30,602 nt of DNA from a virus. Under the pieces are notes generated by a model. The model was not told the DNA's origin, did not search any database, and worked only from the letters and a program-made list of their open reading frames with translations. The translations under genes and the position numbers were made by a program. The number at the start of each line of letters is the position of its first letter. The first letter of the stretch is position 1. Where the stretch lies: positions 1-30,602 of IMG/VR virus record IMGVR_UViG_3300035180_001073; one strand, 5' to 3'. This document shows, piece after piece, positions 1 to 30,602 of this stretch.

Positions 1-311
1 ATTCAGCATCCCCCGCATCCCTCGCAGCATCCCTCGCAGCCCTCGTAGCATCCGCAGCAGCCCACGCAGCCCCCGCAGCAGCCCCCGCAGCAGCCCTCGC
101 AGCCTCCGCAGCATCCCTCGCATCCCACGCAGCCCTCGTAGCATCCCACGCAGCAGCCCTCGCAGCCCTCGCAGCATCCCTCGCAGCCCCCGCAGCAGCC
201 CTCGCATCCCACGCAGCAGCCTCCGCAGCATCCCTCGCAGCCCCCGCAGCAGCCCTCGCAGCCCCCGCAGCATCCCTCGTATCCCTCGCAGCATCCCTCA
301 CAGCCTCCCAC
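1..311. repeat. GC-rich degenerate short tandem repeat
   Basis: About 300 bp made of GCAGC, GCAGCATCC and GCAGCCCTC-like units, much richer in GC than the surrounding sequence. It encodes the Ala-rich tail of the Imm-5-like protein on the minus strand. Units vary in order and number, the pattern expected from slippage or unequal recombination. Confidence 0.8.
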
Positions 312-643
312 GCAGCAGCCAGTTGTTCTGCTGTAATCAATCCATTTGCAAAATCTCTAGCTGCATTAATTGCTTTCCTTGGACGGTTGTCTTCTGGATA
401 TTTTTCTTCGAAGATATGAAGAACGGACTCAGCGAAGTCAGCAACCATCAAACGAATTTCTTTATCGTAATCTTCAACAGCACGTAATGCCCAAATTGTA
501 TCAGCTGTACCATTGGCCTCCAAAATAGTTTTTAGTTCCAATGGTTCATCGTCAGCTTCTTTTTTATTTAAAAATGATAATAACTTTATCCAACCTTCTT
601 CGCATGGACTTTGTTCTTTAATTTTGTTCAGTGTTGTTTTCAT
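1..643 (-). CDS. Imm-5-like alanine-rich protein (C-terminus beyond window)
   Basis: The frame starts at ATG 643 and stays open to the left edge, so the C-terminus lies outside the window. The N-terminal ~110 residues (SPCEEGW, ADDEPLELKTILEANG, RPRKAINAARDFANG) match the small phage and bacterial family annotated as Imm-5-like putative immunity protein. From about residue 112 the protein becomes a long Ala-rich tract built from Ala-Ala pairs separated by Arg, Asp, Gly, Trp or Glu, probably one long helix. The tract is encoded by a roughly 300-bp GC-rich degenerate repeat in an AT-rich genome. A Gly/Cys-rich reading of the same DNA is simply the wrong frame. The function of the family is not established. 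Confidence 0.75.
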   Translation of the reverse strand, partial: MKTTLNKIKEQSPCEEGWIKLLSFLNKKEADDEPLELKTILEANGTADTIWALRAVEDYDKEIRLMVADFAESVLHIFEEKYPEDNRPRKAINAARDFANGLITAEQLAAAWEAVRDAARDTRDAAGAARAAAGAARDAAEAAAWDARAAAGAARDAARAARAAAWDATRAAWDARDAAEAARAAAGAAAGAAWAAADATRAARDAARDAGDAE

Positions 644-645
644 TA

Positions 646-891
646 TTAATGATTTTCAAATTTTAAAATTAAAAAATTTTCAAGATTGAGAAAAACAATG
701 TTCCATTGTTCTGTTGTTAAGGAAGCAGTTGATAAAGGTTCATCAAATAACTTTGTAAACAATTCATCTTTAACTAGTGTATGGAGGTCAGCTTTTGTAT
801 AACCCGCATCAAAAGACCATTCCCCCAACACAGCAAAGTAATGATTCTGCCATTCTCTTTCTGTTCTATCAAATCTCTTAATAAGGAACAT
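646..891 (-). CDS. NinB-like protein, truncated N-terminus
   Basis: 81 codons from ATG 891. The sequence (EWQNHYFAVLGEW, YTKADLHTLVKDELF, PLSTASLTTEQW) resembles the phage NinB-type recombination protein family, which has a QNxYYW-like element and an STxxLSTxxF segment. The family normally has a further N-terminal strand region. Here that region is encoded directly upstream in the same frame but is separated from ATG 993 by an in-frame TGA at 958-960. Expressed from 891, the protein would be N-terminally truncated. The gene ends 2 bp before the Imm-5-like gene starts. Confidence 0.6.
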   Translation of the reverse strand: MFLIKRFDRTEREWQNHYFAVLGEWSFDAGYTKADLHTLVKDELFTKLFDEPLSTASLTTEQWNIVFLNLENFLILKFENH

Positions 892-993
892 AAAGTAATC
901 GCCATCAGGAAGACTTTTTACCCTGTCTAGGAATAACTTCCTATCTGAAATAAATTTTCAATTTATGATTTTTGCCTTATGATATTGTTGCAT
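892..993 (-). pseudogene. 5' part of the NinB-like gene, interrupted by in-frame TGA
   Basis: ATG 993 overlaps the stop of the preceding small gene (TGATG) and reads MQQYHKAKIIN, then TGA at 958-960. The same frame then continues without another stop into the NinB-like gene at 891 (KFISDRKLFLDRVKSLPDG). This is the N-terminal domain typical of the family, which usually has Gly where the TGA stands (IINGKF). It is either a GGA-to-TGA nonsense mutation or a recoded codon. Confidence 0.55.
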
Positions 994-1127
994 CAGTTTA
1001 TAATTGGTGTGAACACTTGCCTCTCTTCATTATATACCCAAAGATATAATGTCGGGTCAGCATCCTTAATTAATTTGAAATCCAATACCCCTTTACTAGC
1101 TGCTTGAGCATAAGTGTATGTTTTCAT
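993..1127 (-). CDS. Small hypothetical protein (44 aa)
   Basis: ATG 1127 overlaps the upstream stop as ATGA, and the TGA at 993-995 overlaps the next ATG as TGATG. This tight coupling on both sides suggests a translated gene in a small operon. The product begins MKTYTYAQAASKGVLDFKL and has no recognised domain. Confidence 0.5.
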   Translation of the reverse strand: MKTYTYAQAASKGVLDFKLIKDADPTLYLWVYNEERQVFTPIIN

Positions 1128-1447
1128 TTGCAATTAAAATTTAATATTTTAAATGCTCTTGTTATTGTTAACTTTGGATAACCATCAAACTGTTCATGCA
1201 AAGATTTGTATTTATAATATAGTCCCTCTACACTAACCCAATCTCCATTTTGTAAACGGAACTTGTTATCATTTAAACCCTGACTTATTTCAAAACTTCC
1301 ATTCTTACCACAATCAACTCTATAAACTACTTTTTCATCTTCTGTTTCAAGTAAATGTATACTAAATTTTGTTCCATATGTTCCTTGCCCTATTTTTTTA
1401 ACAAGAAAATAAATGTCTTTTGCAAATATTTCTATTTCTTTTTTCAT
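1124..1447 (-). CDS. Hypothetical protein (107 aa)
   Basis: ATG 1447, stop TGA 1124-1126 coupled to the next gene by ATGA. The product is a soluble, mixed alpha/beta protein beginning MKKEIEIFAKDIYFLVKKIG. No family recognised. It is the first gene of the 1447-to-1 run, which includes the 44-aa gene, the NinB-like gene and the Imm-5-like gene. Confidence 0.65.
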   Translation of the reverse strand: MKKEIEIFAKDIYFLVKKIGQGTYGTKFSIHLLETEDEKVVYRVDCGKNGSFEISQGLNDNKFRLQNGDWVSVEGLYYKYKSLHEQFDGYPKLTITRAFKILNFNCK

Positions 1448-1463
1448 AAAAATGTTTTTGAAC

Positions 1464-1490
1464 GGGACGAGGGAATTGAACCCTCAGTCG
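1464..1490 (-). other. tRNA T-arm remnant
   Basis: The minus strand contains a perfect T arm (stem GAGGG/CCCTC, loop TTCAATT) followed by GTCCCGT, which looks like the 3' strand of an acceptor stem. No matching 5' acceptor, D arm or 7-nt anticodon loop is found in the next 120 bp, so only the 3' end of a tRNA gene seems to survive. Nothing else convincing lies between 1448 and 1608. Confidence 0.4.
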
Positions 1491-1608
1491 TATACTTTGA
1501 CATCAATACTTTTCGTCTGGCAGAGTTTAGTCCTTCCAAATTAGGTTTTGCTGCGGCGAACTTCCTCTGAAGTATTTATCTTCAGCTATGAACTCTCTTT
1601 CTTGTTAA

Positions 1609-1746
1609 TTACTTTATCAGTTCCTCAGCAATCTCAGTGATTGTTTTTTCAGTTTCAATAATTGCCATACTTGGAATCATTTTATCCAAGTCATCAGGAA
1701 AATTGCTTTCAATGATGTCTGCCGGTACAATATAATATTTTGCCAT
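1609..1746 (-). CDS. Small hypothetical protein (45 aa)
   Basis: Start chosen at ATG 1746 because a TATATTTG promoter box lies at 1761-1768. A further upstream start would include the promoter and overlap the previous gene. The product begins MAKYYIVPADIIESNFPDD; no domain recognised. Confidence 0.55.
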   Translation of the reverse strand: MAKYYIVPADIIESNFPDDLDKMIPSMAIIETEKTITEIAEELIK

Positions 1747-1760
1747 ACGCTTAATTTTTA

Positions 1761-1768
1761 CAAATATA
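1761..1768 (-). promoter_or_regulatory. Bacteroidetes-type -7 box
   Basis: Minus-strand TATATTTG (plus-strand CAAATATA), consensus TAnnTTTG, 14 bp before ATG 1746. Confidence 0.6.
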
Positions 1769-1792
1769 CGACAAAAATTCAATCCTACCAAA

Positions 1793-2038
1793 TCAGAACC
1801 CATTTATTAATTGCCTTTCTAACCTTTTTTTATCTTTCTCAGTCAAAAGCTTCCCATTCCGGCCCAGATGAAACTTCAGGCAAACCGTACACCTGTATGG
1901 TACCACCTTATGAATGGCGTTGGGGTAGAGGTTTTGAATCTTGGCTACAGCAATCGCTTCCTCGTTGGTTTCGTAAGCTTTTTTCGGTTTGAAAATATGA
2001 ACTCCGTTGACAATGTGGGAAAATTTTTGACATTGCAT
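1793..2038 (-). CDS. Small zinc-binding phage protein
   Basis: 81 aa with a CxxC pair (YRCTVCLKFHLGRNGK) followed by His, preceded by KPKKAYETNEEAIAVAKIQN and IHKVVPYRC. Similar short proteins with one zinc knuckle near the C-terminus are common in large phages; their function is unknown. A possible partner site is Cys3, His8 and the CxxC/His of the knuckle, but this is inference. Confidence 0.65.
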   Translation of the reverse strand: MQCQKFSHIVNGVHIFKPKKAYETNEEAIAVAKIQNLYPNAIHKVVPYRCTVCLKFHLGRNGKLLTEKDKKRLERQLINGF

Positions 2039-2048
2039 GCTGTTAGAT

Positions 2049-2441
2049 TTAGTCGTTATTGGTTACATTGATTCTTTCTATTGTCTGGTATGGGATGAAC
2101 CCGTCAAGGTTCGTTTCAATCACATCCAAGAAGTACTTAATTTTCTCAGCGAAATATTGGCCCATGGTAAAATTAATCGTAATGAAGCAATCCTCTTTCT
2201 TGTCCCACTTGGCAACATGAGTACCACGCTCACGGTAGCCGTTGTAATACTTTCCATCAATGAGATTATCCCTTGGAATGATGTTAGCCAATCGCTTCTC
2301 TTGTTCCTCATGCAGCCGAATACCATGTGCAATCATGCCTTGGTTATAGGCATTAACATGCTTGATGATGTTATCAACCTTCTCTTGGCCAAGCTTGTTG
2401 ACCAGATGTGCATATGTTTGTCCTGTTGGTGGATTTGCCAT
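2049..2441 (-). CDS. Hypothetical protein (130 aa)
   Basis: Start chosen at ATG 2441 because a TATCTTTG box lies at 2455-2462; the upstream in-frame ATG at 2534 would span the promoter. The product begins MANPPTGQTYAHLVNKLG and is soluble and charged, with no recognised domain. Confidence 0.65.
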   Translation of the reverse strand: MANPPTGQTYAHLVNKLGQEKVDNIIKHVNAYNQGMIAHGIRLHEEQEKRLANIIPRDNLIDGKYYNGYRERGTHVAKWDKKEDCFITINFTMGQYFAEKIKYFLDVIETNLDGFIPYQTIERINVTNND

Positions 2442-2454
2442 AACTTTCTTTTTC

Positions 2455-2462
2455 CAAAGATA
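2455..2462 (-). promoter_or_regulatory. Bacteroidetes-type -7 box
   Basis: Minus-strand TATCTTTG (plus-strand CAAAGATA), 13 bp before ATG 2441. It decides the start of that gene. Confidence 0.55.
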
Positions 2463-2557
2463 TGAAAATTTCTGATATGAACAAATAAACCACACAAATT
2501 TATCGTGTGGTTTATCGTGCAGGTTAAAGTGCAACTGACAGGCGGCGGGTTGTTATT

Positions 2558-2630
2558 GTGCGCCCGCAGAGAATCGAACTCTGACACCATGGTTAAAAGC
2601 CACGTACTCTACCTTAGAGTTGCAAGCGCA
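2558..2630 (-). tRNA. tRNA-Lys(UUU)
   Basis: Acceptor TGCGCTT/GGGCGCA (two G-U pairs), D arm ACTC/GAGT, anticodon stem CGTGG/CCATG with loop CTTTTAA (anticodon UUU), T arm CAGAG/CTCTG with loop TTCGATT. CCA is not encoded. Confidence 0.9.
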
Positions 2631-2719
2631 TAATATTACAGTACGCACTTGCAATCAAAGCCAGTGCTGTTACTGTTTTATACGTTTACGTTTAATCAAG
2701 GTGTTCATGTCTGTATCGT

Positions 2720-2872
2720 TTATGTTGTTAAAAATTCTTTTACTTGTTCTATGGCTCCATCTGATGTCCAGAATTGAAAGCCGTTGAATTTGCTTGTTAT
2801 AATGTGTTGTTTAAGTACTGTGTCCTCACCGAATTGTTCAATAGGAAATTTTATTTTCTGTTCTCTTATTAT
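2720..2872 (-). CDS. Small hypothetical protein without a standard start codon
   Basis: A 50-codon reading frame (IKFPIEQFGEDTVLKQHIIT, then FNGFQFWTSDGAIEQVKEF) looks like real protein and ends at TAA 2720-2722. It follows a TATCTTTG promoter box at 2884-2891. No in-frame ATG, GTG or TTG exists between the promoter and the conserved-looking sequence; the first candidates are ATA codons at 2872 and 2869. Either an unusual start is used, or the start codon has been lost by mutation or frameshift. Confidence 0.4.
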   Translation of the reverse strand: MIREQKIKFPIEQFGEDTVLKQHIITSKFNGFQFWTSDGAIEQVKEFLTT

Positions 2873-2883
2873 AAAGTTTCAAT

Positions 2884-2891
2884 CAAAGATA
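2884..2891 (-). promoter_or_regulatory. Bacteroidetes-type -7 box
   Basis: Minus-strand TATCTTTG, directly upstream of the small frame at 2720-2872 that lacks a normal start. Confidence 0.45.
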
Positions 2892-2923
2892 CTTTAATTT
2901 TTCGAAACAAACAAATCTTTTTG

Positions 2924-2997
2924 AGCCTCTTGAGTTACTCGAAAACTCTCTATTCCAGATTACGAATCCGGCGCTCTACCTTACGAGCATAAAAGGC
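2924..2997 (-). tRNA. tRNA-Thr(CGU)
   Basis: Acceptor GCCTTTT/AAGAGGC, D arm GCTC/GAGC, anticodon stem CCGGA/TCTGG with loop TTCGTAA (anticodon CGU, codon ACG), T arm GAGTT/AACTC with loop TTCGAGT. Discriminator U. The HNH gene stop at 2999 lies 1 bp from its 5' end. Confidence 0.85.
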
Positions 2998-2998
2998 A

Positions 2999-3724
2999 TT
3001 AATAACTTTTTCCGGTATTATATCGTTCCTTTCTTTTGTGTCTTCCATTACCCGTATTTAGTGATTTATACGTTGGTGTTAAGGAATGGCAGTTAGGACA
3101 CAATAATTTTAAATTACTCAATTCGTGATTTGTTGAATTCCCGTCAATATGCTCTAATTCAATAGATATATTCCCAGTTACTGGATGCACTTTATCCCAC
3201 CCACATTCCATACATTTGTTTCCATACTTATGAATTAAGTATTTTTTATACCGTTTATGATAAAGAGTTGTGTTGCCACTCTCAACCTCTTCAAATCTTT
3301 TCTTAGCTCTATAATCGTTTGCACATTTTTGCGAACAATATATTAATCCAGTACTTTTCTTAGTCTCCAAACAATTCGCACATTGTATTGTTCCGTATTT
3401 CGGCGGTCTTATCCGTTTTTTACCTCCAAGAATAAGAATATCCTTTTTAACTTTTAATTTATTATTAAAAGTTGCACTACATGAACTGGAACAAAACTTA
3501 CGACTATGTGTCTTTAAATCGATTATTAATTTATCGCACCCCAAACAATTTACTTTATCGTAGAAAATCTCCTCGGCAAAATCAGATGATTTTAATTTTA
3601 AAGTATTTAATTTAAGTTTTACCGATTTGGAACTTCTCCCAGTGATAGTTCCAATTTTTTCATATGTATTCCCAGCTTTTAAAAGCTTTATACAATTTTC
3701 AATTTCTTCTTTTGACCATTTCAT
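2999..3724 (-). CDS. HNH homing endonuclease with N-terminal helix-turn-helix
   Basis: About 241 aa from ATG 3724 (an ATG at 3742 would add only a Met/Ile leader). The N-terminus MKWSKEEIENCIKLLKAG is a SANT/HTH-like DNA-binding segment. It is followed by two Cys-rich knuckles (CLGC...CSSSC; CANC...CSQKC) and a C-terminal HNH nuclease (CMECGW, ELEHIDGNSTNHELSNLKLL, CPNCHS). Such proteins cut one or both strands at a target and promote their own spread. It sits between tRNA-Thr(CGU) and tRNA-Thr(UGU), a typical location for this element in this genome. Confidence 0.85.
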   Translation of the reverse strand: MKWSKEEIENCIKLLKAGNTYEKIGTITGRSSKSVKLKLNTLKLKSSDFAEEIFYDKVNCLGCDKLIIDLKTHSRKFCSSSCSATFNNKLKVKKDILILGGKKRIRPPKYGTIQCANCLETKKSTGLIYCSQKCANDYRAKKRFEEVESGNTTLYHKRYKKYLIHKYGNKCMECGWDKVHPVTGNISIELEHIDGNSTNHELSNLKLLCPNCHSLTPTYKSLNTGNGRHKRKERYNTGKSY

Positions 3725-3782
3725 AATGATAATTATAATCATTATTTATGAATAAGTCAATAGCGTGATTCGAAAATTTTAG

Positions 3783-3862
3783 AGCCGAAGGAGGGACTCA
3801 AACCCCCGATGTTTATATACCTACTTACAAGGTAGGCCCAGTCGTCGCTGTGGCACTTCGGC
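3783..3862 (-). tRNA. tRNA-Thr(UGU)
   Basis: Acceptor GCCGAAG/CTTCGGC perfect, anticodon stem CCTAC/GTAGG with loop CTTGTAA (anticodon UGU, codon ACA), T arm GGGGG/TCCCT region with loop TTTGAGT. Discriminator U, as in the neighbouring tRNA-Thr(CGU). Confidence 0.85.
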
Positions 3863-3935
3863 ATTTTAAAATAATAAGTCCCATAATTAACGACTTTTGG
3901 GTATTAGTAACCGGAACAGTCATGCGGCCAACTTA

Positions 3936-4184
3936 TTATAATTTATTATATTTTCCGTAAAGCTTCTCAGCTTTCTTATCGAAGCCATATAACGTAATCA
4001 TGTAATAACTTCCATCTATCTTAGTTGTTTCAGACAACAATCCCCACATTGCTTTACTTCTTACCTTAAACTCTTCGTAGGATAGTTTGTCCATATCTTT
4101 GAATAACTCATCTACTTCGTTAAAGAATTTAATTAAAATCTCTTTAACTTGAGAATTTTCAGCTTCTTCTATAAATTTGTTCAT
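3936..4184 (-). CDS. Small acidic hypothetical protein (82 aa)
   Basis: Begins MNKFIEEAENSQVKEILIKF; helical and acidic, no family recognised. A TATCTTTG promoter box at 4188-4195 ends only 3 bp before ATG 4184, so the transcript probably starts at or next to the start codon (leaderless mRNA). An ATG at 4190 would lie inside the box. Confidence 0.65.
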   Translation of the reverse strand: MNKFIEEAENSQVKEILIKFFNEVDELFKDMDKLSYEEFKVRSKAMWGLLSETTKIDGSYYMITLYGFDKKAEKLYGKYNKL

Positions 4185-4187
4185 AAA

Positions 4188-4195
4188 CAAAGATA
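4188..4195 (-). promoter_or_regulatory. Bacteroidetes-type -7 box, leaderless geometry
   Basis: Minus-strand TATCTTTG with its end only 3 bp from ATG 4184. Confidence 0.5.
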
Positions 4196-4210
4196 CAACT
4201 TATTATCTTG

Positions 4211-4283
4211 AGCGAAAAATCGGGCTCGAACCGACCACCCCCACCTTGGCAAGGTGGTGCTCTACCAAATGAGCTACTTTCGC
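4211..4283 (-). tRNA. tRNA-Gly(GCC)
   Basis: Acceptor GCGAAAG/TTTTCGC, D arm GCTC/GAGC, anticodon stem CCACC/GGTGG with loop TTGCCAA (anticodon GCC), T arm GTCGG/CCGAT with loop TTCGAGC. Discriminator U fits glycine. Confidence 0.92.
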
Positions 4284-4343
4284 AAATTTGAATTTTCTAT
4301 GTGACCTGCGTTGCCCTATGAAAATTCTAACAGTCTGACTCAG

Positions 4344-4414
4344 CGGGGAAGATAGGAATTAAACCTACACCCTCCGTCCTCAATGCCGGTGCTCCTTCTT
4401 CAAGCTGCTTCCCC
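4344..4414 (-). tRNA. tRNA, isotype uncertain (poor anticodon arm)
   Basis: Acceptor GGGGAAG/CTTCCCC is perfect. D arm GCTT/GAGC and T arm GTAGG/CCTAT with loop TTTAATT are good. The anticodon stem CCGGC does not pair with ACGGA in the usual register, which would give anticodon UGA. A 6-nt loop ATTGAG with stem CCGGC/GACGG and a G-A mismatch is the best fold. The gene may be decaying or recombined. Discriminator G. Confidence 0.5.
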
Positions 4415-4487
4415 AAATTTGAATTTTCTATGGTTCTTGCTGTTTCAGCCAAGCCCTATGAAAATCCTAAACGGTCTCATAACTGAG

Positions 4488-4560
4488 AGCGAAAGACGAG
4501 ATTCGAACTCGCAACCCTCGACTTGGAAGGACGATGCGCTACCAGTTGCGCTACTTTCGC
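4488..4560 (-). tRNA. tRNA-Gly(UCC)
   Basis: Acceptor GCGAAAG/CTTTCGC perfect, D arm GCGC/GCGC, anticodon loop CTTCCAA (anticodon UCC, codon GGA) with stem TCGTC/GTCGA containing one T-T mismatch, T arm GCGAG/CTCGT with loop TTCGAAT. Discriminator U. Confidence 0.88.
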
Positions 4561-4645
4561 TTTTGATTTTCTACGTTAACTTTCTTACAAGTCGATAAAA
4601 ATCTAACAGTCTCCCTGAGAGCGCCATGAGGATTCCGAGACCTCG

Positions 4646-4883
4646 ACCGTATATTTAAACCTGAACAAAACTCCTACATTAAGCAAAAATTTTTTAAAGG
4701 TTTGACATTTCTTATTTCATTGAGTTGCCTATTGGCATTCTCTCTATAAGCGTTGATTCGGATGTACGGCATCCTATTTTATTATTTAAAAGTCTCATAA
4801 AGACGAAGTTTTTTGGAAAAGTACGAAAAATTGTGAATTATTTGGTAGAAATGTTAAGATTTATTGTAGACGGTGTTGTACCC
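4646..4883. repeat. Dispersed repeat, long copy
   Basis: The outer parts 4646-4705 (60 bp, 2 mismatches) and 4849-4883 (35 bp, identical) recur side by side at 8652-8745, where the intervening 143 bp are missing. The left end abuts what may be a broken tRNA 3' end (GAGG...CCTC then ATGGCGCT on the minus strand, 4619-4645). No convincing gene lies inside; the 60-codon plus-strand frame at 4725-4907 crosses the repeat end and looks accidental. Confidence 0.7.
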
Positions 4884-4908
4884 TACTTTATCTGTACTTA
4901 TAAATAAT

Positions 4909-5049
4909 CTACTCGCATCTTTTTGTTCTTGGTACCTGTCTGGCATTAAACCAGCTCAACGTTTCTTCAGCCTTATGCATTGTTATACCTCGAACTACTC
5001 TGATGCTTTGAACTAAATGCTTTCCATCAATTCCACATCCTATCTCCAT
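4909..5049 (-). CDS. Small hypothetical protein (46 aa)
   Basis: ATG 5049 to TAG 4909-4911. The product (MEIGCGIDGKHLVQSIRVVR, then ITMHKAEETLSWF) has the composition of a real protein but no known family. Its start lies 19 bp downstream of the pair of TATACC...GGTATA palindromes, so it is the gene most likely controlled by them. Confidence 0.4.
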   Translation of the reverse strand: MEIGCGIDGKHLVQSIRVVRGITMHKAEETLSWFNARQVPRTKRCE

Positions 5050-5067
5050 AATTTAAGAGTATCTTTC

Positions 5068-5125
5068 TATACCCTTTCAGGTATAAAATTATACTTTATT
5101 TACTCTTTATACCCTTTCAGGTATA
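5068..5125. repeat. Two identical palindromic sites, 40 bp apart
   Basis: TATACCCTTTCAGGTATA occurs at 5068-5085 and 5108-5125, exactly 40 bp apart. Each has 6-bp inverted arms TATACC/GGTATA around CTTTCA. They fill the gap between the genes at 5143 and 5049. The arrangement suits a dimeric repressor operator or a pair of RNA hairpins. Confidence 0.6.
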
Positions 5126-5142
5126 ATTTTCAAAGAACTTTT

Positions 5143-5463
5143 TTATCCGAATAATCCACCCTTGTAAATACAGTCGGTGAAATCCTCGTATTTTTTTGTT
5201 TTAATTGTCTTCGGGTCAAGAACCTTATCAACCTTGTTATGTGAATACATATAGTTTGACTTTCTGTACTTCACCAACACATCAACTTCAAATTCAGGAA
5301 CCAATTCTTCTTCAATTGAGATGCCGAGGTCATGGTCTGCGCCAAATTTTTCCAAGGCTTCTTTCAACTTTTTGATAAACTTTTCGTTTCCTTCTTCTTT
5401 AAGAAAGAACTCCCAAGATTCTCCTTCCCATTCATTGTTTTCAATAATTCGATAGTAATTCAT
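5143..5463 (-). CDS. Hypothetical protein (106 aa)
   Basis: Begins MNYYRIIENNEWEGESWEFF; acidic, mixed alpha/beta, no recognised domain. ATG 5463 lies 14 bp downstream of a TATCTTTG box (5478-5485), which supports the start. Confidence 0.65.
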   Translation of the reverse strand: MNYYRIIENNEWEGESWEFFLKEEGNEKFIKKLKEALEKFGADHDLGISIEEELVPEFEVDVLVKYRKSNYMYSHNKVDKVLDPKTIKTKKYEDFTDCIYKGGLFG

Positions 5464-5477
5464 AAAATAAAATTTTA

Positions 5478-5485
5478 CAAAGATA
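5478..5485 (-). promoter_or_regulatory. Bacteroidetes-type -7 box
   Basis: Minus-strand TATCTTTG, 14 bp before ATG 5463. Confidence 0.5.
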
Positions 5486-5502
5486 CCAAATTTTTCAAAG
5501 AA

Positions 5503-5880
5503 CTAAACTCGTTTATTTTTCCACCTTTCTTTGCGATAAATTTTATATTCGGCTTTACAAATGTCGCATCTACAATTTTGGTTAATGTAACCCGATAAAT
5601 TGTGTTTCCAACCCTCTCTACCGAAAATCAAATCACCATTTTCAATGCTCTTTTTAAGATGGCAAGAATAACATAATAATTGACATTTTTTAAGCTCAGC
5701 TAAAAACACTGATAATTTAGTTGTCAACATTGATGAAATCTCATTCACCTTATCCTCTGGTGTTATGTGGTCAAATTGTAATGTCTCCGTTGCTGGGCAT
5801 TTACAACATTTTCCACCTAACAGCTCTATTGCCATTACTCGTCGCTTATCTCTGTAAGCTTTAATGTATTCCTTTGTCAT
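5503..5880 (-). CDS. HNH endonuclease (125 aa)
   Basis: CxxC pair in GGKCCKC, the HNH core LQFDHITPEDK, then CQLLCYSCHLKKS, and a C-terminal second Cys cluster (CRCDICKAEYK). This is the compact phage HNH type without an N-terminal HTH. It has its own TAACTTTG promoter box (5885-5892), only 4 bp before ATG 5880, and lies next to tRNA-Tyr. Likely a free-standing homing endonuclease. Confidence 0.8.
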   Translation of the reverse strand: MTKEYIKAYRDKRRVMAIELLGGKCCKCPATETLQFDHITPEDKVNEISSMLTTKLSVFLAELKKCQLLCYSCHLKKSIENGDLIFGREGWKHNLSGYINQNCRCDICKAEYKIYRKERWKNKRV

Positions 5881-5884
5881 GTAA

Positions 5885-5892
5885 CAAAGTTA
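5885..5892 (-). promoter_or_regulatory. Bacteroidetes-type -7 box, leaderless geometry
   Basis: Minus-strand TAACTTTG, 4 bp before ATG 5880 of the HNH gene. Confidence 0.45.
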
Positions 5893-5909
5893 CAAAAAAT
5901 AAAATTGCC

Positions 5910-5993
5910 GTGGTCCAGATAGGACTCGAACCTATGAACTCCGAAGAGGGCAGATTTACAGTCTGCTGTCGTTGCCGCTTGACTACTGAACCA
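5910..5993 (-). tRNA. tRNA-Tyr(GUA)
   Basis: Acceptor TGGTTCA/TGGACCA, anticodon stem GCAGA/TCTGC with loop CTGTAAA (anticodon GUA), long variable arm with CTTCGG, T arm ATAGG/CCTAT with loop TTCGAGT. A class II structure is normal for bacterial tRNA-Tyr. Confidence 0.9.
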
Positions 5994-6077
5994 GTTAATC
6001 CACTATTTAATCATCAGTACTTAGTCTTCATTTAAAGGCTCGTGAATTAAAAACCTATAAACTACTTCCTGACTTTG

Positions 6078-6150
6078 TTGATACTAAAGGATTCGAACCC
6101 TTACCCAGCCACGCTCAAAACGTAGGATGCTACCGTTACACCAAATATCA
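6078..6150 (-). tRNA. tRNA-Gln(UUG), copy 1
   Basis: Acceptor TGATATT/AGTATCA, anticodon stem CTACG/CGTGG with loop TTTTGAG (anticodon UUG), T arm AAGGG/CCTTT with loop TTCGAAT, discriminator A. Confidence 0.85.
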
Positions 6151-6155
6151 ATGTG

Positions 6156-6227
6156 TTCCCTTGAGATGAATCGAACAACTATCCTCTGCTTCAAAGGCAG
6201 TTATAATAGCCGCTATACGACAAGGAA
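6156..6227 (-). tRNA. tRNA-Gln(UUG), copy 2
   Basis: Acceptor TTCCTTG/CAAGGGA, anticodon loop CTTTGAA (anticodon UUG) with stem ACTGC/GCAGA (outer A-A mismatch), T arm AGTTG/CATCT with one T-T mismatch. Diverged from copy 1, so not a recent duplicate. Confidence 0.75.
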
Positions 6228-6232
6228 ATATG

Positions 6233-6304
6233 TTGCTTCTAATGGGGTCGAACCATTGTCTCGCACCTTCAGAGGGTGGTGTAATGCCATTATACCAAAA
6301 AGCA
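6233..6304 (-). tRNA. tRNA-Gln(CUG)
   Basis: Acceptor TGCTTTT/AGAAGCA, anticodon loop CTCTGAA (anticodon CUG, codon CAG) with four paired positions in the stem, T arm AATGG/CCATT with loop TTCGACC, discriminator A. Confidence 0.8.
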
Positions 6305-6309
6305 ATGTG

Positions 6310-6383
6310 TCGAGAAGGCGGAAATCGAATCCGCTAAACCGAGCTTCCAAAGCCCAGCCGCTTAAAACCTTAGTCACTTCTCG
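6310..6383 (-). tRNA. tRNA-Pro(UGG), copy 1
   Basis: Acceptor CGAGAAG/CTTCTCG perfect, anticodon stem TGGGC/GCTCG with loop TTTGGAA (anticodon UGG), T arm GCGGA/TCCGC with loop TTCGATT, discriminator A. Confidence 0.85.
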
Positions 6384-6388
6384 TTATG

Positions 6389-6673
6389 TTAAAGAACTCT
6401 TTGAAAGGTCCTGTTGAACCCATCTAATGTATACCAGTTCTTGGCGTTTATACCTTTTAAACCGGCACCTATTTCTTCACCATTCGCATCCTTCTGACCT
6501 GATTTATACCTGTTTTTTACATTGGCATAATTCTGTGTTTCGATGCTGCTTGATGTCTTGTCTGTTACTATGCTTTCGATCCCAACTTCAACGTGGAATG
6601 CTTTCATTCCTATCTCTATTTCTTCGAACTTAAAGTCACTCTGTGTCCAATTCTCTTTCTTTATCTGCTTCAT
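6389..6673 (-). CDS. Hypothetical protein (94 aa)
   Basis: Begins MKQIKKENWTQSDFKFEEIE; no recognised domain. ATG 6673 lies 14 bp after the 3' end of tRNA-Pro copy 2 and the stop lies 5 bp before tRNA-Pro copy 1, so it is probably co-transcribed with the tRNAs and freed by tRNA processing. Confidence 0.6.
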   Translation of the reverse strand: MKQIKKENWTQSDFKFEEIEIGMKAFHVEVGIESIVTDKTSSSIETQNYANVKNRYKSGQKDANGEEIGAGLKGINAKNWYTLDGFNRTFQRVL

Positions 6674-6687
6674 AAACCAATCATTTG

Positions 6688-6759
6688 TAGGGTAGGAGAA
6701 TTTCGAAATCTCGTCCTCTCGTTTCCAAAACGAGAAATCTGCCTCTGATATACTACCCT
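6688..6759 (-). tRNA. tRNA-Pro(UGG), copy 2
   Basis: Acceptor AGGGTAG/CTACCCT perfect, anticodon stem CTCGT/ACGAG perfect with loop TTTGGAA (anticodon UGG), discriminator A; the T loop reads TTCGAAA. Body differs strongly from copy 1. Confidence 0.85.
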
Positions 6760-6767
6760 ATGTTAAT

Positions 6768-6803
6768 AATAAAAAACCCCAGTGTCATTTATGAACTGGG
6801 GTC
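6768..6803 (-). terminator. Rho-independent terminator
   Basis: Minus strand ACCCCAG, 13-nt loop, CTGGGGT, then TTTTT. Closes the promoter-driven small-peptide unit 7014-6768. Confidence 0.8.
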
Positions 6804-6825
6804 AATGTGTTTGTATTTAAAGTGG

Positions 6826-6924
6826 TTATACTCCGCCACCTCCGTTATACGACATACCCAGTCCACGAGAGCCTGTGCCTCCCTGCGGTTTCTGCTTCGG
6901 TTGATATGTTGTATACGTTTTCAT
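6826..6924 (-). CDS. Gly-rich 32-residue peptide under strong promoter
   Basis: ATG 6924 to TAA 6826-6828. Begins MKTYTTYQPKQKPQGGTGSR and ends in a GGGGV tail. It lies alone between a strong promoter (box 6985-6992) and a terminator (6768-6803), the same layout as at 14704-14910 and 22600-22798. The sequence is unrelated to the other two peptides. The product may be the peptide or the short RNA itself. Confidence 0.5.
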   Translation of the reverse strand: MKTYTTYQPKQKPQGGTGSRGLGMSYNGGGGV

Positions 6925-6984
6925 TACTGTAAAATATGATTGTTTTTAAATGTCTTGTTTTGTGTGTACCTTTATAAATATATG

Positions 6985-7014
6985 CAAATATACGAAAGGT
7001 TTTTGAAATAGCAA
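6985..7014 (-). promoter_or_regulatory. Strong promoter 1 (TTGC-N18-TATATTTG)
   Basis: Minus strand TTGC (7014-7011), 18 bp, TATATTTG (6992-6985), with AACCTTTCG just before the -7 box and ATATTTAT just after it. Nearly identical to the promoters at 14880 and 22768. Confidence 0.75.
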
Positions 7015-7018
7015 GTTT

Positions 7019-7192
7019 TTATTGAACTTTTTTTAATTTATTTTTCTTTTGTTCGATTATTAGGTCTATCAGGAACTTCTCTTTGGGGTAGGCTTCCCTC
7101 TCCCATTCCTCATCCCTTTCACTCAAAAGTCGGCGCAGATTAGCAATTCTCAGGACCAAATGCCTTGCTTCACGCTTTTCAGCTTCGCTCAT
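7019..7192 (-). CDS. Small charged coiled-coil protein (57 aa)
   Basis: Start at ATG 7192, 2 bp after the upstream stop; an ATG at 7207 would overlap it. MSEAEKREARHLVLRIANLR, followed by acidic/basic heptad-like sequence, suggests one coiled-coil helix. Function unknown. Confidence 0.6.
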   Translation of the reverse strand: MSEAEKREARHLVLRIANLRRLLSERDEEWEREAYPKEKFLIDLIIEQKKNKLKKVQ

Positions 7193-7193
7193 T

Positions 7194-7604
7194 TTATTTA
7201 GCTCCATTTGCTTTCTTTTGTGCGTTTATCTTGTCTCTCAATTTGATTGCCAATTCGTAATCCTCTTCCTCTTCAGCCAGTGTCAATTGCTCTTCCAATG
7301 TAAGAAGCTTAACTTCTGGTTGAAGTGAGTTATAAAACTCTGGTGTTACAGAATCCACAGCCAGCTTAACGAATTCGCCTTCGTCGGTGAACCATGTCAT
7401 TCTTTTGAATACGATGCCGTCTTCCTCATAGGTTTCAACGATGTTTGGTTCGCCCAGCTCTTCGTCGATGGCATCCATCATTTTCTCATCATCATCAATC
7501 ATTCTGAATTTGGCGATGATGTCTTGTATTTTGCTCATCTTCTTCAGGGGCTTTACACCCATCATCTTCATGAACTCATTAAACAACGTCTCAAACTTAT
7601 CCAT
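7194..7604 (-). CDS. Protein with C-terminal UVR-like motif (136 aa)
   Basis: Begins MDKFETLFNEFMKMMGVKP. The C-terminal segment LEEQLTLAEEEEDYELAIKL, followed by RDKI, matches the UVR motif (short helical hairpin seen in UvrB, UvrC and ClpC-type proteins), which mediates protein contacts. The rest is acidic and not recognised. Short phage proteins with this arrangement are known but uncharacterised. Confidence 0.6.
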   Translation of the reverse strand: MDKFETLFNEFMKMMGVKPLKKMSKIQDIIAKFRMIDDDEKMMDAIDEELGEPNIVETYEEDGIVFKRMTWFTDEGEFVKLAVDSVTPEFYNSLQPEVKLLTLEEQLTLAEEEEDYELAIKLRDKINAQKKANGAK

Positions 7605-7857
7605 TTATCTTCAATTTAATGCTTGTTATTATGCTCTTTACCTTGTTGAAAAGGTAAACTGCTGGGTTTATTCTATACAAAATAAAGAATAAGGTAAAGA
7701 ATAGGGCCGTAAAAAAGTAGAGTATATACATTGTATGCCAGTAGCTGTTCGTTAACTGAGTCAACTTGAATACGAGTAGGTCGTACCCAAATGGATTTAG
7801 AAAACTCGCTATTACCAGACTTGCTGTTCCTAACTTCTTTCTTGTTTCGTTTGTCAT
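7597..7857 (-). CDS. Small membrane protein with two transmembrane segments
   Basis: 86 aa. Hydrophobic segments at about residues 10-28 and 42-62 (MYILYFFTALFFTLFFILY), separated by a short polar loop, and a basic C-terminus. The stop overlaps the next start by 8 bp. Could act at the inner membrane; no family recognised. Confidence 0.6.
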   Translation of the reverse strand: MTNETRKKLGTASLVIASFLNPFGYDLLVFKLTQLTNSYWHTMYILYFFTALFFTLFFILYRINPAVYLFNKVKSIITSIKLKING

Positions 7858-7960
7858 CAGGGTCCATGGAAAGGGTTTATTGACAATCCTTCTGAAGTTA
7901 TTTTATCTGAAGGATTCTTAGAGGGCCGGGGCACCTATACTTAAATAAATATCCCGTAAT

Positions 7961-8089
7961 TTACCAATATTTGTGGGCAAAATGTATCCCAACAAAAATA
8001 ACGGCTATAGCTATCCCTATAGATAGGGTTCATACCAAGATATACAAAACTCTCAAACCCCAAGGCAACATCTTAAAAAGTTCCCACAT
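7961..8089 (-). pseudogene. Small membrane-protein frame with in-frame TGA
   Basis: ATG 8089 reads MWELFKMLPWGLRVLYILV, then TGA (8030-8032), then continues in the same frame as TLSIGIAIAVIFVGIHFAHK to TAA 7961. Read through, it is a 42-residue protein with a convincing transmembrane helix spanning the TGA. The alternative start overlapping the TGA (ATGA) reads a less protein-like sequence. Compare the in-frame TGA at 958-960. Confidence 0.35.
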
Positions 8090-8094
8090 AGTGT

Positions 8095-8592
8095 TTATTT
8101 TAAATCGTTTGATTGATAATCTGTCCTTTGGTTAAAGCCGTAAATAACGCCCATCCTGAAGGCTTCACAATTCATGTTCTCATAGGCCATGGCCAAGATT
8201 TTCTCCCTTGCATCGGTTCCTGTGAAACCCTCAAGCTCAGGAATTTCCTCGTAAGGTAAGTTTCCCTTATAATACTTTCTGAATGAGTCCCTTGAACCGA
8301 ACAGAGTGACATTTTCGTGGTTGCTCAGATGCAGGTCAAGATTCTGTGACCAGATATGGTCTTCCTTATGGTCTCTGATTTGATAAAAGGTAATATCCTT
8401 ATCTGGGAAGGATTGAAGAATCATCTCTTTGCGGATGTCGAAAGATAGCGGATTCCTTGGATTAGGTAGTCCCGGCTCACCCAAAAGAATAACCAACTTG
8501 TCAACCTTAGCCAATATGCTGTTAATTAGGTGAAGATGGCCTGAATGGAGTGTGGCCACCTGAAATCTTGCTACTATTGCGCCTGTTCTCAT
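8095..8592 (-). CDS. NMN adenylyltransferase-like nucleotidyltransferase (NadM type)
   Basis: 165 aa. The N-terminus GAIVARFQVATLHSGHLHLI carries the nucleotidyltransferase motif (T/S)xGHxxxI of the cytidylyltransferase-like superfamily. NPLSFDIRKEMILQSFP, the central FGSRDSF and the GFTGTDAREK segment (ISGTxIR motif) fit the NadM / NMNAT group, which makes NAD+ from NMN and ATP. A phage copy could restore NAD+ consumed by host defence or support phage metabolism; no nicotinamide phosphoribosyltransferase is visible here. Substrate is inferred, not shown. Confidence 0.75.
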   Translation of the reverse strand: MRTGAIVARFQVATLHSGHLHLINSILAKVDKLVILLGEPGLPNPRNPLSFDIRKEMILQSFPDKDITFYQIRDHKEDHIWSQNLDLHLSNHENVTLFGSRDSFRKYYKGNLPYEEIPELEGFTGTDAREKILAMAYENMNCEAFRMGVIYGFNQRTDYQSNDLK

Positions 8593-8651
8593 TTATTAAA
8601 TTTTGTGCAAGATACGATGAAAAGTTTAATCTTGCAAGTAACTTTTAGAAT

Positions 8652-8745
8652 ACCGTATAATTAAACCTGAACAAAACTCCCACATTAAGCAAAAATTTTT
8701 TAAAGGTTTGAAATGTTAAGATTTATTGTAGACGGTGTTGTACCC
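8652..8745. repeat. Dispersed repeat, internally deleted copy
   Basis: 8652-8711 matches 4646-4705 (58/60) and 8712-8745 continues directly with the sequence of 4850-4883, so 143 bp present in the long copy are missing. Beyond 8745 the minus strand holds a D-arm-like CTAA/TTAG and an anticodon-arm-like CACAG/CTCTG around TTTGTAA, a possible tRNA-Thr 5' fragment. The GIY-YIG gene starts its 3' end 100 bp away. Confidence 0.7.
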
Positions 8746-8844
8746 CAGAGTTACAAACTGTGCTAACCTACGGTTTAGATGAGATGGTACGCATTGTTAA
8801 GAGGCTTTCACGTCTTCGGTCCATGATGATGCATCATCAGAGGG

Positions 8845-9459
8845 CTAATTATTTTCATTGTAAGACCAGATGTATCCTTTATAGTTTTTTTTTCTTCCTT
8901 TACAACAAGCACAAATATTGCCGGTATGATAATTTAAAATTCGGTGAATTTCAGAAACAGAAATCCAGATTTTAATTACTTCACCCTCTAATGTTTTTTG
9001 TACTATTTCTCTTCTGTATTTTTCCTTACCAATCTTAGTAGATTTAGCAATATTATCCTTGTGTTGTTGAGTTAACTTTTTCCCAAGTTTAGATTTTGTT
9101 TGATTATCGACTGTACTTTTAGGTAAAGATTTACCCTTTAATTTCTTTCTGATTTTTTCTTTGGTCTCTTCACTCACAACTCGACCCTTTGAGTTTCCAG
9201 CTATAGGGCAAATGTTAATTGTAGGTTTTAAAATGTCAATATAAAATTGTTCTCGTTCTAACAAATTAGCCCCGTCAACAACTTCCAATATTTTAAAAAC
9301 TATTTCACTATGTTTTTGATATAACCTTCTCATCTTATAGTTACAGTGTCTACCACCATTTAAGTCGCTTAAATGTTTTTTAAACCTCTTTTCAAACGTC
9401 CCTGTTGTAGACCCAACGTATAATTCATCCCCGATATTTATTGAATAAATTCCAGCCAT
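8845..9459 (-). CDS. GIY-YIG homing endonuclease with NUMOD domains
   Basis: 204 aa. GIY-YIG core at the N-terminus (MAGIYSINIGDELYVGSTTG, then FEKRFKKHL, and Glu in LLEREQFYIDILKP). It is followed by NUMOD3-like repeats (SEETKEKIRKKLKGK; TQQHKDNIAKSTKIGKEKYR) and a C-terminal NUMOD1-like DNA-binding part (SVSEIHRILNYHTGNICACC). Typical SegA-like free-standing endonuclease. ATATTTAT (9464-9471) precedes ATG 9459 by a few bases. It sits beside the deleted repeat copy. Confidence 0.88.
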   Translation of the reverse strand: MAGIYSINIGDELYVGSTTGTFEKRFKKHLSDLNGGRHCNYKMRRLYQKHSEIVFKILEVVDGANLLEREQFYIDILKPTINICPIAGNSKGRVVSEETKEKIRKKLKGKSLPKSTVDNQTKSKLGKKLTQQHKDNIAKSTKIGKEKYRREIVQKTLEGEVIKIWISVSEIHRILNYHTGNICACCKGRKKNYKGYIWSYNENN

Positions 9460-9534
9460 ATCAATAAATATCTCACTTTAGGCTAAAAGTCAAAAAAATC
9501 CCTTGGCCTTCGGGCTAATTAATGTTTCCATAAT

Positions 9535-9802
9535 TTATCTTGGTATAGCGCCGTGCGTTTCCATGCAGTTAACTGCAATACCGGCAATTTTACGCATAAC
9601 TTTTAGGGCTTCAGTATCACCAGCATTGAGTGTCCAAGCTTCATCCAGCTTGTTGATGTAGTGATGTAACATTACGGTGAATTCACCAACTGTACGAACT
9701 CTGCCGTCAGTTCTGTCGGATGAGAGAGAGAGAGTCTTGATATTCACGTTCGCCATCGATTACGTGGTAGACTTCATCACGACTTGTAGTTGCGTTTAAC
9801 AT
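9535..9802 (-). pseudogene. Conserved phage protein frameshifted in a TC repeat
   Basis: ATG 9802 reads MLNATTSRDEVYHVIDGERE, then YQDSLSL, and then goes out of frame. A second frame, open from ATG 9756, carries the rest (SDRTDGRVRTVGEFTVML, then VMRKIAGIAVNCMETHGAIP) to 9535. Together they match one conserved phage protein (xxVIDGERxYQD ... MRKIAxxAVxCMExHGAPxR). The frames meet in a (TC)6 tract at 9722-9734; adding one TC restores a single frame. A TAACTTTG box (9847-9854) lies upstream. Confidence 0.7.
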
Positions 9803-9846
9803 AGGATATTGTTTTAGTTGAGCATACAAGCTTTCGCCGGTACGCT

Positions 9847-9854
9847 CAAAGTTA
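9847..9854 (-). promoter_or_regulatory. Bacteroidetes-type -7 box
   Basis: Minus-strand TAACTTTG upstream of the frameshifted gene starting at 9802. Confidence 0.4.
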
Positions 9855-9931
9855 GTTTATTTTTTGAAGTCGCAGCCATACCTTTCTTTCAGGCAGGTCC
9901 CCTTCCGTCTTCACTAACAAATTGACTTACG

Positions 9932-10004
9932 TGGTGCCGGGTGGGGTTGAACCACCGACACATGGATTTTCAGTCCATTGCTCTACCAACTGAGCTACAG
10001 CACC
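9932..10004 (-). tRNA. tRNA-Phe(GAA), copy 1
   Basis: Acceptor GGTGCTG/CGGCACC, D arm GCTC/GAGC, anticodon stem ATGGA/TCCAT with loop CTGAAAA (anticodon GAA), T arm GGTGG/CCACC with loop TTCAACC, discriminator A. Confidence 0.93.
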
Positions 10005-10231
10005 AAATATGATGCAGAACATGCTGCATCGATATTTGACATGGGGTCTTTGCCTCCTGTCAACAGTTTTCTTGAAAACGTGTCCAAAATCAAAGGAGCG
10101 ATATATTTCATTTTTAATCAACTAAACTCTTCTCCCTGTTGAGCAAAATGTGATAAGATTGTGCTTAGGGATTTGGGCCCTATGAAAATAGGCTCACCAC
10201 TGTTCCTAATAAATGAGATGACTCAAGCACA
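10005..10231. other. Intergenic stretch with hairpins, no gene seen
   Basis: No protein-like frame. Small inverted repeats are present: GATGCAG/CTGCATC (about 10009-10026) and CCTAT/ATAGG (about 10179-10192). On the minus strand the second lies in AGTGGTGAGCC-like sequence that recalls a degraded tRNA, but no full cloverleaf forms. Confidence 0.3.
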
Positions 10232-10489
10232 TTAATTCACTGGGCATAATACCAAAGCTCTTGGTTTCTCCAAAATGTCATTCCACTCTTCATCTGACAT
10301 TGCTGCGTCATCTGCTGTCCATCTGGTACTGTAAACTTCACCGTACCATGTTGTCTCAGGAAGATAAACACAATCTGCGTCAGCATCGGATAATGGAGAG
10401 TAACCGTTACCTTCAGCATCTTTCTGTAGAATCACTTCCATTTCATCAGGAAGATTCTCCAAAAGGGCTTTTAATTCTTTTACATTCAT
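10232..10489 (-). CDS. Conserved phage hypothetical protein (85 aa)
   Basis: Begins MNVKELKALLENLPDEMEVI, followed by GNGYSPLSDAD and WYGEVYS. This pattern (short N-terminal helix, then LPDDxxVxxxxDxEGNxYSPL) is common in phage and bacterial small proteins of unknown function. Start at ATG 10489 because the longer frame would run into tRNA-Phe; ATG lies 2 bp after the tRNA 3' end, so tRNA trimming would produce an essentially leaderless mRNA. Confidence 0.75.
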   Translation of the reverse strand: MNVKELKALLENLPDEMEVILQKDAEGNGYSPLSDADADCVYLPETTWYGEVYSTRWTADDAAMSDEEWNDILEKPRALVLCPVN

Positions 10490-10491
10490 AG

Positions 10492-10564
10492 TGGTGCAGG
10501 GCATTTTCGAAGTGCCGACACCTTGGTTTTCAACCAAGTGCTCTACCAACTGAGCTACCGCACC
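10492..10564 (-). tRNA. tRNA-Phe(GAA), copy 2
   Basis: Acceptor GGTGCGG/CTGCACC, D arm GCTC/GAGC, anticodon stem CTTGG/CCAAG with loop TTGAAAA (anticodon GAA), discriminator A. Its 5' half is the same as that of the chimeric tRNA at 14027-14099. Confidence 0.92.
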
Positions 10565-10579
10565 ATAACATTCACGCCG

Positions 10580-10790
10580 TATTCTATTTTTGACGTTGGT
10601 TGTTGGACCATGCTGCTGTCCGTGGGTCCCCGTTCATAGGGGTCTGCGTCCACGTAACTCGTTGAACCAACCCCTGCCGTTAGGCATATTAAAGCACACT
10701 GGGCCCGGAATGCTTTCGTAACCCCGAAGGGCTTACCTAATTGCTATCCTCATTCGGTCGATTTCCGACTGCCATTACCTTAGGACCATT
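10580..10790 (-). ncRNA. Candidate structured non-coding RNA
   Basis: About 210 bp upstream of tRNA-Phe with no reading frame and higher GC than the surroundings. Minus-strand pairings include GTTGGTT with AACCAAC enclosing GTGG/CCAC and CCCC-N7-GGGG; GTAA-CCC-TTCG-GGG-TTAC with one mismatch; AAAGCA with TGCTTT; GTCG-GAAAT-CGAC; and CCTAA with TTAGG. No terminator follows, so it probably shares a transcript with the tRNA. It does not show the conserved boxes of RNase P RNA, tmRNA or SRP RNA. Confidence 0.4.
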
Positions 10791-10886
10791 ATTTGTTTGA
10801 TTGCTGTATCGAATCTTATCAAAAAACTTCAGGATGCAAATATACTAAGTTGTTTCTCACTTGTCAACTTTTTGACCAACTTTATT

Positions 10887-11147
10887 TTAAAGAAATTTAA
10901 TTACTGGCTTCAACGTCTCTTTATAATACGGAACCTCAACCGTCATCTTTCCATCATTCCTCTCAAGATACAATATGTACCTATCCTTGAATTCGAATAC
11001 TGGGTGGCCAATCTCAGCTGGCTTGAACCCAACGATTCCCTGAGGCGAAGAAAGAGACCCAACCATTACTGGTAAGGACTCCTTATCCGCTACAGATATC
11101 ATTTCTATAATCTGATTAACGATTGATATTTTCTGTTCATCCTTCAT
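10887..11147 (-). CDS. Hypothetical protein (86 aa)
   Basis: Begins MKDEQKISIVNQIIEMISVA; ends in a YYKETLKPVIKFL segment. No family recognised. Its start overlaps the end of the RNA-ligase-like gene by 11 bp, so the two are probably co-translated. Confidence 0.65.
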   Translation of the reverse strand: MKDEQKISIVNQIIEMISVADKESLPVMVGSLSSPQGIVGFKPAEIGHPVFEFKDRYILYLERNDGKMTVEVPYYKETLKPVIKFL

Positions 11148-11871
11148 TTAGTCCAGCTTGTTTTAATTCCAGTGCGTAAAGTTCTGGACTCTTGGTTCTA
11201 AGTCTTTGAAACCAATCATCCGTCTTTATCTTGCAATAGTATAGGTGATTATTACCTTTCTTGCTTTGCGTAACACCCTTGCATATGAGTCCTTCTGTTA
11301 ACCCAAACTCATTTGCCTTCACCCGCTGCACCAATTCCTTGTTAAGGTTGCCGGTGTAAACGATGCGTGGTATACCTGTATGTCCAAAGTCGTTGATAAA
11401 CTCCTTCGGCACTATCAGGCCATGCTTGTGTTCTGAGATGTCAAACAGAACAATGTCAAATTTATCATTGAGGAAGTCATGCTGACCGAATGATGATTTC
11501 TCACCAATAAGCTCAGCAAAGCAAACGAATGCTTGAGAGTTCCTGTAATCCTTTGACTTGAAGACCTTGGTTAAAGCGTCTTCGTATTTGTCCCTGAAAA
11601 GATTTACTGCAAAGCCAAACTGTTCATGCTTGTCATCAACATCAATTGAAATATCGAATGGGTCGTCTTTGAAAAAGTAAGTTGTAAATTCAACCTCTTT
11701 CTTCTCTTTCGTTTCTGGATTATAGGTATTTCTGAAACATCCTTCTCTTATTTCCCATATGGGAAGTTCAAACATAACTACACTGACCCTTGTGGATTTG
11801 ATTATCCACATGGTTCCCAGATTTGGGTCTGGTATCCGGCCTTTGGCCACCAAGTAGTCTGTTTTGTTCAT
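11137..11871 (-). CDS. RNA-ligase-like nucleotidyltransferase
   Basis: 244 aa from ATG 11871. The order of segments FVCFAELIGEKSSFG (motif III-like), NDKFDIVLFDIS (IIIa-like), LTEGLICKGV (motif IV, EGxxxK) and YYCKIKTDDWFQ (motif V, KxK) fits the phage RNA-ligase / covalent nucleotidyltransferase fold. The adenylated lysine in a KxxG context (motif I) is not obvious, so activity is uncertain. A repair ligase for cleaved tRNAs would fit a tRNA-rich region, but that is inference. A TATATTTG box (11876-11883) ends 4 bp before the ATG. Confidence 0.6.
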   Translation of the reverse strand: MNKTDYLVAKGRIPDPNLGTMWIIKSTRVSVVMFELPIWEIREGCFRNTYNPETKEKKEVEFTTYFFKDDPFDISIDVDDKHEQFGFAVNLFRDKYEDALTKVFKSKDYRNSQAFVCFAELIGEKSSFGQHDFLNDKFDIVLFDISEHKHGLIVPKEFINDFGHTGIPRIVYTGNLNKELVQRVKANEFGLTEGLICKGVTQSKKGNNHLYYCKIKTDDWFQRLRTKSPELYALELKQAGLNEG

Positions 11872-11875
11872 TAAG

Positions 11876-11883
11876 CAAATATA
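11876..11883 (-). promoter_or_regulatory. Bacteroidetes-type -7 box, leaderless geometry
   Basis: Minus-strand TATATTTG, 4 bp from ATG 11871 of the RNA-ligase-like gene; it rules out the upstream ATG at 11904. Confidence 0.55.
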
Positions 11884-11916
11884 CAAAATATTTTGATATA
11901 ACAAAATAAAAATAAC

Positions 11917-12378
11917 TTATATTCCACCCCTCTTATTCAGTGTTTTAGTATTGGACCTATTTCTAAGGTCAGATATTAGTGAGTCTGGGATTTTTAAACC
12001 TCGTGATTCGAAATCTTCGGTAATTTCTTGAATGCGCAGTGTGCCCTCGCATATGCCTTCAATCCACATGTTGACATGCAGACCCCAGCTTTTTTTACCC
12101 ATGAGTACACCTCGTACTATATTGGTATGCCGTGTGGGTATATCTACCTTTGTGTTTGAGTGTGAGAATTGGCCATTTTCGTATTGGCGGAATACATTCT
12201 TACCTTCAAGGCCATTTATGTCAAAGACAAAATTAAAATCTAAGTCTAAGTCGCTGCCGCAGAATGTTAGTAAACCGTTAGACGAACAATCAAACCACTC
12301 TGCAACCATCGGCAAATGGTCGCTCTGTGGTGAGGTCTTTTCGCCCTGTGAAATTGCCGTATCACAGGTATAAATCAC
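11917..12378 (-). CDS. Hypothetical protein (153 aa)
   Basis: ATG 12378 lies 9 bp after the 3' end of tRNA-Ala; an internal ATG at 12309 (MVAEWFDCSSNGLL) is possible. The sequence (NFVFDINGLEGKNVFRQYEN, then WGLHVNMWIEGICEGTLRI) suggests a beta-rich fold. No family recognised. Confidence 0.6.
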   Translation of the reverse strand: MIYTCDTAISQGEKTSPQSDHLPMVAEWFDCSSNGLLTFCGSDLDLDFNFVFDINGLEGKNVFRQYENGQFSHSNTKVDIPTRHTNIVRGVLMGKKSWGLHVNMWIEGICEGTLRIQEITEDFESRGLKIPDSLISDLRNRSNTKTLNKRGGI

Positions 12379-12387
12379 CTCTTTTTG

Positions 12388-12463
12388 TGGAGAATATCGG
12401 AGTCGAACCGATGACCCCCTACGTGCAAGGCAGGTGCTCTAAGGCCAACTGAGCTAATTCCCC
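12388..12463 (-). tRNA. tRNA-Ala(UGC)
   Basis: Acceptor GGGGAAT/ATTCTCC, D arm GCTC/GAGC with a long loop, anticodon stem CCTGC/GTAGG with loop CTTGCAC (anticodon UGC), T arm ATCGG/CCGAT with loop TTCGACT, discriminator A. Confidence 0.9.
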
Positions 12464-12469
12464 AAATTT

Positions 12470-12540
12470 TGCCGGATGTTACCGGCTTTATTCAAATATA
12501 GCCTTATATTTGAACCATTATGTTACCGGCAATTGCCGGT
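12470..12540. promoter_or_regulatory. Cluster of three inverted repeats, one shared with 23313
   Basis: GCCGG-ATGTTA-CCGGC (12470-12485), then TTCAAATATA-GCCT-TATATTTGAA (12491-12514), then the perfect palindrome ACCGGCAATTGCCGGT (12525-12540). The middle one has a TATATTTG box on both strands and the same arms recur at 23313-23336. It lies between tRNA-Asp and tRNA-Ala and may be a promoter/operator or a two-way promoter. Confidence 0.5.
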
Positions 12541-12542
12541 TA

Positions 12543-12618
12543 GCGGATAAGACGGGACTCGAACCCGCAATCTCTTCCGTGACAGGGAAGCGACATACAC
12601 CAATATGCTGCCTATCCG
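12543..12618 (-). tRNA. tRNA-Asp(GUC)
   Basis: Acceptor CGGATAG/TTATCCG, anticodon stem CTTCC/GGAAG with loop CTGTCAC (anticodon GUC), T arm GCGGG/CCCGT with loop TTCGAGT. The discriminator would be C rather than the usual G. Confidence 0.88.
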
Positions 12619-12676
12619 AATAGAGGGTCAAGCATGTGACGAGCATGCTCTTCGGTAGTCAACCAACCCTGCTCAG

Positions 12677-12749
12677 TAACCACATTGGGATTCGAACCCA
12701 AATCTCCTACTTGAGGGGCAAGCGACCTAAACCATTAGTCGATGCGGCC
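12677..12749 (-). tRNA. tRNA-Glu(CUC), with C33
   Basis: Acceptor GGCCGCA/TGTGGTT (several G-U pairs), D arm GACT/GGTC, anticodon stem CTTGC/GTAGG with loop CCCTCAA (anticodon CUC, codon GAG), T arm TTGGG/CCCAA with loop TTCGAAT. Position 33 is C instead of the near-invariant U. The end of the gene at 12727-12927 runs into its 5' half. Confidence 0.75.
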
Positions 12750-12927
12750 ATTTTTTCTTCCTCAACTCTCTTACGATTTCGTATTCAGCAAGAGTAAATG
12801 AATAAAATGGCTTTATATCCAGATTCATTTCTCTACACCAATTACAATACGTTCCATACTTTTGATTCAACACTTGTTTAGCTTCTTGTTTGGCTTCCCA
12901 AAACTTAAAATTACTCGTTTGAAACAT
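12727..12927 (-). CDS. Hypothetical protein (66 aa) overlapping a tRNA
   Basis: Begins MFQTSNFKFWEAKQEAKQVL; central YCNWCREM has a CxxC but no matching second pair. The last 7 codons and the stop lie inside the 5' half of tRNA-Glu(CUC). Function unknown. Confidence 0.55.
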   Translation of the reverse strand: MFQTSNFKFWEAKQEAKQVLNQKYGTYCNWCREMNLDIKPFYSFTLAEYEIVRELRKKKWPHRLMV

Positions 12928-12940
12928 GGTCTTATTTTAG

Positions 12941-13024
12941 TAGTCCCCGTGGGAATCGAACCCACTGCAAGCTTACGCTATCTACCTTGAAAGGGTAGTC
13001 ACTCACCCAATTGTATTGAGGACC
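12941..13024 (-). tRNA. Class II tRNA with Glu anticodon UUC
   Basis: 84 nt. Acceptor GGTCCTC/GGGGACT, anticodon stem CTACC/GGTAG perfect with loop CTTTCAA (anticodon UUC), a 16-nt variable arm (AGC-GTAA-GCT), and T arm GTGGG/CCCAC perfect with loop TTCGATT, discriminator A. A long variable arm is normally limited to Leu, Ser and Tyr, so charging with Glu is doubtful. A normal class I tRNA-Glu(UUC) follows 7 bp downstream on the plus map. Confidence 0.75.
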
Positions 13025-13030
13025 ATATGT

Positions 13031-13099
13031 TGTCATCCTGACGGGTTCGAACCCGTATCAGCAGATTGAAAGTCTGCTATCCTGAACCTATTAGACGAC
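13031..13099 (-). tRNA. tRNA-Glu(UUC)
   Basis: Acceptor GTCGTCT/GGATGAC, anticodon stem GCAGA/TCTGC with loop CTTTCAA (anticodon UUC), short variable loop, T arm ACGGG/CCCGT with loop TTCGAAC, discriminator A. D arm is short. Confidence 0.85.
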
Positions 13100-13108
13100 A
13101 GTATGTCG

Positions 13109-13336
13109 TTATTTTTTCTTCTTGTCCAGCTCTCTCATTATTTCCCATTGCTTCAAATTTGAATCAACAGTTTCTTTATCACTGGGACAACTCATAACAA
13201 AATTTCTTTTCAAGTACGCTTCCAATTTCAATAACTTGTTAACGTCATTGTCACAAAGACCAAACAAAAATTTTGTTTGATTCGTACTTCTGTTGTTCAC
13301 CCATGCAAGAGTCTCTAACATTTCATTTGTTTCCAT
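13109..13336 (-). CDS. Hypothetical protein (75 aa)
   Basis: METNEMLETLAWVNNRSTNQ with a basic C-terminal KKKK tail; helical. Start at ATG 13336 overlaps the end of the HNH gene by 14 bp; an ATG at 13348 would lengthen the overlap. No family recognised. Confidence 0.55.
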   Translation of the reverse strand: METNEMLETLAWVNNRSTNQTKFLFGLCDNDVNKLLKLEAYLKRNFVMSCPSDKETVDSNLKQWEIMRELDKKKK

Positions 13337-13826
13337 ATTTTTCTCCAAATTTATTGATGTATGCTAATAATTTTTCATCTGTGTAACCGCTATGTTCTTC
13401 ATGATGACAGTTAGAACAAATCAAAACACATTTGTCAAGTTCCTTCTGTATTACTGTCCAACTTTTGTTACCTTGATTGGAGATAGAAAAATCTTTTTGC
13501 TCAGGGTCAAGATGATGAAATTCTAATGCGCTTAAACTCTTTTCATATTTGCAACGGATACAACAACCACCAAGATATTCAACCGCTCTTTTCTTTGTTC
13601 TGTAACGTCTAACTCTTGTCATGCAGCTATTGCAGATAGAGCTATTCTTTACATTTTCACCAAGGTCCTTTTCACAAATCTTACATTCAAAATTTTTAAG
13701 TTTGAATCTGTATAATCCGTGTTTGTTCAGTATCTTAGGAACCGTTGTTCGGTGTACATTTATAAGCTTTGCAATTTTTGAATTGTTTAAGCCAGCTTCT
13801 AAGTATTGTATTAATTGTGCTTTCAT
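13323..13826 (-). CDS. HNH endonuclease with N-terminal HTH
   Basis: About 167 aa from ATG 13826. N-terminal HTH (NNSKIAKLINVHRTTVPKIL), two zinc knuckles (CKIC...CNSC), then the nuclease: CCIRCKY, SALEFHHLDPEQKDFSI, and CSNCHHEEH. The layout (HTH, Zn ribbon, HNH with FHHLDP) is the same as in the gene at 20432. Likely a mobile free-standing endonuclease next to the tRNA cluster. Confidence 0.83.
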   Translation of the reverse strand: MKAQLIQYLEAGLNNSKIAKLINVHRTTVPKILNKHGLYRFKLKNFECKICEKDLGENVKNSSICNSCMTRVRRYRTKKRAVEYLGGCCIRCKYEKSLSALEFHHLDPEQKDFSISNQGNKSWTVIQKELDKCVLICSNCHHEEHSGYTDEKLLAYINKFGEKYGNK

Positions 13827-13896
13827 ACTATATAAGTATGCAGCAAAAATCAAAACGACACATAGATTTCAAAGAACGACTCACCAAGTGAGTTTG

Positions 13897-13969
13897 TGGT
13901 ACAGGTGGGGCTCGAACCCACGACACCCAGAGCTTCAATCTGGTGCTCTACCAACTGAGCTACCGTACC
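13897..13969 (-). tRNA. tRNA-Phe(GAA), copy 3
   Basis: Acceptor GGTACGG/CTGTACC, D arm GCTC/GAGC, anticodon stem CCAGA/TCTGG perfect with loop TTGAAGC (anticodon GAA), T arm GTGGG/CCCAC with loop TTCGAGC, discriminator A. Third Phe tRNA in 4 kb. Confidence 0.9.
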
Positions 13970-14026
13970 TTGTCTCTTTTTAAAGAAGAGTAACTTTCGG
14001 GAACGCCCCGTAAGGCTTTCCATTTG

Positions 14027-14099
14027 TGGGTGAAAGAGGAATTGAACCTCTGACCTGTACGCTGTTAGCTAACTGCTCTACCAACTGAGCTACCGCACC
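14027..14099 (-). tRNA. Chimeric or decayed tRNA
   Basis: The 5' half (GGTGCGG, D arm GCTC/GAGC) equals that of tRNA-Phe copy 2, but the 3' acceptor TTCACCC does not pair with it. The anticodon arm GTTAG-CTAACAG-CGTAC pairs poorly; the T arm AGAGG/CCTCT with loop TTCAATT is perfect. The likely origin is recombination between two tRNA genes. Standard register gives anticodon AAC, but function is doubtful. Confidence 0.5.
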
Positions 14100-14160
14100 T
14101 TTTGATTTGTTAGGGGCCTCATCAGCCCCCAGCCTTGGTAGACAAATCTAACTACACCTG
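14100..14160. other. Spacer with GC-rich hairpin
   Basis: GGGGC-CTCATCA-GCCCC hairpin between two unusual tRNAs. On the minus strand it contains CTGATGAG, but it lacks the other conserved parts of a hammerhead ribozyme. Confidence 0.35.
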
Positions 14161-14237
14161 TGGTACCCAAGGGAATCGAACCCACTTCATCCTTACGGAC
14201 GCTCCCGTGACAGGGAGTACACCAACCGTTATGCACC
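14161..14237 (-). tRNA. Class II-like tRNA with Asp anticodon GUC (probably degenerate)
   Basis: Acceptor GGTGCAT/GGGTACC with one mismatch, short D region (13 nt), anticodon stem CTCCC/GGGAG around a 6-nt loop TGTCAC (anticodon GUC), a 16-nt variable arm (TCC-GTAA-GGA), and T arm GTGGG/CCCTT. The variable arm has the same GTAA loop as the class II tRNA at 12941. Short D region and 6-nt loop suggest decay or rearrangement. Confidence 0.55.
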
Positions 14238-14246
14238 GTGTCGTTT

Positions 14247-14696
14247 TTATCTTGAATTGCCCTTGCAATGCGTGTCTAAAGTTGCGTTGCAATTAGGACA
14301 AACAATTCGTAAATTCTCAATTCGATTATCTTTATTATTACCGTTTATATGGTCTAAAATTAAGCTCATTCTCTTCCCCATCCATTCTTCACCTTGAGGA
14401 CAGAGTTCGCATTGACGAATTTTTAAACCGGCTTTATAAAGCTTCTCTTTCAATTTTGCTGTATTCGTATAAGTTGACTTTTCAACCAGAATTTCAGACA
14501 GTTCAATTTTAGTTACTTTTCTATTATATGCGTAATTTCCAAAATGAGTGATACTTAAGTCATATTTCTCAATATATCGCTTAATTGTCTGTCTATTACC
14601 ATAGTTACGTACATTTAACCCGACCTTTCGTACCACATTAGAATAACTATTCGATTCTTTTACAACCTGTTCTAAAACATTCTTTTCGTATCTCAT
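14247..14696 (-). CDS. HNH endonuclease (149 aa)
   Basis: N-terminal HTH-like region (MRYEKNVLEQVVKESNSYSN), a CxxC (RQCELCPQGEEWMGKRM), the HNH core SLILDHINGNNKDNRIENLR, then IVCPNCNATLDTH. Same type as the remnant at 19814 (WMGKE...EHINGDNTDNRLENL). It ends 10 bp from the 5' end of the class II GUC tRNA. Confidence 0.85.
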   Translation of the reverse strand: MRYEKNVLEQVVKESNSYSNVVRKVGLNVRNYGNRQTIKRYIEKYDLSITHFGNYAYNRKVTKIELSEILVEKSTYTNTAKLKEKLYKAGLKIRQCELCPQGEEWMGKRMSLILDHINGNNKDNRIENLRIVCPNCNATLDTHCKGNSR

Positions 14697-14703
14697 ATTA
14701 AAA

Positions 14704-14731
14704 TAAAAAACCCTCAGCGTTAGCTGAGGGT
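14704..14731 (-). terminator. Rho-independent terminator
   Basis: Minus strand CCCTCAGC-TAAC-GCTGAGGG followed by TTTTTTATTTT. Ends the second small-peptide unit. Confidence 0.85.
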
Positions 14732-14766
14732 CATCGTTATAAGTTACATTAACTTAAGACAATAGC

Positions 14767-14835
14767 TCAGCATCTGGGAGTATCCTCCGCAGCGGCTTCA
14801 ATGCTAAAATCAAATATGTTGTTAATGTGTGTCAT
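14767..14835 (-). CDS. 22-residue peptide under strong promoter
   Basis: ATG 14835 to TGA 14767-14769, MTHINNIFDFSIEAAAEDTP then RC. The only open frame between strong promoter 2 and its terminator. Very short, so the RNA may be the functional product, but all three such units keep an ATG-started frame. Confidence 0.4.
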   Translation of the reverse strand: MTHINNIFDFSIEAAAEDTPRC

Positions 14836-14879
14836 GTCTTTTTTGTTGTGAGGACAATGCCTCTGTTCATAAATATAAG

Positions 14880-14910
14880 CAAATATACGAAAGGTTTTGA
14901 GAAAAGCAAA
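14880..14910 (-). promoter_or_regulatory. Strong promoter 2 (TTGC-N18-TATATTTG)
   Basis: TTTGC (14910-14906), 18 bp with AAAACCTTTCG, TATATTTG (14887-14880), then ATATTTAT (14876-14869). Confidence 0.78.
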
Positions 14911-15195
14911 TTATTTTGAATTTTTTTTAAAAAAAAATAAAAAATTAAGTTCTTTGGATGACGTGAAGGCGAACAGTACAAAAACTCCGTATTTTAGCAG
15001 AGTAAAAACACGCCAACCGCTCTTTGTATTTTTCTCAGAACCTATTTCTTTCTAAGTGCATAGAGTTCATTTTTCAACCCAGTACCACTTCTGGGTAGCT
15101 TAGAATCCGTAGGACTTATTTTGTTTCGTAATTTTAACTCACCCAAAGAACTTGAACCAAAGATATAACCCCAATCGTTACCATCCAAATTTTTC
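14911..15195 (-). other. Stretch with possible coding fragment
   Basis: From about 15195 to 15042 one minus-strand frame reads NLDGNDWGYIFGSSSLGELK, then TDSKLPRSGTG and a basic end at 15042. It has no start of its own; it overlaps the end of the gene at 15196 in another frame. It may be the tail of a frameshifted gene. A TATCTTTG box also occurs here (about 15152-15159). 14911-15041 holds A/T tracts and nothing convincing. Confidence 0.25.
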
Positions 15196-15672
15196 TTAGA
15201 ACTTTTTCCACTTATTATTTTCTGATAATTCAAAGAACTGGGCCAGCTCCTTCGGTACATCAATGAAATCTTCAAAGTAAGGTTCCGTCTCTTTATGACC
15301 AACTTCATTCTGACAAAGTACCGGCACAATGTTATCCTTGTGCTTTCTTATATCTTCCATTGATAGGATACCAACAGCGTTAAACTTCTGGTGCCAGAAG
15401 AAATAATAGTCGCATTGTGAGTTGACCTTTCTCAGTGGGATGTGAATGGTTGGATAGGTGAGCTTGATAGCGTAGAACTTTGGTCGTACCTCATTCTCGA
15501 TTCTCAGCTGGTGGCCGCTGGCATTCTGGAATACCAAGTCGAACTTCTTATAGTGCTCTTCGGTAATGTCACCAACCGGCTCATAGCCTAGGTTCTTCAT
15601 CAGGGATATAGAGGCAAGCTTTGCCTTGGAATCACAAGCATCATATGCTTGCTTGTTAAATGGTCTTTTCAT
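15196..15672 (-). CDS. PD-(D/E)XK nuclease-like protein (158 aa)
   Basis: Begins MKRPFNKQAYDACDSKAKLA. The segment FDLVFQNASGHQLRIENEVR (Asp, then E-x-E after ~13 residues) followed by hydrophobic strands and CDYYFFW resembles a PD-(D/E)XK nuclease core, such as small restriction-like or Holliday-junction-like enzymes. The motif is loose, so this is tentative. A TATATTTG box (15680-15687) lies 7 bp before the ATG. Confidence 0.5.
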   Translation of the reverse strand: MKRPFNKQAYDACDSKAKLASISLMKNLGYEPVGDITEEHYKKFDLVFQNASGHQLRIENEVRPKFYAIKLTYPTIHIPLRKVNSQCDYYFFWHQKFNAVGILSMEDIRKHKDNIVPVLCQNEVGHKETEPYFEDFIDVPKELAQFFELSENNKWKKF

Positions 15673-15679
15673 GGATATG

Positions 15680-15687
15680 CAAATATA
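15680..15687 (-). promoter_or_regulatory. Bacteroidetes-type -7 box
   Basis: Minus-strand TATATTTG, 7 bp before ATG 15672; leaves at most a 2-4 nt leader. Confidence 0.55.
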
Positions 15688-15692
15688 CGAAA

Positions 15693-16142
15693 TTATTTAC
15701 TCAAGAAAAGACTAATCTGGCTTGTATCTGAAACCTTGAAAGCAGAATTCCAAAAGCCCGTCATATTAACCAATTGAACAAGCTCAGCTTCAGATATCTC
15801 TTGAACCTTATATGTGGGATATCCATAATAAAGTTCAAGCTCTACCAGTGAGTGGTACCCATTACTATCTATGTACTGGCCGGTTGAACGGTCCTGCAAG
15901 ACCACATGGCCGAAGTCATTTATCATAACCAACCTGTATTTTGCCTTATCAACCTTTTGATAGAGCTTTAATGCAAAATAACCACAACCACCAAGATTGA
16001 TGTTAGGGATGCTTGTTGTAAGTGTAATATTGCTATCGTTCGGAAAGTGCTTTACCATAACCAGAGGATGGTTATTGGTTGACCTGACTATAATAACACA
16101 AATGACCAATCCTGTAAGTAGCCCTGATAGATACTTCCACAT
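15693..16142 (-). CDS. Membrane-anchored papain-like (cysteine peptidase-type) protein
   Basis: 149 aa. N-terminal signal anchor (WKYLSGLLTGLVICVIIV). Then NINLGGCGYFALKLYQKV places a Cys at a helix start, and INDFGHVVLQDRSTGQYIDSNG gives a His followed by an Asp/Asn segment, the Cys-His-Asp order of papain-like / transglutaminase-like phage proteins. The catalytic role is inferred. It would face the periplasm in a Gram-negative host. Confidence 0.5.
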   Translation of the reverse strand: MWKYLSGLLTGLVICVIIVRSTNNHPLVMVKHFPNDSNITLTTSIPNINLGGCGYFALKLYQKVDKAKYRLVMINDFGHVVLQDRSTGQYIDSNGYHSLVELELYYGYPTYKVQEISEAELVQLVNMTGFWNSAFKVSDTSQISLFLSK

Positions 16143-16148
16143 TGGCTA

Positions 16149-16547
16149 TTAGTGTTTTAGTAGATTCAGATAGTTCTGAGAATATTTGTTTCTGAGATGT
16201 TTAAGCAGGGTTGCGTAAACTCCACCAAATCCTTCATCACCGACAGCTTTTAATTGCTCTATTCCCTTGGCCAAATCCTCATCCTGAATCATGGATTGAA
16301 GAACCTCAAGATACTTCAGAGCTTCACCATTGTTTGCATCATGGCTACCTACTGAGTATCCCACAACCTTTGGTGGGTTCATAAGAACGTGGGCAATGAC
16401 GTTTGGATCCTTATCACGTAGCGACATGTCATACTTTTGAAGGGTATTAAGGTCGTAAGCTTCGGTCATCAGGCCAAGTCTCTTGGACATGTCCAAAAAG
16501 GTTGAGAATATGTTTTGTTCAGTTAATATACGGTCAGCTTTCTTCAT
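16149..16547 (-). CDS. Hypothetical protein (132 aa)
   Basis: MKKADRILTEQNIFSTFLDM; helical, with RDKDPNVIAHVLMNPPKVVG. Start at ATG 16547; an in-frame TTG upstream overlaps the ATATTTAT motif (16565-16572). No domain recognised. Confidence 0.65.
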   Translation of the reverse strand: MKKADRILTEQNIFSTFLDMSKRLGLMTEAYDLNTLQKYDMSLRDKDPNVIAHVLMNPPKVVGYSVGSHDANNGEALKYLEVLQSMIQDEDLAKGIEQLKAVGDEGFGGVYATLLKHLRNKYSQNYLNLLKH

Positions 16548-16586
16548 GATTGGGTGATTTGTCAATAAATATCACGAAAAATAGGA

Positions 16587-16940
16587 TTATCTTTGTAAAA
16601 ACCGCTTTGCCTTCAGGTTTGTCAAAATCTCAAGAATGACCTGCCCATGGCAAATATAAGGGTAAGGTGGGTGATTTGAGTCGTCGATGCACCAGCAGCC
16701 GAGGGTCTTGCCATCCAGCTCCATTATCTGGGCCATTAGCGCCTCATTAGCGAGCAGATATTCCCTGAACCGGCGAATTGCCTCATCTCTGGATTCAACG
16801 ATAAATTCGGCCAGTACGTGCTTCTCAGTGATATGGGAGAATGGATTGCCCCAGATACTTGGTCGGCCTGTTGTTGGACATTTACCTCGACCAATGTAAA
16901 CATCATAATTTTCCTTATTGACATGGACCACTTTAGACAT
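16587..16940 (-). CDS. DUF4326 family protein
   Basis: 117 aa. VYIGRGKCPTTG, WGNPF, RRFREYLLAN, GKTLGCWCIDD and CHGQVILEIL occur in the order typical of DUF4326, a small phage and bacterial family with conserved WGNPF, CWC and CHG motifs. The Cys/His pattern suggests metal binding. Biochemical role is not established. The start overlaps the upstream gene by 8 bp. Confidence 0.8.
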   Translation of the reverse strand: MSKVVHVNKENYDVYIGRGKCPTTGRPSIWGNPFSHITEKHVLAEFIVESRDEAIRRFREYLLANEALMAQIMELDGKTLGCWCIDDSNHPPYPYICHGQVILEILTNLKAKRFLQR

Positions 16941-17118
16941 AAAGACCCTTTTTTATACAGGTTTGAATAAACTTGTCCTTCAGCTTTTCGAGTTCAGCTT
17001 GGACCACCTTACCCTGTTCAATTTCAAGGTCGGTTTCATGTACGGATAGGTCGAGGTGACCGATGACTTCATCGTACATTGTAATTCTTGCTTCAATTTG
17101 AGATTGAGTCAATTTCAT
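16933..17118 (-). CDS. Small coiled-coil protein (61 aa)
   Basis: MKLTQSQIEARITMYDEVIG, with heptad-like Leu/Glu/Lys through most of the length. Close-packed with both neighbours (2 bp upstream, 8 bp overlap downstream). Function unknown. Confidence 0.6.
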   Translation of the reverse strand: MKLTQSQIEARITMYDEVIGHLDLSVHETDLEIEQGKVVQAELEKLKDKFIQTCIKKGLYV

Positions 17119-17120
17119 GA

Positions 17121-17498
17121 TTAATTCTGGCTTTCGAATAAAAAACCATTTTCGATTTCTTCAACAATTTTTATTTCATCTTTTTTCTTAGCCATATTAT
17201 AAACATTAATCAGGTCTAAATCATCAAGATTGCCGTACCTTAAAGGTAGAAGTTTTTTCCATTCTGGAACTGTCGATGTTGTATCAACATATATAAAATC
17301 CTCGCCATCCTGAATTAGTGAACCATAATTCAGATATGGTGCTAACCAAATAAAAGGAATTTTTGCAATTAACAATGTTAAGTTAGCATCTATTTTATAT
17401 CGAATCATTGATTCCGAAAAAATTCTTCTATCAGTCACAAAAACTCTAAGTTCATCTGTTGATGCAAATTCAGTAGTTGTTGATAATTTAATTAACAT
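17121..17498 (-). CDS. Hypothetical protein (125 aa)
   Basis: MLIKLSTTTEFASTDELRVF; mixed alpha/beta, contains IPFIWLAPYLNYGSLI. No family recognised. It begins 8 bp after the GIY-YIG gene ends and may be expressed with it. Confidence 0.6.
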   Translation of the reverse strand: MLIKLSTTTEFASTDELRVFVTDRRIFSESMIRYKIDANLTLLIAKIPFIWLAPYLNYGSLIQDGEDFIYVDTTSTVPEWKKLLPLRYGNLDDLDLINVYNMAKKKDEIKIVEEIENGFLFESQN

Positions 17499-17505
17499 AC
17501 TAAAA

Positions 17506-18147
17506 TTATTTTTTTCGTCCTCTTACCCAGCCAGTTTCTAAATAATTAGAAATTTCAGTAAGTTTTATTTTTTGGTCTTGCCCATCTTTTGTTACCCAGC
17601 AAGTTCCGAATTGTGAATTTTCAACACCAATTCCTTTATTTTTATTCGCAAAACTCATTAACTTTTTTGATTCATCGGTATGCGTTTTATTTAGAAATGT
17701 TTTGAAATTATGATTACCTGATGTTATGTGATTGATACGAATTGCTTTCAAACGCTCTTTATATTCCGCTCTGAAAACCAAATCTGTCTTAACCTTATTA
17801 AGATAAGCTTTAACACCGGCTGCGGAACATTTCTTCATATGTTCTGCGCTAATAAACCCGCCAGTTCCACCACTCATCAAATTCATACAAAGTTCATGAG
17901 ATAAATGTTGCTCAGTGATTAATTCTCGCTCCCTTACAACTAATTCTGCTCTACTTTGGCAATATTCCAATATCTCTTTGGAATGGTTATTTTTACCATA
18001 CTTTCTAATTGACCTTCTTAACCTTTTCCCGCTACCCAGATAACCGTCATCTATATTGGATGTTGAGTGCATTCCGATGTAATATCGGTTTGTAACAGTA
18101 CATGTGGTCTTGTAGATGTAGTGAATGTTGTGTTGTTTCCTTGGCAT
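17506..18147 (-). CDS. GIY-YIG homing endonuclease
   Basis: 213 aa. HYIYKTTCTVTNRYYIGMHS is the GIY-YIG start, followed by GYLGSGKRLRRSIRKYGKNN and a catalytic-type Glu in ELITEQ. A NUMOD3-like segment (HTDESKKLMSFANKNKG) and a C-terminal SQFGTCWVTKDGQ...KIKLTEI module follow. This is the SegB-like type found free-standing in T4-like phages. ATATTTAT (18162-18169) lies just upstream of the ATG. Confidence 0.88.
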   Translation of the reverse strand: MPRKQHNIHYIYKTTCTVTNRYYIGMHSTSNIDDGYLGSGKRLRRSIRKYGKNNHSKEILEYCQSRAELVVRERELITEQHLSHELCMNLMSGGTGGFISAEHMKKCSAAGVKAYLNKVKTDLVFRAEYKERLKAIRINHITSGNHNFKTFLNKTHTDESKKLMSFANKNKGIGVENSQFGTCWVTKDGQDQKIKLTEISNYLETGWVRGRKK

Positions 18148-18196
18148 ATTTACGATTTCTCATAAATATAATCAAAGGAACAAAAAAGTCAACCAG

Positions 18197-18278
18197 TGGG
18201 GATAGAGGGAGTTGAACCCCCACGCCTTTCGGCGGCAGATTTTGAGTCTGCTGCGGCTACCAATTACGCCATATCCCC
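18197..18278 (-). tRNA. tRNA-Leu(CAA)
   Basis: Acceptor GGGGATA/TATCCCC perfect, anticodon stem GCAGA/TCTGC with loop CTCAAAA (anticodon CAA), class II variable arm CGCC-GAAA-GGCG, T arm GGGGG/CTCCC region with loop TTCAACT, discriminator A. Confidence 0.93.
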
Positions 18279-18284
18279 AGTCCT

Positions 18285-18554
18285 TTACTGGATTGTTGTT
18301 ATGAACTCAGCATGCTCAGGATACCTAACCAACAACTCTTCTTTGCTAACCTTGTTGGCTTCCTTAAGAATTTCGAAATGAACCGGAGGAATCTTGCTCA
18401 TTCTCTCTGCGATTTTATCGTGCATCTTTTGCTTTGCTTCTTTCATAGCATCCATCTTCAAACGAAAACGTTTCATCTCGTCATCGGTTAATTCCTTCTC
18501 AACAATACGAGGCTCTTCGCCGGTAATGCGAGTTGTTATTGTTACTTTATTCAT
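18285..18554 (-). CDS. Hypothetical protein (89 aa)
   Basis: MNKVTITTRITGEEPRIVEK, then a long charged helix. ATG 18554 lies 1 bp after the 3' end of tRNA-Leu(UAG), so 3' processing of the tRNA would create the 5' end of its mRNA. No family recognised. Confidence 0.65.
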   Translation of the reverse strand: MNKVTITTRITGEEPRIVEKELTDDEMKRFRLKMDAMKEAKQKMHDKIAERMSKIPPVHFEILKEANKVSKEELLVRYPEHAEFITTIQ

Positions 18555-18555
18555 G

Positions 18556-18641
18556 TGACCCCAGAGGGATTCGAACCCTCACACTACTTAATTCGCCGCA
18601 GATTCTAATTCTGCGTTGTCTGCCAGTTCCAGCACAGGGCC
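18556..18641 (-). tRNA. tRNA-Leu(UAG)
   Basis: Acceptor GGCCCTG/TGGGGTC (G-U pairs), anticodon stem GCAGA/TCTGC with loop ATTAGAA (anticodon UAG), class II variable arm, T arm GAGGG/CCCTC with loop TTCGAAT, discriminator A. Confidence 0.9.
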
Positions 18642-18643
18642 AA

Positions 18644-18760
18644 TTATTCTTCCAACTTGCCGGTACCACGGCATTTCCAACAACTAACAACGATATTCAT
18701 TTCACCAGATGGCATTACTTCCAATCCGGTACCAGAACACAAATGACAAGTTACTATTTG
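18644..18760 (-). pseudogene. 3' part of a split zinc-finger gene
   Basis: The frame reads IVTCHLCSGTGLEVMPSGEM, then VSCWKCRGTGKLEE and TAA 18644-18646. Two CxxCxGTG units form a DnaJ-type zinc finger. There is no start codon, and the frame begins at the edge of the IS200/IS605-type remnant. The 5' part of the gene is at 19031-19165. Confidence 0.65.
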
Positions 18761-18969
18761 ATTATTCGTGAACTACCCACCCACGCCAAAGGCGATGGGA
18801 TAGGCTTCTTTGCAGAAGTCTTATTTATAGCTCCACCCGTGTTTTCGACAGTTCCTGCCGAGTTTAATATTTTTAATCCTTCTTTTAGAATGTTCTTTGC
18901 AGCGTTTAAATCACGGTCTAATACGTGTCCATTCTTACAAGTCCAGATACTATTCGTGAGTATATTCTT
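18754..18969 (-). pseudogene. tnpB: tnpB (IS200/IS605 OrfB) C-terminal fragment
   Basis: The frame reads SIWTCKNGHVLDRDLNAAKN, then ILKEGLKILNSAGTVENTG and ends at TAG 18754-18756. The W-x-C...DRDxNAAxNIL segment is the end of the zinc ribbon and the third RuvC motif of TnpB, the RNA-guided nuclease of IS200/IS605-type elements. Only about 65 of the usual ~350-400 residues remain, and a stop lies at 18970-18972, so no nuclease is made. The end of tnpB also encodes much of the omega (reRNA) scaffold, which may be kept. Confidence 0.8.
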
Positions 18970-19030
18970 TCACAAGGTTAGTATTTGTCGCTTACATCCC
19001 ATCCACGTAAAAACGATGGATGGGTTTTAC
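18757..19030 (-). mobile_element. IS200/IS605-type element remnant
   Basis: A tnpB 3' fragment flanked by two subterminal hairpins with a bulged A in the same place: CCCATCCA/TGGATGGG with inner CG/CG (18998-19024) and CCCACGCC-AAA-GGCG-A-TGGG (18780-18799). TATTCGTGA occurs near both ends (about 18763 and 18952), a possible site of the internal deletion. tnpA is absent. The element splits a zinc-finger gene. The exact ends are not certain. Confidence 0.7.
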
Positions 19031-19165
19031 GCTCCGTTTTATAAAATAATTTGCGCTTCCCAAATCATATTCCAACAATGCTATCTTCAAGTTTGACCCA
19101 TTCGCAACATCTTTTTGAACATCACGATATTTTTCCAATTCTTCTAATAAATCACTCGATTTCAT
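19031..19165 (-). pseudogene. 5' part of a split zinc-finger gene
   Basis: ATG 19165 reads MKSSDLLEELEKYRDVQKDV, then NLKIALLEYDLGSANYFIK before running into the IS remnant. It overlaps the stop of the upstream gene by 14 bp, as an operon member would. With 18644-18760 it probably made one small DnaJ-type zinc-finger protein. Confidence 0.55.
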
Positions 19166-19490
19166 GGTTCTTGTTTTTTAGATACTCTTTATACTGTCCT
19201 TCAGTAATTACATACAGTTGAAGGGCTTCCTCCAATGGAAAGATTTCTTCTTCGACAACCTTCTCAACGATACGACTTCTTATTCTTATCTGAGAAGGAT
19301 GTTGTGGGTCAAGGTCAATCCAATCTAATTCGAACTGTTCACCAATACCTTGACCAGAGTTCATTATACGAGCTTCTTCAGTGAAGTATTCTTCACGTGT
19401 AACTCCAAATTGTAAAAGAGCATCCTCGAATATAAGACCGTTCTCAACGGCTATATCCAATTCTTTATATTTGCTTACTTCAGTACTCAT
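19152..19490 (-). CDS. Hypothetical protein (112 aa)
   Basis: MSTEVSKYKELDIAVENGLI; acidic, helical, with IFPLEEALQLYVITEGQYKE near the end. No family recognised. A TATCTTTG box (19495-19502) ends 4 bp before ATG 19490, a leaderless layout. Confidence 0.65.
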   Translation of the reverse strand: MSTEVSKYKELDIAVENGLIFEDALLQFGVTREEYFTEEARIMNSGQGIGEQFELDWIDLDPQHPSQIRIRSRIVEKVVEEEIFPLEEALQLYVITEGQYKEYLKNKNHEIE

Positions 19491-19494
19491 AAAA

Positions 19495-19502
19495 CAAAGA
19501 TA
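19495..19502 (-). promoter_or_regulatory. Bacteroidetes-type -7 box, leaderless geometry
   Basis: Minus-strand TATCTTTG, 4 bp before ATG 19490. Confidence 0.5.
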
Positions 19503-19519
19503 CTAAAAATAATTCAAAG

Positions 19520-19594
19520 TGCGCCAGATGGGATTCGAACCCACATAACCAAAGGTTTAAGCTTTGTACGGATTGCCGTTTTCGTCACAAGCGC
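19520..19594 (-). tRNA. tRNA-Leu(UAA) lacking the long variable arm
   Basis: Acceptor GCGCTTG/CTGGCGC (one mismatch), anticodon stem CAAAG/CTTTG perfect with loop CTTAAAC (anticodon UAA), T arm GTGGG/CCCAT with loop TTCGAAT, discriminator A. The variable region has only 5 nt, although Leu tRNAs are class II; the D loop is long, as in Leu tRNAs. Confidence 0.8.
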
Positions 19595-19600
19595 ATTCTG

Positions 19601-19690
19601 TAGCCCGTGAGAGACTCTAACTCTCAACGTTTCTGATGTTTTCCACTGGGTTTGAACCAGCAAGCTTTGCCAATTTGCTCAACAGGCCAT
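19601..19690 (-). other. tRNA fragments
   Basis: Minus strand GGCCTGT plus a D-arm-like AGC/GCT (19690-19665) runs directly into a T arm GCTGG/CCAGT with loop TTCAAAC (19661-19645) without an anticodon arm. Further on, GAGAG/CTCTC with loop TTAGAGT and then ACGGGCT-A (19627-19601) is another tRNA 3' end. Neither forms a full tRNA. Confidence 0.5.
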
Positions 19691-19751
19691 TTTTATGGTT
19701 TCGATATTCTCTTACAAAATTCTTCATAAGAAATTCCAAATAATAGTTTAG

Positions 19752-19823
19752 TGACCTTGGCACGAGCCTTACGGCCCACGAGATTTTAAGTCTCGCATGT
19801 GCTACCAATTTCATCACAAGGCC
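19752..19823 (-). tRNA. tRNA-Leu(UAA) lacking the T arm
   Basis: Acceptor GGCCTTG/CAAGGTC, anticodon stem CGAGA/TCTCG perfect with loop CTTAAAA (anticodon UAA), class II variable arm GGGCC-GTAA-GGCTC. After the variable arm only TGC remains before the 3' acceptor strand: the 17-nt T arm is missing. Its 5' end overlaps the HNH fragment's stop by 10 bp. Discriminator A. Confidence 0.65.
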
Positions 19824-19963
19824 ATCCTTTTTTTCTTCCTGAATGTCGGCGTTTGACTGTGACAATTGGGACAAAGTATTTTCAGATTTTCCAATCTATT
19901 ATCGGTATTGTCGCCGTTTATGTGCTCCAACTCGAATATAATTTCTTTTCCCATCCATGTCAT
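19814..19963 (-). pseudogene. HNH endonuclease C-terminal fragment
   Basis: MTWMGKEIIFELEHINGDNT, then DNRLENLKILCPNCHSQTPT is the complete HNH motif region of the 14247 type. The N-terminal DNA-binding part is absent; the frame begins exactly where the 5' half of a tRNA-Val(GAC) gene ends, and the stop lies inside tRNA-Leu(UAA). Probably a degraded mobile endonuclease. Confidence 0.7.
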
Positions 19964-19993
19964 AGAAGTGCTCTGCCACTGAGCTAAAGAACC
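19958..19993 (-). other. tRNA-Val(GAC) 5' half, broken in the anticodon loop
   Basis: GGTTCTT acceptor strand, TA, D arm GCTC/GAGC, stem CTTCT and loop start ATGACA (anticodon GAC), then HNH-fragment sequence. No 3' half with AAGAACC is found nearby. Confidence 0.6.
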
Positions 19994-20041
19994 GCCGTCT
20001 TCGCCTTGTAAGGACGAGGTATTAAACCACTATACGACAGG
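19994..20041 (-). other. tRNA-Val(UAC) fragment lacking T arm and 3' acceptor
   Basis: CCTGTCG acceptor strand, D region TAGTGGTTTAATA, anticodon stem TCGTC/GGCGA with loop CTTACAA (anticodon UAC), then AGACGGC and directly the next tRNA 5' half. Confidence 0.6.
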
Positions 20042-20049
20042 GGCATTTG

Positions 20050-20087
20050 TGGGAGTTGACGGGCTCGAACCGCCGACCCTCTGCTTA
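20050..20087 (-). other. tRNA 3' half, acceptor strand AACTCCC
   Basis: Reads TAA-GCAGA (loop end and 3' anticodon stem), GGGTC, T arm GGCGG/CCGTC with loop TTCGAGC, AACTCCC and A. The TAA is at the same time the stop codon of the gene at 20085-20327. Its acceptor strand pairs perfectly with GGGAGTT of the 5' half at 21022, 935 bp away. Confidence 0.65.
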
Positions 20088-20327
20088 TTTCATAAGGTTC
20101 GTCAAGATAACACCAATGATTACCGAAATGACAGTAACAACAGCCATTGTTATTGTCGCAATTCTCGTTTCTCTGATTGTTTTCTTAAACCTCTCATCTT
20201 CTCTTTCCTTGTCTTCTTCTCTCATTTCCTTTTCTCGTTTCAAATCTTCTTCTCTTTCTCGTAATTCCCTTTTTAAATTCATCATGATTCTTTGTTCTTC
20301 AGGATTGGTTATATATGGTGCGTTCAT
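20085..20327 (-). CDS. Small coiled-coil protein with C-terminal membrane anchor
   Basis: 80 aa. Residues 12-52 form a highly charged helix (LKRELREREEDLKREKEM), followed by one transmembrane segment (ATITMAVVTVISVIIGVIL) and a short end NLMK. The topology suggests a tail-anchored protein with a cytoplasmic coiled coil. Its stop codon falls in the anticodon loop position of a tRNA 3' half. No family assigned. Confidence 0.65.
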   Translation of the reverse strand: MNAPYITNPEEQRIMMNLKRELREREEDLKREKEMREEDKEREDERFKKTIRETRIATITMAVVTVISVIIGVILTNLMK

Positions 20328-20346
20328 ATTAATGAAAATTTATTTG

Positions 20347-20422
20347 TAGAAGTGACAGGATTCGAACCTGTGGTCTTCTGCTTGTAAGGCAGACGCTTTA
20401 AAACCAGCTAAGCGACACTCCC
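20347..20422 (-). tRNA. tRNA-Val(UAC)
   Basis: Acceptor GGGAGTG/CACTTCT (G-U pairs), anticodon stem TCTGC/GCAGA perfect with loop CTTACAA (anticodon UAC), T arm ACAGG/CCTGT with loop TTCGAAT, discriminator A. Intact, but located between the two halves of another tRNA. Confidence 0.9.
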
Positions 20423-20431
20423 ATTTGGCTG

Positions 20432-20953
20432 TTACCAGCCCTCTATCCCTGCATGTCGTACACGATGACAATTAGAACAAAGTAATACGCACTTATCCAA
20501 CTCTTCTTTAATTTTTTCCCAGCTCTGATATTTGATTCTCTCAAAATTCTCATCCTTGGTGGTCGGGTCCAGATGGTGAAAATCAAAGACTGCGTAATGA
20601 GTATCTTCCAACTTCAACTCACAATCCAGACATTCACCACCTTTGTAGTCAATCATTTTAAGTTTGACATTCTTAACCCTTTCCGTATGATATTGATTAC
20701 TACAATTTTTACAATAACCGCCGTAATCTTCTCTGTTGTATCTCTTATAAAAATCACCAAGTGGTTTAATGGTCTCACACTTCGGACAATATTTTTCAAC
20801 ATCATCTTTTTTGTTATACAGCTTCTTGATTGTTGCCAATTCAAGTTTCTTCAACCAGTACTTGATGTTCCCTTGAGACGTTTTAAGTTCGTTGGCCAGC
20901 TCTCGCTGCGATAGACCTTTTTTAATAAGTAATTCCAGTGTTTCTCGTTCCAT
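20432..20953 (-). CDS. HNH endonuclease with HTH and zinc ribbon
   Basis: 173 aa. HTH (SQRELANELKTSQGNIKYWL), zinc ribbon (CPKCETIKPL...CKNC), then GGECLDCELKL, FDFHHLDPTTKDENF and CVLLCSNCHRVRHAG. The promoter region directly upstream contains ATATTTAT (20968-20975) and lies next to a tRNA half whose anticodon loop it interrupts. Confidence 0.87.
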   Translation of the reverse strand: MERETLELLIKKGLSQRELANELKTSQGNIKYWLKKLELATIKKLYNKKDDVEKYCPKCETIKPLGDFYKRYNREDYGGYCKNCSNQYHTERVKNVKLKMIDYKGGECLDCELKLEDTHYAVFDFHHLDPTTKDENFERIKYQSWEKIKEELDKCVLLCSNCHRVRHAGIEGW

Positions 20954-20982
20954 TTATATGCTTTCATATAAATATCACTCAC

Positions 20983-21022
20983 TTTGAAAAAGGATGCTCT
21001 AAACCAACTGAGCTAAACTCCC
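20983..21022 (-). other. tRNA 5' half ending after a UCA anticodon loop
   Basis: GGGAGTT, TA, D arm GCTC/GAGC, A, stem TCCTT, loop TTTCAAA (anticodon UCA, which would read UGA), then HNH promoter sequence. The matching 3' stem AAGGA is absent. The acceptor strand is fully complementary to the 3' half at 20050, although the anticodon stems of the two halves do not match. Confidence 0.6.
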
Positions 21023-21029
21023 ACGTGTA

Positions 21030-21350
21030 TTAATGAAACTCATCGGCTTCAATAGCCTGCTGAATCCATCTTATCAACGTTGACCCCTTTATCTCCGGCT
21101 CAAATCTTGCTCCTTTGAGGTCATCCGTTAGCTTTATTGTATCCACATAGATTGAAGCTCCTTGTTCCTGCTCGATAAACTCGGCCTTGAACCTTGTCTT
21201 CTCTACTGTGTGAATAGGGAATGTGTAATTCTTTCCCAATGCAAATACCTGATAAATCAAATCACCGTTAGCTGGTTCATAATATAACAGCTTTGCATTT
21301 TCTTTGGACTTATATAAGTCCTTCTTGATTTCATTCTTGTCTACGCTCAT
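21030..21350 (-). CDS. Hypothetical protein (106 aa)
   Basis: MSVDKNEIKKDLYKSKENAK, beta-rich middle (GDLIYQVFALGKNYTFPIHT). The start overlaps the previous gene by 20 bp. No family recognised. Confidence 0.65.
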   Translation of the reverse strand: MSVDKNEIKKDLYKSKENAKLLYYEPANGDLIYQVFALGKNYTFPIHTVEKTRFKAEFIEQEQGASIYVDTIKLTDDLKGARFEPEIKGSTLIRWIQQAIEADEFH

Positions 21351-21660
21351 CTCGTTTCGTTTTTAAATAAATGTGATAAACTTCATCAAGGAATTTATTT
21401 TCTTTCGGATTGTGCAACTGATACCATTCATCAATCTTACCATTCCTGTACCAACCTTCTTTGATTCCGAACCTGTAGAAGTCAACAGCATCATTATTGA
21501 TGCCAGCTTCCCTTCCAGAGAAATCCTTGAACAATCCTTCAATCGTTCTGCTTATTCCCTGATTCGGTATCTGGTAAAGCCGGTCCATGTTTCGATTGTA
21601 AAACCATCTGTTCGCAAGCGAAAAATTAATAAATCCTAATGCGTCATCGTTAGTTTCCAT
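21331..21660 (-). CDS. Hypothetical protein (109 aa)
   Basis: METNDDALGFINFSLANRWF. WFYNRNMDRLYQIPNQGIS and GWYRNGKIDEWYQLHNPKEN look like an internal repeat. Overlaps both neighbours by about 20-25 bp. Function unknown. Confidence 0.65.
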   Translation of the reverse strand: METNDDALGFINFSLANRWFYNRNMDRLYQIPNQGISRTIEGLFKDFSGREAGINNDAVDFYRFGIKEGWYRNGKIDEWYQLHNPKENKFLDEVYHIYLKTKRDERRQE

Positions 21661-21821
21661 TCCCTTAATTGTTCTCGTTTGAGGTTAATCAATCTGGTTA
21701 TGTCTCCATAAGATACGTAGCTACTTTGTCTTAAGTCTTCAAGTGAACCTGTCCATGCCTGAACGTGATTCAATGAAAGCAAGAGTTCAATTTCGATTTC
21801 CAATTTCTCATTCTCACTCAT
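21636..21821 (-). CDS. Small helical protein (61 aa)
   Basis: MSENEKLEIEIELLLSLNHV, single charged helix with a central polar segment. First gene of the 21821-21030 run. Function unknown. Confidence 0.55.
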   Translation of the reverse strand: MSENEKLEIEIELLLSLNHVQAWTGSLEDLRQSSYVSYGDITRLINLKREQLREWKLTMTH

Positions 21822-21838
21822 AACTTAAAACATTTAAG

Positions 21839-21866
21839 AGTCCCCAACTGGATTCGAACCAGTGAT
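21839..21866 (-). other. tRNA-Cys 3' half
   Basis: T arm ACTGG/CCAGT with loop TTCGAAT, acceptor strand TGGGGAC, discriminator U (as required for Cys). It starts 3 nt after the HNH stop codon. Six of seven acceptor positions pair with ATCCCCA of the 5' half at 22511. Confidence 0.6.
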
Positions 21867-22316
21867 TTATTTAACGTGTTCATACCACCAACCTAATTGT
21901 TTTGATGTTCGTATTCTATGATGATTAGCACATAGAACATCACACTTCTCAATTTCTTTTAGTATGCTATCCCAGTTATGATGATAAATCATTTGTGAGA
22001 TATTCAAAATTTTATCTTCTTGCTCTCTGTGGTCAAAATCTAAAACAATTGGATTTGATTCGTCGCAGACAATACAGTGATGCGTCTTAAAATATTCTAA
22101 TAGGTTCATACGATTCTCAGTCGTCTTAATTATTTTCCTATCGGTACTTCTCTTAACATACTCATCACGATACTTTTTATAGTGACCTTGTGGGTCTCTA
22201 TTATCCTTATAACATTCTTTACACTGCGAATGAAATTGATTTTTTAATTTCATTCGTATAAAAAAATCAGTTACATTTTTAACCTTACCGCATTTGCTAC
22301 ATTTTTTTGTTTCCAT
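21867..22316 (-). CDS. HNH endonuclease with N-terminal zinc ribbon
   Basis: About 149 aa. METKKCSKCGKVKNVTDFFI...CKEC is a zinc ribbon; LEYFKTHHCIVCDESNPIVL, DFDHREQEDKILNI and CDVLCANHHRIRTSKQLGWW form the HNH nuclease. Start at ATG 22316, 4 bp after the ATATTTAT motif (22321-22328); the longer upstream frame is hydrophobic and includes the motif. It sits between tRNA-Cys halves. Confidence 0.83.
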   Translation of the reverse strand: METKKCSKCGKVKNVTDFFIRMKLKNQFHSQCKECYKDNRDPQGHYKKYRDEYVKRSTDRKIIKTTENRMNLLEYFKTHHCIVCDESNPIVLDFDHREQEDKILNISQMIYHHNWDSILKEIEKCDVLCANHHRIRTSKQLGWWYEHVK

Positions 22317-22372
22317 GATAATAAATATCATCATGAACTGCAAAAAACGAATAAAGTTTTGCAATTATTAAG

Positions 22373-22461
22373 AGTCTACGGTCAGATTCGAACTGACAAG
22401 ATAGCTTTCGCTAAAAAAGGTTTTGCAGACCTTTGGTTTCAACCACTCACGCCACGTAGAC
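22373..22461 (-). tRNA. tRNA-Cys(GCA) with class II variable arm
   Basis: 89 nt. Acceptor GTCTACG/CGTAGAC perfect, anticodon stem AAGGT/ACCTT perfect with loop CTGCAAA (anticodon GCA), variable arm TAGC-GAAA-GCTA (19 nt), T arm GTCAG/CTGAC with loop TTCGAAT, discriminator U. Normal tRNA-Cys is class I; the U73 identity base and GCA anticodon point to cysteine, the long arm and D region look Ser/Leu-like. Confidence 0.8.
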
Positions 22462-22474
22462 ATATTAAAGAACT

Positions 22475-22511
22475 TGCAGACCGGCACCTTTGACCACTCA
22501 GCCATGGGGAT
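22475..22511 (-). other. tRNA-Cys(GCA) 5' half, broken in the anticodon loop
   Basis: ATCCCCA, TG, GCTGAGTGGTCAAAGGTG, stem CCGGT and loop CTGCAAG (anticodon GCA), then unrelated sequence. The probable partner half is at 21839-21866; the class II tRNA-Cys and the HNH gene lie between. Confidence 0.6.
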
Positions 22512-22525
22512 ATATCTTATCGAAG

Positions 22526-22598
22526 AGCACCTGAACGGGTTCGAACCGCTGTAATATGGTTTGCAGCCATACGCCTGTATCCACTCGGCCACACGTGC
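22526..22598 (-). tRNA. tRNA-Cys(GCA), class I
   Basis: Acceptor GCACGTG/CAGGTGC (one mismatch), D arm GCC/GGC, anticodon stem TATGG/CCATA perfect with loop CTGCAAA (anticodon GCA), T arm AGCGG/CCGTT with loop TTCGAAC, discriminator U. Confidence 0.88.
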
Positions 22599-22599
22599 A

Positions 22600-22636
22600 T
22601 AAAAAAACCCAGCCAAAAATTAATTAAGCTGGGTTT
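22600..22636 (-). terminator. Rho-independent terminator
   Basis: Minus strand AACCCAGC, 14-nt A/T loop, GCTGGGTT, then a run of T. Ends the third small-peptide unit directly before tRNA-Cys. Confidence 0.82.
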
Positions 22637-22656
22637 AATGTTATTTTTATAAGTTA

Positions 22657-22737
22657 TTATAACACCAATAGTCCAGCCTTGCATGCCACAAGTAGCACAC
22701 ATAAACAAAGGACCAATATGTTGTTATTCTTTCTCAT
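22657..22737 (-). CDS. 26-residue lipoprotein-like peptide under strong promoter
   Basis: ATG 22737 to TAA 22657-22659. MRKNNNILVLCLCVLLVACK followed by AGLLVL: basic start, hydrophobic core and a lipobox-like LVAC. It could be a tiny lipoprotein, such as a small lysis or exclusion peptide, but there is little mature sequence after the Cys. Same promoter-peptide-terminator layout as at 6826 and 14767. Confidence 0.5.
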   Translation of the reverse strand: MRKNNNILVLCLCVLLVACKAGLLVL

Positions 22738-22767
22738 TACTTTTTGTTGTATTGTTATAAATATAAG

Positions 22768-22798
22768 CAAATATACGAAAGGTTTTCTAAAAAGCAAA
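22768..22798 (-). promoter_or_regulatory. Strong promoter 3 (TTGC-N18-TATATTTG)
   Basis: TTTGC (22798-22794), 18 bp with AAAACCTTTCG, TATATTTG (22775-22768), then ATATTTAT (22764-22757). Confidence 0.78.
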
Positions 22799-22804
22799 TT
22801 TTTC

Positions 22805-23257
22805 TTAAGCTTTTTTTGATATTTTTTTAAATGCCAAGAAATCCAAGGTAACCGCTCTGATGAATGTTTCGTCCTCAAGGTAGATGTAATCGATTGGTTT
22901 TACACCGGCTGAACGCTTCTTGGTTAGGGTATCTGAAAAGGTTATTGCAATGGAATCATAGACCCTTTCAAGCGTCTCACCATACAACACAACAAAGGCT
23001 GTATACAACGCATCCGCTTTCTGATAAAGGTATTCCTCACGGCTCAGTCGGTAAATGACATACGATTTCTTGTCTGGTGTTGTTTGTGTTAATAAGCTGC
23101 ATCCAAGCTTAGGGGATTCCCCGTGCAAAAGGGTCTTAGCGAGGTCATCTCGTGGGTCATCGCTGGTTAGGTCTAATTCTGCTCTGATTAATGGCTCTCT
23201 GTCGCCAATGTGGTCGCCGAACCTTGATTGGTAGGCAATCTTTACTGAAGATTTCAT
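22805..23257 (-). CDS. Hypothetical protein (150 aa)
   Basis: MKSSVKIAYQSRFGDHIGDR. Start at ATG 23257; the longer TTG-started frame would begin inside the palindrome at 23313-23336. Mixed alpha/beta, no family recognised. Confidence 0.6.
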   Translation of the reverse strand: MKSSVKIAYQSRFGDHIGDREPLIRAELDLTSDDPRDDLAKTLLHGESPKLGCSLLTQTTPDKKSYVIYRLSREEYLYQKADALYTAFVVLYGETLERVYDSIAITFSDTLTKKRSAGVKPIDYIYLEDETFIRAVTLDFLAFKKISKKA

Positions 23258-23312
23258 ATAATGGTTGTAAGCTATTTTTGGTCCGCCACAATGGGTCTGG
23301 ACTAACTCACAT

Positions 23313-23336
23313 TTCAAATATAGGACTATATTTGAA
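23313..23336. promoter_or_regulatory. Palindrome with TATATTTG on both strands
   Basis: Arms TTCAAATATA and TATATTTGAA around GGAC. Identical arms occur at 12491-12514 around GCCT. Each arm contains a -7-like TATATTTG, facing both ways. It lies 56 bp upstream of ATG 23257 and 14 bp after the stop of the gene at 23350. Confidence 0.55.
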
Positions 23337-23349
23337 ATAAGTCAAGTCC

Positions 23350-23904
23350 TTATATATTATTCACGAAATTTATGGTATTTCCAATCTTCTCCATTGTGAA
23401 ATTGGCTGGTGTGAATTTGGTCGCAAAATAGGTATACATCTTGGTACGGCCAGTATCATCACCTGTCTCGACTTCACCCTTCTGCTTTTCTGCTATTCCC
23501 CTGATTTCAAGCTTACCCAGATTGGTTACCCTTGTTACAAAATTCTTGGCGTAATATCTCAGGAAAGCTGGGATTATACCCTGAAAAATAGTGGACATCT
23601 TGATAAATACGGTCTTCATATTGTTGGTCTTTTCCAATTTAAAATTACTCACAAAAGTAACGGAATAATCAAATAATGTACGACCCTTAACCTCTCTTTT
23701 CTTGATACCCTTGAAATGAACAAGAACATTCTCATCGCCAGCCTCAAAGGTGTAGAAAACTTCCTGAAGTACCGGCATACCTCTAACTGAGGTTGCACTT
23801 TCATCTGACATCTCAAACGGAGCTATCTGACTATCGCCAAGTTCCTGTAACATGGTCTGCTCTTGGAGAGCTTCTTTTAAAAGGGATTTAATCATTGATT
23901 TCAT
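23350..23904 (-). CDS. Hypothetical protein (184 aa)
   Basis: Begins MKSMIKSLLKEALQEQ, an N-terminal pattern seen in several large-phage structural-type proteins, then FYTFEAGDENVLVHFKGIKK and SVTFVSNFKLEKTNN. Beta-rich body. ATATTTAT (23909-23916) directly precedes ATG 23904. No firm family. Confidence 0.65.
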   Translation of the reverse strand: MKSMIKSLLKEALQEQTMLQELGDSQIAPFEMSDESATSVRGMPVLQEVFYTFEAGDENVLVHFKGIKKREVKGRTLFDYSVTFVSNFKLEKTNNMKTVFIKMSTIFQGIIPAFLRYYAKNFVTRVTNLGKLEIRGIAEKQKGEVETGDDTGRTKMYTYFATKFTPANFTMEKIGNTINFVNNI

Positions 23905-23945
23905 ACCAATAAATATTGACAAATCCAAGCTTTTTCATTAAATTA

Positions 23946-24275
23946 ATGAAAATCATGAAAAAAGGGTACGTATATCTTTTGCTTGAAGTTAACCAGCACG
24001 GTGAGGAATACCACAAGATAGGGATTTCCATAAATCACCCTGAATTGAGGGTTAAACAGCTCCAGACGGGGAATCCTAACCTTATACGTGTCCTGTCCTT
24101 CTATGAATCGGTTAATTTCAAAAAGGTGGAGCGCTTGATGCATGCGAGATATCTCCGAACCTTGGCCGAGAATGAGTGGTTTAATCTGACCGATGAAGAA
24201 GTACTCAATTTCATTCCTACATGCAAAAAGGTTGACGAAACCGTCAACCTTCTAAAGGATAATCCTTTCTTTTAA
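23946..24275 (+). CDS. T5orf172 / GIY-YIG-like protein
   Basis: The only plus-strand gene here. About 109 aa from ATG 23946. GYVYLLLEVNQHGEEYHKIG, ELRVKQLQTGNPNLIRVLSF and NEWFNLTDEEV match the T5orf172 (MUG113) domain, a GIY-YIG-related nuclease-like fold found in many phages. It converges with the S24-like gene (4-bp overlap). Divergent from the gene at 23350, so it probably has its own expression signal in 23905-23945. Confidence 0.83.
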   Translation: MKIMKKGYVYLLLEVNQHGEEYHKIGISINHPELRVKQLQTGNPNLIRVLSFYESVNFKKVERLMHARYLRTLAENEWFNLTDEEVLNFIPTCKKVDETVNLLKDNPFF

Positions 24276-24562
24276 AGCACCTCAATAACCTTCCCATAAA
24301 CGTTCTTGGTCCAGCCATTGATGTTGCCCCTATTATTTGCTATCTGGCACCCCTTAACATCATTCTTGGCATTTACCAGATGTGTAAAAAATCTTCCTTT
24401 CACCTTGCAGTAGACTATATCACCGACCTCAACCTCTTCCCATGTCGCCGGTGCTACCCGATGCTCTTGACCCGACCTTATTAGCGGAACCATTGAATTC
24501 CCCTTCTCACTGGTGGTTACTGTTTCACCATTCTGTAGCTTCTCTAATTTATAGTTTCGCAT
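24272..24562 (-). CDS. S24/S26-like peptidase-fold protein
   Basis: 96 aa. EKGNSMVPLIRSGQEHRVAP carries the GxSM serine motif, EVGDIVYCKVKGRFFTHLVN the second motif and IANNRGNINGWTKNVYGKV the end of the LexA/signal-peptidase fold. A serine and a lysine (YCKVKG) are in the expected places. No HTH, so it is a lone peptidase-fold domain. It may process a phage or host protein; target unknown. Overlaps the nucleotidyltransferase gene by 14 bp. Confidence 0.75.
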   Translation of the reverse strand: MRNYKLEKLQNGETVTTSEKGNSMVPLIRSGQEHRVAPATWEEVEVGDIVYCKVKGRFFTHLVNAKNDVKGCQIANNRGNINGWTKNVYGKVIEVL

Positions 24563-25502
24563 CTTGTTTCGGTAGTTCTATGTCGCTGCCCATGAGATAA
24601 AGATTGAACAAGGCATAGTTTCCAGTTTCATCATTTTCCATAATGATGTCATCGTAAGCCATGTTATGGAAATCAGTAATCCATTGCTTGAAGCCATCCA
24701 TGGCCTTGCCAAGATTCTTTCCACTCAGACCGTACCTTTCCATAACTATTCCACCATTGAACTTGGCCTTCAGGTAAAGTTCCCTGCAATGTTCGTATTC
24801 CAACCTCTTGATTTCAATGTCCATCTTAGCTTCAGGAAAGGTTTCCTTGATGAGCTTAAGAAAGACAGTCTTATCTTCAGGTACTGGACATTCATGTTCT
24901 TCGTCTGCCGCATACTTTTGAATCCATTCAAGGAATGACTTATAAGAAGCACGTTTCGCATTACGGTCACGGTTGATTTTATTCAATGATTCCAATTGGA
25001 ACATCTTCCAGTTAAAGAACGGTGATTCAGCAATGAAAACAAAGATGTCTTCAAGAGTCCAGAACCCATGACGGTACCTTTCGTAGTCCAACCCAAGGAA
25101 CTTAAAAATCTTCGGATAGTCCATTGAAACAGGAATCTTCCCGATGTTTTGTCCCTTGAATTGATGCTCGTACCAAAGACCTTCTTGTCCATACTTCAAA
25201 CCGAACCTGTGGGCCAGTCTTCCGATATAGTTACCAAGGTCATTGTATGAAAAATACATCAGGCTGGTATTATAAAACTTCCTTTCGGTATCAATCAGGT
25301 CTACTTGCAATTCCTTATAATCAAAGGACCAGCAATCACCATTATTGAAAATTTCATTTGGCTTGAAGGTTTCTTCAATGTATTCTTTCATGTTCAGTCT
25401 CGGCTCCCGGAGAACCAAGATGTCCGCATCACCGAATGATGGCTTTGAACCGTAGAATTTGGGCATGTCTACCCTCATGAAATCCTTTCTCAGAATTTCC
25501 AT
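24549..25502 (-). CDS. Nucleotidyltransferase (polymerase beta-like fold), N-terminus displaced
   Basis: 317 aa from ATG 25502. GSKPSFGDADILVLREP is the GSxxxGDxD nucleotidyltransferase motif and KELQVDLID supplies the third acidic residue. The long helical C-terminus resembles the poly(A)-polymerase-like proteins of large phages. The same frame continues upstream to about 25597 with STTIGGRALKNTPTRRYERA and EFEDISYEI, typical of the family N-terminus, but without a standard start. An endonuclease-like fragment (25610-25756) lies just beyond, so the original start seems to have been lost by an insertion. Confidence 0.75.
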   Translation of the reverse strand: MEILRKDFMRVDMPKFYGSKPSFGDADILVLREPRLNMKEYIEETFKPNEIFNNGDCWSFDYKELQVDLIDTERKFYNTSLMYFSYNDLGNYIGRLAHRFGLKYGQEGLWYEHQFKGQNIGKIPVSMDYPKIFKFLGLDYERYRHGFWTLEDIFVFIAESPFFNWKMFQLESLNKINRDRNAKRASYKSFLEWIQKYAADEEHECPVPEDKTVFLKLIKETFPEAKMDIEIKRLEYEHCRELYLKAKFNGGIVMERYGLSGKNLGKAMDGFKQWITDFHNMAYDDIIMENDETGNYALFNLYLMGSDIELPKQDAKL

Positions 25503-25597
25503 GATTTCGTAGCTGATGTCTTCAAATTCAGCACGTTCGTAGCGTCTTGTCGGTGTATTTTTTAGTGCTCTTCCGCCTATAGTTGTAGACTGTTGTT
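25503..25597 (-). other. In-frame N-terminal extension of the nucleotidyltransferase gene
   Basis: Open frame contiguous with ATG 25502, reading SLQLST-like codons into TTIGGRALKNTPTRRYERAE. The GGRAL and TRRYERAEF segments fit the family N-terminus. No ATG, GTG or TTG occurs before the frame closes near 25612. Confidence 0.5.
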
Positions 25598-25609
25598 GAC
25601 AGCCCCTCC

Positions 25610-25756
25610 TTATTTAATTCGTTTAATAATAATTTTTCTATTTCTAAATTCTTGTCTCAATTTGTTAACACAAATTCCAAAGATATCAGATAATTCCTCA
25701 AAACTTCTCTTATCAATTTCTCTGGTTCTAAATATGTAGAAAAAATAAAAAAACAT
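25610..25756 (-). CDS. Short DNA-binding-like protein, probable homing endonuclease fragment
   Basis: 48 aa. MFFYFFYIFRTREIDKRSFE, then ELSDIFGICVNKLRQEFRNR: a helix-turn-helix-like segment similar to the NUMOD-type modules at endonuclease C-termini, with a basic end. It sits just upstream of the damaged nucleotidyltransferase start and may be the remains of the element that invaded that gene. Confidence 0.4.
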   Translation of the reverse strand: MFFYFFYIFRTREIDKRSFEELSDIFGICVNKLRQEFRNRKIIIKRIK

Positions 25757-25763
25757 CGAACAC

Positions 25764-26285
25764 TCAAAGAATAAGTCCAGATTGTATTAATTCATGAATA
25801 TATCTGGAATGGCCCTCATTCTTTTCATTGGCGTATCCTAAGCTCAAATGAAGTCCGTAGTAAGGCTTTCCCAATCCAAGCTCGTTACGTATGCCTTGAA
25901 GCTTATCCCGGCTCTCTGGGCTTACATTAAGCCACCAGTGCTTAGCATCGGTCCTTGGAGAAAGCTCCAGCATCAACGGAATGATTTTCTTGTCCCATTT
26001 GGCCTTGGTTTCGTCCCAAAGGATATCAACCTCATTCAGGTCCCGTTGGCCATTGAGGGTCATGTCCAGTGCTCTGTCATTAATGAATGAAATGTGTGCG
26101 CCACGCAGGGGTTTGTTAAGAATAAGATTGAAACGCTTTTTTATGAACCAAGCGTAGTATTCAGAAACATCACCGTCAAGAAAGACCATGGCTATCCGCT
26201 TCCAAGAGGCTTGGGAGTTGTGCTTTTTCGTCATGTTCCTTGGCTCGAAGCCAATCTTTCCAATAAGGGTTATTTTGTCGCTCAT
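25764..26285 (-). CDS. 2H phosphoesterase (LigT / 2'-5' RNA ligase-like)
   Basis: 173 aa. Two HxS motifs, GAHISFIND and YGLHLSLGYA, form the active site of the 2H phosphoesterase superfamily, which acts on cyclic or 2'-5'-linked phosphodiesters. MTKKHNSQASWKRIAMVFLD at the N-terminus and HWWLNVSPESRDKLQGIRNE before the second motif are conserved in T4-like phage relatives. Members can degrade 2'-5' oligoadenylates or cyclic nucleotides, so a counter-defence role is possible. The start at 26285 overlaps the upstream gene by 110 bp; ATG 26234 is an alternative. Confidence 0.8.
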   Translation of the reverse strand: MSDKITLIGKIGFEPRNMTKKHNSQASWKRIAMVFLDGDVSEYYAWFIKKRFNLILNKPLRGAHISFINDRALDMTLNGQRDLNEVDILWDETKAKWDKKIIPLMLELSPRTDAKHWWLNVSPESRDKLQGIRNELGLGKPYYGLHLSLGYANEKNEGHSRYIHELIQSGLIL

Positions 26286-26790
26286 TTATCCATTCATTGT
26301 AGGTCATTTCATAAAAACAAAAACCATTTTTAATCCCATCAGGTTCCATCTCGTTTTCTTCCATGAGTCTGAACCCCAAGGCTTTCATGAAGGGAATCAG
26401 CTCCTTTATGTATCTTAATTTAAGAAGACCTGCCGGATTTAGGTCAACTAGTTCGTATTCATGAAATTCAAAATACTTAAGAATGCCATTTTTCATATAG
26501 TTGACAATCTCATGCTTGTATTGCGAAGTTATGAAAAGTTCTTCAGAATACGGCAAGTTATCTCCAATTTTTTCCCTGTATAGGTCAGTAGAATAGTTTT
26601 CGTTGTCGAATCCATTGTTTAATAACCAATCCTTTATGATTAAATAAACATCGTATTCCCTCATACCAAAAAAGAGTTCAATGTTCGGTCCGATATCAGA
26701 TATAAATTGTGGTTGACCTTCGGTTGTGTAGATTCCGAGGTCTTTTATGTAGTAGTTCCTGTTAAGATATTTAAAGATTATCTCATTCAT
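26176..26790 (-). CDS. Hypothetical protein, paralog of the 26783 gene
   Basis: 204 aa. EIIFKYLNRNYYIKDLGIYT at the N-terminus and NEWINERQNNPYWKDW near the end match the adjacent gene (IVKYLDKRYFINEHRFYT; ILEERKKNPYWKEW), so the two are tandem paralogs. The last ~30 residues overlap the 2H gene in another frame and may be an accidental extension. Function unknown. Confidence 0.65.
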   Translation of the reverse strand: MNEIIFKYLNRNYYIKDLGIYTTEGQPQFISDIGPNIELFFGMREYDVYLIIKDWLLNNGFDNENYSTDLYREKIGDNLPYSEELFITSQYKHEIVNYMKNGILKYFEFHEYELVDLNPAGLLKLRYIKELIPFMKALGFRLMEENEMEPDGIKNGFCFYEMTYNEWINERQNNPYWKDWLRAKEHDEKAQLPSLLEADSHGLS

Positions 26791-27340
26791 CGCCTTGTTT
26801 TAAAACCCATTCCTTCCAGTAGGGATTCTTTTTTCGTTCTTCGAGAATATCCGAATAGTTCATCGATACCAAGAATTGTCTTGGTGAATAACCGAAATCT
26901 GAATACTCAGCTCTGCTTCTGGTGTAACCAATACATCTCAAGATACCAAGAAAATCATCAATTACGGTTAACCTTCCCCTGTAATAAGTAAGGATTGAAG
27001 ATTGCAGGTCGTCTATGATTTCATCAATAAGATAGTTGATGAGTTCTCTATTGGAATTGATATGAATGTATTCCCTGAAGTCTGGGGACCAAGCTATGTC
27101 CAGCTTGTGCTTATGATAAGCCATATGCCAAGCGTCCTTGACCATTCCATTTGAAAATGCCCATGACCTCAGTGTTCTTCTACAGAACTCAAAGTCATAG
27201 GCAAATATCATTGTGATGTCTTTTGTGATTTCAAGGCCCCACTCAGGCTCTTTTTCGAACTTGGTGTAAAATCTATGCTCATTAATAAAATAACGTTTAT
27301 CAAGGTACTTAACAATTTGAGGGTCGTCAGTGATAATCAT
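26783..27340 (-). CDS. Hypothetical protein, paralog of the 26176 gene
   Basis: 185 aa. Begins MIITDDPQIVKYLDKRYFIN, ends NPYWKEWVLKQGDE. Same N- and C-terminal patterns as its neighbour, diverged middle (AWHMAYHKHKLDIAWSPDFR). The 8-bp overlap between the genes suggests joint translation. No known domain. Confidence 0.68.
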   Translation of the reverse strand: MIITDDPQIVKYLDKRYFINEHRFYTKFEKEPEWGLEITKDITMIFAYDFEFCRRTLRSWAFSNGMVKDAWHMAYHKHKLDIAWSPDFREYIHINSNRELINYLIDEIIDDLQSSILTYYRGRLTVIDDFLGILRCIGYTRSRAEYSDFGYSPRQFLVSMNYSDILEERKKNPYWKEWVLKQGDE

Positions 27341-27378
27341 ATATTATAATTATACGAAAATCCCGAAAACTGTCAATA

Positions 27379-28050
27379 TTACGCCCGTCTAAACTTTGGA
27401 AGCCAATCACGTAAAAATACGTTAGATGGGCCACCAACCTTCTCCACCCAGTGGTCGTATTGCCTCTGGTTATCCTCATCAGAACCAAATTCATTACGTA
27501 CAAAGTCTGGATAAGTTTCACGGTCAAATACCCTTTCGTCCACCAGAAAAACAACAGCTGTAAGCGCATCATTCAAATCAGGCTCAAAGAAAGGAGCATG
27601 GCGAATGTTGTTTTCACTCAATTCCAACATCTTCTTGTTCAGAGTACCCAGACGTTCTGGGTTGTTGTTGGTCGTGCCGCCGTCAAGGATAATGAATGTC
27701 TTGTCAACATTCGCAAACTTGTCGTAAGGAATTTCATGCTTTGAAAGCACCTTTGACCACTGGCCATATTCAACAACAGCATGGCCGAATTGAATACCCT
27801 GTTGGATTGGCTTGATGTTGTACGGAACAAAACCGTACATGCGGTAGATAAGATAACGAGGCGTTTTCCTTGGTGTTGAATTGGGCTTCATTTCGCAAAG
27901 TCTTGCTCTGGCAATGAAATCCGAATAAGGTATCTTTTCCTCAAAGAAAGCTTCTTCTGGGTCAGCCTTTGATGTTTCCCAATCCAATAGCTTGATTGGG
28001 CGTGTTCTTTCGAGTACGCACCAATCGTAAGCTGTTTTTAATAATTCCAT
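27379..28050 (-). CDS. PTH2-like protein (aminoacyl-tRNA hydrolase fold)
   Basis: 223 aa. YNIKPIQQGIQFGHAVVEYG places His in the GxQxxHA context of type 2 peptidyl-tRNA hydrolases and DUF2000. KTFIILDGGTTNNN resembles the xxDAGxT strand-loop and TAVVFLVDERVF the last strand. The first ~75 and last ~40 residues are extra. Catalytic activity is inferred from these motifs only. Confidence 0.5.
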   Translation of the reverse strand: MELLKTAYDWCVLERTRPIKLLDWETSKADPEEAFFEEKIPYSDFIARARLCEMKPNSTPRKTPRYLIYRMYGFVPYNIKPIQQGIQFGHAVVEYGQWSKVLSKHEIPYDKFANVDKTFIILDGGTTNNNPERLGTLNKKMLELSENNIRHAPFFEPDLNDALTAVVFLVDERVFDRETYPDFVRNEFGSDEDNQRQYDHWVEKVGGPSNVFLRDWLPKFRRA

Positions 28051-28059
28051 TTTATAATT

Positions 28060-28422
28060 TTAAACTGATTTGAAAAATACATTGTTTCCAACAAGATTTG
28101 TCGCATAACTTTCAGCTTCCTCAACAGTTTCGAAGTACTGTATCATTTTATTCAAATGAAGGAAGTGAAGAACAACGCATGGCTTCTCCACGATTTTGGT
28201 TCCGTCATAGAACAAGTTGGGGTTTTCTTCAAGAACCTTTTCAAGGGTATAGATATCGTCATAGTAGCCCAATCCATCCACCCAACCAGCTTCTCTTGGT
28301 TGTTGTGTAACGAACCACAACCGTTTTAATTTTGGTTGAGCCGGTGAATAACTCCAAGCAGTTGCGCCCGTCTTATGAACGACCACCTTACCCAAATCCT
28401 TCATGTTAATGTACTTTGACAT
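28060..28422 (-). CDS. Hypothetical protein (120 aa)
   Basis: MSKYINMKDLGKVVVHKTGA; beta-rich with FETVEEAESYATNLVGNNVF at the C-terminus. No family recognised. One of a close-packed run (28624-27379). Confidence 0.65.
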   Translation of the reverse strand: MSKYINMKDLGKVVVHKTGATAWSYSPAQPKLKRLWFVTQQPREAGWVDGLGYYDDIYTLEKVLEENPNLFYDGTKIVEKPCVVLHFLHLNKMIQYFETVEEAESYATNLVGNNVFFKSV

Positions 28423-28423
28423 C

Positions 28424-28624
28424 TTACCAGTTTTTTGTAACGTCAGTAAATAGGGTTGGATTCTCTTTTATCCACTTTAACATAGTGGCCTGCATTTCGA
28501 AAGGTATTGGATGGCCACCCATGTAAACTACATCGGTTACTACTTCCAGTTCCTGACCTTCAGGTAAAGAAACGCCATTTGGAAGCTTGGCTGCTTTTTT
28601 TAATTTGAATACTCTGTTTATCAT
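28424..28624 (-). CDS. Small hypothetical protein (66 aa)
   Basis: MINRVFKLKKAAKLPNGVSL, then PEGQELEVVTDVVYMGGHPI: SH3-like beta strands followed by a short helix. The start overlaps the upstream stop (ATGA-type overlap of 4 bp). Similar short proteins are common in T4-like phages; role unknown. Confidence 0.68.
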   Translation of the reverse strand: MINRVFKLKKAAKLPNGVSLPEGQELEVVTDVVYMGGHPIPFEMQATMLKWIKENPTLFTDVTKNW

Positions 28625-29064
28625 CCAAGGATTTTTTTAGTCAACTCTGCTAATTCCATTTCTTCTCTTGCTTCTTTGGAAATCAGCTTATTTAGGGACT
28701 TCTCGTAAGAGTCCAATTCTTCCTGATTTATCTTCAGTTGAATCTTGTTGATTCTTGTTTTGAAGTCGGCTTCCCAGTCAGCGACAGAGAAACCAGCCCA
28801 TTTGAAATCGCCTTTTACACCAAGCCTTGAAACGGCTTCAACGTAAGTACCTTCCTGCAACAGCAAGAAAGATAATGCCTGTACAAATACAGTCACATCA
28901 CTAACGGTCTGGATATTGAACGAATCAGCAATGCCATTGGCATATTTGAAAGAACAATTGGTGTTCCAGTTAGGTTTCTGTGAAGCACTTTTGATTGCTT
29001 CTTTCTTTTGAACTACAACGCTAATCAGCTTTTGTATTTGTTCGTCTTTTGTCAATGTTGCCAT
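28621..29064 (-). CDS. Helical hypothetical protein (147 aa)
   Basis: MATLTKDEQIQKLISVVVQK; mostly helical, with ASQKPNWNTNCSFKYANGIA and a charged C-terminal coiled coil. Conserved-looking phage orphan. Starts 2 bp after the gene at 29067 ends. Confidence 0.68.
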   Translation of the reverse strand: MATLTKDEQIQKLISVVVQKKEAIKSASQKPNWNTNCSFKYANGIADSFNIQTVSDVTVFVQALSFLLLQEGTYVEAVSRLGVKGDFKWAGFSVADWEADFKTRINKIQLKINQEELDSYEKSLNKLISKEAREEMELAELTKKILG

Positions 29065-29066
29065 AG

Positions 29067-30191
29067 TTATGCTACTTTAAAGATTTTGTTGTTTTTGATT
29101 TTCACCTTCAACTTCTTGAAATTCATCTTAGCGATTTCTTCCAAAGAGATGATGATGGTTCCCGGCTTGTTGGCAGCGTGTTTCTTTTCAGTAATAACGC
29201 CATCAACAACTGTTACGGTAGAGGTGTGGTTCAGTACAAAGCCAATTGTTACGTTGACATTGTTATAATACCTGTTATAGCCAGTACCGCCTTGGTTTTC
29301 TTCCTTCGTTCTTGGATACAACGCATATTGCTTGTATGTGTTGTCATTTTCCTTGATAAAGGCATGGTCAAATGGATAATCCTTCTCGTTTCTGCGAAAG
29401 TAATAATACCTGTGATTCGACTCCTTATTATACACAACATTCTCCAAAAGTACATCCTTTATGATAGGAGAATGTTCACTTTTTTTGAACTTTTCAACCA
29501 GCGCAGCGTAGTTATCTGGCACCACATCGCTGTGAACCTTGGCCAGTGTTGCAATTCCCGGCAGAAGGACAAATTTGTTATTCTTGTTAAGGAAAACGAA
29601 GCGTTTGCCCAGCTGAACATTGTCATTCCACTCATGTTCACGGTAAAGTGAATCGTACTTGCCCACGTAGGTCAGGATTTCCTGATTCTTTGTTTCGTAG
29701 GTGTAACCGTCAACCATTTCCTTCATGGAAACCTTGCCGCTCTGGAGCTTTGTGAACTCCAATGAATTTTGATACTCAGCGCAGCTCGCCGGTAACAATA
29801 CCAAATCCTTTCCGTCCCATGCGTAAACGAATTCGCCTTCCAATCCCTTGCCCTTCAAAGAGCTTGTTTCCTGCAAGATGAAAAGCAGGTTAGGAATGGT
29901 AATTTCAAACTCAAAACCACGTGGGTCCCAAACACGACAATATGTATTACGATGGTTCCAGCCGGTATCGTAACCGCCAGCCTTCTTGTTCAATACAAAC
30001 CCTTCGGTTGGTATGTTATCGTAGTCATTAGGCTTGATGTTTTTATGTCTCCAGCTGTCCCATGAGGTTTGCTTCCTTAGAACGCCCTTGTTATCGTAAT
30101 AGATAACATATGCCAACATTTTGGTATAGGTGTCATCACGCTTTTGATAACCAACCTTGATTTTTTTGGGGATGTTTAATTGACTATCCAT
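29067..30191 (-). CDS. Conserved large-phage protein of unknown function (374 aa)
   Basis: KKIKVGYQKRDDTYTKMLAY, TEGFVLNKKAGGYDTGWNHR, WDPRGFEFEITIPNLLFIL and GEFVYAWDGKDLVLLP form a pattern I recognise from a protein present in many T4-like and jumbo phages. Beta-rich, no catalytic motif evident. The last ~60 residues (IISLEEIAKMNFKKLKVKIK) end in a Lys-rich tail. Biological role is not known. Confidence 0.78.
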   Translation of the reverse strand: MDSQLNIPKKIKVGYQKRDDTYTKMLAYVIYYDNKGVLRKQTSWDSWRHKNIKPNDYDNIPTEGFVLNKKAGGYDTGWNHRNTYCRVWDPRGFEFEITIPNLLFILQETSSLKGKGLEGEFVYAWDGKDLVLLPASCAEYQNSLEFTKLQSGKVSMKEMVDGYTYETKNQEILTYVGKYDSLYREHEWNDNVQLGKRFVFLNKNNKFVLLPGIATLAKVHSDVVPDNYAALVEKFKKSEHSPIIKDVLLENVVYNKESNHRYYYFRRNEKDYPFDHAFIKENDNTYKQYALYPRTKEENQGGTGYNRYYNNVNVTIGFVLNHTSTVTVVDGVITEKKHAANKPGTIIISLEEIAKMNFKKLKVKIKNNKIFKVA

Positions 30192-30205
30192 ATGTGTGTT
30201 TGTTT

Positions 30206-30442
30206 TTATTTTCGTTTTTCAAAATGAGTCAGATTCAAAAAGACTGGTTCATCATCTTCACCCAGCTCATACTCAGCACGAGCATAGAAACGATAATCCT
30301 TCGCCAGAGGATAATCCTCTGGAAAGTAACCGTTGGGGTAGAATCGGGTCGTTCTCCAGTCCATTACGCTGGGAACAACAACTTCAACGCCGTCTTCCTT
30401 AATCTCCACTACCCGTACCAGAGCCCGATGATTGTGTACCAT
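30206..30442 (-). CDS. Hypothetical protein (78 aa)
   Basis: MVHNHRALVRVVEIKEDGVE; the start overlaps the upstream gene by 44 bp. The middle RTTRFYPNGYFPEDYPLAKD and the acidic end are typical of small T4-like phage orphans. Function unknown. Confidence 0.65.
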   Translation of the reverse strand: MVHNHRALVRVVEIKEDGVEVVVPSVMDWRTTRFYPNGYFPEDYPLAKDYRFYARAEYELGEDDEPVFLNLTHFEKRK

Positions 30443-30602
30443 ATTTTACTCTTATTTTATCATGCAAAATATCCAACTTTTTTTGTAATTCAGCATCAAC
30501 TTTATCAAAAGGTTCAAGATATTCCAGAATTTCAATTGATAATTTCTCAATATCACGCAGAATTGTTGCAGTACCATACTGCTGTTTTTTTTTTACGTAT
30601 TT
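30399..30602 (-). CDS. Hypothetical protein, N-terminus beyond window
   Basis: 67 codons are visible, ending at TAA 30399-30401. Helical body (ILRDIEKLSIEILEYLEPFD, KVDAELQKKLDILHDKIRVK) and a flexible Gly/Ser tail (YGTQSSGSGTGSGD). The last 44 bp overlap the next gene in another frame. Near the edge a run of ten A residues encodes Lys-Lys-Lys, a possible slippage site. Confidence 0.55.
   Translation of the reverse strand, partial: KYVKKKQQYGTATILRDIEKLSIEILEYLEPFDKVDAELQKKLDILHDKIRVKYGTQSSGSGTGSGD

Follow-up and report, generated by a model that had tools for sequence, protein, structure and literature searches.

Intragenic dinucleotide tracts that set the reading frame are a feature of the phase-variable contingency loci of Campylobacter and Neisseria. 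In a survey of Campylobacter, the shortest dinucleotide tract accepted had six units, and the authors pointed out that their cut-offs take in tracts mutating at less than 1e-5, which is too rare to switch well (PMC6321876). A survey of Neisseria used a cut-off of at least eight units, and its dinucleotide tracts showed no length change (PMC5953494). Overlapping frames are also known from phage Mu, in which -2 programmed frameshifting takes place (PMC5009743). Slipped-strand indels in simple sequence repeats, finally, leave a short tandem tract out of frame in a gene that is otherwise intact and has intact orthologues.

Here, we analyzed a small split gene in the IMG/VR virus record IMGVR_UViG_3300035180_001073 (positions 1 to 30,602; this whole stretch of 30,602 nucleotides is referred to as the window). 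The gene has in common with contingency loci that an intragenic dinucleotide tract sets the frame, but the repeat number is at the minimum, the tract is not conserved, there are no known length variants, and we saw nothing to suggest a role at the surface or in restriction-modification. It shares two overlapping frames and a possible -2 slip site with the phage Mu system; however, the split is not conserved, stimulators are missing, and the small protein is unrelated. The out-of-frame tract, the otherwise intact gene and the intact orthologues agree with simple-sequence-repeat frameshifts, although the tract is short and known from one genome.

Two frames meet at a rare TC tract

The gene lies on the minus strand and is broken at the short tandem tract (TC)6 (TCTCTCTCTCTC, positions 9722-9733). 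Its N-terminal part, frame A (9707-9802), comprises 31 codons from the ATG at 9802 to the TGA at 9709-9707 and is translated as MLNATTSRDEVYHVIDGEREYQDSLSLIRQN, including the conserved helix VYxxIDGEREYQD. The C-terminal part, frame B (9735-9535), contains the conserved region TVGEF...RKIAGIAVNCMETHG..R and ends as SSDRTDGRVRTVGEFTVMLHHYINKLDEAWTLNAGDTEALKVMRKIAGIAVNCMETHGAIPR at the stop at 9535. An in-frame ATG at 9756 turns frame B into a 73-amino acid ORF, which is listed as ORF 9535-9756. Neither half contains additional stops. No other (TC)6 occurs in the window, where 0.01 were expected according to dinucleotide-preserving shuffles, and the tract is also the only dinucleotide tract of at least four units. 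No dinucleotide tract of at least six units was present in 265 kb of other viral loci, some of which overlap.

The frame is open upstream of the ATG at 9802 (TNFERTGESLYAQLKQYP), and we considered an extension of the gene in this direction. The extension has no counterpart in relatives; homology begins at about residue 21 of the query, just inside the proposed start, so that 9802 is most likely the start of the gene. About 45 bases upstream of this ATG, a tentative Bacteroidota-type -7 promoter-like box, TAACTTTG, is found on the minus strand (9847-9854). No TTTG element matched at the usual distance from this box. Boxes of the type TAnnTTTG also arise by chance, with 30 on the minus and 20 on the plus strand.

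Relatives encode both halves in one open frame

Protein scans identified 21 related loci, namely 20 in IMG/VR, including two pairs with identical proteins, and one in the 595-kb phage LR756511.1. The contigs of the genome collection contained no relatives of the protein, and the family is absent from Pfam and PHROGs. In 21 of 21 loci, both halves lie within a single open frame. A profile built from the distinct relatives scored 38.8 bits with frame A alone, 86.0 bits with frame B alone and 131.1 bits with the read-through protein. The initial annotation had described the two frames as halves of one conserved phage protein joined at (TC)6, and the single-frame loci together with the profile matches to both pieces bear this out. 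The converse situation, separate genes in all relatives, was not encountered, since every relative has one gene. None of the 21 relatives, whose identity to the protein of the window reaches about 60% at most, carries a TC tract at the position of the junction.

Both sides of the tract retain the residues that are invariant across the family, for example D, E, R, Y, and Q of DGEREYQ and R, K, V, E, and R of RKIAGIAVNCMETHGAIPR. In a tree of the family, the terminal branch of the window's read-through protein measures 0.48 and is similar to or shorter than those of intact relatives. Because the invariant residues are kept, the branch is not lengthened, and there are no extra stops, the break would be either recent or artefactual, or else the protein would still be made despite it. 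Retention of the residues would be equally expected if recoding or an in-frame subpopulation still provided the protein.

Loop length and the ancestral tract

The relatives also bear on the length of the tract before the break. Five residues separate YQ from [DNT]R (YQ-x5-[DNT]R) in all 12 loci that have this motif (10 distinct proteins; one locus, L009, was assessed by eye). With seven units in the tract, the protein would have seven residues at this place, i.e., a loop that is two residues longer than that of the relatives. With a shorter tract, the loop of the window would read SLSSDR, and the nearest loop among the relatives is SLSADR in L014. According to the initial annotation, one additional TC unit restores the full-length protein. 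The arithmetic of this statement is right, but the loop length of the relatives implies an ancestral tract of fewer than six units. As the loop of the relatives is two residues shorter than that of the seven-unit product, an expansion by two units from a shorter tract is the likelier history, as judged from relatives with no more than about 60% identity. As a whole, the loop differs in length by a few residues among the relatives, which suggests that it would probably tolerate small in-frame changes.

Predicted structure

The AlphaFold model of the closest relative (mean pLDDT 79) consists of three helices comprising residues 3-19, 32-52, and 57-77. The junction maps to the loop joining the first and second helices, which is modelled with low confidence. 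In fold comparisons, PRA-PH 1y6x (Z 6.9, 78 residues, 4.0 Å) and MazG 1vmg (Z 5.5) were matched, both with scores that small helical models can reach by chance. The predicted helical fold weakly resembles all-alpha NTP pyrophosphatases (MazG/phosphoribosyl-ATP pyrophosphatase), but the family has no sequence match to these enzymes and no Pfam match, and an active-site motif is not established. An uncharacterised LCIVAC01 protein was the best viral Foldseek match (E 8e-5, 40% identity). Overall, the fold search did not assign a confident function to the protein.

Genomic context

Promoters of the type TTTG-N17-21-TAnnTTTG are characteristic of Bacteroidota. Seven such promoter-like sites are located on the coding (minus) strand of the window and none on the plus strand, and a Shine-Dalgarno-like motif precedes 4 of 49 ORFs. 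Owing to the few Shine-Dalgarno motifs and the strand-biased promoter-like sites, the phage looks adapted to Bacteroidota, which are probably its hosts.

The split gene is flanked by a tRNA-Phe gene (9931-10004) and a GIY-YIG endonuclease gene (8845-9459). The minus strand between 2558 and 22598 carries 26 tRNA genes according to ARAGORN, with repeated isoacceptors for Phe (three), Glu (three), Gln (three), Leu (four), and Cys (two); three further Rfam tRNA matches are located at 2924, 4344, and 19974. About nine HNH, GIY-YIG or T5orf172-type endonuclease-like genes are interspersed among the tRNAs (2999-3742, 5503-5880, 8845-9459, 13323-13853, 14247-14696, 17506-18147, 20432-20953, 21867-22364, and 23916-24275). 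Several of them are paralogues of each other, and the T5orf172 gene is on the opposite strand.

The last ~167 residues of an RNA-ligase-like protein (11137-11871, minus strand) are 62-63% identical to the ligases of L038 and L039, while its first ~77 residues have no match in these ligases and no KLDG nucleotidyl-transfer motif. The gene possibly encodes a degenerate or re-purposed ligase. As the similarity is confined to the C-terminal part, we considered a second frameshift in this neighbouring gene; the N-terminus is one open frame that starts just after a good promoter-like site, and it looks replaced or divergent rather than frameshifted. The product of 27379-28050 (minus strand) matches the PHROG "hydrolase" family phrog_3668 and could represent a peptidyl-tRNA hydrolase, an enzyme that would suit the many tRNA genes of the region. 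At the left end (4-320), imperfect tandem repeats of 21, 42, and 63 bases encode the Ala/Arg/Asp-rich tail of a gene running off the window.

Explanations for the frame break

We consider a recent replication-slippage frameshift, affecting the gene for a small phage protein in one genome, to be the probable explanation. A loss of this kind was among the readings put forward initially, and it is favored by the orthologues, which are intact everywhere, by the retention of all invariant residues and by the terminal branch, which is not lengthened. A short TC run present by chance in the loop that connects helices 1 and 2 would have been expanded by slippage during replication, and the indel would have shifted the second half of the gene out of frame. 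Translation from the ATG at 9802 would then stop a few codons past the tract and yield a stub of 31 residues without helices 2 and 3. We infer slippage as the cause, an ancestral tract that was shorter and gained two units, and a loss of the protein product. It is rather unlikely, though still a chance to be reckoned with, that the true genome has an in-frame tract and makes the protein, the break being an error of assembly or sequencing. The source is a 30.6-kb viral contig, low-complexity tracts are commonly error-prone, and the rest of the gene is intact, all of which would fit such an error. However, a tract of 12 bases is short relative to ordinary reads, and in the larger genes, some of which were compared with relatives, we noticed no further clear frameshift at a homopolymer or repeat.

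Phase variation, in which the tract would change its length at high frequency and toggle the gene between on and off states across the phage population, would be suggested by a dinucleotide tract within a coding frame, and six units correspond to the lower cut-off for Campylobacter (PMC6321876). We nevertheless regard it as improbable, as this number is at the bottom of the published cut-offs and below that for Neisseria of at least eight (PMC5953494), the 21 relatives lack the tract, and the small helical protein encoded here shows no signs of a surface or tail protein. Flank-pattern scans of the viral contigs of IMG/VR and of the genome collection revealed neither a second allele with another tract length nor a sibling in these collections, which may omit the nearest records. 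Even less likely is a -2 ribosomal frameshift or transcript slippage on UCUCUCUC through which the six-unit allele would yield the full-length protein. The geometry of the tract would allow it, since a -2 slip on a UC tract of period two re-pairs both tRNAs perfectly, and there is the precedent of phage Mu (PMC5009743). Yet the frame is unsplit in the relatives, the downstream RNA structure is not significant compared with shuffles (z = -1.24), the stop lies several codons past the tract, and there is no known need for two products. In addition, no Shine-Dalgarno-like stimulator precedes the tract, in a phage that hardly uses such sites. Thus, neither phase variation nor a programmed frameshift, both of which had been proposed initially, is backed by these data. 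That the locus comprises two distinct genes, or a protein made in two pieces, with a start of frame B at the ATG at 9756, is highly implausible: this in-frame ATG does open the 73-amino acid ORF, but it sits within the region of frame A coding for conserved helix 1, the first residues of frame B from there (MANVNIKT) are unmatched by the family profile, and none of the relatives is split.

Taken broadly, we think there is only a small chance that a Bacteroidota phage controls a small intracellular protein through the tract, either as a contingency switch, with ON and OFF genomes in an infecting population, or as a -2 recoding site. The switch is put forward as a hypothesis, with the tract itself as the one positive piece of evidence. 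If it were true, as mixtures of tract lengths in reads would indicate, it would amount to an unusual case of repeat-driven on/off switching of a phage gene. A slippage frameshift, in contrast, is a routine event and serves mainly as a caution for annotation: the 73-amino acid ORF at 9535-9756 is half of a conserved protein whose family Pfam and PHROGs do not contain.
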